DNA from: a virus
Direction: 5' to 3' (one strand)
DNA: 64,000 nt
IMG/VR virus record: IMGVR_UViG_3300033273_000460
Location: 1-64,000 of that record
The notes below the pieces were generated by a model. It had not been told where the DNA came from, ran no database searches, and saw nothing but the letters and a program-made list of their open reading frames with translations. This document shows positions 1-64,000 of this stretch, piece by piece. A program made the translations under genes and the position numbers. Within the stretch, counting starts at the first letter, position 1; the number at the start of each line of letters is the position of its first letter.

Positions 1-114
1 GAAGCGCATGAATGCATGCTCCCATCCACTGCGGTAGCGTGGCTTTTTGATTCCTGCATACTTCTCTGGATTGGCCATTTCGTACAAGCCATTAGCCCAC
101 TTACCTCTTGCCAT
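1..114 (-). CDS. 4: gp4-like head completion protein, N-terminal 38 codons (cut by window start)
   Basis: An open frame starts at the ATG at 114-112 and runs off the left edge. The visible N-terminus contains the NPEKYAG and YRSGWE blocks typical of T4 gp4 and marine-phage homologues (NPEKYxGDP...YRSxWE), the head-completion protein that finishes the packaged capsid before tail joining. Its ATG overlaps the TAA stop of the preceding gene (TAATG), so the two are probably translationally coupled. Only the N-terminus is seen; the call rests on these two short blocks and on the virion-gene context. Confidence 0.72.
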   Translation of the reverse strand, partial: MARGKWANGLYEMANPEKYAGIKKPRYRSGWEHAFMRF

Positions 115-485
115 TATACTCTTATCTGTCGTTGTGTATTTGAACTAGGCTGTAGGTTTTTACTAAATCCTAACAGTCCATTACCTGTCCTGCTTAGATT
201 TAAAAATGCTGTGATACTGTTTTGCAAATTGCTAGATTCAAACTGTGTTATAATATCTTGTGGAAATACCTTTAGTTCATAACAAGTTACAAGCACTGCA
301 CTGGTCAAAGCACTTGCTGCTTCTAGATTGTTGTTTGTGCGTTGTAGAAAAAATGCTTTTACAAGGTCATACTGTGCAGGGTCTATGGTGATTTCTGTTT
401 TAAAATAATCCGCAAAGTACTCGTTAATTCGTAGATCCACGTCGTCTCTAACATCAGTGATTGGAAGATTGATTGTTTGTGCCAT
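114..485 (-). CDS. small virion structural protein of marine T4-like phages
   Basis: A 123-residue protein with the opening INLPITDVRDDVDLRINEYF, followed by a mixed alpha-helical body and a polar tail. I recognise the style of a conserved small structural protein of marine T4-like phages but cannot assign a T4 gene name. The start ATG at 485 has a good Shine-Dalgarno sequence (AGAGGA, 6-7 nt upstream). It lies in the gp18-gp19-tube-like-gp4 transcription unit and overlaps gp4 by one base, which suggests a role in the tail or head-tail joint. It has no membrane segment, signal peptide or enzymatic motif. Confidence 0.6.
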   Translation of the reverse strand: MAQTINLPITDVRDDVDLRINEYFADYFKTEITIDPAQYDLVKAFFLQRTNNNLEAASALTSAVLVTCYELKVFPQDIITQFESSNLQNSITAFLNLSRTGNGLLGFSKNLQPSSNTQRQIRV

Positions 486-510
486 TGCAAATCCTCTAAA
501 TTACTTATCA

Positions 511-1989
511 TTAAATTTCTACAGAAATTGTATTTGCAAGATTTTGACTTTGTGTTTTTGGACTAACGCCAACATTAGGATCCACTGTAACCCCACTTTT
601 GTTTTGCCAACTTGATAGTGCATTTGGTCCATTAAGGTTGGTATACTGTTGTGTTGTAGTGTTTAACTCTTTGCGTTTGGCTGCAGTTTGTTCTGCAGTC
701 AACGGCGATACACCACTTGCCGCCTCATTGAGACTATTTTGTATTGAGGTTATTCTATTCTCTAATTGAAGATTTTTGATAGAAAGATTTGCATTGTTTG
801 TAACAGGCATTGGATTGGCTTTACTAACGTAGGTGTCACTTATCTTACGCGGATGAGCAGCACTGTTATAATTTGTAGGTTGTACAGTAGTGCTGCCAAT
901 GTCAACATCTACTGTTTGTTGGCCTGTATATGTGTTGTTGCCTATCACAATGTTGTTACTTTTCACAATCTGCGGAGTGTTTACACTTGGGTTGTCATTT
1001 TCTACACTTGGTAAACTTCGCAGTACCTCTAAAGGATCTTGTCCTTCTTTGATTTTAATTGCACTAGTTACCAATGGTGTTACTTCGTTGTATAAACTTG
1101 TTGTGCCTAAACTTTCATTTATTTTGCCAATCAGTTGATCACTACCGCCAGGCACAATACGATTAACTTTGTCTATTGTTGTACCAATTGCTCTAAAGAT
1201 ACTGTTCTGGTTTAACAAATTGCCAAATGGTCCTGCAAACACTGAATCTGGTCTGATGTTACCTAATGGACTTGGAGTTGTATCGTAGTGTAAGTTGTTA
1301 ACAAATGTTTTTGGATTGAGATCACTCACTGTACCACTACCATACAACGCAGTTTCGTATTTGACTGTCATAGTGTGTTCCATAGGAGTGAACTCGCCAG
1401 CAGTGTGAGTGCCATGTTGAAATGCACTTATGATAGGATTAACAAGAGTATACTCACTAAATTTTCCATCCTGTAACGAATAGATTTGTATATTGCTAAA
1501 AAATTTTGTATTACCATTTGCATAACCAAATGCACTTGCAGTTCTTTCTGTGTATCTGTCACGCACTTGGAAATCATTTGTAGTATATGTACTGTCTAGG
1601 TAATAGTGTGTCATGTAGTTGTACCACATTTTTAATACCAGTTCTTGCGCATCATCATGAAATAGTATTTGGGTATCGCTATACTCTATTTTGTGTTGAC
1701 TGTACACACGCTTGTTGTATTGATTATGATCTTGTACATCAATAGTATAACTTGGCAATTGTACACTTTTTACCAACAGAGGCAATTCAATTTTATCTTC
1801 GTTGGTAAATTTATTTGCAACATCTGGTGCAAAGTTAAAAACACAAAGGTATAGTGCCGATAAGCGAGGATGAAGTGCATAAGCATTTGCACGAAAAGTA
1901 CGAGACGCATGGTCGTAGTCTCGCAAATAATTGTTATCACTACTACCTATAGGTTTAAGGAAATTGTTGATGTTAGAAGTAAGAGCCAC
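511..1989 (-). CDS. tail-tube-fold structural protein, possible baseplate tail-tube initiator (gp54-like)
   Basis: 492 residues starting at a GTG (1989-1987) preceded by AGGGA. The N-terminal half (about residues 40-230) has the features of the gp19/gp54 tube superfamily: LPLLVKSVQLPSY, then NQYNKRVY, IEYSDTQILFHDD and a WYNYM helix. The C-terminal half is a low-complexity, Asn/Thr-rich tail. It lies 15 nt downstream of gp19, so it probably belongs to the tube, either as the initiator joining tube and baseplate (role of T4 gp54) or as an adaptor. T4 gp54 is only about 320 aa, so the long tail is an addition. The family is reasonably supported; the exact T4 equivalence is inferred. Confidence 0.55.
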   Translation of the reverse strand: MALTSNINNFLKPIGSSDNNYLRDYDHASRTFRANAYALHPRLSALYLCVFNFAPDVANKFTNEDKIELPLLVKSVQLPSYTIDVQDHNQYNKRVYSQHKIEYSDTQILFHDDAQELVLKMWYNYMTHYYLDSTYTTNDFQVRDRYTERTASAFGYANGNTKFFSNIQIYSLQDGKFSEYTLVNPIISAFQHGTHTAGEFTPMEHTMTVKYETALYGSGTVSDLNPKTFVNNLHYDTTPSPLGNIRPDSVFAGPFGNLLNQNSIFRAIGTTIDKVNRIVPGGSDQLIGKINESLGTTSLYNEVTPLVTSAIKIKEGQDPLEVLRSLPSVENDNPSVNTPQIVKSNNIVIGNNTYTGQQTVDVDIGSTTVQPTNYNSAAHPRKISDTYVSKANPMPVTNNANLSIKNLQLENRITSIQNSLNEAASGVSPLTAEQTAAKRKELNTTTQQYTNLNGPNALSSWQNKSGVTVDPNVGVSPKTQSQNLANTISVEI

Positions 1990-2004
1990 CTGCTTATGTC
2001 CCTA

Positions 2005-2622
2005 TTAGCCGGTGATTGTTACGCCGGTTCCTCGTGTTACGCTTGCACCAACACCAGTACCAATTGGTGTTTGTATAGCGTTATCAAATCTTACTGTAAG
2101 TGCAATAGTTGCTGGATCATTTGTACTATAGTTCAAATCACCATAGTTAACACCTGATAACAAACAACCGTACATTTCCCATGTTTCTAAAACAGTAGGT
2201 GTACTTGCACCGTTACCACCGTCTAAGATATCAAACTTTGTGATAAATTTGTAGTCAATACCTGAACTTGCTGATGCTTGTTCCATGAAGTCAAATTGCT
2301 TTTGAAGTTGCTCGCCTACAAGTCTTGCAACATTACCGTTTACGTCATCACGCAAGTTAACAGTCATATCACTCCATGTGTGCTTACCAACCAATTTCAC
2401 TGTACTATTATATACAGGAATTTCAATTGCTTCAAATGTAACATCTGGACGTGTTATGTCTATAATTTGTTTTGTCATTTCTGTCCTAGGTGTAGATATA
2501 CCAAAGTTATCAAATACCGCACGGAAGCGATATTTAAGTTTTGGCATCAACAAACCTTGGCTGCTGGCGCTCTGGTCACTATCTAGTGGGACTGTAAATT
2601 TACTAAGTGATGATACTGACAT
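2005..2622 (-). CDS. 19: tail tube protein gp19
   Basis: 205 residues starting at the ATG at 2622 with AGGAGA seven bases upstream; a TTG one codon earlier is less likely. It is the expected size for the T4-type major tube protein, hexamers of which form the inner tail tube. Visible family features are PKLKYRFRAVFDNFG at the N-terminus, a central block ending in the VKLVGKHTWSDMTVNLRDD beta strands, and a VLETWEMYGCLLSGVNYGDL block. It follows gp18 in the same direction, as in T4, but here a terminator and its own late promoter separate the two. Confidence 0.92.
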   Translation of the reverse strand: MSVSSLSKFTVPLDSDQSASSQGLLMPKLKYRFRAVFDNFGISTPRTEMTKQIIDITRPDVTFEAIEIPVYNSTVKLVGKHTWSDMTVNLRDDVNGNVARLVGEQLQKQFDFMEQASASSGIDYKFITKFDILDGGNGASTPTVLETWEMYGCLLSGVNYGDLNYSTNDPATIALTVRFDNAIQTPIGTGVGASVTRGTGVTITG

Positions 2623-2649
2623 CAATCAATCTCCTTATTTCCTATAAAC

Positions 2650-2657
2650 TATTTATC
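2650..2657 (-). promoter_or_regulatory. late promoter octamer GATAAATA for gp19
   Basis: On the minus strand the octamer reads GATAAATA, one base from the T4 late consensus TATAAATA. It lies about 28 nt upstream of the gp19 ATG and just downstream of the gp18 terminator. It belongs to the recurring NATAAATA set in this window, matching the gp55-type late sigma factor encoded at 46104-46919. Confidence 0.7.
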
Positions 2658-2706
2658 GTAATATGACTACAAAAAAATAGGGGGTAATACTAAGATCATA
2701 AAAAAA

Positions 2707-2723
2707 GAGGGGTAAAGCCCCTC
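2707..2723 (-). terminator. rho-independent terminator after gp18
   Basis: A perfect six-pair stem GAGGGG/CCCCTC with a five-base loop, flanked by A and T runs on both sides, so on the minus strand it ends in a T run. It lies 24 nt past the gp18 stop and ahead of the gp19 promoter, separating very high sheath expression from the downstream genes. Confidence 0.8.
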
Positions 2724-2747
2724 TTTTTAAGTGTGTTATGACTTGGT

Positions 2748-5700
2748 TTACACTGTCTGAGCTGCTGCAACATTACCTGCTGCAATCTCACCTGTATTCT
2801 TAAGTCTGATTGGAATAAAGATGAATTCTGCTGCTTTGACAGGCTCGATAGCAATATCAACATAAAGTTCATTTCTATCAATTCTATCATTTGTGTTGTT
2901 TGTTTCGTCACAAACAACCAAGTAATCAAATACGCCACGCTTTGCAACTAGATCGTTAAGAATGCCTTCAATGCCTTCTTTAAGTTCGTCTCTTGTGATC
3001 TTGTCGTTTGGTTCAAACACAAAGTTTACTGCAAAATCTTGTAGTGTCTTGCGTAGGTAACCAACAAGTCTTGAAACGTTAATACGATCCAATGCACTTG
3101 TACTTGCTGCTCTAGTTTTGTTACCATAGTTCATCAAGCCATAGCCATTAATGAATGTCATTGGATTGATTCTGTTGCTATACAGTGTATCACGAACACC
3201 TTCGGTGATGTTGTCTACAACAAATTCACCTGTTGCGCTGTTAACGTAACCAATACTTGTAACGTTATCTAGTAGACCTCGTCTTGTGCCAGCTGGTGCG
3301 AACCATGGGAACGATTGATCGTCACTGCGGATGATTGTTCTCAAAGCTGCGTGTGAACTTGGAACTGCAACATTGTTGCCACTCAAATCATTTGTTCTAC
3401 CACTTGGATAGAACACTGCAGCATATGGGTCACTTGTAACTAGTCCGTCTTCACCATCAACTACTGCACTGTTGGCATTAGTTGCCCAGTTTTGTATTGC
3501 AGTTGAACCACTTGCAAGTCTCATTGGACTATCACCAACAATAAATGCTGTGTTGCGTCTGTCGTTGTTTAGTGACACCATGTTGCTGATCAGTTCTGGA
3601 TAACCTGGTGCAGCAATTAAGTTAAATGAACGGCTGTCTTCACGTAGGTCTGTGCTCGAATCGATAGCTGTCTTCATTGCACCTACAATAATTTGACGCA
3701 CAGCCTTACGACCCATATATGGACTACCATCATCTTTGTTGCCACTTACTGTAACCCATGCATCCTTCTCTGTTGGAAGTGTTGGGTAAAGTGTTGTGTC
3801 GCTAAAGTTTGTTCTGCTAAAGTAGTTACTACGGAACTGTTTAACATTATATGAACTACGACGTGTGTTGAACAACAACATACCACGTGGGTAGATTGCT
3901 GGATCTGGACGATCAATATCAACTGTATCGCTTGTTAGTAGTGATGCAATAGTTGGGACTGTACCTGTAACAACATCTGTTGTGGTATCACCCATGTAAC
4001 GTGCATCTGCAAACAAGATACCATCTTCTGTGGTTTGATCAGTGTTGTCAATTAACACCCATTGATTTTCACCACTCACTGTTTCGTAGCGATAAATTTT
4101 TGGATAGTTGTCCAAGTCGCTTGTATCAATCCAAAGATCACCAACAACTAGTGCAGTTTCGTCACTTTGTTGTGTTGGTTCTGTTGTGCTAAAGATTGGT
4201 CCTGCTGGACTTGTATTAGCTAGGTTAAAGCCACGTGCGTCATTGGTTACGTTTTGATAACCTTTCCAAGTACTACCATCATGAATCATGATGTCTGCTT
4301 CAAATCCACTGTGATACCAACGCTGTAGGTTGACTGGATCTGCGTCTGGTGAACTTGAACTTGCTGTGTATGTTGGAGCAACCCAGTTACTTAAAATTAA
4401 GTTACTGTCATTGCCTGCACGAATTTGTCCACTAGCAAGTGCTGTATTAAAACCTGCATCAGCAATTGGTGTACCGCTTGTGTCTTTAAGCACAATAACA
4501 CCGCCTAAGCTGTGGGTAATAACAAGGTAACCATCGCTGTTTACACTAGCACTTACATTGCTTACATTAGCACCATTGATAACACTTGCTAAGTCTGCAA
4601 GTGTTGTGCCGCTTGTTGAAACTGTTACTGCAGTTGAAAGTGTTGTGCTATTTGCAACACTGGCTTGAATTGTAAATGTTTCACTGCTAGTGATTGGATT
4701 TGCATCATTGACTTGGCCAGTAACAATTGTATCACCAGAAGCATATCTACGGAACAACTTGTAAGTTGCTGTATCATTTTCTGTTACATCATATTGTACA
4801 TAATATGTGCCAACAGCAATATTTTGGCCTCCTACAGAATCAAGATTCTTTAGTGCAGTTTGATCGTTTTCGTAAAGTGGAGCACTTACAGCTTCAAACT
4901 CTGCTGTTGTGCTGTTGTAAACACTTACATCAAATAGTGCACCTAAGTTGCTTGAAGTTGTTTTGATCCATACACTACCACTTGGACGTGGTGTTGTGTC
5001 TGTTGACTTCCACTGTGGTACAGTGTAGTGTGGATCTTGTGCAAGTAGAGGACATGCATATGTGCCTGCTGTTAAGCCTGTGTCAGTTAAGATTGTACCA
5101 CTTTCGTTAGCAAGGATGATCTTGCCATCTGTGGTTGAGTTGCTTTGCGCTGAACTTGTAGCATAAATTTCAATCTTGTTGTTCTTAACACCTGCAGTAA
5201 CACCTGTAATTGCTGCAGTGTTAATGCTTGATGCAAGAGCACTTACAGTTGTACCGCTGAGTGTAACAGTTCTACCGTTGATAAGAATTCTGTCGCCATT
5301 AGTTAGTGTTGGACTTGCTGTTGTACTTTCAATTGTTGGCCAGCTGGTCTGCCATGAGCTGCCACCAACTAATACCCATGCATTGTCACGATTTTTGTAA
5401 TATACAGGATTTGAAGTATTTGTTGTAACCACAGCATAGTCACCTATAGCACCAATGCTTGTAAGTGGCACGCCGCCTACTAAATCACTAGTACTGGTAA
5501 TAACTGTTGGAATCTTATTAGTAAATGCGCCTGTGCTTGCAGAGAACTGGAAAATGCCCCAGCGTGTGTCTGTGCCTACATCCATCCAAATAGTGCCGTT
5601 GCTTGGTGCACCAGATGGACGACTTGCACTTGGTGCAAGTTCACCAAGGTCAACATCTGCACGGAGCACATATGCTCTGTTGCTGATTCCCAAAATGCTG

Positions 5701-5993
5701 TATGCTGCTAGTAATCCATATTCATTCAACTCATAACCGTGAATTGGTGTGCCTGCTGCACTGTTGTAAAAACTTGGATTACCAAATGTTTCTGTTAGTT
5801 CACGCTGGCTACTTACTAGGAATGTGTTACCAGCGTTTGCCGCTGTTGTGCCTGTAGCAGTACCAGAACCTGAACCTTTTGTTTTGTCTTGTGCTGTAGC
5901 AACTATAATTGCAGGAACACTGCCCTGCTGAGCAGCAACATATTGACTTTCGTCTGTTACTGTTACTTCAACACCTGCTGAAATCAATGCCAT
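2748..5993 (-). CDS. 18: contractile tail sheath protein gp18
   Basis: 1081 residues from the ATG at 5993, preceded by AGAGGA; the upstream TTG is rejected. The N-terminus (LISAGVEVTVTDESQY) and the C-terminal third are typical of phage tail sheaths: NGYGLMNYG, RINVSRLVGYLRKTL, FEPND and a final IAIEPVKAAEFIFIPIRL strand. Subunits polymerise around the gp19 tube and contract at infection. T4 gp18 is 659 aa. The excess is inserted surface domains, including two related beta-rich units at about residues 225-315 and 430-520, each with an SGTTvsaLASSIN-type block. It has its own late promoter at 6033 and a terminator at 2707. Confidence 0.95.
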   Translation of the reverse strand: MALISAGVEVTVTDESQYVAAQQGSVPAIIVATAQDKTKGSGSGTATGTTAANAGNTFLVSSQRELTETFGNPSFYNSAAGTPIHGYELNEYGLLAAYSILGISNRAYVLRADVDLGELAPSASRPSGAPSNGTIWMDVGTDTRWGIFQFSASTGAFTNKIPTVITSTSDLVGGVPLTSIGAIGDYAVVTTNTSNPVYYKNRDNAWVLVGGSSWQTSWPTIESTTASPTLTNGDRILINGRTVTLSGTTVSALASSINTAAITGVTAGVKNNKIEIYATSSAQSNSTTDGKIILANESGTILTDTGLTAGTYACPLLAQDPHYTVPQWKSTDTTPRPSGSVWIKTTSSNLGALFDVSVYNSTTAEFEAVSAPLYENDQTALKNLDSVGGQNIAVGTYYVQYDVTENDTATYKLFRRYASGDTIVTGQVNDANPITSSETFTIQASVANSTTLSTAVTVSTSGTTLADLASVINGANVSNVSASVNSDGYLVITHSLGGVIVLKDTSGTPIADAGFNTALASGQIRAGNDSNLILSNWVAPTYTASSSSPDADPVNLQRWYHSGFEADIMIHDGSTWKGYQNVTNDARGFNLANTSPAGPIFSTTEPTQQSDETALVVGDLWIDTSDLDNYPKIYRYETVSGENQWVLIDNTDQTTEDGILFADARYMGDTTTDVVTGTVPTIASLLTSDTVDIDRPDPAIYPRGMLLFNTRRSSYNVKQFRSNYFSRTNFSDTTLYPTLPTEKDAWVTVSGNKDDGSPYMGRKAVRQIIVGAMKTAIDSSTDLREDSRSFNLIAAPGYPELISNMVSLNNDRRNTAFIVGDSPMRLASGSTAIQNWATNANSAVVDGEDGLVTSDPYAAVFYPSGRTNDLSGNNVAVPSSHAALRTIIRSDDQSFPWFAPAGTRRGLLDNVTSIGYVNSATGEFVVDNITEGVRDTLYSNRINPMTFINGYGLMNYGNKTRAASTSALDRINVSRLVGYLRKTLQDFAVNFVFEPNDKITRDELKEGIEGILNDLVAKRGVFDYLVVCDETNNTNDRIDRNELYVDIAIEPVKAAEFIFIPIRLKNTGEIAAGNVAAAQTV

Positions 5994-6032
5994 GTTCAAA
6001 TCCTCTCAGAGTTAGGTATTATTCTATTATAT

Positions 6033-6040
6033 TATTTATC
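6033..6040 (-). promoter_or_regulatory. late promoter octamer GATAAATA for gp18
   Basis: Minus-strand GATAAATA about 40 nt upstream of the gp18 ATG, matching the window's late-promoter consensus. No other gene on this strand lies between it and gp18. Confidence 0.7.
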
Positions 6041-6098
6041 GTATAGCACCAAAAACAACATAAAATCGTGTTTACCTTTAAAGGTGTGTAAATAAAGC

Positions 6099-6431
6099 AT
6101 GCAGCGACCCATGTGTGAACAATGTGGACAACGTCCTAAAGCAGTAAATTACTACAAAGGTGGTAAAGTTTACTTTAGGAAGAAGTGCGAACAGTGTATG
6201 AAAATACACAAACCTGTCAAACCTCTTTGGGTAGATAGCGGGTACAAACTCAAACGAGTATGCGAAGCATGTAACTTCAAACCTGTGATGAGATCACAAG
6301 TTACAGTATTTTATATAGATGGAAATTTAAATAATGTTTCTGCTAAAAATCTAAAAACTGTGTGTTTGAATTGTAACGCAGAACTTATTAAAACCGGCTG
6401 GGCAAGAGGAGATTTAACACCTGATGTTTGA
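6099..6431 (+). CDS. Cys-rich HNH-fold-like zinc protein, catalytic histidines absent
   Basis: 110 residues with four CxxC pairs (Cys 6/9, 30/33, 55/58, 89/92), enough for two structural zinc sites. Residues 55-93 follow the layout of an HNH endonuclease of the CxxC...DGNxxNN...NLxxxCxxC type, with an IDGNLNN core at 73-79. The His residues expected just before this core are Phe-Tyr, and the one after the last Cys pair is missing. It is therefore probably a binding module rather than a nuclease. It is a lone plus-strand gene between minus operons. A 12-base palindrome ACCTTTAAAGGT (6074-6085) precedes it, and its 3' end overlaps the convergent gp1 gene by 44 nt. Function unknown. Confidence 0.7.
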   Translation: MQRPMCEQCGQRPKAVNYYKGGKVYFRKKCEQCMKIHKPVKPLWVDSGYKLKRVCEACNFKPVMRSQVTVFYIDGNLNNVSAKNLKTVCLNCNAELIKTGWARGDLTPDV

Positions 6432-6984
6432 GATCTTTGATAGTACCGTCATTTTGTAGTACATGATCTTTTGTGGTCTTTACCCAACGCCATTCACTGG
6501 GATGAATATGTGTTGGCTCAATGCCTGTAGTTTCGTATTGTATTAGCCACTCAGGATCGCTGCTGCGCCTAACTTCCCAAACTTCTCCGCCTATGCTACG
6601 GATCATGTGTATTTCATTTTCAAAACGCACATCGGGTATTACAAAATTTTGTTCAGGATTGTCTAGTATAACCTTTTTAATTAGGCTTACCCAGACTCCA
6701 TCATAGAAGCCATTACGCATACAATCAGTACCAAACAACTGTAGCACCAAACGAGGTGTAACTTCAGATCCTATTTCGGCACTCCAAAAGTCGTCACGTT
6801 GTTCTCGCCATGCTCGAGATTCATCTGTATCTCCTTCTAACATGGCTCTATCCCAACCAAAGATTGTGCTTACACCGTCTTTGAGCTTGTCAGCAAAACT
6901 TACTTTTTTAAAGCCTTGTTCTACTAGGATGTCTGCTACTGTGCCTTTGCCACTGCCAATTAGTCCACATATTCCTACTATCAT
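6388..6984 (-). CDS. 1: deoxynucleoside monophosphate kinase (gp1-like)
   Basis: 198 residues with an N-terminal P-loop GLIGSGKGT (residues 7-15) and the T4 gp1 / dNMP-kinase layout: VSFADKLKD, FGWDRAMLEG, PRLVLQLFGTDCMR, then VIPDVRFENE. The enzyme phosphorylates dNMPs to dNDPs for phage DNA synthesis in the cytoplasm. Its ATG overlaps the TGA of the upstream SGNH gene (ATGA), and its 3' end overlaps the convergent zinc protein. Together with that SGNH gene and the neck gene it forms a unit starting at the promoter at 8440, so a nucleotide-metabolism gene is placed under late control. Confidence 0.88.
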   Translation of the reverse strand: MIVGICGLIGSGKGTVADILVEQGFKKVSFADKLKDGVSTIFGWDRAMLEGDTDESRAWREQRDDFWSAEIGSEVTPRLVLQLFGTDCMRNGFYDGVWVSLIKKVILDNPEQNFVIPDVRFENEIHMIRSIGGEVWEVRRSSDPEWLIQYETTGIEPTHIHPSEWRWVKTTKDHVLQNDGTIKDLKHQVLNLLLPSRF

Positions 6985-7658
6985 AGATATTTCTTAACCT
7001 CTTCTGCCCAAGCCTTTTGTCCAGGGTATGTTAGATGAAAACCATCTTCTTGCATACAATTGTGTTCTATACCAAACTCAAATGGTGTCACAGGTATATA
7101 ATTTGTTTTGTCTAACGCATCCCAATAGACGGTATCTTCGCAAACACCTAACAAATAGTTATGTTCGTTTGACTCAAGTACATTATATATAAATGTATAT
7201 TTGAAGTCAATTTTTTGTGCTGTAAGAAAGTTAACAAAAGACAACACATGATACATGTTCAGTTGACTAAAATAATCTTTGTCCTCTGCAGTATATTGCT
7301 GTTTAAAAAGTTGTTTGTAAGGTTGCTGTAAACTGTTCCATTTACCTAGCACACCCCCACTTTGTATCAAATGCACACTTCCAATTGGCCCTTGATCGTA
7401 TCCAATTGGAAAACTAAAATAATAGTTGTAAGGTAAATTGTTATTTGGTACTGGAATACTACAACGATCAATGCCTGTAAACATAACAAACACGTTGTCA
7501 AATTCTAAATTATTTAATAATGCATGTACACCAGTGCGAGCAATCCATTCGTTATCAACTCCGCCTTTGGCATACACCTTATAGTCATCAAAAAGTGTAT
7601 CATGCCAACAGGCCTGATCTACATCAGTGTAACTGCATCCAAGTATGAGTGTTGTCAT
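6981..7658 (-). CDS. SGNH-hydrolase-like protein
   Basis: 225 residues. The start LILGCSYTD places a candidate nucleophile Ser9 in a GxSxxD-like block I, and the C-terminal DGFHLTYPGQ supplies Asp205 and His208 as a block V dyad, with FTGIDR in between. This is the skeleton of SGNH/GDSL esterases and acyl-hydrolases. The substrate is unknown; deacylation of a host or virion glycan is an inference. It sits between the neck gene and gp1 with zero or overlapping spacing (ATG directly after a TAA, own TGA in ATGA), so it is co-expressed with virion genes. A second SGNH-like protein lies at 44393-45061. Confidence 0.65.
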   Translation of the reverse strand: MTTLILGCSYTDVDQACWHDTLFDDYKVYAKGGVDNEWIARTGVHALLNNLEFDNVFVMFTGIDRCSIPVPNNNLPYNYYFSFPIGYDQGPIGSVHLIQSGGVLGKWNSLQQPYKQLFKQQYTAEDKDYFSQLNMYHVLSFVNFLTAQKIDFKYTFIYNVLESNEHNYLLGVCEDTVYWDALDKTNYIPVTPFEFGIEHNCMQEDGFHLTYPGQKAWAEEVKKYL

Positions 7659-8417
7659 TTATCCTATTACAAATGACAGTGGGTCAGAACCGTCAACGTA
7701 GTTTTTAAGCTCCTCGTCTAGAGCCTGCATTTCAGTTTGTGCTTCTGATTTAAGTGTATCGCCATTTAGTGTTGTACCACCTTGCGGTCCTGCAATGGTA
7801 GCAAACTTTGATCTTGCTTCACCTAATGTGAACTTTGCAAGAGAAAGAGCATAATCCTGTATCCAAGGTTGTGCTTGTCTGTCTTGCAACAACTGTGTGT
7901 CTGGCTTGACATTGTATACCCAAAGAATAACTTTTTCACCGGTTGCGTTAAACTTGCGCAACAGTGTAAGCACTTTGGTCACAGGGTTGTATTCAAAGTT
8001 TATGAATCCACCAAACATTCTAGCACTAAGTTCTTGGTATTGATAAAACATTTCGTATGTGGCTTGTCCGCCCACACGACCTGCTTGTATAAGATATGTG
8101 TTCACATAGGCTGCTTCAAATGGCTCAAACTGTGTAGCATTGTCTGCGTTACTACCACCAACAGCTCTACGAAACACTTGACGTACATCCTCTATCTCTG
8201 CTGGTAACACATACTCCTGTTGATTCTCAACAATTTCTAAGAACACATAGGAACTTTCAACACTGTTACCAGCACGTTGGCGATAGCGACGTAGACTTTG
8301 ATTGATACACATGTCATAGTGTGCAGGATCAAGTTCCACATCAACCATATCTCCACCTAAGCGGAAATAGATATAATCTCTTATGTCATTTTTGAGTGTG
8401 GTAACGTCTACAGCCAT
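7659..8417 (-). CDS. 13: neck/virion structural protein, gp13-like
   Basis: 252 residues. It opens with TLKNDIRDYIYFRLGGDMVDVELDPAHY, split over a helix and strand, then an RRYRQRAGN helix, a FRRAVGG block, RMFGGFINF, and the late blocks QPWIQDYALSLAKFTLGEARSKFA and GPQGGTTLNG. These resemble the neck protein annotated as gp13 in marine T4-like phages, which with gp14 closes the filled head and receives the tail. It is first in the operon served by the late promoter at 8440. gp14 and gp15 follow on the opposite strand at 10483, so the T4 13-14-15 order is broken by an inversion and insertions. The structural role is firm; the gp13 name is moderately supported. Confidence 0.65.
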   Translation of the reverse strand: MAVDVTTLKNDIRDYIYFRLGGDMVDVELDPAHYDMCINQSLRRYRQRAGNSVESSYVFLEIVENQQEYVLPAEIEDVRQVFRRAVGGSNADNATQFEPFEAAYVNTYLIQAGRVGGQATYEMFYQYQELSARMFGGFINFEYNPVTKVLTLLRKFNATGEKVILWVYNVKPDTQLLQDRQAQPWIQDYALSLAKFTLGEARSKFATIAGPQGGTTLNGDTLKSEAQTEMQALDEELKNYVDGSDPLSFVIG

Positions 8418-8439
8418 AGTGATTCCTTGTACGATATAT

Positions 8440-8447
8440 TATTTATC
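8440..8447 (-). promoter_or_regulatory. late promoter octamer GATAAATA for the gp13-like operon
   Basis: Minus-strand GATAAATA 23 nt upstream of the ATG at 8417. It lies immediately beyond the stop of the gene at 8449, and the last T of the reverse octamer is within two bases of that stop codon. Confidence 0.68.
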
Positions 8448-8448
8448 G

Positions 8449-9588
8449 CTATTTAACTGCTTTGAGAATCACAGTTTGCTCGTTAAACCTCCCGTTCATT
8501 TTAGTTTCAACAGACTTTATATTTTGTAAGTAGGTGCGTAGTTTTACTTTGCCTGCTTTTACAAACTCTCGAAGTTGCTCTTCTGGTTTGCGCAGTGTCT
8601 TTGCAACACTCTTATGCTCATCAAAATATTGCAGTGTTGTTCCTTTGACTGCTAGTGTTTGATGTTCTTCTGCAACATACTTGCCAATCTTGCGTGTTTT
8701 TGTATTGAATACCCATACTTCAGTAGCACCAATGATGTCAACAGGATTGATACTTGCAACCTTGTATTTCTCGTCGGACACACAATACTTCATTTTTGCA
8801 ACCAACTTGTCAGCACTCTTAGGCTTTGGTGTGCGTGTTTTGCGAGTTGCTTTGCTTTCTGCTGTGACTAGATCACATGCACCAATGATGCTGGTAAAAA
8901 GTTCTACACCTTTTTTGATGTCTGCTTTACTTAGATGAGAAAAACCTTCACGCAAATCATTATCTTGTTCACGAGTAGGTTTCTGTAGCATTGTATATTC
9001 TGCAAGTGGGCCTTCGTAATAGGCACGAATGTGTCTTGCATGTGCTTGGTTTACACTTTTACCACGGAAGAATTTTACAGCATCCCACTTTTTAAACTTG
9101 GTTGGATTGTCAATAAAGTCATCAACTACTTCTTCAATTTCTGCAATGATAGCACCACTTGCTTCTCTGATACGTTCTTGAATGCTAGGAACATAAACAT
9201 TCTTTACTTTTTTTTCTTCAACTTTTGCTTCTTCTACAATAGCTGCTCCACGTTGATTGAGTCCTTCAAACCATCCTGCCATCCAAGCCACACTGTCATC
9301 AGGAGCAGTCATGCCATTGGTTGTCCAATGACAAAATGCTGCCACATGACTTTTTGCAAAGGTGTAGTCTTTGTTTTTAAGAATGTTACTTACAGTTTCT
9401 TTGTCAAACGTTTTCTTCACGTATGCCTTTACAATACTCACATACTCTTTGTTTTCTACTTCAAAGTGAAAATAGTTTCTACAGCTTTTGTAATCATCCA
9501 TAGGAGCACCTTTGGCTCCACTTAGTTTTCTACGAACCGTAGTTGCTTTTTTACGAGGTAATTTTTTACCTTTGAGAACACTTGCCAC
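8449..9588 (-). CDS. lysine-rich conserved phage protein of unknown function
   Basis: I prefer the GTG at 9588, which has AGGAG 8 nt upstream, giving 379 aa; an ATG at 9624 would overlap the upstream gene more deeply and adds a poorly conserved-looking start. The protein is basic and hydrophilic (KGKKLPRKKATTVRRK start). Middle segments are helical and charged (EEAKVEEKKVK), and a Lys/Arg/Pro linker RKTRTPKPKSADK precedes a C-terminal beta-rich part (VWVFNTKTRKIGKYV, VKLRTYLQNI). It has no catalytic motif I recognise. Its basic character would suit nucleic-acid binding, but that is only inference. It overlaps the upstream 61-aa gene by 23 nt. Confidence 0.65.
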   Translation of the reverse strand: MASVLKGKKLPRKKATTVRRKLSGAKGAPMDDYKSCRNYFHFEVENKEYVSIVKAYVKKTFDKETVSNILKNKDYTFAKSHVAAFCHWTTNGMTAPDDSVAWMAGWFEGLNQRGAAIVEEAKVEEKKVKNVYVPSIQERIREASGAIIAEIEEVVDDFIDNPTKFKKWDAVKFFRGKSVNQAHARHIRAYYEGPLAEYTMLQKPTREQDNDLREGFSHLSKADIKKGVELFTSIIGACDLVTAESKATRKTRTPKPKSADKLVAKMKYCVSDEKYKVASINPVDIIGATEVWVFNTKTRKIGKYVAEEHQTLAVKGTTLQYFDEHKSVAKTLRKPEEQLREFVKAGKVKLRTYLQNIKSVETKMNGRFNEQTVILKAVK

Positions 9589-9751
9589 GAGCAATCTCCT
9601 CTTCCATTCCAAGTTCAAAAGCAATTATCTCATTCTGCTTTTGAAGGATAGCTTTATCCAGCATATTTACAATAGTGTCTCTGTCTTGGCTTGTATCAAC
9701 AGCATATCTTACTATTCTAAGTATTTCAATGTCTTCTAGTAGATCGTTCAT
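9566..9751 (-). CDS. small acidic helical protein, unknown
   Basis: 61 residues from the ATG at 9751, which has AAAGGTG just upstream; an earlier in-frame ATG at 9793 lacks a ribosome site. The product MNDLLEDIEILRIVRY... is predicted almost entirely helical, with Ile/Leu at heptad-like spacing, so a short coiled coil is possible. Its end overlaps the following GTG-started gene by 23 nt, suggesting coupled translation. Function unknown. Confidence 0.55.
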   Translation of the reverse strand: MNDLLEDIEILRIVRYAVDTSQDRDTIVNMLDKAILQKQNEIIAFELGMEEEIARGKCSQR

Positions 9752-9805
9752 TGCATCACCTTTTACACATATCTTAATACTAAAATAACACAAATAGCAT
9801 ATGTG

Positions 9806-10033
9806 TCAACCTTTTTTTAAACTTATTCTATAGCTTCCTGGATTGTGAGGTGCATTTGTCCAAGACCGAATGTGTGGATTTTGCGCACACCATGTTTGGA
9901 ATTCACGCATTATAGCACCTTGTCCTGTGATTACTACAACACTTTTTTTGTTCATATAATATGCATCACTGATACGAGTATTGAACATATTCCAAGCACT
10001 GTGCAGTGTATATCCATGTAAATCTATTACCAT
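9806..10033 (-). CDS. Smr-domain protein
   Basis: 75 residues starting at MVIDLHGY (ATG at 10033, with an AAAAAAGG ribosome site). A longer frame reaching 10138 would cover the promoter and start of the divergent gene and is rejected. The IDLHGY block and VVITGQGAI followed by the GSYRISLKK strand match the Smr (MutS2 C-terminal) domain, known for endonuclease or RNA-nuclease activity on branched or collided-ribosome substrates. The usual second motif HGxG reads GQG here, so activity is uncertain. It is a minimal stand-alone domain. Confidence 0.75.
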   Translation of the reverse strand: MVIDLHGYTLHSAWNMFNTRISDAYYMNKKSVVVITGQGAIMREFQTWCAQNPHIRSWTNAPHNPGSYRISLKKG

Positions 10034-10109
10034 TGGTTTGCCTTTTTTGGTTGACGACACACATAAACATGTTATTGTATATATACTGTATTCTAGCATA
10101 GGAGAAGTT

Positions 10110-10424
10110 ATGCTAAAGTTTAAAGATTTAGTTTTCAAGGAAGACCCAGATATTCCGCTAACAAGTGCAAGAGTAGATTACGAACTTTATACACTGAGTG
10201 TGGTAAAGGAAAGACTAAACAAAGGAACCTACGAGATTGCAATACTTAGAGACGGTGTCTTTGTGCGGTTGCCCGGAATAAACACAGGCAGTGGCGATAC
10301 AGTTTTACGATATCTCAGTGAAGAAAATGTCACTGGCGTAATGGTAAAGTTGGCTAGTATTACACTGAATCCAGGAATACTAGTAGACTCTCCTTTTGGG
10401 TCTGCTATGGCATATCACGACTAA
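10110..10424 (+). CDS. small phage protein, unknown
   Basis: 104 residues from the ATG at 10110, which has AGGAGA five bases upstream; the in-frame extension back to 9981 has no ribosome site and overlaps the Smr gene. The product opens MLKFKDLVFKEDP, then alternates helix and strand (YEIAILRDGVFVRLPG, VTGVMVKLASITL). It has no recognised family. It is divergent from Smr and precedes the late promoter of gp14. Confidence 0.6.
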   Translation: MLKFKDLVFKEDPDIPLTSARVDYELYTLSVVKERLNKGTYEIAILRDGVFVRLPGINTGSGDTVLRYLSEENVTGVMVKLASITLNPGILVDSPFGSAMAYHD

Positions 10425-10453
10425 CAATCAAGCTCCGTAGGTATTTAGGAAAC

Positions 10454-10461
10454 CATAAATA
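10454..10461 (+). promoter_or_regulatory. late promoter octamer CATAAATA for gp14-gp15
   Basis: CATAAATA lies 22 nt before the gp14 ATG and 10 nt before its AGGAG ribosome site, the usual spacing for the late promoters in this window. Confidence 0.72.
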
Positions 10462-10482
10462 CACTACTATAGGAGTTTGTAT

Positions 10483-11679
10483 ATGCCCCGTATTTCTATG
10501 TGGCAAAATGGTGCCCATACCAACGATTTTAAGTTCTTTGACAAACGTATCAGTGAAATGTTCACAGTTGGTGGTACCGGCATTAATGTACACAAATATG
10601 TTGGTGTTATTGATCAGGGCCCTAGTGACGATGCATCGCAACCACGTGTGACTGCAGATGATCCTTTGGCTATACAAGATTTTTTGTTTTTAGAAAACAG
10701 AGATCGCAAGTACGATTCAGATGTTTATAACATTCGTGGCATATACAATGTTGCTGACACAGACTTTGATCTAAGTCAGTTTGGACTGTTCCTAAGCAAT
10801 GACACTGTTTTCATAACGTTTCATTTAAATGAAATGGTTGAAGCATTAGGACGTAAACTTATGTCCGGTGACGTGCTAGAACTACCACACCTAAAAGATT
10901 ATCACAGTCTAGATACCAGTATAGATCTTGCGCTATCTCGTTACTACGTGGTGCAAGAAGGTACTCGTCCAAGTGAAGGCTATAGCCCAACTTGGTGGCC
11001 ACATCTATGGCGTGTAAAATGTACACCATTAGTAGATTCACAAGAGTACAGAGACATACTTGACAAGATTCAAGTTGATCCTAGCACCGGCGAAGAAACA
11101 ACAAGCACACTGCGTGATTTATTAAGCACTTACCAAACCGAACTTGAGATAACCAACAAGGTTGTTGAACAAGCAGAAAATGAAGTTCCTGAAAGTGGTT
11201 ATGATGTAAGCAAATACTATGTTGCTCCTGTAGACGAAACAGGCAATCCACTTGAACCTGTAGGACACAGAGCAGATGAAACCGGACTTAGCACAGACAG
11301 TGAACAACAAGATGCAAGTAACACACGCATAACACCACAAAATGCAAATTCTTACAGCGGATACCTAGTAGGCGATGGACTTGCACCAAATGGACATCCT
11401 GTTACAATGGGCACAAGTTTTCCTTCGGATGCAGTTGAAGGATCTTATGTATTAAGATTAGATTTTTTACCTAACAGATTGTTTAGGTTAACAGGCAACA
11501 GATGGCAAAAGGTTGAAGATGATGTGCGTCGCAACCCAACGCCAGGTGCAACAGGACAAAAGAGTCTTAAGAGCGGATTTATCAACAACACAGACACAAC
11601 CACACAAGACGACAACACTGTTATTTCACAGCGTCAAGCACTTAGTAAAGCACTTGAAATACAGGAGGACAATGACTAA
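10483..11679 (+). CDS. 14: neck protein gp14
   Basis: 398 residues from the ATG at 10483 (AGGAG seven bases upstream). The first 160 residues carry strongly conserved gp14 blocks of marine T4-like phages: NDFKFFDKRISE, FTVGGTGINVHKY, YNIRGIYNV, FDLSQFGLFLSND and a VEALGRKLMSGDVLELPHLKDYH stretch. The protein sits at the head-tail joint. The C-terminal 180 residues are Thr/Asn-rich, with an RLDFLPNRLFRLTGNRWQKVEDD terminal block. Its TAA overlaps the ATG of gp15 (TAATG). Confidence 0.9.
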   Translation: MPRISMWQNGAHTNDFKFFDKRISEMFTVGGTGINVHKYVGVIDQGPSDDASQPRVTADDPLAIQDFLFLENRDRKYDSDVYNIRGIYNVADTDFDLSQFGLFLSNDTVFITFHLNEMVEALGRKLMSGDVLELPHLKDYHSLDTSIDLALSRYYVVQEGTRPSEGYSPTWWPHLWRVKCTPLVDSQEYRDILDKIQVDPSTGEETTSTLRDLLSTYQTELEITNKVVEQAENEVPESGYDVSKYYVAPVDETGNPLEPVGHRADETGLSTDSEQQDASNTRITPQNANSYSGYLVGDGLAPNGHPVTMGTSFPSDAVEGSYVLRLDFLPNRLFRLTGNRWQKVEDDVRRNPTPGATGQKSLKSGFINNTDTTTQDDNTVISQRQALSKALEIQEDND

Positions 11680-13082
11680 TGGCAGGAAACCTATTTTTTT
11701 ACGATGAACAGGTCAGACGTTTCCTGCTGCAGTTTATACGTGCATTCAGTAACTTTCAAGTTGAATACGGCAAGGATCGTGATGGTAATACCACATTGGT
11801 CACAGTTCCTGTGCGTTATGGTGATGCTACAAGACAGGTAAGCAGTATCATACGCAACAACAGTGAAAACGCTGTGATTCCAACACCAATGATGAGTGCA
11901 TATGTTACAGCATTTGAATATTCAAGAGAACGTGTGCAGGAACCTTATTGGGTAGACAAAAAACACATTCGTATGCGCAAATATGATCAGGACACTGCTA
12001 GTTACACAACAGCACAAGGCAATGCTTTTACTGTAGAAAGACTGATGCCTGTGCCTTATGATCTTACCATGAACTTGGACATTTGGACATCAAACACAAC
12101 ACAAAAGTTACAGTTGTTAGAACAAATACTTGTGTTGTTTAATCCTAGTTTAGAAATACAGTCTACAGACAACTATCTAGATTGGGGCAGTCTCAGTTAC
12201 ATACAGTTAGAAAACACAACTTGGAGTAATCGAACTGTGCCTGTGGGTGTTGACGAAACCATAGACATTGCTACACTAACTTTCAAAATGCCCATATGGT
12301 TAAGTGCACCAAGTAAAGTTAAAAAACTGGGTGTCGTAACCAAAATTGTAGCAAGCATATATGATGACAATGGTGGTATTGCAGACGGAGTCATAGACGG
12401 ACAGATATTAATGGGTGAACGTATGAAGTTTACTCCTATGAATTTTGGCATACTCATTTTAGGAAATACAATACAAATACTAGACAGAAACGAAACAGTG
12501 ACCAACAAAGTTGAAGGTAGCATACTCAACGATCCTCCAGAAAAAATTGGCACAGATGATGTAACGTGGAAGGCACTTGTAAATCAATACGGAGAATTGC
12601 AAGCAGGTGTTAGTCAAGTGCGATTAGATACACCAGTAGGCGAAGTAGTTGGCACAGTTGCATTCCATCCAACCAATGATTATCAATTGTTGTTTACTGT
12701 AGATTCTGATACAATACCTACAAACGATCTAGATCCTATCGATAAAGTGATCAATCCTTTAAACGTAGCACCAGGTGCAGGCTTGCCTGCAAATGCAATA
12801 GGGCAAAGATACATCATACTCAACAGCATTGGCAACTCAGATAACACAGATGGTCCTGATGCTTGGAAAGATGCTGCAGAAAATGACTTTTATGCAAGTG
12901 CAAACGACATCATTGAATATGATGGTGTGCGTTGGAATGTGGTATTTGACAGCAGCACCGAAACGGGTGTACACTATGTAACTAATACCACAACAGGAAT
13001 TCAATATAGATGGACTGGAACCAATTGGGTCAAGTCTTGGGAAGGTGAATATCAAGCAGGCGAATGGAGCATCGTAATCTAA
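11679..13082 (+). CDS. 15: proximal tail sheath stabilizer / tail completion protein gp15
   Basis: 467 residues. The start NLFFYDEQVRRFLLQFIRAF, then VPVRYGD and IIRNNSENAVIPTPMM, parallels T4 gp15 (FYNSSFRRY..., VPITYAS..., INSQEDV). LMPVPYDLTMNLDIWTSN, LVLFNPSLEIQ and LTFKMPIWLSAP complete the fold. gp15 hexamers cap the finished tail and bind the neck. T4 gp15 is 272 aa; the extra C-terminal 200 residues look like a surface domain ending in a TGIQYRWTGTNWVKSW strand pair. It is translationally coupled to gp14. Confidence 0.85.
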   Translation: MAGNLFFYDEQVRRFLLQFIRAFSNFQVEYGKDRDGNTTLVTVPVRYGDATRQVSSIIRNNSENAVIPTPMMSAYVTAFEYSRERVQEPYWVDKKHIRMRKYDQDTASYTTAQGNAFTVERLMPVPYDLTMNLDIWTSNTTQKLQLLEQILVLFNPSLEIQSTDNYLDWGSLSYIQLENTTWSNRTVPVGVDETIDIATLTFKMPIWLSAPSKVKKLGVVTKIVASIYDDNGGIADGVIDGQILMGERMKFTPMNFGILILGNTIQILDRNETVTNKVEGSILNDPPEKIGTDDVTWKALVNQYGELQAGVSQVRLDTPVGEVVGTVAFHPTNDYQLLFTVDSDTIPTNDLDPIDKVINPLNVAPGAGLPANAIGQRYIILNSIGNSDNTDGPDAWKDAAENDFYASANDIIEYDGVRWNVVFDSSTETGVHYVTNTTTGIQYRWTGTNWVKSWEGEYQAGEWSIVI

Positions 13083-13498
13083 ACCGCAGTGTTGGCACAC
13101 TGTTTTACGCTATAGAAACACAACGCTATATGTTTTTGTTAAGAAGTGCTCGTAATCATGACAGCACTTGGGGATTCTGTAGCGGAAAAGTTGAACAAGG
13201 CGAAAGTGACATACAAGCACTTGAACGTGAGATTATTGAAGAACTTGGTTTTCAACCCAATGTTACCAAGCACATCCCTGTTGAAACATTCACAAACAGC
13301 CGCAAAGGCTTTACTTTTCAGACCTATGTGAGCATAGTAGGACAAGAATTTGTGCCTAATTTAAACAAAGAAAACAAAGGTTATGCCTGGACTGTGATAG
13401 AAAACTATCCCAAGCCACTTCATCCAGGTGTATACAACACACTCAACGCTGAAGAAATTATGACTAAGTTTAAGACTGTTCAGTCTATCTGGCAATAG
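13064..13498 (+). CDS. NUDIX hydrolase
   Basis: 144 residues with a perfect NUDIX box at residues 41-63 (G, then E47, REIIEELGF matching REuxEExGu). NUDIX enzymes hydrolyse nucleoside diphosphates linked to another moiety, such as mutagenic dNTPs, NAD-type or nucleotide-sugar substrates or mRNA caps; the substrate here is not visible. The start lies inside the last codons of gp15 (19-nt overlap), with AGGCGA as ribosome site, so it rides on the late gp14-gp15 transcript. The 3' end overlaps the convergent minus gene by 14 nt. Confidence 0.88.
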   Translation: MEHRNLNRSVGTLFYAIETQRYMFLLRSARNHDSTWGFCSGKVEQGESDIQALEREIIEELGFQPNVTKHIPVETFTNSRKGFTFQTYVSIVGQEFVPNLNKENKGYAWTVIENYPKPLHPGVYNTLNAEEIMTKFKTVQSIWQ

Positions 13499-14231
13499 CA
13501 CCTAGTTGTGCTTCACTTATGTAGTGACTATAATCTAGTTGTCTAAAATTTTTACACCAGTTTAAATCATCTGGATAAAAAGCATAGTTAATATCCGAGA
13601 CACGCACAAACTCAGTGTCAGTATATGTGTTTATTAACCTAACCAAGTTGTCTGTAAATTTGTGGTTGGTTCCATTGACTTCTTGTATTGTTTTGTATAA
13701 ATCGTGTTGTTCAAAATAGATATTTTCTTCGCCTGATTTATACCAATCAAATCCTAACAGATATATTGTTTTATGTCCGTCTGCTGCAGCAACATGTGCT
13801 GCAAGGACCCCTGTTGGAGCATTATAATAGTGTGGATACAGGTGAAATGCACCAGGATTTGAAAGTATGTGCCTAGCATTACTGTATACAATGTTATCCT
13901 CGCAGTATCCACTGTCTGCTATTTCTGCACAAAGTGTTTTTTGAAATACAAATAGGAAAGTTGGACTAAAATCTTTGTAAAGAATGTTGCAGCCATAACT
14001 TTGTCCTACGCTACGCACACCTCCTTCGCCACCAACTTGACCGGTTAGCAATTGCAAATCAAAATTTTTCCTGCTTGGACCATTTCCAATGATGTGTGCT
14101 GTTAGATTATCAGGTTCGTTGAGTATGCTTTTTGCTATCCAAACACGGTTTTCTTCTTTGTTTGCATCACGCCAATTAGTAGATTGTACAACAATCTCAC
14201 CTTCGTAATCAGCAGTGTAGTAGTGTTGCAT
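13485..14231 (-). CDS. GT42/DUF115-like glycosyltransferase-fold protein
   Basis: 248 residues. HIIGNGPSRKNFDL (GNGPS at 49-53) and a later NAPTGVLAAHVAA...IYLLGFDWY (137-164) match in order and spacing the signature of GT42 sialyltransferases (GNGPSL..., SGVYMCAVAIALGY..IYLSGIDFY) and the related DUF115/MptE proteins. A VFQKT and YSNARHIL middle resembles the GT42 acceptor side. Whether it transfers a nonulosonic acid or another sugar is unknown. Its ATG overlaps the stop of the preceding fibre gene (TAATG), so fibre and enzyme are made together. A shorter relative lies at 30598-31170. Confidence 0.6.
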   Translation of the reverse strand: MQHYYTADYEGEIVVQSTNWRDANKEENRVWIAKSILNEPDNLTAHIIGNGPSRKNFDLQLLTGQVGGEGGVRSVGQSYGCNILYKDFSPTFLFVFQKTLCAEIADSGYCEDNIVYSNARHILSNPGAFHLYPHYYNAPTGVLAAHVAAADGHKTIYLLGFDWYKSGEENIYFEQHDLYKTIQEVNGTNHKFTDNLVRLINTYTDTEFVRVSDINYAFYPDDLNWCKNFRQLDYSHYISEAQLGAIAR

Positions 14232-15052
14232 TACATACGTCCTACAACGACTTCAATGACACCCTCTCCTGATACTGTTTTGTTTTCTAAGGCTTTTCCA
14301 ATTACTGTGCCCATCGGGGGATCACCTTCATCATTCCATGCTTGTGCATGCCCTGGTGTTGCACTAGATACCATCATATCTCCTTTAACAACAGGCCCTA
14401 CAACCTTGCAAGGTACACGTCCTACCAACGCTACATTGACTCCGCCTTGTAATTCACTATTCATTAGATATGCAGGATCAACACTGACAACACCTGCAAT
14501 GCGTCGACTTAATTGTGAAGTGCTTTGTGTAACTTCTTCCTCGCCACCAAAAACTAAAACTGTGCCAAATCCATAATCACTATCACTGGTGTATCGTTCA
14601 GCTAAGTCAGCATACTGTGCTGCACTTGCTGTTGTGCTTAGTACATTTGTACTTGGATTGTAACTTAAATTTGTATCTGTTTCTATGCCTTGAGTACCGG
14701 TCGCTCCATCAACAAAAGTAATGTATACAGTTTCGTTCGCAGTGTTATTTGCTGTAACTGTGACGTTGGTTGCTGTGGTTGCAGTAGCAGCATTACCTGT
14801 TACATCACCAGTTACATTACCAGTGAATGTACCAGCAATTGCTCCAGTACCTGTAATAGTTGGACTAGTAAGAGTTTTATTGGTTAGAGTCTGTGTTGCT
14901 CCAGTAGTTACCATCTCAAAGCCGCCAGCAGTAGTACCATCATGCACTCTAATAGTGTCTACAGTAGTGTCGTAACTTAGTTCACCCGCAGCACCTGTAA
15001 ATGCATTGTTTTGGGCAGTAGTTCCTCGTCTCAATTGTAACTGTGTTGGCAT
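14231..15052 (-). CDS. short tail fibre / virion surface protein with C-terminal G2-type domain
   Basis: 273 residues. The N-terminal QLRRGTTAQNN...GELSYDTTVDTIRVHDG is the module found at the base of many phage fibres and tropism proteins. A TLTNKTLTSP repeat follows. The last 140 residues (YADLAERY..., RRIAGVVSVDPAYLMNS, VALVGRVPCKVVGPV.KGD, MGTVIGKALE) form a compact domain shared with the C-terminus of the giant fibre at 18988-24096 and resembling the intramolecular chaperone / peptidase-G2-like ends of other marine phage fibres. It is followed by a translationally coupled glycosyltransferase-like gene. Confidence 0.75.
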   Translation of the reverse strand: MPTQLQLRRGTTAQNNAFTGAAGELSYDTTVDTIRVHDGTTAGGFEMVTTGATQTLTNKTLTSPTITGTGAIAGTFTGNVTGDVTGNAATATTATNVTVTANNTANETVYITFVDGATGTQGIETDTNLSYNPSTNVLSTTASAAQYADLAERYTSDSDYGFGTVLVFGGEEEVTQSTSQLSRRIAGVVSVDPAYLMNSELQGGVNVALVGRVPCKVVGPVVKGDMMVSSATPGHAQAWNDEGDPPMGTVIGKALENKTVSGEGVIEVVVGRM

Positions 15053-15073
15053 ATTGCTCTATCTCCAATAAAC

Positions 15074-15081
15074 TATTTATT
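15074..15081 (-). promoter_or_regulatory. late promoter-like octamer AATAAATA for the short fibre gene
   Basis: Minus-strand AATAAATA 22 nt upstream of the ATG at 15052. It overlaps the stop codon of the upstream fibre gene by two bases. Confidence 0.6.
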
Positions 15082-18000
15082 AAGTAAACACACCCATGTC
15101 ATTTACGCTTGTGCTACCAACTGGTTCCATCATATCATAAACTTCGCCTAATGCAACTCCAAATGCATCAGTACCTCCTAATTCAAATGGTGTCTCTTGT
15201 GAGGTTTGTGCTACATTATAACTTAAATCAAAGTCACCATCTGCGCCAGGAGCAGTTGTAAATGTACTGTTAGTAAAACCACTAGAACCGCCACCTGATC
15301 CTGCATTGGCATCAACGTATGCTTTGGTAGCAGCATCTTGGTTACCAACAGGATCTGCTACATTGGTAACTCTGTTGGCGCCCATGTCTATGGTTTGTGT
15401 GCTTGCAATTGTGATGCCATTGAGTGTGCCAACACTGGTAACATTGCTAAGTGTGTCAAGTGCAGATTCAAAATAGGTTTCAAAATCTGTGAGTGCAACT
15501 TGCTTCATAGTGCCTGCATCATTGACTACAACTCTGTCAGCATCAGCGAGTGTAGTACTAGTTGCACTTGTGTCACCATCAAGTATGTTAAGTTCACTTG
15601 CTGTAGCAGTAACGCCATCAAGTATGTTTAGCTCTGCAGCCGTTGCAGTAACTAGGGTGTTAGCAAGTCTTAATCCTGTGCTTGAGCCATCATGTGTTTC
15701 AACATCAAAATCAGTGCCGTTCATAATCTTGAACTCTGTGCTGGTCATACGCACATTGATATTTTGCGAACCTGCTTTTTGATGTGATATTTCAATTATG
15801 CCATCTTCACTGCCGCTACTTGCATCACCAATCTTACCAGTGATCTTAGCAAACACTGTTTTACTGTCTGCGTCATTATCTGCACTGAACTTGATCTGAC
15901 CAATGTAGTTTGCATCTGCGCCTGTAATATCTCTGAATAGTTCAAACTCAGGTGCTGCACTACTACCTGCTGTGGTGCTTGTAATAGTATTATTACCTGT
16001 GGTATCAACTTTACCATCTAATTGTGTTTGAATATTACTAGTGACGCCATCAACATAGTTAAGTTCAGCGGCTGTTGCTGTTACAAGAGTCCCGCCTAGT
16101 TTTAAGCCGTTGGTTCCGTCATGACTTGCAATATCAAAGTCGTATGCTCCATCACTGAACGTTGTGTTACCAGTTATAGTTGGGGTATTGATAGTAGGAC
16201 TTGTAAGAGTCTTGTTTGTAAGTGTGTCTGTTGTAGCACGACCAACCAGTGTATCTGTGCTTGTAGGAAGTGTTAGTGTTCCTGTGTTACTGATACTGCT
16301 AATAACAGGTGTAGTAAGTGTTTTGTTGGTTAGTGTTTGTGTACCTGCTTCTGTTACAAGTGTGCCTGTTACTCCATTTAATAAATTAAGTTCTGTTGCT
16401 GTACTAGTTACCAGTGTGCCACCAAGTTTAAGTCCGTTTGTTCCATCATGACTGGCAACGTCTACATCTGTTGTACCATCTGCAAAAGTAACATTACCAC
16501 TTTCATCAATGGTCATGCGTGTTGTAGGATCACCATTGTCACCAGTTTGGAACTGTAGATTAGCACCATATGCACTGCCGTCTAGTACAACGTCTGAAAG
16601 TATTCGCACTCTTGTTCTAAAGTCTGTACCATCATGTACTAGACCAACAATCTTTATTAGTTCATCGCCATCAGCAGCCGCTGTTGTACTGCTAGGTGTG
16701 CCTCTGGCTTTTTGGAACAGTATGTCTGGACCGTCGGTACCTGTGTAATATTGGTCAATACGCATTGAACCTTCATACTGTGTGTCACCTACTAGGTGCA
16801 GTGTTCTAGCAGGACTGCTTGTGCCAATACCTAGTCGCCCGTTGCTTGTGTCAATATTAAGCAAGTCTGAACTATCAATGCTACTTCCATCTGTGCCAAC
16901 AATAAGCAAATCACCTGCGTTGGATAGTGTAATACCTGTAACACCGTCTAAGTAGTTAAGTTCTGTTGCTGTACTAGTGACTGCTGTGCCACCTAATATA
17001 AGTGAGCCAATACTTAATCCGCCTGCGGTTACTGTAAGGTTTCCTGTGCTATCACCAGTTGCAGTAGTTGTACCAAGCACAAACTGATCTGCACTCTCGT
17101 CCCACATGATGATTGCATTATCACCGGTGCTCCCTCGTTCCATAACGATACCTAAATCGTTACTGTTACTTGATGCTCCAGTATTAAGTTCAATAAGACT
17201 ATCACTTATCGTTGAGTTAGTTGTACTAACAGTTGTAGTAGTACCATTTACAGTTAAGTTGCCTGTGACTGTTAAGTCTGTATCAACTTGCATGTTGACA
17301 AATGAACGTACTAAACTAGAACCTGCACTGAAAACTTCGTTGGCGCTTGCACTGCCGCCTGAATATAATCTCACAGAACCTGATTCTGAAATAATACCTA
17401 TGCCTCTAGTAGCATTTCTATTTCTCAATGCACTAGGTAAACTACCAGTATCTGCTTCATCAATAAACTCTATTCTGTCATGGTCATTGCTGTTATTAAC
17501 TTTAAACAACACTTCACGAGTGTTTGCTGTACCTGTACCTACAATGTGCAGTCTTGCATCAATATCACTTGCACTAGCAACACCAATACCCAAACTGGCA
17601 GTTGAACTGTTGTAAATCATGCCACTGCTAACAAAGCCATTGTTACTACTGTTCATTGCAATGATTTCGTTTGCACTGGTGTTGTCAAACATTCCATCTG
17701 TGTAGTTTAGTTCAGCACCAGTTGCTGTAACTGCTGTGCCGCCGTAGTTTAGATTGCCAGCACCAATAACAACTTCACCTGTTCCTTTAGGTGTAAGATT
17801 GATATCAATGTTTGTATCGCCACCAGTAGCACTTAGTGTAGGACCATTACCTGTTGCGGCATTGGCAATAGTAAACTCGTTAACTGCACTAGCAGTTTCA
17901 CTAAACTTCAATAGTTCTAATGTACCGTCACCAATAGCATTGCCATTTACATCAAGCATGCCGCCAAGTTGCGGAGTAGTATCTTCAACAATGTTGCTTA

Positions 18001-18898
18001 GTCCACCGCTTTGATCAGCAAATGTAAGTGTGCCACTACCATCTGTTTGTAGTACTTGGTTTGCACTACCGTCTGCGGTTGGGAAAGTATATGCTTCGTT
18101 GCCAAAATACACAGCACCACTTGAATCAATACCCCACCGAGTTGCTAGGGTGCCGCCAGTGTCCCTTGTTTGAAGTTGTACAACACCTGCATCAGCGTCT
18201 GTGCCATCTACATCAAACTGTAGACTGTGATAGGATTGTATTGACCCACCTTTACGGGCTTCAACATTCATACGATATAGGTAATCGCCTGTTTGGATAT
18301 CTGCCGGTGAGGCTACTGTGCCTCGATATCTTCTTGTTCTAAGGTCTGGAGCGTCCGCTGTGTCATTGTATTGTTCCATGCGGATCTGTGCAGTTTGGGC
18401 ACCTTCACCTGTCATGTGCAGTGTTACTGCTGGTGACGTTTGGTTAATACCGATATAGTTGTTACTGTTGTCAATGGTTAAAACACTTGTAGTTGTAATA
18501 CTACTGCCATCTGTTCCAACAATGGCAATCTCATTTGCACTGCCTAGTGTAATACCTGTTACACCATCTAGATAGTTAAGTTCACCTGCATCAGCAGTAA
18601 CTGCTGTACCACCTATTTCTAATGTGGCTGTATTAATTGTAGCAACTTGTAGATCAGCATAACTGCTTATAGTTACATTACCACTGGTAGTACCATCTTC
18701 TGTAGTATTAACTAGTACAAATTCGTTGGCACTCTCATCATATAGTAAAGCAACATTAGTATCACTACCACGTTCAATGACAATACCTACATCTTTATCT
18801 GCACTACCAGTTTCTCCACTATTCAATCTTATAAGCGGGTCTGTGATATTTGTAATATCAAAATCAATCTGCGCAGCTTTAGGTCGAGTAAATGCCAT
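15080..18898 (-). CDS. giant repetitive tail fibre protein
   Basis: 1272 residues from the ATG at 18898. The N-terminus FTRPKAAQIDFDITN is followed by beta-rich repeats: several GTAVTxxxxELNYLDGVTGI units, DESADQFVLGTTT-type units, IVERGS blocks and TLTNKTL motifs, then TDGSS and DGTNGLKLGGTLVT units. A VTNVADPVGNQDAATKAYVDAN block precedes the glycine-rich end. Such repeats form trimeric beta-structured shafts; the receptor-binding end is probably C-terminal. It shares several units with the fibre at 18988 and with the protein at 29946, pointing to duplication and module exchange. It has its own promoter (18920) and an insulating terminator upstream (18946). Confidence 0.85.
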   Translation of the reverse strand: MAFTRPKAAQIDFDITNITDPLIRLNSGETGSADKDVGIVIERGSDTNVALLYDESANEFVLVNTTEDGTTSGNVTISSYADLQVATINTATLEIGGTAVTADAGELNYLDGVTGITLGSANEIAIVGTDGSSITTTSVLTIDNSNNYIGINQTSPAVTLHMTGEGAQTAQIRMEQYNDTADAPDLRTRRYRGTVASPADIQTGDYLYRMNVEARKGGSIQSYHSLQFDVDGTDADAGVVQLQTRDTGGTLATRWGIDSSGAVYFGNEAYTFPTADGSANQVLQTDGSGTLTFADQSGGLSNIVEDTTPQLGGMLDVNGNAIGDGTLELLKFSETASAVNEFTIANAATGNGPTLSATGGDTNIDINLTPKGTGEVVIGAGNLNYGGTAVTATGAELNYTDGMFDNTSANEIIAMNSSNNGFVSSGMIYNSSTASLGIGVASASDIDARLHIVGTGTANTREVLFKVNNSNDHDRIEFIDEADTGSLPSALRNRNATRGIGIISESGSVRLYSGGSASANEVFSAGSSLVRSFVNMQVDTDLTVTGNLTVNGTTTTVSTTNSTISDSLIELNTGASSNSNDLGIVMERGSTGDNAIIMWDESADQFVLGTTTATGDSTGNLTVTAGGLSIGSLILGGTAVTSTATELNYLDGVTGITLSNAGDLLIVGTDGSSIDSSDLLNIDTSNGRLGIGTSSPARTLHLVGDTQYEGSMRIDQYYTGTDGPDILFQKARGTPSSTTAAADGDELIKIVGLVHDGTDFRTRVRILSDVVLDGSAYGANLQFQTGDNGDPTTRMTIDESGNVTFADGTTDVDVASHDGTNGLKLGGTLVTSTATELNLLNGVTGTLVTEAGTQTLTNKTLTTPVISSISNTGTLTLPTSTDTLVGRATTDTLTNKTLTSPTINTPTITGNTTFSDGAYDFDIASHDGTNGLKLGGTLVTATAAELNYVDGVTSNIQTQLDGKVDTTGNNTITSTTAGSSAAPEFELFRDITGADANYIGQIKFSADNDADSKTVFAKITGKIGDASSGSEDGIIEISHQKAGSQNINVRMTSTEFKIMNGTDFDVETHDGSSTGLRLANTLVTATAAELNILDGVTATASELNILDGDTSATSTTLADADRVVVNDAGTMKQVALTDFETYFESALDTLSNVTSVGTLNGITIASTQTIDMGANRVTNVADPVGNQDAATKAYVDANAGSGGGSSGFTNSTFTTAPGADGDFDLSYNVAQTSQETPFELGGTDAFGVALGEVYDMMEPVGSTSVNDMGVFT

Positions 18899-18919
18899 AC
18901 TTGTAAATTCCTTATAGCA

Positions 18920-18927
18920 TATTTATC
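18920..18927 (-). promoter_or_regulatory. late promoter octamer GATAAATA for the 1272-aa fibre
   Basis: Minus-strand GATAAATA 22 nt upstream of the ATG at 18898. It lies immediately downstream of the terminator of the preceding fibre gene. Confidence 0.7.
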
Positions 18928-18945
18928 TATTCTATTTACTCAAAA

Positions 18946-18969
18946 AAATAGCACCCGAAGGTGCTATTT
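18946..18969 (-). terminator. rho-independent terminator with UUCG tetraloop
   Basis: A perfect ten-pair stem AAATAGCACC/GGTGCTATTT. On the minus strand the loop is TTCG closed by C-G, the extra-stable UUCG tetraloop, followed by a T run. It lies 18 nt past the stop of the 1702-aa fibre gene and insulates it from the next fibre gene, whose promoter begins 19 nt further on. Confidence 0.88.
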
Positions 18970-18987
18970 TTAATCTATGTGTGCCAA

Positions 18988-21900
18988 TTACATCATTAGT
19001 GCCAATACTTCAATAACGCCTTCGTCACCTTCGTGTGCCTCAATTGCCTTACCAATTACTGTGCCCATTGCTGCCTCATTGTTTGCCATTGCCATGCCAT
19101 TGCCTGCACTTACCATTAAGTCGCCTGCTGCAACTGGACCTGTTACCTTACAAGGAACACGCCCTGCTAGTGCAAGTGCAACACCATCCTGCGCACTATT
19201 CATCAAGTATGCTGGATTGGTACTAACAATACCTGCTACTCTACGACAGTTTGCTTGATCACATGCTGCAACTTTGCCATCACCTGCAAAGTGTACAACT
19301 GTACCTGGTTCAATGTCTTCGTCTGCAGCATATCTTTCAGCCAAGTCAGCGTATTGTGCTTGACTTGCTGTTGTGCTTAGTACGTTTGTACTTGGATTAT
19401 AACTTAAATTTGTATCTGTTTCAAGCCCTTGTGTACCAGTGGCACCGTCAACAAATGTAAGATATACAGTTTCGTTAGCAGTATTGTTTGCTGTGATTGT
19501 AACATTAGTTGCTTCAGTTGCAGTACCTTGCATTGTACCACTTGCAATAATTAGGCCTGAGCTGTCAATGCGTACACGTTCTGTGCCACCTGTATCAAAG
19601 CGGATGATGTCTTCATCACTTGACTCTTCAACTTGGATCTGTGTATCACCGTCTTGGTCAGCAAGTGTATTAATGGTTGTTGTGGTTGTAAACTTACGAA
19701 CTTCAATCAAGTCACCGCTTGCTGGTGCTGATGTAAATGTAAGTGTTGTGCCACTGATACCATAAACAGTTGTTGGCTCTTGTACAACACCGTTTAGCAT
19801 AACAAGTACACCAGCAACATTGTAACTGTCTGCGCCAGTAAGTGCTGAAAGTGTAAATGCTACTGTGCTGTTGTCACCGTTAAATGTTTGTGATGTAGCA
19901 ACTGTAAAGTCTGAGCTAACACTTGCCCATGCACTGTTACCGTAATATTCAACTGTGTTTAGTGTACTGTTGAAACGGAACATACCTGTTACGCCTGTGC
20001 CAGGACGTTGTGCTGTTGTACCTGTTGCAACAATCATTGCACCAGTGTCGTTAACATGGAATACTGCGTTAGCATTTGGTGCACCACCAACGCCAACATT
20101 ATCACCACTTGCGTCAACTGTTAGTAGTGCAGTGTTTGTATCACCTTCTACAACAAAGTCAACGTTTGCGCCTGCTTCGTTAACACGAATTGAGCTAGTT
20201 GCTGTACCATCAATAGCAAGTATGCCAGTGCCGTTTGTAATAGTTGTGTCTGTACCATCATGGTTGATAGTAAAGTCATTGCCAGTACCAACTCTAAGTG
20301 AGCCAGCGTCTGCAATGTCAACGTTGCTTGATGCTGTGATAGCACCTGTAACAGCAAGTGTTGAACCATTAAATGTTAAGTTACCACTATCTTCAATTGC
20401 ACCGCTTGTACCTGCTAATACTACACGACCACTTGTAAGATCGCTAACTGTAGCACTTGCTAGTGTACTTTCACCAGTTACACCAAGTGTACCACCTACT
20501 GTAACGTTACTCGAGAACGCACCAGTTGTTGCACCACTCAACGCACCGCTTGAAATTGTAGCAGTACCATCTGTTAATGATCCACCTGTAACAGCACCAT
20601 CACTAGTGATTGTACCATTTGTGCTAACATTACCATTCATAGCAATGTCAAGGCCAGTTGATCCATAGCCTCCGCCAACTTCAAAAGTTGTGCCGTCAAA
20701 TGTTAGGTTAGCATCATCTTCCAGTGCGCCACTAGATCCTGCAATAACAATTCTGTTGTCTGTTAAGTCACTTACTGTAGCACTTGCGAGTGTCGACTCG
20801 CCGGTAACACCAAGTGTACCGCCTACTGTAACATTGCTACTAAATGCACCTGTAGTAGCACCACTAAGAGCACCACTGCTAAATGTTGCAGTGCCATCTG
20901 TTAGCGAACCACCTGTTATTGCTCCGTCTGCGTCAATAGTACCGTTTGTGCTTACATTACCGTTCATAGCAATGTCAAGTCCTGTAGCGCCATAACCACC
21001 ACCAACTTCAAATGTAGTACCATCAAATGTTAGGTTTGCGTCGTCTTCAAGTGCACCACTTGAACCAGCAATAACAATTCTGTTGTTGGTAAGATCTGAA
21101 ACTGTTGCGCTTGCTAATGTGCTTTCTCCTGTGACACCTAATGTGCCACCAACTGTAACGTTACTGCTAAATGCACCAGTTGTTGCACCGCTTAGTGCAC
21201 CTGAACTTAGTGTAGCAGTACCGTCTGTTAGTGATCCACCAGTAATAGCACCATCACTAGTAATAGCACCATTGGCTTGGATAACACCTGCTGCACTTAC
21301 TGTTACACCAGTTGAACCGTAGCCACCGCCAACAGTCAAGTCGTTTATTGTTGCAGTACCACTTGTACTAATAGTTGTAACACCTGTTATTGCGCCACTA
21401 CTTACACTAAATGTGCCGTCAGTTACTGTAGCACCAGTTACAGTTGCATCACTTGTAATATTTCCGTCTGTTTGAATAACGCCACCTGACGAAATAGTAG
21501 CACCAGTTGATCCATAGCCTCCACCAAATGTTGCATCATTAATTGTTGCTGTACTGCTTGTACTAATAGTTGTAACACCCGATATAGCACCACTACTAAT
21601 TGTAGCAGTGCCGTCTGTTAGTGATCCGCCTGTTACAGCACCATCACTAGTAATAGCACCATTGGCTTGTATTACACCCGCTGCACTTATTGTTACACCA
21701 GTTGATCCATATCCACCACCTACTGTTGCATCATTTATTGTTGCAGTGCCTGTTGTGTTAATAGTAGCAACTTCAATGCCGCCTTTGGCTACTGTTAAGT
21801 CGCCAGTGCTTGCACCAGTTGCTGTTGTTGTACCAAATACAAATACGTCTGCACTTTCGTCCCAAATAATTGCTGCATTGTCACCAGTGCTACCGCGTTC

Positions 21901-24096
21901 CATAACGAAGCCTAGGTCGTTAGCATTAGAGCCAGCACCACTGTTAAGTTCAATTAGACTGTCACTAACAACACTGTTTGTTGTTGATAGAGTGGTAGTC
22001 GTTCCGCTAACTGTTAGGTTACCTGTTACTGTTAGATCACTTCCAATTGTAACATCATCTGGTAATGAAAGTGTAATAGTATTATCTGAAACTGTTGTAG
22101 TAATTTCATTAGCAGTACCAGCAAATGTAAGTGTGTCGGTACCAACAGTTACAGTATCGTTTGATCCATTGTCTGCTGCAATAGTTAGAGCTGAACCAGA
22201 TGACACCTGTGAATCAACATATGCTTTGGTTGCTGCATCTTGGTTGCTTTGTGGATCACTAACGTTAACAATTTTACTTGTATCAACATCAATTGTTCCA
22301 GAACCTTTTGGACTTAGCACTAGGTTAATGTTTGTGTCACTACCTGTTGTGGTAATAGTTGGATGTCCACTTGCCGCTGCGTTTGCTAGTGTAATTTCGT
22401 TTACTGCACTTCCTGTTGTAGTAAAGATAATAAGTTCGTTGCCGTTAGCATCAGCAATAAAGCCTGAATTTGCAATCTTTGGTGCAGTAAGAGTTTTATT
22501 AGTCAATGTAACAGTATTTGTAAGTGTAGCAAAGCTATCATCACTTAACGCACTGTTAAATTCTGCAGTAGTACCAGTTAGTGTACCTTCACTTAAATCA
22601 AGTGTTAGTGTGTTACTATCACTGTTGATTGTTTTATTTGTTAGTGTGTCAGTTGTGGCACGACCCACTAGTGTGTCTGTTGCTGCTTGAATTGTTACTG
22701 TAACATCTGATCCTGGATCAGCTACTGTAAGTGTCAGTTCGTTTGCATCGTCTGTTGAACCTTCAAAAACAATACTACTATCAGTAAGTGCAAGAGAAGT
22801 AACTGTTGGACTTGTAATAGTAGGTGATGTTAGTGTTTTGTTAGTAAGTGTTACACTGTTTGTTAGTGTAGCAAAGCTATCATCACTTAGAGCAGTGTTA
22901 AACTCTGCTGTTGTACCTGTAAGTGTTCCTTCGCTAAGGTCTAATGTAAGTGTGTTACTTGCACTATCAATGGTCTTATTTGTAAGTGTGTCAGTTGTAG
23001 CTTTACCTACTAATGTGTCTGTAGCAGCCGGTAATGTGAGTGTTGCATCTGCTGTACTTGCAGGACCAATAAGTGTTACTGCATTTGAACCATTGTCACT
23101 GTCTTCAAAAAACTTAATAAAACCTGCGCTGGTAGCACCGTTCTTGATGTCCATACCTGCGTTTACTGTTGGGGTTGTAAGTGTTTTGTTAGTAAGTGTT
23201 TTAGTTGTGCCACTAAAATATGTGTCAATGTCATCAACATCAACTTGTACCATGGTGCCTGCGTCATTGTAAACAACTCTATCGCCACTTGCTACTGTTG
23301 TGCTAGTAGCACTGGTATCGCCATCAACAATGTTAAGTTCACTTACTGTGCTGGTAATGCCGGCTAGTACATTAATTTCTGATGCTGTTGCTGTGATTGA
23401 AGTACCGCCAATTTGTAGTGTGGTTGCATTAACTTCACCACTTGCTCCATATATAACTGCTTTGCTGTTTACAATTGTGCCTGCACTTGATCCGTCAATT
23501 AAGTTTAACTCTGCGGCTGTTGCTGTGATTGAAGAACCACCAATTTGTAGTGTGGTTGCGTTTACTTCGCCGCTTGATCCATAAATGACTGCCTTGCTGT
23601 TAACAATAGTTCCTGCACTTGAACCATCAACTAAGTTTAGTTCTGCGGCTGTTGCTGTGACAGCATTGCTGCCATCGTTAAGTGTTGCATAGGTTAGTGT
23701 GCCCAGTTGTGCATTTGCATAACTTGAAATAGTTACGTTGCCGCCAGTGTCTCCATCTTCACTGCCAACGTTTGCAAGTACAAATTGGTCTGCACTTTCG
23801 TCCCAAAGGAATGCATAGTTGTCGCCAGTTCCTCTGTTGATAAGCAAACCTGAGTCTTCACTGGGCGAACCTGATGTGCTTGCTGCTAGTGCAATGATAG
23901 CATCATCAACTCTGGTGTTGGTTGTACTAACACTAACGGTAGTACCGCTAACTGTTAGGTTACCACTAACTGTTAGGTCACTGCCGTATGTAAGGTTGTT
24001 TGCTAGTTTACCTGCAGTGATTGCATTGTTTGCAATCTTACCTGTGGTAACTGCCAAATCAGTAATCTGATTCGTTTTGATTCTGGTTAACGCCAT
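18988..24096 (-). CDS. giant repetitive tail fibre protein with G2-type C-terminal domain
   Basis: 1702 residues from the ATG at 24096 (GGAG nine bases upstream). The N-terminus ALTRIKTNQITD and the VSGNLTVSGTT strands lead into many shaft repeats: TATAAELNLIDGSSAGTIV units, TLTNKTLTSPTI units, a VSDPQSNQDAATKAYVDSQ block, GGGYGSTGVTIS units, and three 109-residue units at 20410-21260. The last 120 residues carry the same domain as the protein at 14231 (YADLAERYAAD, RRVAGIVSTNPAYLMNS, ALAGRVPCKVTGPVAAGDLMVS). It is probably a long trimeric host-recognition fibre. Late promoter at 24129, terminator at 18946. Confidence 0.88.
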   Translation of the reverse strand: MALTRIKTNQITDLAVTTGKIANNAITAGKLANNLTYGSDLTVSGNLTVSGTTVSVSTTNTRVDDAIIALAASTSGSPSEDSGLLINRGTGDNYAFLWDESADQFVLANVGSEDGDTGGNVTISSYANAQLGTLTYATLNDGSNAVTATAAELNLVDGSSAGTIVNSKAVIYGSSGEVNATTLQIGGSSITATAAELNLIDGSSAGTIVNSKAVIYGASGEVNATTLQIGGTSITATASEINVLAGITSTVSELNIVDGDTSATSTTVASGDRVVYNDAGTMVQVDVDDIDTYFSGTTKTLTNKTLTTPTVNAGMDIKNGATSAGFIKFFEDSDNGSNAVTLIGPASTADATLTLPAATDTLVGKATTDTLTNKTIDSASNTLTLDLSEGTLTGTTAEFNTALSDDSFATLTNSVTLTNKTLTSPTITSPTVTSLALTDSSIVFEGSTDDANELTLTVADPGSDVTVTIQAATDTLVGRATTDTLTNKTINSDSNTLTLDLSEGTLTGTTAEFNSALSDDSFATLTNTVTLTNKTLTAPKIANSGFIADANGNELIIFTTTGSAVNEITLANAAASGHPTITTTGSDTNINLVLSPKGSGTIDVDTSKIVNVSDPQSNQDAATKAYVDSQVSSGSALTIAADNGSNDTVTVGTDTLTFAGTANEITTTVSDNTITLSLPDDVTIGSDLTVTGNLTVSGTTTTLSTTNSVVSDSLIELNSGAGSNANDLGFVMERGSTGDNAAIIWDESADVFVFGTTTATGASTGDLTVAKGGIEVATINTTGTATINDATVGGGYGSTGVTISAAGVIQANGAITSDGAVTGGSLTDGTATISSGAISGVTTISTSSTATINDATFGGGYGSTGATISSGGVIQTDGNITSDATVTGATVTDGTFSVSSGAITGVTTISTSGTATINDLTVGGGYGSTGVTVSAAGVIQANGAITSDGAITGGSLTDGTATLSSGALSGATTGAFSSNVTVGGTLGVTGESTLASATVSDLTNNRIVIAGSSGALEDDANLTFDGTTFEVGGGYGATGLDIAMNGNVSTNGTIDADGAITGGSLTDGTATFSSGALSGATTGAFSSNVTVGGTLGVTGESTLASATVSDLTDNRIVIAGSSGALEDDANLTFDGTTFEVGGGYGSTGLDIAMNGNVSTNGTITSDGAVTGGSLTDGTATISSGALSGATTGAFSSNVTVGGTLGVTGESTLASATVSDLTSGRVVLAGTSGAIEDSGNLTFNGSTLAVTGAITASSNVDIADAGSLRVGTGNDFTINHDGTDTTITNGTGILAIDGTATSSIRVNEAGANVDFVVEGDTNTALLTVDASGDNVGVGGAPNANAVFHVNDTGAMIVATGTTAQRPGTGVTGMFRFNSTLNTVEYYGNSAWASVSSDFTVATSQTFNGDNSTVAFTLSALTGADSYNVAGVLVMLNGVVQEPTTVYGISGTTLTFTSAPASGDLIEVRKFTTTTTINTLADQDGDTQIQVEESSDEDIIRFDTGGTERVRIDSSGLIIASGTMQGTATEATNVTITANNTANETVYLTFVDGATGTQGLETDTNLSYNPSTNVLSTTASQAQYADLAERYAADEDIEPGTVVHFAGDGKVAACDQANCRRVAGIVSTNPAYLMNSAQDGVALALAGRVPCKVTGPVAAGDLMVSAGNGMAMANNEAAMGTVIGKAIEAHEGDEGVIEVLALMM
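20410..21260 (-). repeat. three tandem 327-nt coding repeats inside the giant fibre gene
   Basis: The fibre contains three consecutive, near-identical protein units of about 109 aa, each with GGSLTDGTAT, GALSGATTGAFSSN, GVTGESTLASATVSDLT and FEVGGGYG blocks; the third is shorter at its end. At DNA level the copies differ at many synonymous positions, for example the ESTLASATVSDLT stretch is spelled differently in each. Boundaries are approximate. Confidence 0.75.
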
Positions 24097-24128
24097 GCTG
24101 TCTCACTCCAATCACGAACTGTTAGTTG

Positions 24129-24136
24129 TATTTATC
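24129..24136 (-). promoter_or_regulatory. late promoter octamer GATAAATA for the 1702-aa fibre
   Basis: Minus-strand GATAAATA about 33 nt upstream of the ATG at 24096. The remaining 24137-24246 shows no gene and no clear hairpin. Confidence 0.7.
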
Positions 24137-24246
24137 TAGTGTGTAGAGTAATATAGTGTAGTCGCACAGAAATAAACCATAAAAAAGGTCTATGATATAT
24201 GTTTTTAAGGGGAAATTTTAGAGCAGTAGAACACCTGCAATATTAT

Positions 24247-25377
24247 TTAGTGTAGATCAACCCAAACGCCGTTGGCATAGCCTTGAAACTTGTTGGTAGT
24301 TGTATTGTATATTACATCACCGTTTTCACTGCTCAGTGCATCTCTGCTGGTAGTTGTGTGCTTTTGGAATGATTGTGCAACTGTGTCAGTGCCACTGTGA
24401 AAACTTCTTACTTGTATCACATCACCGTTAGAAGGTGCATTTGTAAATGTGAGTGTTGTTCCGCTTACACTGTAGGCATTAGTTGCTTCTTGAACCGTAC
24501 CGTTTAATGTAACTAACACACTATTAGTAGTTGCACTTTGTCCAAGTGTAAATGCTATTGTACTGTTGTCGCCTGCAAAATCATCTTTTGAAACAGTGTT
24601 TGTGGCACCAACACTCACCCATGCACTACCGTTGTATATTTCCAATTCGTTTGCGGTGGTATTAAAACGTATCATACCTGTTTGACCACTTGGACGTTGT
24701 CCTGTGGACCCTACAGGAACAATAAGTCCACTGTTTGTATCAATAGCAACATAACCTGTACCAGCTGGTTCAATTATAATCTCTTCATTACTAACTGTGG
24801 TTTGTAGTCTGTTGTCTGTGAATGTAAATGCACCTGTGTCGCCACCTACTCCAAATGTGCCGCTGTATCTTGCACCAGCAATGTAAACACTTTTGCCTGT
24901 AAAACTAATACCATTGGGCAAGTTAGTACCAATAAAGTGTAACACACCTGATTGATAGTCAAAGAACCATTCATCATCATTGCCACTGCCTGTAGCAAAC
25001 ACTTGGTCTCCACCACTAGCACCTGCTGCATCACCACTGGTATGAATGTAAACTTTTACTTGATATGTACTACCAAACTCTGGCGAAATCCAATCTGTTT
25101 GTCCTGTTTTCCAAGTTCTATTTGCAGTTGCAGTGTTATCAAGTGTTGTTTCAATAGGACTGCTTGTGGGATACACAGTAACGACACCTGTGCTACTTGC
25201 AGGTTGTGTGCTTGGAATACTAGCAGAATCTTTTAACACTTTGTCTGCACGAAGGATTAGGGGAGAGGCAATCGCTTCGTTGGGTGCTTTTTTGTTAGCA
25301 TTGGTATCTGATTTAGTTGCGGCATAACCTAGTTTTTTCCAAAGGTAGTCAACTTTCTGGGTATCTGTAATAGCCAT
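24247..25377 (-). CDS. virion structural protein (marine T4-like type), fibre-base candidate
   Basis: 376 residues. The N-terminus VDYLWKKLGYAATKSDTNANKKAPNE is a conserved opening of structural proteins next to fibres in marine T4-like phages. A central WISPEFGSTYQVKVYIH / DEWFFDYQSGVLHFIG beta domain follows. The C-terminal half (RPSGQTGMIRFNTTANELEIYNGSAWVSVG and GTVQEATNAYSVSGTTLTF) matches modules in the 1702-aa fibre and in the 143-aa protein at 29191. Its ATG overlaps the stop of the PKD protein (TAATG). It is probably part of the fibre attachment or collar. Confidence 0.7.
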   Translation of the reverse strand: MAITDTQKVDYLWKKLGYAATKSDTNANKKAPNEAIASPLILRADKVLKDSASIPSTQPASSTGVVTVYPTSSPIETTLDNTATANRTWKTGQTDWISPEFGSTYQVKVYIHTSGDAAGASGGDQVFATGSGNDDEWFFDYQSGVLHFIGTNLPNGISFTGKSVYIAGARYSGTFGVGGDTGAFTFTDNRLQTTVSNEEIIIEPAGTGYVAIDTNSGLIVPVGSTGQRPSGQTGMIRFNTTANELEIYNGSAWVSVGATNTVSKDDFAGDNSTIAFTLGQSATTNSVLVTLNGTVQEATNAYSVSGTTLTFTNAPSNGDVIQVRSFHSGTDTVAQSFQKHTTTSRDALSSENGDVIYNTTTNKFQGYANGVWVDLH

Positions 25378-28300
25378 TAACTAGCAACTCCTATACTCAA
25401 TGCAGTTACGCTTTCGCCACTTGCCAGTGCAATTCGCACCAACACTACATTGTTCTGAGCATTTGACATGTTCTCACTGCCCAGTGTCATTGTATAGCCA
25501 CCGCTGAGTGCAGTGCCTGTGGCTATTCTATCACCTGATGTAAACGCACATCCGTCACTGCCATTACCACCGCTACCTGTATTACTACCAGGCTGTCCGC
25601 TACCGCCATAGGTTGTGTCTGCTCTCAGCCAACCGTTGAGTCCACTACTGTCATCAATGCCTGTGCCAGGTGCCGCAATAAACACACCACTAACACCACT
25701 TGAACTTGTAATGTTGATATCAAAGTTAGCAACTGTGGTTCTGCGGAATGCAAATGTAAAATACTGTGTGCCAGTATCACCGCTTCTGTCCGGACCTACA
25801 GGTAGGAATCCTGTGCTATAATCAGTTACGTCATGCTTTAGTACACCTAATCTTATAGTTGCTTCCTGCGTACCACTTACACCCGGATCACTTGATTCGC
25901 TGTACACACTGTTTGTGTAAAAGTTTGTTGAACTTGTGTAACTTGGTGTGTTAGTAGTGTCTGCACTAAAGTCAAAAACACGCACACCATCATCATCATA
26001 TGTAGCACCTAGACTGTCACTTACTGCAATCGCAATCTCACTGATGCCACTTTGTGCGCTTCTATGCACCTGTACTTTTGTTGACAAGTTACTGTAACTG
26101 CTTACACCGTTGACATTTCTTGCCCTAATGCGAGGTGCTTCAACTGTGCGTACACTAGAGGTTGTAATGTCTACTGTGAGATCTTTAATACTGTAAGCAC
26201 TGCTTGTGCCAATGTCTTTCACAGGAATACCACTGCTAAGTTGTGCAGATTCTAATATGTTTGCATAAGTGTAGTTTTCACTTTGAATAGCACTGCTACT
26301 GGTACTTTCATAGTTTGTACCTGGGTCTACTTCAACAATGTTGCTTTGATTTGTATATGCTTGACCTACTAGATTGTTGATTGTTACACCACTTAGTGTC
26401 AATGTCGGACTGCCTGTGTTATAGTAAGGAATACCTGAGATGAATCTCTTTGTGCCACTGGTGCCTTCACTTAGTGTACCTGTTGCTCCAAAACTAGGAC
26501 TACCAGTCATATCATCTCGCAGTACATGCACATAGTTTGTGTTGCCAGTTGTGGTATGCGTTAGTCTTTGTGCTGACAAACCTACACTGTATCCAGTAAG
26601 TGCTTTTGTAATCTTTGCATCAAAGGTTTGATAAAAATCACTAGGATATGCTGAGTTGATTGAGTTGTAGTCAACCTGGTTACTCACAACCAAACTTGTA
26701 AATGTTCCGTTTTCACCTGTTGTTGTAGTAAATGCTTTTGTGCCATCGTTACTACCATTGATCTCTGCAGCAAGAGTGCCTGTTGCACCATTGTATGCAT
26801 CATTCACAACATTAGTATCAATAGTGCCACTGGTATAACGTCTCGCTGTTGTTGTATTAAGGTTAGCACCGGCACTAAGCGTAGTTGCTGCTCCTGTGTT
26901 GTCATCAAAGCCACTTGCAAGCAATGGACTTGTGCCTTGCGCACTGTCGCTCAATGTAAGACTCTTTCCGCTTAGACTTGTAGGTGCGCTAGGTGTTGCT
27001 TTTAGATTAAATGTAATGCTTGTGTCTACATCAGTTTGTGCCGTTAGATCTGGTGTACCGTTTGCAGTGAAAGATACATTGTAGTTTGCAGTACCTTCAC
27101 CTGCATAATCGTGATCCAGTGTAGCACCAATACTACCTGCCGCACTGCCATCTTCTGTAACAGCATCATCACTGCTTGTATCGCCCCAATCATATACATA
27201 ATCGTCTGCGTTTTGACTGGTGTTTGTCATACGCACTAGCGCACGATTGTTACCGCTCAGATCAGTAAAATCATATATTGTGTATTGGTTGTCGCCACTA
27301 GCATCACTGGTAGTTACTGCTGTACCGGCAATGTTTGCTCTCACATCTGGCTCAACGTGTACTGTAAATGTACTGCTGATAAATGGTGAACTTGTGTGAC
27401 TACTGATAACACGAAGATTGCCTGTGTAGTCTCTTGCTGTACCGTTTGCTTGGTCACTTGAGCTCAAAGCATATGTGTGACTTAGTGCAACGTTGCGATC
27501 GCCTGCTGCACCACTTCCGGCATTGACTGTAACATTACTTGTACCATCACCAAACTGGTATTGATACTGTATGCCGTATGTGCTATAACTTCCAACACCT
27601 GCTTCTGTTGTATTTGTAAGTTGTACAACGTGTCCACTAGTTCCTTCTTCGTTAACACCACTGTTATCATCTAGTGTCACAGTTGGTGTATGGGTATCGT
27701 AAATCTTGTATGTGTTTGTAGTGTTAGTAGGTATACTTGATGGCAATGCTGTGCTATGGCTATCTAGTGTTAGTCTAACAGTGCGTTGTACTTCTGTCTC
27801 GGTACTAGCAGTAAATGTGTGAGCAAGTCGTCCACCTGCTGTACCACCATTTGCTGTATTGTCAGTAATAACATCATCTGATTCACTATCGCCCCAATCC
27901 CAAGTGAATTGGATTGTTGCTGCTCCAATATTAGTGGTATTGTTTTCAAAATAAATTGTATCGCCGTCATCCCAACTTGTGATAGGCGAACCGCCAGAAC
28001 TAGCAGCATATGCTGCAAAACTAACTACTGGATCAGCAGTGTATATTGTTATATAATTTGTGCGAGTTTTACTTTCTTCACTTCCAGATCCACTACCACC
28101 GTTGTTGTATGCTCTAACTGTAACACTGAATGGACTACCTGTGTTGGTAGCATAAGTGTGACTTGGTGTACTGTCTGTAGTACCTGTTGTAGTATCACCG
28201 TCGCCCCAGGTAATATCATATCTGTTTGGATTACCGTCTGCTGTAATAGTAAGTGTTACTGTTGTGCCTGCACCACCACTGGTAACATCAGCAGTGAAGT

Positions 28301-29114
28301 CTACATTACTCACTGCAGTACTATTGAGGACGTTTTGTATTGCTTCGTTTAGATCATCAATAGCATCTGTTACTTTTGTGCCTGTTACAAAACTTTTGTA
28401 CATAGCATCAGTGGTTAAACTACTGTCAGTTGGTGTACCTAGTGTAATTTGCATACCAGTACTAATAGAACCGCCACTTACTTGTGCATCTACATATGCT
28501 TTAATGCTTTGTTGAGTTGCTAGTGCAGTTGCACTGTCACTGTCAAATCCGTCTTCATCTAGTATGCTAGTGACACTGGTGCTGCTACTAAGTTGTAAAC
28601 TGCCTGCAATGTTAGTGCCACTGTTTAGTTTAACAATGCCTGTACCACTTGGATCAATGATGATGTCTTCGTTACTGCTACTGCTAATAATGTTAAAGCC
28701 AGCAACATCTAAATCACCACCAAGTTGTGGACTTGTGTCAAAACTTAAATCTGTATTGATGCCTGTTAAACTGCTACCGTCACCAACAAATGATGTTGCT
28801 GTTACTGTACCTGTGATATTAACATCACCTGTGCCAGTAATATCATTACTATTTAGGTCTAAGTTACCGCCTAGTTGTGGTGAACTGTCAAAACTTAAAT
28901 CTGTATTGATACCTGTCAAACTGCTGCCATCGCCAGCAAAAGATGTGGCAGTGACAGTACCTGATACGTCTAATGCTGTAGTTGGATTAGTTTTTGCTAT
29001 ACCAATGCGACCATTGGTGTAATCTATTACAAGAGTGTTGGTGTTAAAAGCTAAGTCGCTATCACGTTCTAGATTTGCTCTTAGGGCTCTACCCCCAATA
29101 CGACTTATAGCCAT
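25377..29114 (-). CDS. large virion protein with PKD-type beta-sandwich repeats
   Basis: 1245 residues. The first 190 residues are fibre-like repeats (SFAGDGSSLTGINTDLSFD, SPQLGGDLDV, EDIIIDPSGTG). At about residues 250-640 there are at least four PKD/Ig-like units recognised by their WGDG/WGDS core and HTYA/HTFT strand end: ITWGDGDTTTG..SHTYA, FTWDWGDSESDD..LAHTF, YQFGDGTSN..LSHTYA, YDWGDTSSDD..LDHDYA. The remainder is Thr/Ser-rich beta sandwich. PKD and Ig-like domains on tailed-phage virions are thought to aid weak glycan binding. Late promoter at 29179; coupled to the 376-aa gene. Confidence 0.8.
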   Translation of the reverse strand: MAISRIGGRALRANLERDSDLAFNTNTLVIDYTNGRIGIAKTNPTTALDVSGTVTATSFAGDGSSLTGINTDLSFDSSPQLGGNLDLNSNDITGTGDVNITGTVTATSFVGDGSSLTGINTDLSFDTSPQLGGDLDVAGFNIISSSSNEDIIIDPSGTGIVKLNSGTNIAGSLQLSSSTSVTSILDEDGFDSDSATALATQQSIKAYVDAQVSGGSISTGMQITLGTPTDSSLTTDAMYKSFVTGTKVTDAIDDLNEAIQNVLNSTAVSNVDFTADVTSGGAGTTVTLTITADGNPNRYDITWGDGDTTTGTTDSTPSHTYATNTGSPFSVTVRAYNNGGSGSGSEESKTRTNYITIYTADPVVSFAAYAASSGGSPITSWDDGDTIYFENNTTNIGAATIQFTWDWGDSESDDVITDNTANGGTAGGRLAHTFTASTETEVQRTVRLTLDSHSTALPSSIPTNTTNTYKIYDTHTPTVTLDDNSGVNEEGTSGHVVQLTNTTEAGVGSYSTYGIQYQYQFGDGTSNVTVNAGSGAAGDRNVALSHTYALSSSDQANGTARDYTGNLRVISSHTSSPFISSTFTVHVEPDVRANIAGTAVTTSDASGDNQYTIYDFTDLSGNNRALVRMTNTSQNADDYVYDWGDTSSDDAVTEDGSAAGSIGATLDHDYAGEGTANYNVSFTANGTPDLTAQTDVDTSITFNLKATPSAPTSLSGKSLTLSDSAQGTSPLLASGFDDNTGAATTLSAGANLNTTTARRYTSGTIDTNVVNDAYNGATGTLAAEINGSNDGTKAFTTTTGENGTFTSLVVSNQVDYNSINSAYPSDFYQTFDAKITKALTGYSVGLSAQRLTHTTTGNTNYVHVLRDDMTGSPSFGATGTLSEGTSGTKRFISGIPYYNTGSPTLTLSGVTINNLVGQAYTNQSNIVEVDPGTNYESTSSSAIQSENYTYANILESAQLSSGIPVKDIGTSSAYSIKDLTVDITTSSVRTVEAPRIRARNVNGVSSYSNLSTKVQVHRSAQSGISEIAIAVSDSLGATYDDDGVRVFDFSADTTNTPSYTSSTNFYTNSVYSESSDPGVSGTQEATIRLGVLKHDVTDYSTGFLPVGPDRSGDTGTQYFTFAFRRTTVANFDINITSSSGVSGVFIAAPGTGIDDSSGLNGWLRADTTYGGSGQPGSNTGSGGNGSDGCAFTSGDRIATGTALSGGYTMTLGSENMSNAQNNVVLVRIALASGESVTALSIGVAS

Positions 29115-29178
29115 ACCAGTACACTCCGCTATCTTGCGATCACCTGCTAACGTCCGAGGTGACAGGGTTTGTTAGTGT

Positions 29179-29186
29179 TATTTATG
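29179..29186 (-). promoter_or_regulatory. late promoter octamer CATAAATA for the PKD-protein operon
   Basis: Minus-strand CATAAATA about 65 nt upstream of the ATG at 29114, in the gap after the 143-aa gene. The same gap contains ATCACCTGCTAACGTCCGAGGTGA-like complementarity (TCACCT/AGGTGA, 29140-29162), a possible leader hairpin. Confidence 0.62.
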
Positions 29187-29190
29187 AGTG

Positions 29191-29622
29191 TTAGTTAGAG
29201 TCATATCCATGGATGATTGTGATTGTTTCACTATCACCTGGAGGACTTGTAAAAGTAATAGTTGTTCCACTGAGTGTGTAAGCACTTGCTGGATTCTGAT
29301 AAACGTTTCCAACTGCAACAACAATACGCTGTGTTTGATCACTTTCAACACTGGTACTCATTGTAAACGCTACTGTTGATCCGTCACCTATAAATGAATC
29401 CTGTGTTATTGTCACAGTTCCACTAGTAGCCAGTGATTGAAATTGTGTACCATTGTAAACTTCTAGTATAGAAGTATCTGTGTTGAAACGAAGATCGCCT
29501 GCGTCTGGATCACTAGGACGATCTGCGGTACCACCAGCAGGTGTGCCTGTTGCACCTGTGTCATCTGATTTAATTGTGTTGCCACCATCAAATGTAGCTT
29601 TGTTTTTTACAAAACCTGCCAT
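29191..29622 (-). CDS. small virion/fibre protein
   Basis: 143 residues with AGFVKNKATFDGGNTIKSDD at the start, then GDLRFNTDTSILEVYNG (the fibre attachment module also seen in the 376-aa and 1702-aa proteins) and a last domain VAVGNVYQNPASAYTLSGTTITFTSPP, similar to the QEPTTVYGISGTTLTFTSAP unit of the giant fibre. It is a minimal two-module fibre relative. Its ATG overlaps the stop of the 103-aa gene (TAATG). No enzymatic features. Confidence 0.65.
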   Translation of the reverse strand: MAGFVKNKATFDGGNTIKSDDTGATGTPAGGTADRPSDPDAGDLRFNTDTSILEVYNGTQFQSLATSGTVTITQDSFIGDGSTVAFTMSTSVESDQTQRIVVAVGNVYQNPASAYTLSGTTITFTSPPGDSETITIIHGYDSN

Positions 29623-29933
29623 TAGATATCTACCGAACTGATTGTAGGAAAAATGCTACTGCCTGCACTTGCTGTACACTGTATTGTGTCACCGTTGCTT
29701 AATACAAGTTTTTCAGTGTTAATAACATAGGAGTCAGCAGGATCAATTGTGATTGTTTTTACAATCTGATTTGTGTTAGCAATACTACCTCCACTTTGCA
29801 CAACATGCACGTTTAATGTTCTTGCGGCAGCGTTGTCATTCATAAAAAACATACAAGTGATAGCGGTAGTTCCACTGCTTGTGTAAACTGTTGTTGCACC
29901 TGTTCCTATAGCGCCTGCTTGGGTAATAGCCAT
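29622..29933 (-). CDS. small beta-rich virion protein
   Basis: 103 residues, start ATG at 29933 with AGGAAG nine bases upstream. The sequence AITQAGAIGTGATTVYTSSG, then TCMFFMNDNAAARTLNVHVV and IDPADSYVINTEKLVLSNGD looks like a single jelly-roll or beta-sandwich domain of the kind seen in small decoration or fibre-accessory proteins of marine phages. It lies between two fibre-module genes. Unknown exact role. Confidence 0.6.
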   Translation of the reverse strand: MAITQAGAIGTGATTVYTSSGTTAITCMFFMNDNAAARTLNVHVVQSGGSIANTNQIVKTITIDPADSYVINTEKLVLSNGDTIQCTASAGSSIFPTISSVDI

Positions 29934-29945
29934 TTGTAACTTCCT

Positions 29946-30587
29946 TTAAAAAATTAATCCATACACGATGGCTTTTGATTTACTTACCAATTCATCACTG
30001 GTGCTGCCATCAACAAAATAAACACCAGTGCCACCGCCTGCTGCAGTGTCTGCATATAACAGTGTTGCACCTGTTGCACTTGCTGGTGCACTTGCTAGAT
30101 CGTTAAGTTTTAGCGCACTTGCTATTGTAACTCTACCTGTACCATTTGGTACCAACTGAATATCTTCGTTGCTTTGCGCACTAACAATGTTAAAACTGTT
30201 TAAGTCAAGATCACCACCAAGTTGTGGTGATGTGTCTTGGACAACTGAAGTCAGTCCTGAACCAACACCTGTTAGAATACTGTCAAATGTACTGCCATTG
30301 TCTGTACTTACTTTAAATGTGTCATCATTTTCATCAAACACAATAAGTGCATTATCAGAACTGCCTCTGTCTATTTCTAAACCACTGTAACGTCCTGTTA
30401 CTCCTGCACCACTTTCACCATCGTTGAGTACAATCACTCTGTCTTTGATTTCAGTATTAGTAGCACTGATAGTTGTTGTTGTACCAGTTACAGTTAAATT
30501 TGCACTAATGGTAGTATCACTTGCAAGTGTTATACCGCCAGTTGCGCTTAGGTTATATGCACCAGTGATTCTTTCAGTTTTTGCCAT
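29946..30587 (-). CDS. short tail-fibre-like structural protein
   Basis: 213 residues built from modules shared with the large fibres: ISANLTVTGTTTTISATNTEIKDRVIVLNDGES, then GLEIDRGSSDNALIVFDENDDTFKV, VVQDTSPQLGGDLDLNSFNIVSAQSNEDIQLVPNGTG (each also in the 1272-, 1702- or 1245-aa proteins). It ends with VYFVDGSTSDELVSKSKAIVYGLIF, a short hydrophobic tail. It has its own late promoter inside the 3' end of the upstream gene. Confidence 0.72.
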   Translation of the reverse strand: MAKTERITGAYNLSATGGITLASDTTISANLTVTGTTTTISATNTEIKDRVIVLNDGESGAGVTGRYSGLEIDRGSSDNALIVFDENDDTFKVSTDNGSTFDSILTGVGSGLTSVVQDTSPQLGGDLDLNSFNIVSAQSNEDIQLVPNGTGRVTIASALKLNDLASAPASATGATLLYADTAAGGGTGVYFVDGSTSDELVSKSKAIVYGLIF

Positions 30588-30597
30588 TAGAGATCCA

Positions 30598-31170
30598 TCA
30601 TTCTGTTGTATTATTTATCATAGTCTCAAACTGTGCTAATGTCATTGTTTCAAAGTTTTTGTGTCTAGACCATTGCTCTGGAGTGTAACCACACAAAGGA
30701 TTGACATGTATAAAACGCTGACTGCTAAATTCTGTTATGATTTGATCTATTTGACTGACCCAATTACTGTGAGGAGTTGCTGCACTATCACTGGTTTTGT
30801 AATGTTTTGTGTCAGCATAAATGTTGTTCAAATGTTGAGTGTCACTGATTAAATCCATACCTACCAAAAAAATGTAACCATGTCCGTTCATTGCTGCTAT
30901 TGTAGCAGCAACAGGTCCACTACTCCATCCTGCATTTTTTTGTATTTGCACTGCATGTTCTGTGAGTAAAGCATTACTCCTTGTGTGTACAGTGTGTCCT
31001 TTGTTTTGTAGTTCAAGACTTATTTCTTTGTCAACTGCAACGCAAATATCGTAACTCATATCTTCGGCCGCACGATTACACACATACAAGCTACCTATGT
31101 TTTTCAAAAGCACAGGATCTACTTGTTTGCGTGTTTTTCCGTTGCCTAATACAAATCCAAAATGTTTCAT
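30598..31170 (-). CDS. short GT42/DUF115-like protein
   Basis: 190 residues. FVLGNGKTRKQ (9-14) and GWSSGPVAATIAAMNGHGYIFLVGMDL (about 81-107) repeat the two signature blocks of the larger protein at 13485-14231 and of GT42/DUF115 enzymes. The segment between them is much shorter, so this is a compact or reduced version. The start ATG at 31170 has no clear ribosome site and directly follows the terminator at 31181, so expression is probably low or from read-through. It precedes the fibre-like gene at 29946. Function inferred only from fold-level motifs. Confidence 0.5.
   Translation of the reverse strand: MKHFGFVLGNGKTRKQVDPVLLKNIGSLYVCNRAAEDMSYDICVAVDKEISLELQNKGHTVHTRSNALLTEHAVQIQKNAGWSSGPVAATIAAMNGHGYIFLVGMDLISDTQHLNNIYADTKHYKTSDSAATPHSNWVSQIDQIITEFSSQRFIHVNPLCGYTPEQWSRHKNFETMTLAQFETMINNTTE
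30612..30619 (-). promoter_or_regulatory. late promoter octamer GATAAATA inside the 3' end of the 190-aa gene
   Basis: Minus-strand GATAAATA 25 nt upstream of the ATG at 30587. It lies within the last codons of the GT42-like gene, letting the 213-, 103- and 143-aa fibre-module genes be transcribed independently of it. Confidence 0.65.
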
Positions 31171-31180
31171 GTCAATAAAA

Positions 31181-31210
31181 AAGGTTACAGTCTATTATAA
31201 CTGTAACCTT
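31181..31210 (-). terminator. rho-independent terminator after the 153-aa gene
   Basis: A perfect eleven-pair stem AAGGTTACAGT/ACTGTAACCTT with an eight-base loop. On the minus strand it is followed by a T-rich run. It lies 22 nt beyond the stop of the 153-aa gene and immediately before the start of the GT42-like gene. Confidence 0.85.
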
Positions 31211-31232
31211 TCTTTGTGTCAAGTGCAAAAAA

Positions 31233-31694
31233 TTAAGCTGTTACAACTTGGAATCTGCCTGGCTGATTTACATCGCCAATAGCATACGTGCCTGTGTTGA
31301 TTGCAACTGCTGATGTTTGATCATTGACCCACTGCACACGGTCTCCTACTGCTACCTGTGAACCTGTACCTAATGCACCAATTTCAATCCATGCATTTGT
31401 AATACGACTCACATAGTAAGTGCCGCCTGCACTGTCTGTTGCTGTTAACTGGCACTGACCTGCTGAAAGCGAGCCACTTGCTACTGCGGTTAGTGTGCAA
31501 GTTTCTGTACCATCACTTGTTGTGCAACGGAAACGGTGAGTGCCTTTTTGTGTAACAACGCTGGTGTTGTTAGCACTGCCGCCTGTGACGAATGCAATCA
31601 TACGAATTTGTTCGCCTGTGCCTGAATCTGCACCAATCGCACCTGTGTGGAAATTACCATCAACTGTTTTTGCTGTTCTTAGTGGACGTCCCAT
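31233..31694 (-). CDS. small virion structural protein
   Basis: 153 residues, start ATG at 31694 with a strong AAAGGAG ribosome site. GRPLRTAKTVDGNFHTGAIG at the N-terminus, beta-rich body (QKGTHRFRCTTSDGTETCTL, GTYYVSRITNAWIEIG, ALGTGSQVAVGDRVQWVND). I recognise it as one of the small conserved structural proteins of marine T4-like phages, whose place in the particle I cannot give. The strong ribosome site, folded leader and efficient terminator suggest high, isolated expression, which would suit a decoration protein present in many copies. Confidence 0.65.
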   Translation of the reverse strand: MGRPLRTAKTVDGNFHTGAIGADSGTGEQIRMIAFVTGGSANNTSVVTQKGTHRFRCTTSDGTETCTLTAVASGSLSAGQCQLTATDSAGGTYYVSRITNAWIEIGALGTGSQVAVGDRVQWVNDQTSAVAINTGTYAIGDVNQPGRFQVVTA

Positions 31695-31781
31695 TTGTTT
31701 TCTCCTTTATAGAAGCCCTATCCAAGTTCTACTTGGTACGCGGTGGGTTAGACCGCATAAGCCGTATTTTGCCGGCATAAG
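31695..31781 (-). promoter_or_regulatory. folded 5' leader of the 153-aa virion gene
   Basis: The leader between the late promoter (31782) and the ATG (31694) holds three consecutive short hairpins: CCAAGT/ACTTGG with a three-base loop (31722-31736), GCGGT/ACCGC (31740-31756) and GCCG/CGGC (31761-31776). The ribosome site lies outside all of them. It could stabilise the mRNA or regulate translation. No tRNA fold is formed. Confidence 0.4.
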
Positions 31782-31789
31782 TATTTATT
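31782..31789 (-). promoter_or_regulatory. late promoter-like octamer AATAAATA for the 153-aa virion gene
   Basis: Minus-strand AATAAATA 88 nt upstream of the ATG at 31694, the only octamer of this kind in the divergent gap. The distance is longer than for the other late genes because of the folded leader. Confidence 0.5.
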
Positions 31790-31791
31790 CA

Positions 31792-32394
31792 ATGTCATTG
31801 CTAAAGTTCAAGCACAACAATCATGTCTGGGGTATTGTACGCAATCAAAAGTGTGCTAGTACCAGTATACTAAGTTACATCGCACAGGTGTTGTGGGGTG
31901 CTGATCCTCATGAACTGCAAGCATATAATACATTTAAAGCACATGCTCCTGGTGTGTACATAAAGTTGCCTAATTTTGAAGACTATAAAGCAGAACTTGC
32001 ACAGTGCGATACACGCATTGCGGTTTGGAGAGATCCAGTTGACAAATTTGTAAGTGGGTTTTATCACACAATGTTTTCACCCACAGGAGCGCAAAATGCA
32101 CTATGGCAAGGACCACACACACTAGACGAATTCTTAAAAAACTTTGATTATTATTATGAAAATAGTTTAACAGTGAGAGAGCATTGTAGCACTAATACTG
32201 CAAGACTAGGCAATGATCCCAACTTTTATACAGACATTTATAATTATAAAGATAATCCTATGATTGCAAAGTTGTTAGGTGCTAGTACTGTAGTAAATTT
32301 ACGAGCGACAGAACCCAAACCTAAACTTACCAATAAACAACGTGAACTTATAGCAATCATACAAGCAGAAGATTACACCAACGGATGGTCATAA
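31792..32394 (+). CDS. sulfotransferase-family protein
   Basis: 200 residues from the ATG at 31792; the in-frame extension to 31540 is antisense to the neighbouring gene and rejected. IVRNQKCASTSIL (residues 15-27) is a 5'-phosphosulfate-binding loop and AVWRDPVDKFVSGFY (R80, S88) the 3'-phosphate-binding block of PAPS-dependent sulfotransferases (Sulfotransfer_2 type). The enzyme would move sulfate from PAPS to a glycan or other acceptor; the target is unknown. It is a single plus-strand gene between minus virion genes, with no obvious ribosome site or promoter. A bidirectional terminator ends it. Confidence 0.7.
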   Translation: MSLLKFKHNNHVWGIVRNQKCASTSILSYIAQVLWGADPHELQAYNTFKAHAPGVYIKLPNFEDYKAELAQCDTRIAVWRDPVDKFVSGFYHTMFSPTGAQNALWQGPHTLDEFLKNFDYYYENSLTVREHCSTNTARLGNDPNFYTDIYNYKDNPMIAKLLGASTVVNLRATEPKPKLTNKQRELIAIIQAEDYTNGWS

Positions 32395-32398
32395 AAAA

Positions 32399-32417
32399 GG
32401 GAGGCACAAAGCCTCCC
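32399..32417. terminator. bidirectional terminator between sulfotransferase and gp23
   Basis: A perfect seven-pair stem GGGAGGC/GCCTCCC with a five-base loop, with A6 before and TTT after it, so it can end transcripts from both sides. It lies 5 nt past the sulfotransferase stop and 24 nt past the gp23 stop. Confidence 0.9.
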
Positions 32418-32440
32418 TTTCTCAACTTATGAGTAAGTTA

Positions 32441-33625
32441 TTAGCTGAAGCTAATGTTGCTCATTGCAACCTCACCTACATAGTCACCAGCGTTGCCTAG
32501 TGAACTTGCAGTGTTTGAAAGTTCAACGTAGCCATAACGTGTCATGAATGACACTACTGGTTCGAATGTTGATGGGTCTAGTACTGTGCCACTGCTCATT
32601 AGTGGAACGTATGGGCAGTAGAATGCTGCTGCGTCTGTTTCACTAGAACCTTTGTAGCCAACTAGTACTGCAGTACTGTCTGCTGCATATGAATCCACAT
32701 AAATGCGCATTGCGCCGTTTAGTGTACCAACGAACTTGGTGTTTGTTGGAGCTTCAAATGCACCTTCTGTAGTGCGAGCAAATGCACTTGTGCTTGCACT
32801 CTGAAGAACTGTTAGTGCTTCAGGGCTAACAACTGCATAGTTACCTGCGCCACGACGTGTACGTTGTGCAATTTTGTTTGCTGTACGGTTGATTAGAACT
32901 GCAAGAGCTGCATGCTCGTCACCAACGTATGTTGCTGTACCACTTACTGCTGCTTGGTTGAAAGTTTCTTCAGTTGCTGCTAGTGAACGTAGTGAACCTA
33001 GAACTTCCTGATCAATTTCTGCAGTAATTTCTTGTGCTAGAGCAGCCATGATTTCTGCTTCAACATCAATACCGTGCATTGATTCAGCATCCTGTGCTGC
33101 TTCAAATGTCCAGCGAGCTTGTAGCTTGCGTGTTTTAGCTTCTACAGGCTGCTTTAGGATTTGAATGCTGATTTGTGAACCACCAGTACCTTCTTTTGCT
33201 GCAGTTGTATCGGCACGACCTGTTGTGGTTGAACCTGAATATGCTGTAGCAATTTTGAAAGGTGATAGTGCTTCGTCACCTGCTACTGTGTCTGTGTCAA
33301 ATGGTGAACTTGCTGTTGAAGTTACACTGTCTGCATAGCGAACACGTAGAGTATGGATTTGTCCAACTGGACCTTGCATTGGCTGCACGCCAACGATTTC
33401 GTTAGCGATAACAGTTGGCATAACACGTCTGATCACTGGAAGGATCACACGGTTAAGTGTTGCGATGTTACCTGAAGCAGAAGCGCCTGTTGATGCAGCC
33501 TCTTTCAAGTACTTGCGTGTATTCTCTAGAATCACGCCCATTGAAGAACGACGGTTACCTTCTAGACCCTCAAGTAGTGCGTCTTTGGTTTCGTTCCAAC
33601 GGCTTTCTAATAGTACGTCTGACAT
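32441..33625 (-). CDS. 23: major capsid protein gp23
   Basis: 394 residues, start ATG at 33625 with AAGGGG seven bases upstream. Diagnostic blocks: MGVILENTRKYLKEA, NRVILPVIRRVMPTVIANE, VGVQPMQGPVGQIHTLRVRY, KTRKLQARWTFEAAQD, then the VDSYAADSTAVLVGYKG and FEPVVSFMTRYGYVELSN C-terminal part. This HK97-fold protein forms the capsid hexamers; the N-terminal propeptide would be cut by gp21, probably in the KEA/STGAS region. It is shorter than T4 gp23 (521 aa). It ends the 67-21-22-23 unit and is followed by a strong terminator. Confidence 0.97.
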   Translation of the reverse strand: MSDVLLESRWNETKDALLEGLEGNRRSSMGVILENTRKYLKEAASTGASASGNIATLNRVILPVIRRVMPTVIANEIVGVQPMQGPVGQIHTLRVRYADSVTSTASSPFDTDTVAGDEALSPFKIATAYSGSTTTGRADTTAAKEGTGGSQISIQILKQPVEAKTRKLQARWTFEAAQDAESMHGIDVEAEIMAALAQEITAEIDQEVLGSLRSLAATEETFNQAAVSGTATYVGDEHAALAVLINRTANKIAQRTRRGAGNYAVVSPEALTVLQSASTSAFARTTEGAFEAPTNTKFVGTLNGAMRIYVDSYAADSTAVLVGYKGSSETDAAAFYCPYVPLMSSGTVLDPSTFEPVVSFMTRYGYVELSNTASSLGNAGDYVGEVAMSNISFS

Positions 33626-33645
33626 TTATAGTCCCCTTATTGTAC

Positions 33646-34761
33646 TCATTTAAGCCCTGCTAACGCACGAAGTTGGATAATGTTACCATCATCTCTACTT
33701 TCTGCTGCAGGTTTTTTAGTTTGTTTATCACCAGTTACTTCTTTGATGCTTTCGTTGATTACAGGCTTTTGTTCTGTCTTTGATTCTTTGACAATTTGCT
33801 TTCCATCAAGTACTGCCGGTAGATAACGTTCGAAAGCGCCTTTTAACTTTGCAGTTTGCACACTTTCTAATAGATCACGCATAATTGCGCTTTTCTCTTT
33901 GTTAAGTGGCTTAAGAAGTGATTCCAATGCATCCTTACGAGCTGCGCTCTCAGTGATTGCTTTGATTTCTGCTTCTTTGCTCTCAACAATTTGATTCTTT
34001 TCAGCAACTTCTACTTTTGCTTCGTCCAACTGCTTTTCAATTTCAGCAATCTTAGACTGTAGGTCTTTGATTTCCTGATTTTCATTTAGCATGCTTGAAC
34101 TAAACTCTGTAGAAAATGCTTCAAAAATCTTTCTACCAAAGTTGTTTTGTTTAGCAACTTCGATGTCCTCTTTTAATTGACCGATTTCTGACTTAAGATG
34201 TTTGGTTACTGCTTCCTCGAGTACTGCACTAGACTTTTCAACAAAGTTCTTCTTAAGGTCTGCGAAACGCTCACGTGCTTCTTTAACTAAACGAACTTTT
34301 GTTTCAACAACGTCTTGACGATCTGCTTGGAACTCTTGAATTTCTTCTGCGAGTTGATCAACTACAAACTGCTCCAATTTTGCAATTGTATCTGCTTGTG
34401 TTGCACGATCTTTGTGTAGTTCTTTGATTTCTTCAGACAGTGTCTTAACCATAAACTGGTCAAAAGTGCCTGTTGATTCTGACATCTTAGCAACGAAACG
34501 AGCACGGTCTTCTGCAAGAGCTTTCTTTTCTTCAGCAATTTGTGCTAGTTCTTCACTTAGACTTTCAGTTACCATACGATCCAAAGCCTCAACCATTGTG
34601 GACTTATCATGCTCGTATCTACGTGCAAACTCTTCACGAAGTTCAGCAGTTACAGATTCACGTGTTTCGTTCATCTTTGCGTCCCATGCTTCTTGAATTT
34701 CGTTGCGAGTTGACTCGTTGACAAGATCACTATCCAGTAAAGGTTTTAGAGCATCTAGCAT
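33646..34761 (-). CDS. 22: prohead core scaffolding protein gp22
   Basis: 371 residues, start ATG with AGGAGA upstream. It is almost wholly charged alpha helix/coiled coil (EELAQIAEEKKALAEDRARF, EIKDLQSKIAEIEKQLDEA), as expected for the internal scaffold that is later degraded by gp21. The conserved C-terminal segment KLKGAFERYLPAVLDG and ALAGLK end, and the position between protease and capsid genes, support the T4 gp22 identity. T4 gp22 is 269 aa; the longer coil may set head length. Confidence 0.9.
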   Translation of the reverse strand: MLDALKPLLDSDLVNESTRNEIQEAWDAKMNETRESVTAELREEFARRYEHDKSTMVEALDRMVTESLSEELAQIAEEKKALAEDRARFVAKMSESTGTFDQFMVKTLSEEIKELHKDRATQADTIAKLEQFVVDQLAEEIQEFQADRQDVVETKVRLVKEARERFADLKKNFVEKSSAVLEEAVTKHLKSEIGQLKEDIEVAKQNNFGRKIFEAFSTEFSSSMLNENQEIKDLQSKIAEIEKQLDEAKVEVAEKNQIVESKEAEIKAITESAARKDALESLLKPLNKEKSAIMRDLLESVQTAKLKGAFERYLPAVLDGKQIVKESKTEQKPVINESIKEVTGDKQTKKPAAESRDDGNIIQLRALAGLK

Positions 34762-34770
34762 TATGATCTC

Positions 34771-35394
34771 CTAGATCTTTAGATCCTTGATAAGACGAAC
34801 AACTTCGTCCTTCAAGTATTTTTGCACTCGAGCATTGCCGCTTGATTCGCGGGCCATCTCAAGCACTGAATGGCCATGACGCATATTCAACAAGCCTTCA
34901 TAAATGGCTGTAGGATATGCATTTGGCGCACTTGGTTGTGCCACAACATCTACTGTGACAATTTCAAAATCAGATACATGACCAGTTGATTCTGCAACGT
35001 TGCCGCTGCCTCTACTGCTGACACCTAACTTTACTCCACTATCCAACATGGTTTTAACTAGGTTACCCATTGGAGTTGGAAGGATTTTAAGTTTTCCGTA
35101 ACCGTTTGGACCATCCATCCACATGCTCTCAATCATGTGACTCACACGATCAAGGTTAATTTTTAAATCATCTGGATGATCAACTTCACCAAGGATACTG
35201 TTGCCTTTGCTGATTTGTTCGTTTAGATGATTTACGGCATCGGAAATCTCAGAGACAGGGTAAACACGCTGGTTTGCGTTTTTAACCCCTCCCTGTATAC
35301 AAATGCCTTTCATGTAGAGATCCTTACCGTCATTGGCACTTTCAAGAACAACTTGTGCTTGATCGAATGTAAGGTTTTCTCTTAGGTAGTTCAT
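34771..35394 (-). CDS. 21: prohead core protein protease gp21
   Basis: 207 residues with the S77/HK97-protease pattern: GGVKNANQRVYPVSEI, LGEVDHPDD (His73) and KLGVSSRGSGNV (Ser126/127), followed by FEIVTVDVVAQPSAPNA. It matures the prohead by cutting gp22, gp67 and the gp23 propeptide and then itself. The ribosome site AAGGTAACC precedes the ATG. It lies between gp67 and gp22, as in T4. Confidence 0.95.
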   Translation of the reverse strand: MNYLRENLTFDQAQVVLESANDGKDLYMKGICIQGGVKNANQRVYPVSEISDAVNHLNEQISKGNSILGEVDHPDDLKINLDRVSHMIESMWMDGPNGYGKLKILPTPMGNLVKTMLDSGVKLGVSSRGSGNVAESTGHVSDFEIVTVDVVAQPSAPNAYPTAIYEGLLNMRHGHSVLEMARESSGNARVQKYLKDEVVRLIKDLKI

Positions 35395-35405
35395 AAAAGG
35401 TTACC

Positions 35406-36074
35406 TTAGACTTTTTTCATGTCTGGCTTGGTTGTGCCACCCATGTCTTGAGCTTTTGGTGCTGGTGCACCTTTTTCTTCGCCAGTTGGGTCAACTGCTT
35501 TACCGCCCATGTCGTTCTTACTTGCAACTGGACCGCTTGTGCCGTCGCCTTGCTCGCTTGTGACTGGTGCTGGAGCTTTTTCTGCGTATTCGCGAACCAT
35601 GTCAGCTTCCATTGCTTCCATTTCTTCGCCTTCTTCATCAGCGTCCATTTCAGCATCCATGTCCATGTCCATGTCCATGTCCATGTCGCCTTCTTCTTCG
35701 CCTTCTTCGTTGCCCATTAGCTTTTCAAATTCTGCTTTGAGTTCATCTAGAGCATCTTCTAGATCAACTACACGGTCTTCTATGTCTTCGTCTGCATCAT
35801 CTTCTTCTGCAACGTCTAGACCTTCTTCGTCTGCTTCAATGTCAGCAATCATGTCATCAGCAGCGTCGCCACCTAGCTCTTCGTCCATGTCTGACTCTTC
35901 AACTTCTTCAGTTGTTTCGTCAATTGCTTCTTCTTCAACTTGCTCTTCGTCGTTTAGAAGTGACTCGTAGATGTCACGGCTTTTTTCCACAACAATTTCG
36001 TGGAACAGTTCTTTTGCCTTATCTTGCTCTTCTGCAATGAAAAGCTCAATAAGTTCATTAAATTTATTGCTCAT
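35406..36074 (-). CDS. 67: prohead core protein gp67-like (acidic)
   Basis: 222 residues from the ATG at 36074, which has AAAGGA eight bases upstream; the longer frame to 36143 is rejected. The N-terminus NELIELFIAEEQDKAKELFHEIVVEKSRDIYESLLNDEE follows the T4 gp67 pattern (LIEAIKSNDLVAARKLFAEAMAARTIDLIKEEK...). A very acidic Asp/Glu stretch comes next, including a DMDMDMDMDMD run encoded by a hexanucleotide repeat, and finally a Pro/Ala-rich tail. gp67 is the precursor of an internal peptide and controls head shape. T4 gp67 is only 80 aa. Confidence 0.8.
   Translation of the reverse strand: MSNKFNELIELFIAEEQDKAKELFHEIVVEKSRDIYESLLNDEEQVEEEAIDETTEEVEESDMDEELGGDAADDMIADIEADEEGLDVAEEDDADEDIEDRVVDLEDALDELKAEFEKLMGNEEGEEEGDMDMDMDMDMDAEMDADEEGEEMEAMEADMVREYAEKAPAPVTSEQGDGTSGPVASKNDMGGKAVDPTGEEKGAPAPKAQDMGGTTKPDMKKV
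35657..35686 (-). repeat. hexanucleotide tandem repeat (CCATGT)5 in gp67
   Basis: Five uninterrupted CCATGT units encode an alternating Asp-Met run. Unit gain or loss keeps the reading frame and would change only the length of the acidic tract. Confidence 0.85.
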
Positions 36075-36114
36075 AAGAGTATTCCTTTCTTCATAAGGCA
36101 TTTGTCTAGTAATA

Positions 36115-36122
36115 TATTTACT
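36115..36122 (-). promoter_or_regulatory. weak late promoter-like octamer AGTAAATA for gp67-21-22-23
   Basis: Minus-strand AGTAAATA 41 nt upstream of the gp67 ATG. It departs from NATAAATA at one position, and is the only candidate between the 73-aa gene and gp67. Transcription may instead continue from the exact TATAAATA at 36420. Confidence 0.35.
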
Positions 36123-36182
36123 AGATGTAAGAATATTTACCATTAAATGGCTACATTTTGAAGGAAAAAAGATGATATAAGG

Positions 36183-36404
36183 TTAAATGCCCGGAGATTC
36201 TTCTTTTGGAGGGCTGTATTGCTTTTTAATATTAGCAATTTTTGTATGGTATTCAGCAAGTTTTGTGTCTGCTAACATACGCAATTTATTGATTTGTTCT
36301 AGCGTAAGTCGTGTTTTACGAGTATCAGAAAGCTCGGCAACACTGTTATCGTCTTGCTGATTTTGAATAGGATTGTCGTTTTCTACTAATTGTTTTAAGA
36401 ACAT
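36183..36404 (-). CDS. small conserved protein between portal and gp67
   Basis: 73 residues: MFLKQLVENDNPIQNQQDD, then SDTRKTRLTLEQINKLRMLADTK and a basic KIANIKKQY end. It has the size, position (between 20 and 67) and TRKTRLTLxQINKLR core I associate with a short conserved head-cassette protein of marine T4-like phages. No T4 gene name can be given; a core-assembly role is inferred from position only. Confidence 0.65.
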   Translation of the reverse strand: MFLKQLVENDNPIQNQQDDNSVAELSDTRKTRLTLEQINKLRMLADTKLAEYHTKIANIKKQYSPPKEESPGI

Positions 36405-36419
36405 TTATATCTCCAGTGT

Positions 36420-36427
36420 TATTTATA
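36420..36427 (-). promoter_or_regulatory. late promoter, exact TATAAATA
   Basis: Minus-strand TATAAATA, identical to the T4 late consensus, 16 nt upstream of the 73-aa gene. It overlaps the last codons and stop of the portal gene. It probably drives the 73 aa-67-21-22-23 unit. Confidence 0.8.
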
Positions 36428-38129
36428 CCGGAGGTGGTGTTACTGGTGCTGCGTCTTCGTCAGGAGCTGCGTCTGCTGCTACTTCGCCGCCTTCTTCGGG
36501 TGCTTCGTCTTCTGCTGGCTCTTCTTCTACATCAAATGCTTCAATGTCGCCTTCTATGCCGCCGGGTGTAATGCCAACACTACGCATGCCTGGTGCATCT
36601 GCAGTAACCTGCTCTTCGTTTTCTTCCATCCACATTGCTTCGTTTTCTGTCATCTCTGCTTCGGTGAGACCCAAATAACGCTGTAGCAAGAAACGCTTGC
36701 TCAAATATGGGAAACCTTCTAACTGTGTGAATGTGCTGATACGTGAAGTATCAAGTTCTGTTTCTCTATATTTGCTGAAGTTTTGTGGTTCGTTAAAACG
36801 TACTTCAAAACTACTGTTGTCTAGTTCAAGTCCTCGCCATTTGAGGAACATTTTAAATTCTCTGTCAACAACTTCGCCTACCATGCGTTGTAAACGTTTG
36901 CAATATTCGTTGAATCTAAACTCTTGAATGAGTGCAGTACCAACTCTGCCATCTTGATATCCTGCAGGTGATTCCTCAGGACCTGTTGGCAAGTAACTGC
37001 TAGGAATACGCAGTCCACGGAATAGTTTGTTTGTAAAGTATTTTAGATCGTCAATCTCACCTAGGTTTGTGCCGCCTGGTAGTGTTTCAACTTTTGATCC
37101 ACGGCCTTCTGCTGTTTGTGGAAAGAAGTAGTCCTCGTTGATACTAAGTGGATTGTACGTGGTATCAAGTATGTTAGTGCCACCACCTGTTTGGCTAGGT
37201 ATACGACGCTGATGAATCTCATTTTTTACACGCTCAACAAATGCCATTGCCATGTGTGCTGGCATGTTACCAACGTCTACATAAAATACTCTACGTTCTG
37301 GTGCACGTTGAATGCGATAAATGATGATAGCATCTTCCAATAGTTCTTTTTGTTTGAAAACTTTGAAGATGTTTTCTAATATGCTGTTGCCAAATGGCCA
37401 GTTTGCATCCAGTCCTTCTGTGAGACTTAGGTGAACAATGTGCTCTGCTTCAATGGCATTTTCGTTAAACTTTTGATCAAACCGTCCCCCGCCTGGGCCG
37501 CCTGTGTCATACAAGTTGCTAGGCTGAATATAGCCGCCACGTTGACTAGGCTGTATTTGTCCGTCTTTGTAAGTTTTTTGTGTAGCAGTCAAGTTCTCAA
37601 AGTTAGGATTGATTTCCTTCATCACATACTGCTCGGGCTTTTTGCCTTCGCTTTCATTAACAATAACCTTGATCACATTGTTCATGTCTACCCAATACCA
37701 TTCAAATGTTTCTGGATCACGAATAAACACCTGATCGCCATACTTGAGTGTATTACGGAACATTTTGAACACACGTTTGTTGAATTCGTTTAGGTTACAC
37801 CAGTTTGTAAGTTGTTTTGTAATGGTCTCAACTTCTGTGTCACTGGGATTATCATGATAGTGTACAGTAAATGGTGTGCCATTTTCAGTGTTGAGTTGGG
37901 TGCAAAATTCAGCAAGGATATCTAGTGCAGCATTTACTTCACTGTCAACATCCATGTTTTCATACTGGCCATAACGTTCAATACGATTAGGATGTCCAGA
38001 ATATACTTCTGGCAAATGACTAGCATAGTGACTGTACTTGCTGTCAACACCATTTGTGCCAGCATAGTCTGGTCCAGCCATGCTAAGTGGACTTGCATTT
38101 GCTACTTTAAAAAACTTTTTCCAACTCAT
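36423..38129 (-). CDS. 20: portal vertex protein gp20
   Basis: 568 residues. T4 gp20-type blocks include RIERYGQYENMDVDSEVNAALDILAEFCT, NTLKYGDQVFIRDPET, VHLSLTEGLDANWPFGNSILE, IIYRIQRAPERRVFYVDVGNMP, GSKVETLPGGTNLGEIDDLKYF and RGLRIPSSYLPTG. Twelve copies form the packaging portal and the initiator of head assembly. The C-terminal 70 residues are acidic and Ala/Pro-rich. Late promoter at 38151. Confidence 0.96.
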   Translation of the reverse strand: MSWKKFFKVANASPLSMAGPDYAGTNGVDSKYSHYASHLPEVYSGHPNRIERYGQYENMDVDSEVNAALDILAEFCTQLNTENGTPFTVHYHDNPSDTEVETITKQLTNWCNLNEFNKRVFKMFRNTLKYGDQVFIRDPETFEWYWVDMNNVIKVIVNESEGKKPEQYVMKEINPNFENLTATQKTYKDGQIQPSQRGGYIQPSNLYDTGGPGGGRFDQKFNENAIEAEHIVHLSLTEGLDANWPFGNSILENIFKVFKQKELLEDAIIIYRIQRAPERRVFYVDVGNMPAHMAMAFVERVKNEIHQRRIPSQTGGGTNILDTTYNPLSINEDYFFPQTAEGRGSKVETLPGGTNLGEIDDLKYFTNKLFRGLRIPSSYLPTGPEESPAGYQDGRVGTALIQEFRFNEYCKRLQRMVGEVVDREFKMFLKWRGLELDNSSFEVRFNEPQNFSKYRETELDTSRISTFTQLEGFPYLSKRFLLQRYLGLTEAEMTENEAMWMEENEEQVTADAPGMRSVGITPGGIEGDIEAFDVEEEPAEDEAPEEGGEVAADAAPDEDAAPVTPPPV

Positions 38130-38150
38130 CTATATAGATCTTTCTTTGTG

Positions 38151-38158
38151 TATTTATT
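38151..38158 (-). promoter_or_regulatory. late promoter-like octamer AATAAATA for gp20
   Basis: Minus-strand AATAAATA 22 nt upstream of the portal ATG, in the gap after the tape-measure gene. Confidence 0.65.
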
Positions 38159-38185
38159 GTAACACCCTTGTTGATTTGTGTCAAA

Positions 38186-40549
38186 TTATATTTCGTTACT
38201 GATACGTCTCAATAGATCGTTTGTTTCTGATCCTTGTCTAGTTTGTACATCTAGCAGTCTTTGCAACAATGCTGTGTGCTCAGTGCCAGTGTTTTGCATT
38301 GGTTCCTGTAAAGCATTTGCTCCTACAGCAGGTGTTGCGATTGCTGCAGTTTGTGTTGTAGACGTAGTGGTTGCATTCTGTGCATCATTTATTTTATCAA
38401 CAATACCAGCTAGTTCTGTAGCTCCAGGTATAACAAATCCTGCTAGTGCAGTCATTTTTGCTAGATCAAGTCTTTCTATAGCATCTGCAAATACTGTAAC
38501 TCCTGATGCTAAATCTCTTAGCTGGTCTGCAGGAGTGTCACCACCACTAACAATTTTACCAATGAATCCGCCTATAGCACCTGCTGCACTGCCACCACCT
38601 ATTACAGCCATAGCAGCACCAACTGCTGCTAGTCCTTTGGCTGCAGTTACTAGTCTCTCGCCATCTAGTTCTTCAAGACCTTTAAGACCGTCAGTAAGTG
38701 TTGGCAATGCACTACCTGTTAACCAAGCAGCGGCAGCAATACCTGCACCAATTGCTGTGATAACACCTGCTATTGTTGCAGCACCTGCTAATATTTTTAC
38801 ACTGCCTACACCAAATGCAGTCATACCTTTGGCTAGACTAGCTAACATACCGCCACCACCAGCAGCGCCACCGCCACCACCAGCCAAGCCAAACATCTTG
38901 GTTATACCACCACCAAGTTTGGTACCTATGCTGCTCATGATATTTCCAACACCGCCGGTCATTGCGCTTAACACTGCTGGGCCAGCAAACAGTGCAGTAA
39001 GTCCTCCTATGATAAGTGTTTTAGGATCTTGTGCTACTAGGAATTTTGCAATTCCGTCAACATTATCAGCAACAAACGTAAGACCGTCAACTAGTTTGTC
39101 AACAATGCCCAAGTCAATCAATTTGTTACCCAAGTTTTCAAAAGCAACTTGTATCTTAGCCATTGCTTCGCTGCGTTTGGCTGCTAGGTTAGCATTTTCT
39201 TGTTCGGTTGCTTGTTGTGCTCTTACTGTTGCTAGATTTTGATCCATTTGGGCATTACGTTCTTGTTGCTTGGTTAAGAATATACTGTTTTCAACACCAA
39301 TCTTTGTAAGAATGTTATTAGTGAATGCACTCATCTTTGCATATTCACGTGCAGTTTCGGCATCACGTTTAAGCTCTTGAGCCCTTTGTTGGCTACTTCG
39401 TGCATACGCACCTGCCATGTCTGATTCGCCACGGTTCAATGCATTAACAACATCCATCACACGACTAGCAACACCAGGCATTTGACTTGCTGCAGCGGCA
39501 GTTTCGCCTGTAAATGTTCCAATGGTCAATTGCTGTTTAAGCATCTGTTGCTCTAACGGACTCATACTTGCCATTAGTCCTTCTAAACTTTTGGCTTGCT
39601 CAACATCCATATCTGCTAGTAAGGCTTGGAATGCTGCATCCTGCTTTTGTGCTTTGAGTGCTGCTTCTTGTTCTTCTCTAGTTTGACCTGTAATCTCTTG
39701 CAATGCTTGTAAATCTTTACGATACTTCACTGCTACTGCAGCAATGCGTGTAAAGTCACCACCAAATGTGTTAAGACTTCGTCCGCTAGTTGAAAGATCG
39801 CTAATGAACTGTGCAAAGAATTCTGGCTGATCCTTTGCAGCGATGCCTAATCTAAACAATTCATTACTGCTGGCTTTGCCTGCTGCAGTTACTTGCGATA
39901 GTATTTGTGCGCCTTGTGTAGCAGTACCACCAAAGTCTGCTAATCCGCCTATGTTTTTTGAAACTGCATCAGCAAATTGTGTTACTGTAACACCAGCACT
40001 ACCTGCTGCCATTCTCATGGCAATCATATCGCCACCAAATGTAGCACCTGCCATGGTTAATTGTTGAAAAGTTTTTACACTCTTATCAAAAGCACCCATT
40101 GCAAGGCCGGCTACAAAACTTAAACCTGTAAGCCCTTGACCAGCTATTTTACCAGCAATACCAAGTTTACCAAATATTCCACCAAGTGGGCCGGTTATAG
40201 CACCCAGTGCTCCGCCCATGTTTTCGCCACTCTCGCCTAGTTTTTGAAAAGAATTGGATAGCGTACCGCCTACATCTTTGAGTTGCTGCGAAGTTTTGTC
40301 TAATCTTTCGCCAAAAGTGGTCAGCTTAACTTCATACTTTTCCATACCCTTAGTGGTACTGTCAACAATGTCTTGGTAACTTTTGGTTTCTTTTGTTGCT
40401 GCTTTTATGGCTGCAGCTTCCTCTTTTTTGACACCACTGTTGTCAGCAAATTTGCCTTCAAAAAGTTCAACCAGGCGTTGCAATGTTGCTTCTTCAGCAG
40501 CATTTTCTAATACTATAGGATTCCCGCCTAGATCACCTGTTACAGCCAT
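38186..40549 (-). CDS. 29: tail tape measure protein (gp29-like)
   Basis: 787 residues. It has an amphipathic, Ala/Gly/Gln-rich helical body (TTKGMEKYEVKLTTFGERLD, QEEQEAALKAQ-type stretches) and several hydrophobic segments at about 510-660 (LIIGGLTALFAGPAVL, ILAGAATIAGVITAIGAGIAAAAW, AVGAAMAVIGGGSAAGAIGGF), which may insert in the host membrane. This composition is typical of tape measures, which set tail length and leave the tail ahead of DNA. T4 gp29 is 590 aa. The gene is divergent from the gp26-like gene, a pairing that fits a chaperone for it. Ribosome site weak; a TATAAATG at 40587-40594 may be its promoter. Confidence 0.82.
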   Translation of the reverse strand: MAVTGDLGGNPIVLENAAEEATLQRLVELFEGKFADNSGVKKEEAAAIKAATKETKSYQDIVDSTTKGMEKYEVKLTTFGERLDKTSQQLKDVGGTLSNSFQKLGESGENMGGALGAITGPLGGIFGKLGIAGKIAGQGLTGLSFVAGLAMGAFDKSVKTFQQLTMAGATFGGDMIAMRMAAGSAGVTVTQFADAVSKNIGGLADFGGTATQGAQILSQVTAAGKASSNELFRLGIAAKDQPEFFAQFISDLSTSGRSLNTFGGDFTRIAAVAVKYRKDLQALQEITGQTREEQEAALKAQKQDAAFQALLADMDVEQAKSLEGLMASMSPLEQQMLKQQLTIGTFTGETAAAASQMPGVASRVMDVVNALNRGESDMAGAYARSSQQRAQELKRDAETAREYAKMSAFTNNILTKIGVENSIFLTKQQERNAQMDQNLATVRAQQATEQENANLAAKRSEAMAKIQVAFENLGNKLIDLGIVDKLVDGLTFVADNVDGIAKFLVAQDPKTLIIGGLTALFAGPAVLSAMTGGVGNIMSSIGTKLGGGITKMFGLAGGGGGAAGGGGMLASLAKGMTAFGVGSVKILAGAATIAGVITAIGAGIAAAAWLTGSALPTLTDGLKGLEELDGERLVTAAKGLAAVGAAMAVIGGGSAAGAIGGFIGKIVSGGDTPADQLRDLASGVTVFADAIERLDLAKMTALAGFVIPGATELAGIVDKINDAQNATTTSTTQTAAIATPAVGANALQEPMQNTGTEHTALLQRLLDVQTRQGSETNDLLRRISNEI

Positions 40550-40578
40550 ACGATTCTTTTTCTAACATTATATGCGTA

Positions 40579-40586
40579 TATAAATA
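40579..40586 (+). promoter_or_regulatory. late promoter, exact TATAAATA, for the gp26-like gene
   Basis: TATAAATA 36 nt before the ATG at 40622, on the plus strand of the 72-nt divergent gap. A GGAGAA ribosome site follows at 40610. Confidence 0.8.
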
Positions 40587-40621
40587 CATTTATACAATAG
40601 TATTTAGCCGGAGAAAACCCC

Positions 40622-41506
40622 ATGGCAATTGAGCAACAGACAATGACTAACAATTTAGACCAACCTGGTGGCAATCCACTGGGCAAATTTTTTAGGACGC
40701 CTGCAATACAATTGAGATTGCCTAGCGGAGGACGCTATTGGCCACCCGGCACACTTGATATGCCACAAACTGGCGAAATTCCAGTGTATTCAATGACTGC
40801 AAGAGATGAAATGATTTTCAACAATCCAGATGCTCTCATGAACGGACAAGCAGTGGTAGATGTGATACAAAGTTGTTGCCCAAATATAAAAAATGCATGG
40901 AGCATGCCCAGTGTTGATCTAGATGCAATACTTATTGCTATTCGTATTGCCAGTTTTGGTGAGAACATGGAGTTTAGGACTACTTGCCCTAGTTGTACTG
41001 AAGAAAATTCATTCGAACTTGATCTAAGACCAGTACTGGACAGTGTAAAGCAAGCACCACCATTTGACCAAGAATATGCTTATCAAGGGCTAACATTTAG
41101 TTTTAGACCACAAGACTACACCACAGTAAACATGGTCAATATTGAAACGTTTGAAAGTCAAAGATTGTTTAGTGTTGTAAATAATAGTGAATTACCCGAC
41201 GAAGAAAAACTAGAACGTGTAAATGAAATATTCAAAAAGATGACTGATTACACTGTGGGTATCATTGCAGGTGCCATTGAAAAAATTATTACACCAGACG
41301 GACAAGAAGTAACAAACAGTCAACACATTGACGAGTTTCTAAAAAATTGCGATCGTAAAACTTTTGATTGGGTACAAAAAAACATACAAGAACTAGGCAA
41401 ACAACAAGGCCTAAATGATGTAAATGTTAAATGTCCGGACTGCAATCATCAATATGAAATTCCATTAACATTTGATAACGCAAATTTTTTCGCATCAAGC
41501 TCTTAA
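40622..41506 (+). CDS. 26: T4_baseplate-family protein (gp26-like), possible tail assembly chaperone
   Basis: 294 residues. IQLRLPSGGRYWPPGTLDMPQTGEIPVYSMTARDEMIF is the hallmark of the T4-type baseplate-hub family annotated as gp26 in marine phages. VIQSCCPNIKNAWSMPSVDLDAILIAIRI follows. A Cys4 zinc site is likely from CPSC (about 123) and CPDC near the C-terminus. The codons AAT TTT near the end form an A AAT TTT slippery heptamer at 41482-41488; a -1 shift there continues into the downstream frame and yields a 366-aa product. The gene is divergent from the tape measure and not inside the baseplate operon, which supports a chaperone role. That role is inference. Confidence 0.8.
   Translation: MAIEQQTMTNNLDQPGGNPLGKFFRTPAIQLRLPSGGRYWPPGTLDMPQTGEIPVYSMTARDEMIFNNPDALMNGQAVVDVIQSCCPNIKNAWSMPSVDLDAILIAIRIASFGENMEFRTTCPSCTEENSFELDLRPVLDSVKQAPPFDQEYAYQGLTFSFRPQDYTTVNMVNIETFESQRLFSVVNNSELPDEEKLERVNEIFKKMTDYTVGIIAGAIEKIITPDGQEVTNSQHIDEFLKNCDRKTFDWVQKNIQELGKQQGLNDVNVKCPDCNHQYEIPLTFDNANFFASSS
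41482..41488 (+). promoter_or_regulatory. candidate programmed -1 ribosomal frameshift site A AAT TTT
   Basis: The heptamer AAATTTT is exactly in the X XXY YYZ register of the gp26-like frame (codons AAT, TTT), 15 nt before its TAA. In the -1 frame the sequence stays open from 41479 to the stop at 41719-41721. The codons before the first ATG (RIKLLTLSNDQIVE) look like genuine protein. A weak CCAG/CTGG stem-loop lies about 33 nt downstream; no strong pseudoknot is visible. Confidence 0.6.
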
Positions 41507-41532
41507 CACTATCTAACGACCAGATTGTTGAG

Positions 41533-41721
41533 ATGCTGGAACAAATGGACACATCGGTCGCTAAACTTCGCAAAGAACTTCTGACCATGTGTTGGTACAT
41601 GCGAGGAGGATTAACCTATGAGGAAAGTGTTTTCCTTAGCCTAAATGACAGAATAGCCATTGGTGAAATCATTGAGAGCAATCTAGAAACTACCAAGAAG
41701 TCAAGTTTACCATTTTTCTAA
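41533..41721 (+). CDS. -1 frame extension of the gp26-like protein (or separate 62-aa protein)
   Basis: From the only ATG (41533) this encodes 62 aa: MLEQMDTSVAKLRKELLTM, then CWYMRGGLTYEESVFLSLNDR and a TKKSSLPFF end. No ribosome site stands before the ATG. The frame is open back to 41479, and the extra upstream residues continue the helical pattern, so I think it is made mainly as a 77-residue C-terminal extension after frameshifting at 41482-41488. The helical, charged sequence with the WYMRGG core resembles short proteins found behind the gp26-like gene in other marine T4-like phages. A separately initiated protein cannot be excluded. Confidence 0.62.
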   Translation: MLEQMDTSVAKLRKELLTMCWYMRGGLTYEESVFLSLNDRIAIGEIIESNLETTKKSSLPFF

Positions 41722-42125
41722 CAACTGTAACAAGTTGAGCTAACGCTCAACTAAAACTTTCGCTTTCGCTCAGTTTTATTTTTCTAATTTCTTTTAAAAG
41801 CGAAGCTAATTCATGTTTCGTTAGATAGTGGTCATACTTCTCCCGTTGCCGGGAGAAGCACGTCTAATTCATCTTTCGTTGAGTGAGAACGCATAATAGT
41901 TAACGGAAGTCTTACGACCGAGGCGGTTATCCTGTACCTCTTTACTCCTGCTTCATACAGCGGAATCAACACACACCGTAACTATCCAATGTGTGCCAAC
42001 TGCGGTTGCTTTTTCTCAGAGCCGCATCATTTAGCCTAAAGCGTGGCCATACTGTGTCCAAATGCGACAATGTCGGGGTGTCGCGCAACCTTCAAGTATT
42101 TGATAAGGGACTATATAGCCTTAGT
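41722..42125. ncRNA. structured non-coding intergenic region, candidate RNA element
   Basis: This is the only stretch over 300 bases without a gene. It lies between two convergent genes and is visibly richer in G+C than its surroundings. Hairpins: AGTTGAGC/GCTCAACT (41733-41752, TAAC loop); CTTCTCCCG/CGGGAGAAG (41837-41858, TTGC loop); GAGG/CCTC (41919-41940 area); GCGACA/TGTCGC (42064-42084 area). Longer pairings are GGTTGC (42004-42009) with GCAACC (42085-42090) and ATCATTTAG (42026-42034) with CTAAATGAT (42131-42139). CTAATTCAT[G/C]TTTCGTT occurs at 41806-41822 and 41864-41880. Strand and function unknown; no tRNA, and not convincingly a group I intron. Confidence 0.4.
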
Positions 42126-42548
42126 TTAGCCTAAATGATTTTGTTCTTTGAGAATGCCTTTGCCGTGTACTCTTACACGGATGTGCCCATTGTAGTATTT
42201 GTCTGATTCTAATACTTTGTAATTGAACTGTTCTCTAGCTTCAATGTAAGATAACTCACTCTTGCTGTAACAATAAAAGAGTATCTCACGTTTGAAGTTG
42301 TCTTTGCCTAGTTGAGCTATATCTTCGTTGAGTTCGTCACTGGATCCATAATAGTCTCTCCAGTCACTTTCAACTTTGGTGCGCCTTCTATTCTTTTTGC
42401 CTTTTAGCGGTGGTTTAGATCTACTAAACTTTGCCAATTTTTTGCCTATGTATTGCCTATCATTGGTTGTGTTTGTTATGATATAAACAAACCCAACAAC
42501 ATCTTCTGGAAGTTCTTCAACTTCATTGCCTTGATATGTCCATGTCAT
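42126..42548 (-). CDS. GIY-YIG domain protein, putative endonuclease
   Basis: 140 residues from the ATG at 42548 (the TTG at 42557 is less likely). GFVYI (19-23) and QYIGKK (32-37) form the GIY-YIG pair. A basic patch (KFSRSKPPLKGKKNRRRTK) and WRDYYGSSDELNEDI follow. An IEAREQ helix provides the conserved Glu. The family makes sequence-specific DNA cuts (homing Seg enzymes of T4) or repairs DNA. The gene is conserved in many marine T4-like phages at non-homing sites, so it may be domesticated. It is convergent with the frameshift gene across the structured region. Confidence 0.72.
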   Translation of the reverse strand: MTWTYQGNEVEELPEDVVGFVYIITNTTNDRQYIGKKLAKFSRSKPPLKGKKNRRRTKVESDWRDYYGSSDELNEDIAQLGKDNFKREILFYCYSKSELSYIEAREQFNYKVLESDKYYNGHIRVRVHGKGILKEQNHLG

Positions 42549-42598
42549 GATATGCAATATAATTTAGCATACTTATCTAACAAGGACAACCTTTTTGA

Positions 42599-44353
42599 TC
42601 ACATCACTTCAATATCTGTGTCGTAGTGTGTAAACCCATTTTCTTTTACAACTTTGAGTATGTTGTTAACACGTCCAGCAAGTTCGTCCTTGTGTGAAAC
42701 AAGCCAAATGCTTTTGCTACGTTCACGAGCCATCTTCTTTAACACTGCAAGACTACTTTCAACACCACTTGCATCCATGCCACTGTCTATAAGTTCATCT
42801 ATGAACAACAGATTAATTGGATGATACAGACTTTCCCACACATCACGGAACGCCCAACTCAAGCTGAGTATAAGCCTGTTGCGTTCACCACGTGACAAGT
42901 TGTCAAAGTCCAAGTCTCTGCCTAGTTCTTGTATTTCAACACTGAGATCATTCTGGAATACCACACTGTGTGGCAATCCTACACTTTCCAAATATGCAGT
43001 AAGACGTCCGTTTAAGAACGCTAGGTTTTGATCTATGATGCGTTTTCGAATAAAACTGTCTTTGTTTGTGAGCAGTTTAAGCAAAAACTCTTGATGCTCT
43101 TTTACCCTAGTAAGTTCGTTAACAGTGTCCCAATTGATTGTTTGTACTGCTTGCTGTTCCATCTCTTCAATTTGTTCAAGGTATGGATCAGTATCACCCA
43201 GTCGTTGTTCCAGTTGATTGGCCAGTGTGTTCAGTGTGGTCTGATGATTGTATGCATCTTCAATTTTGTCATAGAACACTGTGGGTGCTACACCTAGTTC
43301 GCCTACGCCTGCAACTGTTTGTTCATAGTCTTTGCGTTTTGCATCATTGTCTGCAACTGTTTGTTGTGCTTCTGCAAGTTGCTGTTGTTTACTGTCAAGT
43401 ATGGCAGTTTGCTTTTCGTCATGCACATCTTGCCCACACGCATAGCACTTGTGTTCTTGCAACAGCACAATTTCATTTTCTAATTTATCAATTGTGCGTT
43501 TTTGTTTTGTATCATCTTGATCAATGCTGGCAATCCAACGTTGTGCTTCTTGTATTGTGCTTTGCTTTTCGTAAAACTCGTCAAGCAGTCTGTGATTTGT
43601 AAGTTCTGTGTCAATGTCAACATGTGCCATGTCTTCGATGCTTTTGGTCAGCTTACCAACATCTTCGTCACGTTTGGCAGTCCACAGCCGTTGACGTTTT
43701 TTGAGACTGTCAATTTGTTCTTCAATTTTGCTGTTTGCATCTTGCACTGCTTTGATGCGATACTCTTCTTCAGTTATTGCCTCTTTTGTGATGCGTGTTT
43801 GTTCTTTGAGTGTTTCTGCTTTTTCACTGAGCAGTGTTATACCCAACAACTGTTCAATGATAGCACGTTGATCATTGTTGCCTAAACTTAAAAATGGTTG
43901 TGTGTAAGTGTTGAGTGCTACAAGATGCTTGAACATTTCATGTGTCATGCCCAGCATGGTTTCTATAGCGCCTTGCGTTTCTCTGCTGTCGCCTTCTTGT
44001 AGCTCGTCATCACCTACTGCATATTTGAGTATGTTTGGTTTGCGTCCACGTTCAATACGATAGTGTACACCATTGTTTTCAAACTCAACTGTGACCAACA
44101 TACCTTTGCTGTTGGTTTTGTTGATTAGATTGTCGCGCTTGATGTTTGTTAGTGCATTGCCATACAGTGCGTAACTGAGTGCATTGATGATTGTGGTTTT
44201 GCCTGTGCCGTTTCTAGCACCACTGTCATCGCCACCTAAGTCTAAGTTTTCGCCTAACACCAATGTGAGGTCGTTGCGGTTGAAGTCAACTGCTTGTGTA
44301 GTGTTACCCACACTCATAAAGTTTTTTACTGTGAGAGTATTGAGTTTAAACAT
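42599..44353 (-). CDS. 46: gp46 recombination nuclease ATPase subunit (Rad50/SbcC-like)
   Basis: 584 residues. It has Walker A in ARNGTGKTT (about 46-54), long coiled coils, a zinc hook CYACGQ at about 303-308, the ABC signature LSRGERNRL at about 484, and Walker B LLFIDEL with a D-loop at about 517. It forms the Mre11-Rad50-type complex with gp47 (45061-46074), which resects double-strand ends for recombination-dependent replication. T4 gp46 is 560 aa. An SGNH gene is inserted between 47 and 46. No late promoter precedes it. Confidence 0.95.
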   Translation of the reverse strand: MFKLNTLTVKNFMSVGNTTQAVDFNRNDLTLVLGENLDLGGDDSGARNGTGKTTIINALSYALYGNALTNIKRDNLINKTNSKGMLVTVEFENNGVHYRIERGRKPNILKYAVGDDELQEGDSRETQGAIETMLGMTHEMFKHLVALNTYTQPFLSLGNNDQRAIIEQLLGITLLSEKAETLKEQTRITKEAITEEEYRIKAVQDANSKIEEQIDSLKKRQRLWTAKRDEDVGKLTKSIEDMAHVDIDTELTNHRLLDEFYEKQSTIQEAQRWIASIDQDDTKQKRTIDKLENEIVLLQEHKCYACGQDVHDEKQTAILDSKQQQLAEAQQTVADNDAKRKDYEQTVAGVGELGVAPTVFYDKIEDAYNHQTTLNTLANQLEQRLGDTDPYLEQIEEMEQQAVQTINWDTVNELTRVKEHQEFLLKLLTNKDSFIRKRIIDQNLAFLNGRLTAYLESVGLPHSVVFQNDLSVEIQELGRDLDFDNLSRGERNRLILSLSWAFRDVWESLYHPINLLFIDELIDSGMDASGVESSLAVLKKMARERSKSIWLVSHKDELAGRVNNILKVVKENGFTHYDTDIEVM

Positions 44354-44392
44354 GTGAATATTTTACTACTTCTTTGTGAATTTGTCTATAAA

Positions 44393-45061
44393 TCAACTCG
44401 TTTCGTTCCACAACTCTTTTATATGTTTTCCTATTGCTAAATGTTGTTCTTTGTTTGGGTGATTACCGCCGTGTTTACGATTAGCAATCCAGTAATCTGT
44501 GAAACCTTTATAATTTTTTTGATTTATTATTTCTTGCTCTAGTGTTTTTAAATTTGCAAACATTTCTTTGATATTGTTATCGTTAGTATTATGAAACCAT
44601 GGAAAAAGTATAAGATCTTGTGTGTAAATTTGTTGTTCAACACGATCTTGATTTAGCATCATCCAACGAATGTTGTTTTGATTAAACCAAGAAATTAATC
44701 GTAAGCATCTTAACCAATGTGTTCTTATACTTTCAAGTTGACAAAAATATTTCTTATAATAAGCATTTACAAATTTATCATCACTGTGTACACCGTGAAG
44801 TCCTCGAGGACCATAGTTTACATATTCTCTAGTATCTGCTTTGTATACACATTTTCTAATAGTGTTAGGCCATGCAACAATACAAGAATCAAATTTTGCA
44901 GTATTATAATAATAAGATTGTAAACTTATTTCTATGTGATCAATACTTTTGCCTGGTTTTGCTAAACTAATAACATTTTGGTCAACAACGTAAGGCCATG
45001 CATCCTTTGGATTATCTAATCCATCGCCGTGAGTGGTGCTACCGCCGTCAACAACTAACAT
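44393..45061 (-). CDS. SGNH-hydrolase-like protein between gp47 and gp46
   Basis: 222 residues. VVDGGSTTHGDG (Ser8 candidate nucleophile), SLAKPGKSIDHI with the block-II-like Gly, VAWPNTIRK with an Asn for block III, and a terminal GGNHPNKEQH with His201. This resembles SGNH hydrolases but is distant from the one at 6981, and no clear Asp precedes the His, so activity is uncertain. Its ATG overlaps the gp47 stop (TAATG), so it is co-translated with recombination proteins. The sequence is more AT-rich than its neighbours, suggesting a later insertion. Confidence 0.6.
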   Translation of the reverse strand: MLVVDGGSTTHGDGLDNPKDAWPYVVDQNVISLAKPGKSIDHIEISLQSYYYNTAKFDSCIVAWPNTIRKCVYKADTREYVNYGPRGLHGVHSDDKFVNAYYKKYFCQLESIRTHWLRCLRLISWFNQNNIRWMMLNQDRVEQQIYTQDLILFPWFHNTNDNNIKEMFANLKTLEQEIINQKNYKGFTDYWIANRKHGGNHPNKEQHLAIGKHIKELWNETS

Positions 45062-46074
45062 TATAAGTTCCTATAGATATCTAGCATGAGATTGTTGTCG
45101 TATTGCGCACTATCTAGCTGTGTCAAGTGAGATGTTACAATACTATCAACACTCTCAAAGTTTAGTTCGCCTTCTACTGCAGTGCTGAGATCTAATTCTG
45201 CAGTTTGTGGTATGAGGCTTAGTTCACGCAACCGGTACTGCGGTATAAACTGTTCTTTGATAAAGTTTGCTTCTTCGTAACTGATGTCTACATCAATTTC
45301 TACTCTGCAGTACATGTTTGGTTGTAGCAATACATCTGTGTTTGTAAGTATGTCACCCAGTTTGTACTTGCGAAACTTAGGTGCATCTGGCCATGCATGA
45401 TATTCTTCTTTACCTCCCCACTCCATGATCATTACACCACGTTCATCATCGTGTGCATCTGCATAGTTGTGCGGAAATGCATTGCCAATGTAATTGATGT
45501 TTTTGTTTTGCTGACGTTTGTGAAAGTGTCCTGTAAACACACGTTCAGGTGCAACAAAGTCTTCACGTTTGAGTTCGCCATGGTCTGGCATTTGCACCAT
45601 TGCATTCATGTAAAAGTGTGGCAACTCAAAATGTCCAAACATGTATTGTGCATCCAGTTTGCTCACACGTTTGTATTCATCACCCACTAACCATGGCACA
45701 ACAGCAACATCTTCTACGACCTGCATGTCATTAAAGAAACGTATGTTGTCATACTTTTTCACCCACACAATGCTGTTTACATCACGTGTGTCTCTGTAGT
45801 GCTCGTCATGATTGCCAGGAATCATCACCACTTGATCAAATCCAGCACTGAGCGTATCAACTGCATTCACACTGTAATTGAGTGTGCTTACATTGACACT
45901 GGCTCTGTTGTGATGCCAGTCGCCAAGAAAAACACAAGTTTCGCACTTGTGTTTTTTGCCCATTTCAACAGCCCATTCAACAAAAGCAAGGCAGTCTTGG
46001 TTGTGCTGCCTGCTGTTTGACTTCATGCCAAAGTGAATGTCTGTGAAGAACAGTGCCTTCTTAAACATGCTCAT
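45061..46074 (-). CDS. 47: gp47 recombination nuclease subunit (Mre11/SbcD-like)
   Basis: 337 residues of the metallophosphoesterase family with TDIHFG (11-16), LGDWHHNR (about 50-57), IPGNHDEHY (about 84-92) and TGHFHKRQ (about 180-187), all metal-ligand motifs intact. With gp46 it processes DNA ends for recombination. T4 gp47 is 339 aa. It is first in the 47-SGNH-46 unit; a second ATG at 46068 is an alternative start. No late-promoter octamer precedes it. Confidence 0.95.
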   Translation of the reverse strand: MSMFKKALFFTDIHFGMKSNSRQHNQDCLAFVEWAVEMGKKHKCETCVFLGDWHHNRASVNVSTLNYSVNAVDTLSAGFDQVVMIPGNHDEHYRDTRDVNSIVWVKKYDNIRFFNDMQVVEDVAVVPWLVGDEYKRVSKLDAQYMFGHFELPHFYMNAMVQMPDHGELKREDFVAPERVFTGHFHKRQQNKNINYIGNAFPHNYADAHDDERGVMIMEWGGKEEYHAWPDAPKFRKYKLGDILTNTDVLLQPNMYCRVEIDVDISYEEANFIKEQFIPQYRLRELSLIPQTAELDLSTAVEGELNFESVDSIVTSHLTQLDSAQYDNNLMLDIYRNL

Positions 46075-46103
46075 ATACTAACACCCTTGATTATAATTGT
46101 CAA

Positions 46104-46919
46104 TTATTTTCTAGACACACTTTCTCGTGCAGCACTTTCATTGGCTGCCTGGCGTGTGTAACTAGGCATCATTCCATTTTGTTCTAGTATGTCATCTCGA
46201 ATGTTTTGGCCTTTCTTTTCAAGGTTTAACACACGGGTAAAACTGTTAGTGATGGCTGCTGTGTAATAGGCAAATGGATTTTGACTCTTAGATTCATCAA
46301 ACTGCAATCCAATTTGACTCAATTGTAACAGTGCAGCACTTTGCATTTCATCATTGTAGGTATATCCACGCCAGTTGCTTCTGCTGCCATAGCGTTCGCA
46401 TAACTTGATAAACATTCTAGCCAACTTGTTGGTCATTTGTCCTTGTTCTTTGGAGAAATATCCGTTTTCCATACCGCCAATCCAATGGCTTTTACCTACA
46501 CAAATCAGTTTGTCATTTTCATCAAAACGATAGTGTTGAAACGGCGGAAAGTTGCACTGTGTGTGATGATCCGCTACTGTCTTTGGATTCTTCTTGCGTC
46601 CTGGTTGTAGAGGAACATGATCAAATGTCATAATACGAAACACTAGGTCTGTTTTTTCTATCTTACGCCAATCAACTGCAAATTCTGCTTGTTTGACTTT
46701 TTTGTTTTCTAAACAGGCTGCTTCGTATGCTTCTTTTTGCAATCTATCTGCTCTGTTGCGTTTGGCTTGTGCAACTGTACGAATATTAATCTTGTCTAAA
46801 CTGGGCAGTATAATGTCAAATTGATGGTCTGTTTCAGATAAAAAACTTGAATAACTGTTTTTACTTTTGTGAATTTCTAATAGTAAATCTTTGTTATTGA
46901 GATACTTTCTAGGTCTCAT
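46104..46919 (-). CDS. 55: gp55 late-transcription sigma factor
   Basis: 271 residues. KYLNNKDLLLEIHKSK at the N-terminus matches the T4 gp55 opening (YVNNKELLQAI). The C-terminal half contains a sigma region-2-like MFIKLCERYGSRSNWRGYTYNDEMQSAALLQL...FDESKSQNPFAYYTAAITNSFTRVLNLEKK, parallel to T4 (FSGYTQSWKQEM..., [22 protein letters not shown]). An insertion of about 110 residues with SHWIGG and FPPFQHYRFDEND separates the two parts. It directs RNA polymerase to the TATAAATA-like octamers seen throughout this window. T4 gp55 is 185 aa. Confidence 0.85.
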   Translation of the reverse strand: MRPRKYLNNKDLLLEIHKSKNSYSSFLSETDHQFDIILPSLDKINIRTVAQAKRNRADRLQKEAYEAACLENKKVKQAEFAVDWRKIEKTDLVFRIMTFDHVPLQPGRKKNPKTVADHHTQCNFPPFQHYRFDENDKLICVGKSHWIGGMENGYFSKEQGQMTNKLARMFIKLCERYGSRSNWRGYTYNDEMQSAALLQLSQIGLQFDESKSQNPFAYYTAAITNSFTRVLNLEKKGQNIRDDILEQNGMMPSYTRQAANESAARESVSRK

Positions 46920-46961
46920 ATTATAAACGGTCCTTTAATTAACTACGCACATTATAGCATA

Positions 46962-46969
46962 TATAAATA
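46962..46969 (+). promoter_or_regulatory. late promoter, exact TATAAATA, for the baseplate operon
   Basis: TATAAATA 29 nt before the gp48 ATG. It opens a co-directional run of baseplate genes that reaches the window end. Confidence 0.82.
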
Positions 46970-46997
46970 CTTATGCAAGAAAAAAATAAGGAAAGTT

Positions 46998-47882
46998 ATG
47001 GCCAAGAATCAATTCAGTGCAGCGTCAATTGCAAGCCAAGCAGCCCAGGCAACAACCAATGGTGTTAGTGGTTTGACTAAAAACTTGCCTAAATCTATAG
47101 GCAACTTTAGTCCTAGTTTGCAAAGACTATACCAAAGTCAATTGTTTGGCAAAAACAATGGCAGTGTCAGCATCACTGATATACTCACAGATGTTGCTGC
47201 ACAGGTGCTGGTCAATACTTTTGATTTAAAAAACAACAGTCCAAGTGCTGTGAGTGCTCCTTATGCACCAGATCGTAGAGCAAAGCTCAGTTTAAGTCCG
47301 CAAAGTGGTCCTATACTATATAACGATAATGGTATTATTCTTGAACCATTACGAAACACCGGTGGAATGATATTTCCATACAATCCAACTATAAACGCAT
47401 CACACACTGCAGAATATGATGTTCAAAGTCTTGCTCACACAAACTATCAACAGTATAGTTACAATCGTAGCAGTGCAGATCAACTACAAGTTGTAGGCGA
47501 CTTCACTGCAGAAACACAAGAAGAAGGACGTTATTTGTTAGCGTGCATTCACTTTCTTAAGAGTGCTACAAAGATGTTTTATGGTCTTGACGACAACAGA
47601 GGCACACCACCTCCGGTGTTGAGATTCAGTGCATATGGTGAACAAATGTATCATAGTCTACCAGTTGTGGTTACAACCAGCACATTTGACTTTCCTAACA
47701 ACGTTGATTATATTGCTGTAGAACTGCCAGGTGGCGGTATCACTGATGTTCCTACACAAATGCAATTGAATATGTCACTAACTGTGATTCACAGCAGAAC
47801 ACGCACACTTGAATTTAGTTTAAAAGATTATGCTCAAGGCAGATTGATAGGTGATCCGTACGGTAAAGGAGGATTCATGTAA
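46998..47882 (+). CDS. 48: baseplate tail tube cap gp48
   Basis: 294 residues, start ATG with AAGGAAAG upstream. The core GGMIFPYNPTINASHTAEY, QVVGDFTAETQEEGRYLLACIHFLKSATKMFYG, PPPVLRFSAYG and VVVTTSTFDFPNNVDYIAVEL matches gp48 of marine T4-like phages, the cap that seats the tube on the baseplate hub. The C-terminus FSLKDYAQGRLIGDPYGKGGFM is also typical. Its TAA overlaps the gp53 ATG. Confidence 0.9.
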   Translation: MAKNQFSAASIASQAAQATTNGVSGLTKNLPKSIGNFSPSLQRLYQSQLFGKNNGSVSITDILTDVAAQVLVNTFDLKNNSPSAVSAPYAPDRRAKLSLSPQSGPILYNDNGIILEPLRNTGGMIFPYNPTINASHTAEYDVQSLAHTNYQQYSYNRSSADQLQVVGDFTAETQEEGRYLLACIHFLKSATKMFYGLDDNRGTPPPVLRFSAYGEQMYHSLPVVVTTSTFDFPNNVDYIAVELPGGGITDVPTQMQLNMSLTVIHSRTRTLEFSLKDYAQGRLIGDPYGKGGFM

Positions 47883-48184
47883 TGGCTGTAACATACTTGA
47901 TGGATAGTCCATATGCCAACACCGACTTTAAGAGTGACTATTTAGACATCCTGAATGTGAGAAACATACCTGCAGAAGTTGATGACACTTACCACACACT
48001 GACACTTGTTCATCAGTATAGACCAGACTTGTTGGCATTTGACTTGTATGGCAATCAAAACCTTTGGTGGGTATTTGCCTCACGCAATCCAAACACCATA
48101 AAAGATCCAATTTGGGATTTCAGAGAAGGACTACGTTTTTACATTCCTAAAAAGAGCAACGTCGAGCAAGCATTAGGACTATAA
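47882..48184 (+). CDS. 53: baseplate wedge protein gp53
   Basis: 100 residues. DDTYHTLTLVHQYRPDLLAFDLYGNQNLWWVFASRNPNTI and the following FREGLRFYIP end have the LysM-like pattern of T4 gp53, which clamps wedges together around the hub. It is shorter than T4 gp53 (196 aa) but close to the core seen in other marine phages. Coupled to gp48 through TAATG, and one nucleotide ahead of the next gene. Confidence 0.85.
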   Translation: MAVTYLMDSPYANTDFKSDYLDILNVRNIPAEVDDTYHTLTLVHQYRPDLLAFDLYGNQNLWWVFASRNPNTIKDPIWDFREGLRFYIPKKSNVEQALGL

Positions 48185-48185
48185 C

Positions 48186-51100
48186 ATGGCACCTGTTGGT
48201 CTAACAGACAAACAATTCCAGGCATTTGCTGAAGCTGTTCGCCAAAGAGAAAGTGGCGGTAACTACCAACTGGTGAGTGAAAATGGCTACGTTGGTGCAT
48301 ACCAATTCAGTGCCGCACAACTTGTTGACAGTGGGTTTATTGATAGAACCAGTTATTCAGAAGCCAGTGCTAGTAGCACCTACAGCCAATTGGAATTTGT
48401 AAACGCACAGTCAAATTGGCTAAGTTCAGGTGGTTTATCTAGTTTTTTAACCAACCCAGGACAACAGGACAGTGCTTTTGAAGCACTGAGCAATCGCAAC
48501 AGGCGACAATTGGTGTCTAGTGGTGTGCTTGATGATACCAGCTCAGGAGCCGACACTGCTGGAATGCTAGGCGTAGCACATTTGTTAGGACCAAGCCAAG
48601 CTGCTAACTGGCGCCTAAATGATGATGCCGCTGTTGATATAGAATTTAGCGACGATGCTGCAATTAGATTTAGCGAAGCAGCAAGTAGCATTAGTAGTGA
48701 CGTAGTAGTTACCTCTTCGCAAACTGTTTCCAGAGCAACAAGAACTGAAACTGCTGTATTTGACGATGGGCCTTTAGAAGTTACAGTAAGGCCCATAGAA
48801 GGAATAAATCCTACTCCAGGCAGAGTTGGCACAACAGTAAGAAATGGCCCAGCTGGAGAAGCAATGCCAAGTGCTCCACCGGCTACAGCAACACCAAGTG
48901 CTGCACCTAGAACAGTGGTTGCAACTGATCCTGGAGCAGAGCCTGCACCTGAAGCTGCTGCTCCGCAAGAAACAACTCAAGAAGTAACAGGCGGTCAAGC
49001 AGCATCTGGCAGTCCTCAAAGTTTTACTCAAGATCTTAGCAATGTAAAAATTGATGTAAAACCAAACCCTCTAAACGATTTTGCAAGTTATACTTACAAT
49101 CTAAGTTTGTATATGATGGGTGTAAAAGGCTACATAGATCTAATGCGCAGCCCTAGTTCTAGTCCGCTTGAAGCAGTCAATAACACTACCAAGGTGTTGG
49201 TTGCAAGAAGTGGCGGAATGGGTAGACCGTTAAATGAACAATTTGACATAGACTTTTTTATAGATAGTTTGAGTGTTACTAATGTAGGTTCACCTAATCG
49301 CAGTGCAGCAAACACAAATGCTGTAGATATCAAATTTGAAATCTATGAGCCTCGTGGTATTACACTGATTGAAAGACTAAAAGAAGCCAGCGATTCATTT
49401 GGCGAAGATACCAATTATATCAACACTCCATACTTGTTACAGATTGATTTTAAGGGATACGACGACGAAGGTAAACAAATTAATCAACGCATACTGCCAA
49501 GATATATTCCTCTAAAAATTGTAGAGTTGAGTTTTGAAATTACTTCAAGTGGTGCTGCTTATAAATGCACTGCAGTGCCTTTTCATCACAATGTGTTTGG
49601 CAGTATCAACAACACCATTCCACTAAACGTTCAAGTAAAAGCAACAACAGTTGGAGATATTTTTAGCAGTAGTACTCAAGCTATCGAAGATGAACAAGTA
49701 ACAGATGATACAACAGGCGAAACATCAAATGTATCAGTTGTTAAAGGAAAAGCAACCACACTAGCTGCAGCAATAACTGATTACAACAGAAAAACAACAG
49801 AGCCAAAAAGAGAAAACAAAGGCGGTCCTCCGGATCAAGACATCATTACACCTGCTGAAGCAGAATTGTATGACGAAGTAGAATTTAACCCTGGCGGAGA
49901 AATAGCAAACAGTCTATTAGTAACAGACAAATTTGATGCACTCAACACAGACATGAAAGAAGCAGGCGATGCTTTCAGACAGTATGCATCTACAGTCAAA
50001 GGCAAAGTTCAACTAGAAGACAATCAAATATTCCGTATCAATGCCGGTACAGGTATTGTTAGTTTGTTAAACTTTGTTGTCATAGCCAGTAACTATATGG
50101 AACGTAATGTGCTTGAAGAAAATGCAGGATCAGGCAAAGGACAAAACACACCTGTGTATTGGTGGAAGATTAAACCCAAATTGATAGACATAAAAGGCTG
50201 GGACAAAAAAGCAGGACGTTACAAATACAAAGTGCGTTATGATGTAATTCCTACCACAGTGTTCTACAGTGACTATCCATGGGCACCAAGAAGCAAACCT
50301 GCAGGTGATGGATTCCATAAAAAATATGATTACATTTTCACTGGTATAAACACAGAAGTAATTGGCTTTAAATTAGATTTCAACACTGCATACTACCAAG
50401 CCAATCAGTTTGGCACAGGTGTTCCAGATGGTGAACAGCAAGACGCAAAAACTACTTTCCCAGTTGCAAAGCAACCTCAGGCAATCAGCACTGAGAGCGA
50501 AAACCTAAAAAGTGATACCACAGTAGAAGCAAAACGCAGCAAAGATTTGCTGAGTACCATCATGACAGAAGGCGCTGACCTAATAGAATTAAAAATGGAC
50601 ATACTTGGTGATCCTGATTACATTCCAACAGGCGATGGCTTTTTCCAAAAAGACGAACTTGCCAACAGACTTTACACAAAACCGTACTGGCCCGATGGCA
50701 CTATTAACTATGATTTGACTATACCACATGTGCAAGTCAATTTTAAGACTCCAACAGAGTATGATGATTTAACTGGATTGTTAGATCCAACAGTGGATAA
50801 AAGATACAGTAGCAGCGAGTTCAGTGGAATTTACAAAGTGATTGAAGTTCGCAGCACTTTCCAAGGCGGTGCGTTTACACAAAAATTAAATCTTGTGCGT
50901 ACGAAAACACAACCTGATAAAAATGGTCAAATTGAGCAAAACAGCTACAGTGAAGCATTTAATCCAGGTGCTGTAGGCAAGAGTGCTAAAAAAGAAATGC
51001 CAAAACAGATCACAAAAGTTGATGATGTTTCACAACAGACACAAATTGATCAGACTGATGCGACCACACCAACACAAGCTCAAAGAATGCAAAACAACTT

Positions 51101-51239
51101 AGGTGCAAGCAGAACATCAAGAGATCAGTCTGACGATACAGGACCAACTGATAGACAAAGTGCAATAATACAAAGACTTTCACGCCAAAGGTTAACAGAT
51201 ACCAACACTGAAGTTGATCCAACACAGTTCGCAACATAA
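48186..51239 (+). CDS. baseplate hub-type protein with N-terminal lysozyme/transglycosylase-like domain
   Basis: 1017 residues, AGGA eight bases upstream. Residues 10-155 form a lysozyme-like domain: RQRESGGNY with Glu22 as candidate catalytic acid, then GYVGAYQFSAAQLVDSGFI and AGMLGVAHLLGPSQAANW. A Pro/Ala/Thr linker (about 215-280) leads to a large structural domain (FASYTYNLSLYMMG, FDIDFFIDSLSVTN, VDIKFEIYEPRG, YLLQIDFKGYDDEG, GAAYKCTAVPFHHNVFG) that I take as the hub partner of gp5, possibly the T4 gp27 counterpart. The Gln/Asp-rich tail is disordered. A murein-degrading activity in the hub is placed here rather than within gp5 as in T4. Confidence 0.75.
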   Translation: MAPVGLTDKQFQAFAEAVRQRESGGNYQLVSENGYVGAYQFSAAQLVDSGFIDRTSYSEASASSTYSQLEFVNAQSNWLSSGGLSSFLTNPGQQDSAFEALSNRNRRQLVSSGVLDDTSSGADTAGMLGVAHLLGPSQAANWRLNDDAAVDIEFSDDAAIRFSEAASSISSDVVVTSSQTVSRATRTETAVFDDGPLEVTVRPIEGINPTPGRVGTTVRNGPAGEAMPSAPPATATPSAAPRTVVATDPGAEPAPEAAAPQETTQEVTGGQAASGSPQSFTQDLSNVKIDVKPNPLNDFASYTYNLSLYMMGVKGYIDLMRSPSSSPLEAVNNTTKVLVARSGGMGRPLNEQFDIDFFIDSLSVTNVGSPNRSAANTNAVDIKFEIYEPRGITLIERLKEASDSFGEDTNYINTPYLLQIDFKGYDDEGKQINQRILPRYIPLKIVELSFEITSSGAAYKCTAVPFHHNVFGSINNTIPLNVQVKATTVGDIFSSSTQAIEDEQVTDDTTGETSNVSVVKGKATTLAAAITDYNRKTTEPKRENKGGPPDQDIITPAEAELYDEVEFNPGGEIANSLLVTDKFDALNTDMKEAGDAFRQYASTVKGKVQLEDNQIFRINAGTGIVSLLNFVVIASNYMERNVLEENAGSGKGQNTPVYWWKIKPKLIDIKGWDKKAGRYKYKVRYDVIPTTVFYSDYPWAPRSKPAGDGFHKKYDYIFTGINTEVIGFKLDFNTAYYQANQFGTGVPDGEQQDAKTTFPVAKQPQAISTESENLKSDTTVEAKRSKDLLSTIMTEGADLIELKMDILGDPDYIPTGDGFFQKDELANRLYTKPYWPDGTINYDLTIPHVQVNFKTPTEYDDLTGLLDPTVDKRYSSSEFSGIYKVIEVRSTFQGGAFTQKLNLVRTKTQPDKNGQIEQNSYSEAFNPGAVGKSAKKEMPKQITKVDDVSQQTQIDQTDATTPTQAQRMQNNLGASRTSRDQSDDTGPTDRQSAIIQRLSRQRLTDTNTEVDPTQFAT

Positions 51240-51257
51240 AAAAATAGGAAGATATAG

Positions 51258-53966
51258 ATGGCAATCAGTTCAAGAAATGTAGGGCGCAGAGGAGGAGACA
51301 AAGCCTTTGATACCAGTGCTAAACGTGGTGTTATGGAAGAAAAAGGTATTGTCATTGGCATTGTAAAAGAAAATGCTCATCCTGTGCGCATGGGCAATAT
51401 CATGGTGTTCATACCTGGCAGAGGTGCTACTGGACGAACACAACAAGGTGATGCCAAAAGCATTGAAGATGATCCAGCGCAATGGCGCATGGTGCGTTAT
51501 GCTACTCCTTGGTATAGTAGAACAGACGCCACTAGTTCAAAAAACACATACCAAGAAGTAAAAAACACAGCAGGTATAATTTATCCTGCACCCGATATTG
51601 GTACCAAAGTGCTGTGCTTTTTTCCAGAAGGCAAAAACGCTGAAGGTTTTTGGTTTGCTTGTGCACCTGATCCTTACATGATGCAGAGTTTGCCCGAGCC
51701 AACAAGGTCATCTAATTTTACACAAAACGGAGACATAACACCAAGAAACGCAGCACCTTCAGGCGAGTTTAACGATAAGACTACAGACACACGATCACTC
51801 AAAGAATACATCAGTGTCACTCGCAGTTTGCAAAATGATTTTTACACAAATCTTGTAAAACAAGGCATAGATGAAAGTTTTAGCAAAGGCATAAGCAACA
51901 GTGGTTACATGCGTGACACACCTGCAGAACTTATTGGCATTACCACCAAAGGTCGCAAGATAGATGCCAATGGAATAGACATTGCTGCTCGCGAAGATAT
52001 ACAAAGCGCACTCAGAAGTAATGATGAAAAAAAGGGTGTAAGTGGAGATAATTTAAAAATACTCAAAGGTTTTAGACGTGCCAAAGGACACAGTCTAATA
52101 CTTGACGATGGTGATCTACAAGGCCAAGATCAACTCATACGACTTCGCAGTGCTAAAGGTGCACAGTTTTTGATACATGACACAGAAGAGTTTGTGTACA
52201 TCATCAACCAAAGTGGCAACGCATGGATGAGCATGGACAAGCATGGACAGATTGATGTGTACAGCGAAAGAAACATCAACTTCCGCAGCACAAATATGAA
52301 CTTCCATGCTGAAAAAGATATAAAAATGCATGCTGGAAACTTTATTGATCTGGTAAGCGAAAACGAAGTTAACATTGAAGCAGACCAAGATGTAAGCATG
52401 CACAGCACAGGAGCAATGGCTTTTGTTAATGCCAGTGATGCGGTACACATAAATGCTGGCGGTCAATTGAACATGGCTGGTGGCACTATCACAAATATCA
52501 AAGCTGGTCCTGCAATGAACGTTCAAGCAGGTACTATATTCTTGCAAGGTAATGCTACTGATCCTACTACTAAAAGTGCTATTCCAAGTAGTAAGCCAAG
52601 TGATACACAACTAGAGGATAACTTTTACACTGCTAACACTGAAATATACACCACAGTTGACAGAGTGCCTACACACGAACCTTATCCAAATTTTGATCAA
52701 ATCACTGAGCCAACATCACGTGGTAACAGACGCGGCAGCGGAGGCAGCGGTGGTGCAGTTGGCAGTATGCAAGGCTCAGGCTTAGGTGCTGAAACACCTA
52801 TCAGCAGTGGAATTGAACCAATTCCTGGTGCACTTGGTGGTGTTGAAGATTTCTCTGGTCCTTTAGCAACTGCAACAGGTGGACAACTGTCTAGTGCTTT
52901 AAGTTCTGATGTAACTAGTCAAATAAGCGACACAGGTGGTATTACTGCTATATCAGGCAGTGCCAGCACAATCACTGCAAGTAGTTTTGATATAGGAGGT
53001 CTAAGCAAAGCAGTAAATGGTGCAGGCGTTAGCGGCCTAGCAGACATATCAAACACTGTGCCTGGAATAACTGGTGTAACAGACTCTGGCGGTCTCGTAC
53101 AAGATTTTGGAGGCAATTTGCCTGTTGAGTTTCCTATGCCAAATGTGATTACTGGTGTAAGCAGTGTAGATAGATTTTCTCCAGAAAGTTTAGCACAAAG
53201 CAGCACTCTCAGCAAACTTAACGCAGGCAGTTTGAGCAAAGTTACAGGTGCATTACCAAACAGTGCTAATTTTGGACAACTACCAGGATTGGCAAATGTT
53301 AAAAACTTTGCTAACAATGGACTAGCAAATTACCCTCGAGGTTTTGATCCTGTTAAAATTTTACAAAGCAATCAATTTTCAACAGGTGTTGGAGGAATTG
53401 ATGCAGACACTCTCAGAGGAATGGCTGCAGCACAAACCAGTTTTGTTGGCAGTGGAGGACTAACAGACTTTGTTGACAGTTCAACAGGTGCTGTTGGCAA
53501 ATATGGATTTACAGTAAGCAATCTAAAAGACGCTGGTTTTATCAAACCTAATGCGGTGTTGAACGCACAGTTACAAGACTCAAGAATGTGGACAGGCTAT
53601 CAAGGCATTGACAGTTTTAGCACATTTGCCACCAATAGCAGTTTACAGGATTCGTTGTTTGCTGAAGTTACACAAAAGAACATGCAAAGTTTAGCAAATT
53701 TAGGCACGTTATTTCCTAATGACCCAACAGATGTAATGGCAGGATTAGCCAACGTATCAAACGCAGTAGGTGTAAAAAATGCAGGCAATCTCAGGTATGC
53801 TAGAGATTTACAACCATTTCCTGTAGATGGAACAACCACAGTGTTAAGTTCACAAGATGTACAAGCAAAATCAAACCAATTGTTAGCAGAAACTATGAGT
53901 GCAGTCAACAGTCCGTTGTTGCAGAATCCTTTACAGCGCAGTCTGTTTAGGGATGTTCAGGTGTAG
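51258..53966 (+). CDS. 5: baseplate central spike/hub protein gp5-like
   Basis: 902 residues. An N-terminal OB-fold (GIVIGIVKENAHPVRMGNIMVFIPG, about 30-105) as in T4 gp5 is followed by a beta-helix-type repeat (about 320-435; SMDKHGQIDVYSERNINF, DIKMHAGNFIDLVSENEVNI, GGQLNMAGGTITNIKAG), as in VgrG-like spikes. A Gly/Ser-rich region leads to a C-terminal domain (about 715-850). That domain aligns in order with the lysozyme-like domain of the upstream protein (YGFTVSNLKDAGFI, SLFAEVTQKNMQSL, GLANVSNAVGVKNAGNLR) but lacks the Glu (FVGSGG in place of RESGG). It is therefore a probably inactive copy. Confidence 0.85.
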   Translation: MAISSRNVGRRGGDKAFDTSAKRGVMEEKGIVIGIVKENAHPVRMGNIMVFIPGRGATGRTQQGDAKSIEDDPAQWRMVRYATPWYSRTDATSSKNTYQEVKNTAGIIYPAPDIGTKVLCFFPEGKNAEGFWFACAPDPYMMQSLPEPTRSSNFTQNGDITPRNAAPSGEFNDKTTDTRSLKEYISVTRSLQNDFYTNLVKQGIDESFSKGISNSGYMRDTPAELIGITTKGRKIDANGIDIAAREDIQSALRSNDEKKGVSGDNLKILKGFRRAKGHSLILDDGDLQGQDQLIRLRSAKGAQFLIHDTEEFVYIINQSGNAWMSMDKHGQIDVYSERNINFRSTNMNFHAEKDIKMHAGNFIDLVSENEVNIEADQDVSMHSTGAMAFVNASDAVHINAGGQLNMAGGTITNIKAGPAMNVQAGTIFLQGNATDPTTKSAIPSSKPSDTQLEDNFYTANTEIYTTVDRVPTHEPYPNFDQITEPTSRGNRRGSGGSGGAVGSMQGSGLGAETPISSGIEPIPGALGGVEDFSGPLATATGGQLSSALSSDVTSQISDTGGITAISGSASTITASSFDIGGLSKAVNGAGVSGLADISNTVPGITGVTDSGGLVQDFGGNLPVEFPMPNVITGVSSVDRFSPESLAQSSTLSKLNAGSLSKVTGALPNSANFGQLPGLANVKNFANNGLANYPRGFDPVKILQSNQFSTGVGGIDADTLRGMAAAQTSFVGSGGLTDFVDSSTGAVGKYGFTVSNLKDAGFIKPNAVLNAQLQDSRMWTGYQGIDSFSTFATNSSLQDSLFAEVTQKNMQSLANLGTLFPNDPTDVMAGLANVSNAVGVKNAGNLRYARDLQPFPVDGTTTVLSSQDVQAKSNQLLAETMSAVNSPLLQNPLQRSLFRDVQV

Positions 53967-53977
53967 GTAAATACGTT

Positions 53978-54355
53978 ATGGCTTACTACAGAGGTTACAA
54001 CACAGTAGATAATATTTTTAGCAGCACAAGATTGACTGAAAGTTCATTGGTGCGCAGAGATATTCTCAATCATTTTAACGTCAATCAAGGCGAAGCAGTG
54101 ATGCGTCCAAACTTTGGTACTATAATTCAAAGTTTAGTTTTTGAACCATTAACACCAGAAACACAAGAATTAATTATTACCGAAATAAAACGTGTTGTAA
54201 ACAGTGATCCGAGAGTTGTAATGGCTGATATGGAGCTGGAAGAATATCAAAGTGGAATTCAAGTTGCCATGACATTAAATTATAGAAACACTGATCTTAG
54301 TGAACAACTCTTTATTAAATTTGATAGAGATACACAAACTGCAGTGTTTGTATAA
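53978..54355 (+). CDS. 25: baseplate wedge protein gp25
   Basis: 125 residues with the gp25 family pattern: DILNHFNVNQGEAVMRPNFGTIIQSLVFEPLTPETQELI and later strands VMADMELEEYQSGIQVAMTLNYR. gp25 connects sheath and wedges and nucleates sheath assembly; it is conserved in all contractile systems. T4 gp25 is 132 aa. It lies 11 nt after gp5 with an AGG ribosome site. Confidence 0.95.
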   Translation: MAYYRGYNTVDNIFSSTRLTESSLVRRDILNHFNVNQGEAVMRPNFGTIIQSLVFEPLTPETQELIITEIKRVVNSDPRVVMADMELEEYQSGIQVAMTLNYRNTDLSEQLFIKFDRDTQTAVFV

Positions 54356-54375
54356 TATGCGTAGTTTATACATCA

Positions 54376-54383
54376 AATAAATA
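54376..54383 (+). promoter_or_regulatory. late promoter-like octamer AATAAATA for gp6
   Basis: AATAAATA 20 nt before the gp6 ATG, in the only gap of the baseplate operon. It would boost gp6 and the giant wedge gene. Confidence 0.6.
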
Positions 54384-54402
54384 ACACAAATAGGACGTAA
54401 AC

Positions 54403-57400
54403 ATGGCACACATCACTAGACAATCAAATTTGTTTGCTGCAGAGGATTGGACCAAACTATACGAAAGTTTCAAGGAAATTGACTTTCAGAGTTATGATTA
54501 TCAAACAATTCGTAAGAGTTTGATTGACTATTTGCGTACCTATTATCCGGAAGATTTTAACGATTTTATTGAAAGCAGTGAATATGTTGCACTGATTGAT
54601 ATGATTGCATATCAAGCACAGGCACTGAGTTTTCGCACAGATTTAAACGCTAGAGAAAACTTTTTAGAAACTGCTACACGCAGGGACAGTGTGTTACGTC
54701 TTGCCAAAATGGTTAACTACAACCCAAAACGCACACAAGTAGCACGTGGATTGATCAAAGTTGTTGGTGTAGAAACAACTGAAAGCATTTTTGACAGCAA
54801 TGGCACAGATCTACAAGGCACTACAATATTTTGGGGAGACACAAACAACCCTGATTTCTTAGAGCAATTTACAACAGTAATGAATGCTGCTTTGTTTAGG
54901 ACACAACGTTTTGGTAAACCTGCTGCAACAACCACTGTTGCAGGTGTTACAATTGACGAATATAATATTAATATTGTGCCTAGTACAGTTCCTGTTTATG
55001 AATTCCAACAAACAATCAATGGCACAAACATGACCTTTGAAGTTGTAAAAGGTACATACAGCGGAACAAACTATCTATACGAAGTTGCACCAAAACCAAG
55101 CAACAGCACCAATGTGCTTTATCGCAATGATGGTAGAGGTTTTAACAGTGCTGACAGCGGCTTTTTCTTTTACATCAAACAAGGTCAACTACAAGTAAGT
55201 GACTTTACTGTTGAGGATAGTTTGCCAAACAGAATTATTGATGTTGAAGTAAGCAACATTGACAACAACGATGTTTATTTGTACAAAGTTGACAGCAATG
55301 GATTAGAAACAACACAATGGTCAAAACTACCAAGTGTTAGTGGTACGAATGTTATCTACAACAGTTTGAGCAACAACACAAAAACAATTTTTAGTATCAA
55401 CAGTAAAACAAATGATCAAATACAACTGTTGTTTGGTGATGGCGTGTTCACAGATATTCCTGTAGGCGACTTCCGCACCTATTACAGAGTTGGCAATGGC
55501 TTAACTTACAAAATTGAACCACAGGATATGCAAAACATTGAGATTAACATTCCATACGTTTCGCATGATAATCAATTGGAAACACTCACAGTAACATTAA
55601 GTTTGCAAAACACAATCAGCAATGGCACTGCAAAAGAAACACTAACCAATATCAAGACCAAAGCACAACAACAGTATTACACACAAAACAGAATGGTAAC
55701 TGGCGAAGATTATCAGATCTTTCCATTTACAAACTTCAATGATATTGTAAAAGCAAAAGCAGTAAACAGAACTGCTAGTGGCATCAGCAGGTATCTTGAT
55801 GTGCGTGATACCACAGGCAAGTACAGTAGCACAAACATCATAGCCAAAGATGGTATCTTGTATCGTAGCGAAAGCATCAAAAACTTTACATTTGATTTTG
55901 TAACAGACAGTGACATTGCTGTAATGATCAGCGGAACACTAGAGCCTATTGTACAAAACACAGAAAGCAAACATTTTTACTATAAAAATTATCCTTACAT
56001 CACTGCTCCTGCAGGTGTTACCTGGAACCAAAGTACAAGAGGTACTGCTAGTGTAACAGGATATTTTAAAAATGCAAGTAATAATCCACAACCAATTGGA
56101 ACATTTACAACTTCAAACATGAAGTATGTCAAACAAGGCACTTTGCTCAAGTTTACTCCTCCAAGTGGATATGTTTTTGATGTAAACAACAATCTTGTAG
56201 CAACACCAACAACACTACGTGGTACAAAAGAATATGTTTGGGCAAGCATTAGCAGTGTTACTGGAGATGGTACAAACCAGGGTGTTGGAAATCTTCTAGA
56301 TGGAACTGGTCCTGTAACACTAAGTGAGGTAATTCCTAGCACTGCAATATTGACCAGTATCATTGCACCATGGAACACTGTACTTCCACAAAGTGTGCGC
56401 AACCTAATTATTAACAATGTTAACACCTACAAAACATTTGCACTAAGATATGATGTTGACACACAAGAATGGACAGAAATCAATGCGCTTGACTTGAGCA
56501 GTAGCACAACATTTGATTTAGGAAACGCCGGCGATACATCAGAAAACAATTTAGATGCAAGTTGGATCTATAAATTTACCAACGATGGCATCACATACAC
56601 TGTTCAATATCGTAGCACAGAATATGTTTTTGAAAGTGCGTTAGAGACACGTTTCTATTTTGATCCAGACCAAAGCATATTTGATCCTGCAAGTGGTCGT
56701 ACAATCAAAGACACAATAAACATATTAACAGTTAACAGTCAACCAGATGCAGATACTGCACTAGGGCAAGGTTACAAATTAAACATTGCTGATAGGTATG
56801 TTGAAACAGATGGTTTTGTAATAAGTGAAAAAATTAAAGTTACATTTGCTGATGTAGACAATGACAGTGTTGCTGACGATCCTGAATTTTTTGACAAAAT
56901 TGTAGCACCTGATGTAAACAGCACTACTAAAATTGTATACTATAAAAATTACCTAGACATAGAAGGCTACAGTAGAGAAGAACCTGTTGCATCAAGCACA
57001 ATTGAAGCACAGTACACAACACTAAGTGCTATCAATGCTGTGGTGCAAAGTTACGCTGCTGGACAAATCTTTTATGCCAGCAGTGAACAAAAATTTTACA
57101 TAACCAGTGTTGACAACGACAATGTTCGCACTGTTGCTCGGACAACAGATTATACTACCAAGGTTGGCAGAGACAACTTGATATTCCAATACACACACAA
57201 TGCGCCAAACACCAGACGCATTGATCCAAGTCCAACCAATCTTATAGACATGTATTTGCTTACACGCACTTACGACCAAGACTATCGGAATTGGGTAAGT
57301 GATATCACAGGACGTGTGAGCAAGCCTGCACAGTTAACCACAAGTCAATTGCGAGATAACTACGGAAGTCTTGACAATGCTAAAAGTGTTAGTGACAGTT

Positions 57401-57945
57401 TGATTTTCCATAATGTTAGTTACAGACCATTGTTTGGTAACAAAGCAGATGAAGAACTACAAGCAACATTTAAAGTAGTGAAAAATAAACAAGCATTTGT
57501 AAGTGATAATGAAATTAAAGCCAGTGTTGTACAAGCAATTAATGATTATTTTGCTTTAGAAAACTGGGATTTTGGTGATACTTTTTATTTCAGTGAATTG
57601 AGTGCATACTTGCATCAAACACTAGCACCAAATGTATTAAGCATTATTATTGTACCAAAGAAAAGTACAAGTGTATTTGGAAGCCTATACCAAATAACCA
57701 GTAACAGGGATGAAATTTTTATCAGCAGTGCAACTGTAAATGATATTGAAATTATTGATACAATAACTGCTACACAATTGGCAGCAAGTGGTAACGTTGT
57801 TAGTAATGCAGCATCAACCATTGCAAGTGAAAGTATTATAAGTGCTACATCAGGTAACACAACAACTGCAGTGACAACAAGTACAAATAACACAACCAGT
57901 ACTACAACAAGTGCAAGTTCAAGCAGTGGAGGCTATAGTTACTAA
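54403..57945 (+). CDS. 6: baseplate wedge protein gp6
   Basis: 1180 residues. The start DWTKLYESFKEIDFQSYDYQTIRKSLIDYLR and the FRTDLNARENFLETATRRDSVLRLAKMVNYNPKRTQVARG block are diagnostic of T4 gp6 (baseplate J family), the dimer that makes the wedge core and iris. The C-terminal SVVQAINDYFALENWDFGDTFYFSELSAYLHQ block is also conserved. T4 gp6 is 660 aa; the extra middle is beta-rich. A Ser/Thr/Asn-rich tail ends in a GGYSY stretch. TAA overlaps the next ATG. Confidence 0.95.
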   Translation: MAHITRQSNLFAAEDWTKLYESFKEIDFQSYDYQTIRKSLIDYLRTYYPEDFNDFIESSEYVALIDMIAYQAQALSFRTDLNARENFLETATRRDSVLRLAKMVNYNPKRTQVARGLIKVVGVETTESIFDSNGTDLQGTTIFWGDTNNPDFLEQFTTVMNAALFRTQRFGKPAATTTVAGVTIDEYNINIVPSTVPVYEFQQTINGTNMTFEVVKGTYSGTNYLYEVAPKPSNSTNVLYRNDGRGFNSADSGFFFYIKQGQLQVSDFTVEDSLPNRIIDVEVSNIDNNDVYLYKVDSNGLETTQWSKLPSVSGTNVIYNSLSNNTKTIFSINSKTNDQIQLLFGDGVFTDIPVGDFRTYYRVGNGLTYKIEPQDMQNIEINIPYVSHDNQLETLTVTLSLQNTISNGTAKETLTNIKTKAQQQYYTQNRMVTGEDYQIFPFTNFNDIVKAKAVNRTASGISRYLDVRDTTGKYSSTNIIAKDGILYRSESIKNFTFDFVTDSDIAVMISGTLEPIVQNTESKHFYYKNYPYITAPAGVTWNQSTRGTASVTGYFKNASNNPQPIGTFTTSNMKYVKQGTLLKFTPPSGYVFDVNNNLVATPTTLRGTKEYVWASISSVTGDGTNQGVGNLLDGTGPVTLSEVIPSTAILTSIIAPWNTVLPQSVRNLIINNVNTYKTFALRYDVDTQEWTEINALDLSSSTTFDLGNAGDTSENNLDASWIYKFTNDGITYTVQYRSTEYVFESALETRFYFDPDQSIFDPASGRTIKDTINILTVNSQPDADTALGQGYKLNIADRYVETDGFVISEKIKVTFADVDNDSVADDPEFFDKIVAPDVNSTTKIVYYKNYLDIEGYSREEPVASSTIEAQYTTLSAINAVVQSYAAGQIFYASSEQKFYITSVDNDNVRTVARTTDYTTKVGRDNLIFQYTHNAPNTRRIDPSPTNLIDMYLLTRTYDQDYRNWVSDITGRVSKPAQLTTSQLRDNYGSLDNAKSVSDSLIFHNVSYRPLFGNKADEELQATFKVVKNKQAFVSDNEIKASVVQAINDYFALENWDFGDTFYFSELSAYLHQTLAPNVLSIIIVPKKSTSVFGSLYQITSNRDEIFISSATVNDIEIIDTITATQLAASGNVVSNAASTIASESIISATSGNTTTAVTTSTNNTTSTTTSASSSSGGYSY

Positions 57946-60900
57946 TGGCATTGCGTAAACATTCACAACTGCTCCCGGGCGTATTTCAAACTTCTCGTAA
58001 TCAAAAGTTTTTAAATGCTACACTGGACCAATTGAACAGTGAACCAAATAATGTTCGCATCAATCAGTACATTGGACGTTCACCAACTAGAAGTTATGTC
58101 AAAGGTGATGGTTATATTACAGAAAGTACTGCTCTTAGGCAAAGCTACCAACTAGAACCAGCAGTTGTATATCGCAACAGTGCTGGTGAGGTAGAAAGTG
58201 TTGATGGTATCATTAATGCTGTTAACAGTATAGCATTTAACAATGGCGATACAAATAATTTACACAACTTGGTAACTCAACAATATTACAACTACGAAGG
58301 TTGGGTTGACAATGACAAATTGATCAACTATGGTGAATACTTTTGGTTGCCTAAAGGACCAGATGTTGTTAATGTAGGCGGCAGTGCCGTTGACCCAGAA
58401 AAAGATTTTACAGTAAACCGTAGTGACACAACCCGTATCACAGAATTATACGACAGCAATCCCTATGATAGTCAACCATTTGCTGAATACTTTGAAGACA
58501 TCAGCACAGCAACAAGTTATTATACATTTAATAATGATGCAGATCAAAACCAAACAATTTATCTAGCTAGAGGTGGTGAGTATACCTTCACTGTTGATCA
58601 ACCAGGATTTCCTTTCTGGATCCAAACTGAAATTGGTATAAGTGGTATTAGCACAAGTCAAAGCAATATCAGCACAAGAGAAGTTGCTGGTGTTGTAAAC
58701 AATGGCGAAGACGATGGTGTAATCACATACAGAGTTCCAACAGTAGATGATCAAAATTATTATGTAAATTTACCTGTAACTGCTAATGTAGACCTAGCAA
58801 CTGATTTAACATGGAAGCAACTGCACAACCAGCCATTGGCAAATATACTTGCCAATGGCGGCATTGACACACTGACCAGTTTTGATGGTAAAACACTAGT
58901 GTTTGCAAATCAAAATCTTAATGAAAGAGAATGGGAAGCTGGTGCACTGTTTGACAGTGTAGGATTTGATGACCCTGAGGGTTTTGACCCTACAACTGTT
59001 ATCAGTATAGCAGATCGTTACAGTGTATACAAAATTAACGTAACTAACATTGCTGGCACAGACTACGTGCTGCTAACCAAACTTAGCGATATACCTCAAT
59101 ACACCAAAGTAAAAATTAAACAAGGTGTTACCTACGGATCACGTGAACTATACAAAAATGTAGATGGATTATTAGAACTTATTCCACCTATCACTGCAGA
59201 CAATAATGTACTATACTACAGAGATGGTGTAAACGAAAACATGTTTGGACGCATTGTATTGGTAGACATTGGCAATGCACAAACTATTAATGTCACCAAT
59301 GACATCATTGGACAAAATGATTATACTGCTCCAAATGGTGTTGTGTTTACAAACGGATTAAAAATTGAATTTGACAGTACTGTGTTACCTGAAAGTTATC
59401 AGAACAACACCTACTACATTGAAGGTGTAGGACAACGCAGTGGTATTTGTTTGGTTCCAGAAGTTGATCTTAGCACACCAGAAACATTCACAAACAGCCT
59501 CAGCGAACCTTTTGATAGCATAGGATTTGATGCAGGTAATTTTGATGGTACAGAGTTTGCTCCAAGTGACCCTGACTACATTGTAATGAACAGGGCATGC
59601 CGTGATAACAATGCTTGGAGTCGTTACAACAGATGGTTCCACAAAAGTGTTATTGAAGCAGCAGCAGCATACAATGATTTCACTGTGACTGTTGATTATA
59701 CTGCAAGAGCAAAACGCCCTATTGTAGAATACCGTGCAGGTCTACAACTGTTTAATCATGGCATTAATGCAAAACAGCCTGTGAGTATTTTTGATGTTAC
59801 ACAAACAGACGCACTCAGCAATGTAGCAGGAACCACAGGATACTATGCAGATGGTATCAACTTAGATCCACAAATGCGTATTGTGTTCAGTGCTGACACT
59901 GATGAAAATGTAAGGAAAACAGTCTACAGAGTTGACTTCATTGACCAAGACGGCGATATTACAACAGATAAAATTATAAACTTGGTACCTGTTGATACCA
60001 TTACAGAAGATGACTGTTTGGTTGCAAAATTAGGCACTACAAATCAAGGTAAAATGTTCTATTTCAAAAATGGTGTATGGAACGAAAGTCAACAAAAGAC
60101 AGAGTTGTTTCAAGATCCATTGTTTGATATACACAACGGAAGTCATGTTAGTTTAAGTGATACCACTGCATATCCTGACAGTTCGTTTGTAGGAACAAAA
60201 CTATTCAGTTATAAACGCAACAACAACGCTGCCAGTGACAGTGTGTTAGGCTTTGGTTTAAGTTATAAAAACTTTAACAACATTGGCGATATTGTTTTTG
60301 ATAACAACTTTATCTCAGACACATTCACATATACAAAACCAAGCACAGGCAAACAAACAAGTATTATTGTTAAAAGTGGACATGCTCATTCTTATGATTA
60401 CAACACAGGTGCTCGCAGACTTGAAAATGGCTGGCGTAGAATCAACGTTGAAAGCAAAGACTTCCAGATTGTAAGATACGAAGTTGTAGATGAGTTTTAC
60501 AGTTTTGAAATTGGATGTCAGCCTTACCAAAACAATACCAGCACAAATTTAAAAGTATACATCAACAGCAAGTTCCTAGAGCCAAGCAAGTATACTGTAC
60601 TAAGTCAAAACAACAAATACTATGTGGTGCTTGATACTGCAGCACAAGTAGATGATGTTGTAGTAATAAAAGTATTCAGCAATGACCTTACTTCGTTAGG
60701 CTATTTTGAAACACCTGTAAACTTAGAAAACAATGCCAACAACACAGATTTCACTGACCTAACACTAGGACAAATGAGAAATCATCACATTGAAATTGGA
60801 GAAAATATTCCAACCTTGTCTGGTAGTATACTTGGTGCTAACAACATGAGAGACATCGATGTTGCTCAGTATGCTGGTAAAATACTACAGCACAGTGCAG

Positions 60901-63900
60901 GTGCAATTATTCCGTTCTATTTGCTTACAAATGAAAAAGCAAACATCATTGATGCTATAAAGTTTAGCAGCACTGAATACACAAGATTCAAAAATAGATT
61001 CATAGACAATCTTGACAAGTTAGATTTAGATCTACTTGATGCAGCTGGCAGTGTTGACAAAATACTAGAGACAATGGTAGGCAGTAAAACCAATGCATTT
61101 CCTTTTTACTACAGCGACATGGTTGGTTGGGGCAATCAAAAAAGCACATACAATTATACACTAGACAACATTCAAGAAAGATTTTATGAGTTTGGCACAC
61201 AGTTTGACCTAAATGATGTTAGTCAACGCAGTGTCCTAGTTTACCTCACAAACAGCAAAAACCAAAAGCAACAACTTGTACACGGTCGTGATTATACCTT
61301 TGACACAGAAGTTGCTGGAATTCATCTTGACACTAATTTAACCATAGCAGTTGGAAATGTGTTAACAATTGTTGAATATACAGACACAGATGGCAGTTTT
61401 GTTCCGCCTACTCCAAGTAAACTTGGACTATGGCCAGCAATTGAACCAAGTGTGTACCTTGAACAAAACTTTGGTTATGAAGATACCGGCACTGGTCCAT
61501 ACAAAGTGTACGGAACACTTGATCCAAACTACACACAACATGGGCAAGGACAATTGGGTTTTGCATACCCTTTGTATACCACTTATGAAGCAGCACAGGC
61601 TGCTGATAGAGCTGCTGGTGGTGATGGCACAGGCATTCATATTCACAAGTTTATAGGTACACCACAACTTTTCTATATGCCTGCCGCAGCAGGTTTGCCA
61701 CAGCATGGAGCACAGGATAACTCCACCATTGATTATTATCCAGGTGTGCGTACAATCATTAGAGGGCATGATGGTTCACGTTACGTTGGTTTTGGCGATG
61801 TACGTGACAGTATCATTTTTGAATACGAAGCTAGAGTATACAACAATATCAAAACTGTTTACAGCAATGAATTGTTTGATTGGCAGGAAGTACTAACTGG
61901 TTATGCTCGCAGTACTCAAGAAGATAGAAAAATTGAAAATGATATACTGCGTAGCAGTTATGGCACCTGGGCAGAAAAGAATCGTATAGACATCACTAAA
62001 AATGATACATTTAGTGTAGCAAATGCATTTACATGGAACTACTCCCAAAGCCAAAATAAAAATACTGGAGATACATGGCCGGGCGGCTGGAGAGGCATAT
62101 TCAATTGGTTGTATGACACCGAAACTCCACACTTAACTCCATGGGAAATGTTAGGACTATCCTCAAAACCAAGTTGGTGGGATTATCGTTATGGTGCAGC
62201 TCCTTATACAAAAGGTAACACTGTGTTGTGGGAAGACCTACGTGATGGCAAGTTATACAGTGATGCAATCAGCAGTGAATACACCACGCTGTCAAGATAC
62301 CAACGTCCAGAGCTGTTAGATTTTATTCCAACAGACGAACAAGGTAATCTTCGTCCTCCTGCAGATTTTGCCTGCAAAGATTTATCTGTTAGCACTGCAA
62401 ATGGCACTTGGCGTTTTGGTGACTATTCACCACAAGAAACTGCTTGGAGAACCAGCAGCGAATGGCCATTCGCTGCACAATTGTTAGGGATACTACGCAA
62501 GCCCGCAAAGTATTGTAGTTTGCTATGGGATACAAATTTATTTGAATACAACAGTGCATTTGATCAAATACTACAGAAAAACAGGACATACAGACCAAAC
62601 CTTGCAGACTACTGCTTGCACGGCGTTGCTGACAGCAACGGCACAATAAGTCGCAGAGAAGGTTATAATCAATTTATTTTCAATCATCTTGTGTACAACA
62701 ACTTCAGTGCCAGTGATGTTGAAACAAAGGTAAGAAATCTAGAACTAAATCTTTGTTATGCTGTTGGTGGTTTTACTGACAAAAACCTACTCAAAGTTGT
62801 AGCAGAAACAGCAACACCAAACACCAGCAACAACACAATTTTTGTTCCAGATGAAAACTACACTATCTTTTTAAGCAAAAGCACTCCGCTAGAGCGTGTG
62901 GTGTACAGTGGTGTGCGTATTGTTCGTGTTGAGAATGGTTATAAGATCACAGGTTACGACAGTGCCAATCCGTTTTTTAAAGTTGTTCCTAGTAAAAAAT
63001 CACAGAACACTAGAACATTCAGTATAGGACCTGACACTGGTTTTAGTGTATATGATGATTATAATCCTTATATTGTAAATCTAGCATATGGTACAGTTTT
63101 GTCAACCAAGCAGCAGGTGGTAGATTTCCTAAACAGTTTACAAAGATACTATGTAAACAAAGGAATTGTGTTTGACAACGACAACGGTGACTTTATTCAA
63201 GCTGCAAAAGAGTTTGTGTTCTGGAGTCAACAAGGATGGGAAACAGGCAGTGTGTTTACTGTTAGTCCTTTGTATGATAGAATTAAAATAAATCGTAATT
63301 TTACAACAATAGATGATCTAAGTCAAACCATAAGTTTACGTGACGTCAATGGCAAACCTATTGCTAAAACAGATTATAAAGTTAGTCGCATAGACAACGA
63401 AACTATAGTTTATGTTAACTCAGAAAACACAGTGTTAGCAAGTGCTGTGATAAATCCTATACAGTATGAACATGTGTTGGTATTAGACAATGAAACTATT
63501 TTTAATGATCTAGTGTATCAACCAAATCTAGGCAACAGACAAGATAGATTAAAATTAATTGGACAAAAGACAGGAGACTGGAATGGTACACTGCACGCAC
63601 CAGGTTATATTGTAAGTGCAGATAGTTTTAATATTTGGTTAGAAAATAAAAGTTACAGCAAAGGGGAATATGTAAGTTTCCGCAACAAAGAATATGTAGC
63701 CAACCAAGATCATTCAGGAACATCAACTTTTGATTATGACAACTGGGATTTACTACCTAATTATAAATCAGGTTTGTTAAAAAATATTGCACATCGCAGT
63801 TCACAATTTGAAAACTTTTACAACATTGACATACTCAATATTGAAAATGATGTTGATTTAGCAGGCAAAGGACTTATTGGTTTCCGTAGTAGAGAATGGT

Positions 63901-64000
63901 TAGAAAACTTAGGCTTAGATGACGTTAGCCAAGTAAAGTTCTATCAAGGATTGCTCAAGGGCAAAGGTACTAGCGATGTTATCAACAAACTTATCAATGC
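57945..64000 (+). CDS. giant baseplate/virion structural protein, N-terminal 2018 codons (cut by window end)
   Basis: The frame is open from the ATG at 57945 (TAATG with gp6) to the window end, at least 2018 residues. Start MALRKHSQLLPGVFQTSRNQ; then NYEGWVDNDKLINYGEYFWLP; a YLARGGEYTFTVDQPGFPFW beta-sandwich motif common in marine phage virion proteins (about 205-225); PSWWDYRYGAAPYTKGN (about 1410); and SYSKGEYVSFRNKEYVANQD with a DYDNWDLL end (about 1905-1930), which looks like a chitin-binding-type (CBM5/12) fold. Its place after gp6 is that of the wedge initiator gp7 or its marine replacement; the gp7 identity is not proven. Confidence 0.8.
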   Translation, partial: MALRKHSQLLPGVFQTSRNQKFLNATLDQLNSEPNNVRINQYIGRSPTRSYVKGDGYITESTALRQSYQLEPAVVYRNSAGEVESVDGIINAVNSIAFNNGDTNNLHNLVTQQYYNYEGWVDNDKLINYGEYFWLPKGPDVVNVGGSAVDPEKDFTVNRSDTTRITELYDSNPYDSQPFAEYFEDISTATSYYTFNNDADQNQTIYLARGGEYTFTVDQPGFPFWIQTEIGISGISTSQSNISTREVAGVVNNGEDDGVITYRVPTVDDQNYYVNLPVTANVDLATDLTWKQLHNQPLANILANGGIDTLTSFDGKTLVFANQNLNEREWEAGALFDSVGFDDPEGFDPTTVISIADRYSVYKINVTNIAGTDYVLLTKLSDIPQYTKVKIKQGVTYGSRELYKNVDGLLELIPPITADNNVLYYRDGVNENMFGRIVLVDIGNAQTINVTNDIIGQNDYTAPNGVVFTNGLKIEFDSTVLPESYQNNTYYIEGVGQRSGICLVPEVDLSTPETFTNSLSEPFDSIGFDAGNFDGTEFAPSDPDYIVMNRACRDNNAWSRYNRWFHKSVIEAAAAYNDFTVTVDYTARAKRPIVEYRAGLQLFNHGINAKQPVSIFDVTQTDALSNVAGTTGYYADGINLDPQMRIVFSADTDENVRKTVYRVDFIDQDGDITTDKIINLVPVDTITEDDCLVAKLGTTNQGKMFYFKNGVWNESQQKTELFQDPLFDIHNGSHVSLSDTTAYPDSSFVGTKLFSYKRNNNAASDSVLGFGLSYKNFNNIGDIVFDNNFISDTFTYTKPSTGKQTSIIVKSGHAHSYDYNTGARRLENGWRRINVESKDFQIVRYEVVDEFYSFEIGCQPYQNNTSTNLKVYINSKFLEPSKYTVLSQNNKYYVVLDTAAQVDDVVVIKVFSNDLTSLGYFETPVNLENNANNTDFTDLTLGQMRNHHIEIGENIPTLSGSILGANNMRDIDVAQYAGKILQHSAGAIIPFYLLTNEKANIIDAIKFSSTEYTRFKNRFIDNLDKLDLDLLDAAGSVDKILETMVGSKTNAFPFYYSDMVGWGNQKSTYNYTLDNIQERFYEFGTQFDLNDVSQRSVLVYLTNSKNQKQQLVHGRDYTFDTEVAGIHLDTNLTIAVGNVLTIVEYTDTDGSFVPPTPSKLGLWPAIEPSVYLEQNFGYEDTGTGPYKVYGTLDPNYTQHGQGQLGFAYPLYTTYEAAQAADRAAGGDGTGIHIHKFIGTPQLFYMPAAAGLPQHGAQDNSTIDYYPGVRTIIRGHDGSRYVGFGDVRDSIIFEYEARVYNNIKTVYSNELFDWQEVLTGYARSTQEDRKIENDILRSSYGTWAEKNRIDITKNDTFSVANAFTWNYSQSQNKNTGDTWPGGWRGIFNWLYDTETPHLTPWEMLGLSSKPSWWDYRYGAAPYTKGNTVLWEDLRDGKLYSDAISSEYTTLSRYQRPELLDFIPTDEQGNLRPPADFACKDLSVSTANGTWRFGDYSPQETAWRTSSEWPFAAQLLGILRKPAKYCSLLWDTNLFEYNSAFDQILQKNRTYRPNLADYCLHGVADSNGTISRREGYNQFIFNHLVYNNFSASDVETKVRNLELNLCYAVGGFTDKNLLKVVAETATPNTSNNTIFVPDENYTIFLSKSTPLERVVYSGVRIVRVENGYKITGYDSANPFFKVVPSKKSQNTRTFSIGPDTGFSVYDDYNPYIVNLAYGTVLSTKQQVVDFLNSLQRYYVNKGIVFDNDNGDFIQAAKEFVFWSQQGWETGSVFTVSPLYDRIKINRNFTTIDDLSQTISLRDVNGKPIAKTDYKVSRIDNETIVYVNSENTVLASAVINPIQYEHVLVLDNETIFNDLVYQPNLGNRQDRLKLIGQKTGDWNGTLHAPGYIVSADSFNIWLENKSYSKGEYVSFRNKEYVANQDHSGTSTFDYDNWDLLPNYKSGLLKNIAHRSSQFENFYNIDILNIENDVDLAGKGLIGFRSREWLENLGLDDVSQVKFYQGLLKGKGTSDVINKLIN

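Follow-up and report, generated by a model that had tools for sequence, protein, structure and literature searches.

A conserved slippery heptamer at the end of gp26-like genes points to short and long tail chaperone isoforms in the T4 superfamily

Does a gene of the T4 gp26 family specify two proteins from one start codon by programmed -1 frameshifting, in the manner of the tail assembly chaperones of lambda? Xu, Hendrix, and Duda are said to have described, in 2004, the lambda gpG/gpGT frameshift and other tail chaperone frameshifts of the G/T type. For the viral gene considered here, a preliminary description had proposed such a shift and had added that it was not an established feature of T4-like phages. 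A 2016 review does contain the statement that the G-T frameshift is widely conserved "except T4" (PMC5009743), but the point has to be qualified, since the tail chaperones of T4-like phages have already been discussed in print: they were identified by Vladimirov, Gautam, and Davidson (2022, Virology 566:9-15), who, by the title of their paper, propose a mechanism other than frameshifting. The summary given by the authors of PRFect is that "some T4-like phages" use one short and one long gene (PMC10885494), and the Adele paper cites Vladimirov et al. 2022 for polyT frameshift signals in the TAC genes of T4-like phages (PMC12846349). Part of the present finding may already be covered by Vladimirov et al. 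2022. Frameshifting in tail chaperone genes is itself known, and it is the evolutionary extension across the T4 superfamily that may be new.

The stretch of DNA analyzed, referred to as the window, comprises positions 1 to 64,000 of the IMG/VR record IMGVR_UViG_3300033273_000460, which is 107,770 bases long in full and belongs to a marine virus related to T4. Our analysis is one of comparative sequence, and both the frameshift and the isoforms are predicted from it. The gene of interest (40622..41506, plus strand) encodes a 294-aa protein of the T4 gp26 family (PF12322, PHROG 150), the putative short, TAC-N-like form, and its frame ends with GAT AAC GCA AAT TTT TTC GCA TCA AGC TCT TAA. Two overlapping slippery heptamers stand in register within this end. 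The one originally pointed out, A_AAT_TTT (41482..41488, plus strand), fits the X XXY YYZ pattern in step with the 294-aa frame, 15 nt before the TAA at 41504, as had been described, and T_TTT_TTC (41485..41491, plus strand) sits three bases downstream of it. A -1 shift at either heptamer would yield the identical protein of 366 aa. The -1 frame indeed contains no stop from a point shortly before the heptamer up to a TAA ending at 41721, and its extension of 76 aa plus stop (41491..41721, plus strand), joined to the short form, makes up the putative long, TAC-NC-like form. The first ATG of this frame, at 41533, opens a 62-aa ORF (41533..41721, plus strand) that begins inside the conserved extension and is probably no independent gene. 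That ATG had been called the only one in the frame; none precedes it, but further ATGs lie inside the ORF. Neither GTG nor TTG occurs in the -1 frame between the slip site and 41533.

The 294-aa protein matches the Pfam family PF12322 (T4_baseplate) with an E-value of 5e-23 and 82.3 bits, against a curated cut-off of 24.5, and PHROG 150 (baseplate hub) with 6e-27. T4 gp26 (208 aa) and T4 gp51 (249 aa) both belong to PF12322, and the window protein is a homologue of both. Across the whole 107,770-base record PF12322 was matched by the 294-aa gene alone, so the search revealed no second, gp51-like gene; the record may be a fragment. The structural model of the short form (pLDDT 84.7) matched T4-like hub assembly proteins in a viral structure library (best E 1.2e-24) and found no match in a PDB fold search. 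The extension was modeled as a confident helical domain (pLDDT 87.3); searches with it gave no match in the PDB or, for the 76-aa sequence, among PHROGs, and the 62-aa ORF had no match in Pfam.

To collect relatives, we used N-domain peptide patterns and did not make the slip site a criterion. An alignment-based search of IMG/VR provided 78 usable loci of the window clade, and 80 cyanophage-type loci came from another one started from P-RSM6. A preceding first search had returned marine contigs of 62-82% protein identity, all with the identical GCAAATTTTTTCG and a -1 extension. At the gp26 end, T_TTT_TTC stood in register in all 78 window-clade loci, every one of which continues in the -1 frame, and in 80/80 cyanophage-type loci; the pooled count of 158/158 refers to sequences that are related and not independent, and the site recurs across groups at about 30% identity or less. 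It is found in 16 cultured phages of the T4 superfamily, whose major groups share about 30% protein identity or less. The jumbo phages Phosso, Atu_ph07, 121Q, Vibrio 2.275.O, XaC1, and GAP32 (about 29-34% identity) keep T TTT TTC without A AAT TTT, and in the -1 frame they run on into a related extension. The heptamer is likewise present in the cyanophages S-SM2 and P-RSM6 and in PA5oct, RaK2, SCTP-2, Pelagibacter phage Mosig, Ahp1_CNU-2021, Yut3, S-H34, and Vibrio D480, while RAS14 and phiN3 have T_TTT_TTT at the gp26 end. We rejected A_AAT_TTT as the conserved site: it occurs in a minority of relatives (at most 22 of the 62 distinct window-clade sequences and 1 of the 80 cyanophage-type loci), whereas TTTTTTC occurs in all. 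The prediction that homologues would share a slippery heptamer thus holds, but the invariant one is T_TTT_TTC and not A_AAT_TTT, which may add slipperiness in the window.

The recurrence of the motif at the gp26 end exceeds what chance would give. In the same loci, TTTTTTC stood in register within the last 45 nt of other ORFs of at least 200 codons in 0/180 and 1/183 cases, and in none of these ORFs was it followed by a -1 frame of at least 50 codons. Phe-Phe dipeptides in their long ORFs were written T-TTT-TTC in 31 of 299 instances. Synonymous diversity across the site was 0.46 of expectation in the window clade (62 distinct sequences) and 0.60 in the cyanophage type (78 distinct sequences), compared to about 0.9 elsewhere along the gene. 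At the two slip codons it was zero, and the base preceding them was always T. The synonymous constraint anticipated for the overlap is therefore present in both groups.

The extension measures about 76 codons in all window-clade loci with complete extension sequence and 60-70 codons in the cyanophage type. Differences at the three codon positions of the -1 frame were 0.38/0.25/0.59 in the window clade and 0.34/0.20/0.51 in the cyanophage type; they fall mostly at third positions, indicative of protein selection in that frame. Directly after the heptamer lie the conserved residues R1, L4, and L5 (R-x-x-L-L), upstream of the first start codon in most window-clade loci and ahead of any start codon in the window, which bears out the view that protein-like sequence precedes the ATG at 41533. 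The first start codon of the -1 frame varies from locus to locus, being an ATG at codon 3, 4, 6, 14, 18, 19, or later, and an alternative start at a fixed position was found in neither group. In the window it lies at extension codon 14 (counting from 0), within the conserved domain.

On this evidence we consider it very probable that the gene makes short and long tail assembly chaperone isoforms by means of a -1 frameshift. The site, the constraint on it, and the lack of a conserved start lend strong support to the programmed shift and the G/GT-type analogy put forward in the preliminary description. T_TTT_TTC permits tandem slippage of two Phe-tRNAs. Most ribosomes would translate all 294 codons, stop at the TAA at 41504, and release the short gp26-like form. 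On a minority, the phenylalanyl-tRNAs on TTT and TTC at 41485-41491 would slip one base back and re-pair on TTT TTT, and these ribosomes would read 76 more codons to 41721, giving the 366-aa long form, whose C-terminal domain is modeled as helical. If the lambda gpG/gpGT pair is a guide, the tape-measure protein would be coated by the part common to both forms, and the domain found only in the long form would recruit tail-tube subunits. The conserved site, the conserved -1 frame, and the homology to gp26 and gp51 can be read directly from the aligned genes, and from them we infer the occurrence of the shift, its efficiency, and the chaperone role. Like the lambda pair, the window isoforms would share an N-terminus, with a -1 slip just before the short-form stop and a small C-terminal domain. 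The likeness is one of arrangement; the heptamer differs from that of lambda, and the window gene is divergent from its putative tape-measure gene. A further parallel is offered by the TAC of Pakpunavirus and Andersonviridae (PMC12846349), a tail chaperone of myoviruses for which comparative genomics likewise pointed to -1 frameshifting at a conserved polyT signal; its slippery motif is GTTTTT, and it belongs to other phage families.

Alternatively, the -1 ORF could stand alone as a small gene, read either through termination-reinitiation or from a start of its own. Most genome records, among them those of 121Q, Phosso, and cyanophages, list the second ORF separately. Many loci of the cyanophage type offer an ATG 3-4 codons past the slip site, and the stop codon of Vibrio K351 overlaps with an ATG (TAATG). 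However, a start codon whose position is not conserved and which, in the window, comes at codon 14 would deprive a separate 62-aa protein of the conserved R-x-x-L-L, and an independent gene would leave both the invariant TTTTTTC and the lost synonymous variation unexplained; we regard this explanation as very improbable. Even less credible is an origin of the long form in transcriptional slippage at the T homopolymer that occupies the junction. The run always consists of six T followed by C, whereas productive slippage on T tracts has been linked to more than eight T (PMC3711429), and the invariant seventh base C together with the codon phase fits tandem tRNA slippage.

It is unlikely, though less so than either of these, that the two isoforms exist but serve T4-like hub or baseplate assembly and not tape-measure chaperoning of the lambda G/GT kind. 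The classical role of T4 gp26 and gp51 is in hub assembly (PMC3004832), and the tape measure of the window is unproven. The gp26-like gene had been placed next to the tape measure, and it does adjoin a 787-aa ORF (38186..40549, minus strand); that ORF, however, is divergent, lying on the opposite strand, and is a candidate tape measure or virion structural protein by its position between the portal gene, which it adjoins, and gp26. It fell into no Pfam or PHROG family and showed no similarity to its RaK2 counterpart annotated as tape-measure-like. Against a purely hub-related role stands the gene order in cyanophages, Aeromonas Ahp1, Sinorhizobium phiN3, and Vibrio D480, where the locus precedes a large tail-type gene, either directly, as in the cyanophages, or after one or two small ORFs; the large neighbor in S-SM2 matches tape-measure PHROGs weakly (E 2e-5). 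Moreover, the two-isoform arrangement and the C-terminal helical domain match tail chaperones, and citing papers, where they touch on the T4 proteins, treat them as such.

If the -1 shift takes place as proposed, it may be aided by a stem-loop predicted at 41495..41540 (plus strand; -13.4 kcal/mol, z about -3), which starts 3-6 nt after the heptamer. This fold is also predicted in three close relatives (L001, L003, and L006) and is not clade-wide. A conserved downstream RNA structure was rejected, as RNAalifold gave no consensus in the window clade or the cyanophage type. On average, cyanophage-type loci nevertheless fold more stably just past the site than shuffled sequences do (mean z about -1.5), and a weak tendency of the same kind is seen in the window clade. 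An upstream Shine-Dalgarno-like stimulator was likewise discarded: a GAGG-type motif lies some 10 nt before the slip site in 71/80 cyanophage-type loci and in 0/79 loci of the window clade. Given this distribution and the restriction of the hairpin to close relatives, stimulators, if any, would be group-specific.

The relation to T4 suggests how the frameshifted gene may have evolved. The cyanophage short form plus extension aligned with T4 gp51 from near its N-terminus to near its C-terminus, across the junction (E 8.6e-18), and the cyanophage extension alone aligned with the gp51 C-terminus (E 1.2e-11). The window-clade extension matched the same position weakly (E 5.8e-5, probability 66%), and no homology was detected in a profile comparison of the window-clade and cyanophage extensions. 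The second ORF of P-RSM6 matched the tail end of PHROG 150 (columns 239-276). In T4 and three other Straboviridae, gp26 and gp51 are separate genes, and their gp26 ends have no TTTTTTC-type heptamer near the stop and no -1 extension. The N-terminal domain is homologous throughout, but T-even phages use two genes, gp26 for the short and gp51 for the long protein, where the window has one gene and a putative -1 shift. T4 gp51 would then correspond to the frameshift product but be encoded in a single frame, and the two-gene state of the T-even phages is probably derived. We lean toward the view that T_TTT_TTC frameshifting in gp26 was the ancestral route to both isoforms across the T4 superfamily, including cyanophages, Pelagibacter phages, RaK2/121Q-type jumbo phages, and uncultured marine groups, and that the separate T-even genes arose by duplication and fusion. 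If so, the notion that T4-type phages are an exception to G/T frameshifting would apply only to the T-even branch. The conserved site brings much of the T4 superfamily, abundant marine phages included, under the general rule by which phages with long tails obtain their paired chaperones through frameshifting, and it suggests an origin for the puzzling gp26/gp51 pair of T4. Slippage is not the sole route in the wider family, as the Ackermannviridae-type phage Det7 (L182, 4247 region) and Vibrio K351 (L183, 4130 region) have a -1 extension resembling the gp51 C-terminus and no canonical heptamer; in Vibrio K351, with its overlapping stop and start, another mechanism such as reinitiation may be at work.

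In public records (L178-L184, L189, L010, L096, and L097), the extension is entered as a gene in its own right, called either hypothetical or "baseplate hub assembly catalyst", which is probably a widespread mis-annotation; the small "hypothetical" or "gp51-like" gene of many genomes would be explained as a frameshift extension.

Several further features were seen around the locus. The extension is followed by about 400 gene-free bases (41721-42126) with short perfect hairpins at 41733-41752, which may be a terminator, and at 41837-41858. Just past the chaperone locus, a SegE-type GIY-YIG endonuclease gene with a TTG start (42126-42557, minus strand; PF19835, 6e-37) adjoins a gp46-like exonuclease gene, and between the gp46-like and gp47-like genes lies a 222-aa ORF (44393-45061, minus strand) that matched no Pfam or PHROG family. 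On the other side, the Rfam freshwater-2 cis-regulatory RNA motif (RF02980) was identified at 31692-31777 on the minus strand (66.4 bits, E 6e-8), immediately upstream of a 153-aa ORF (31233-31694, minus strand).
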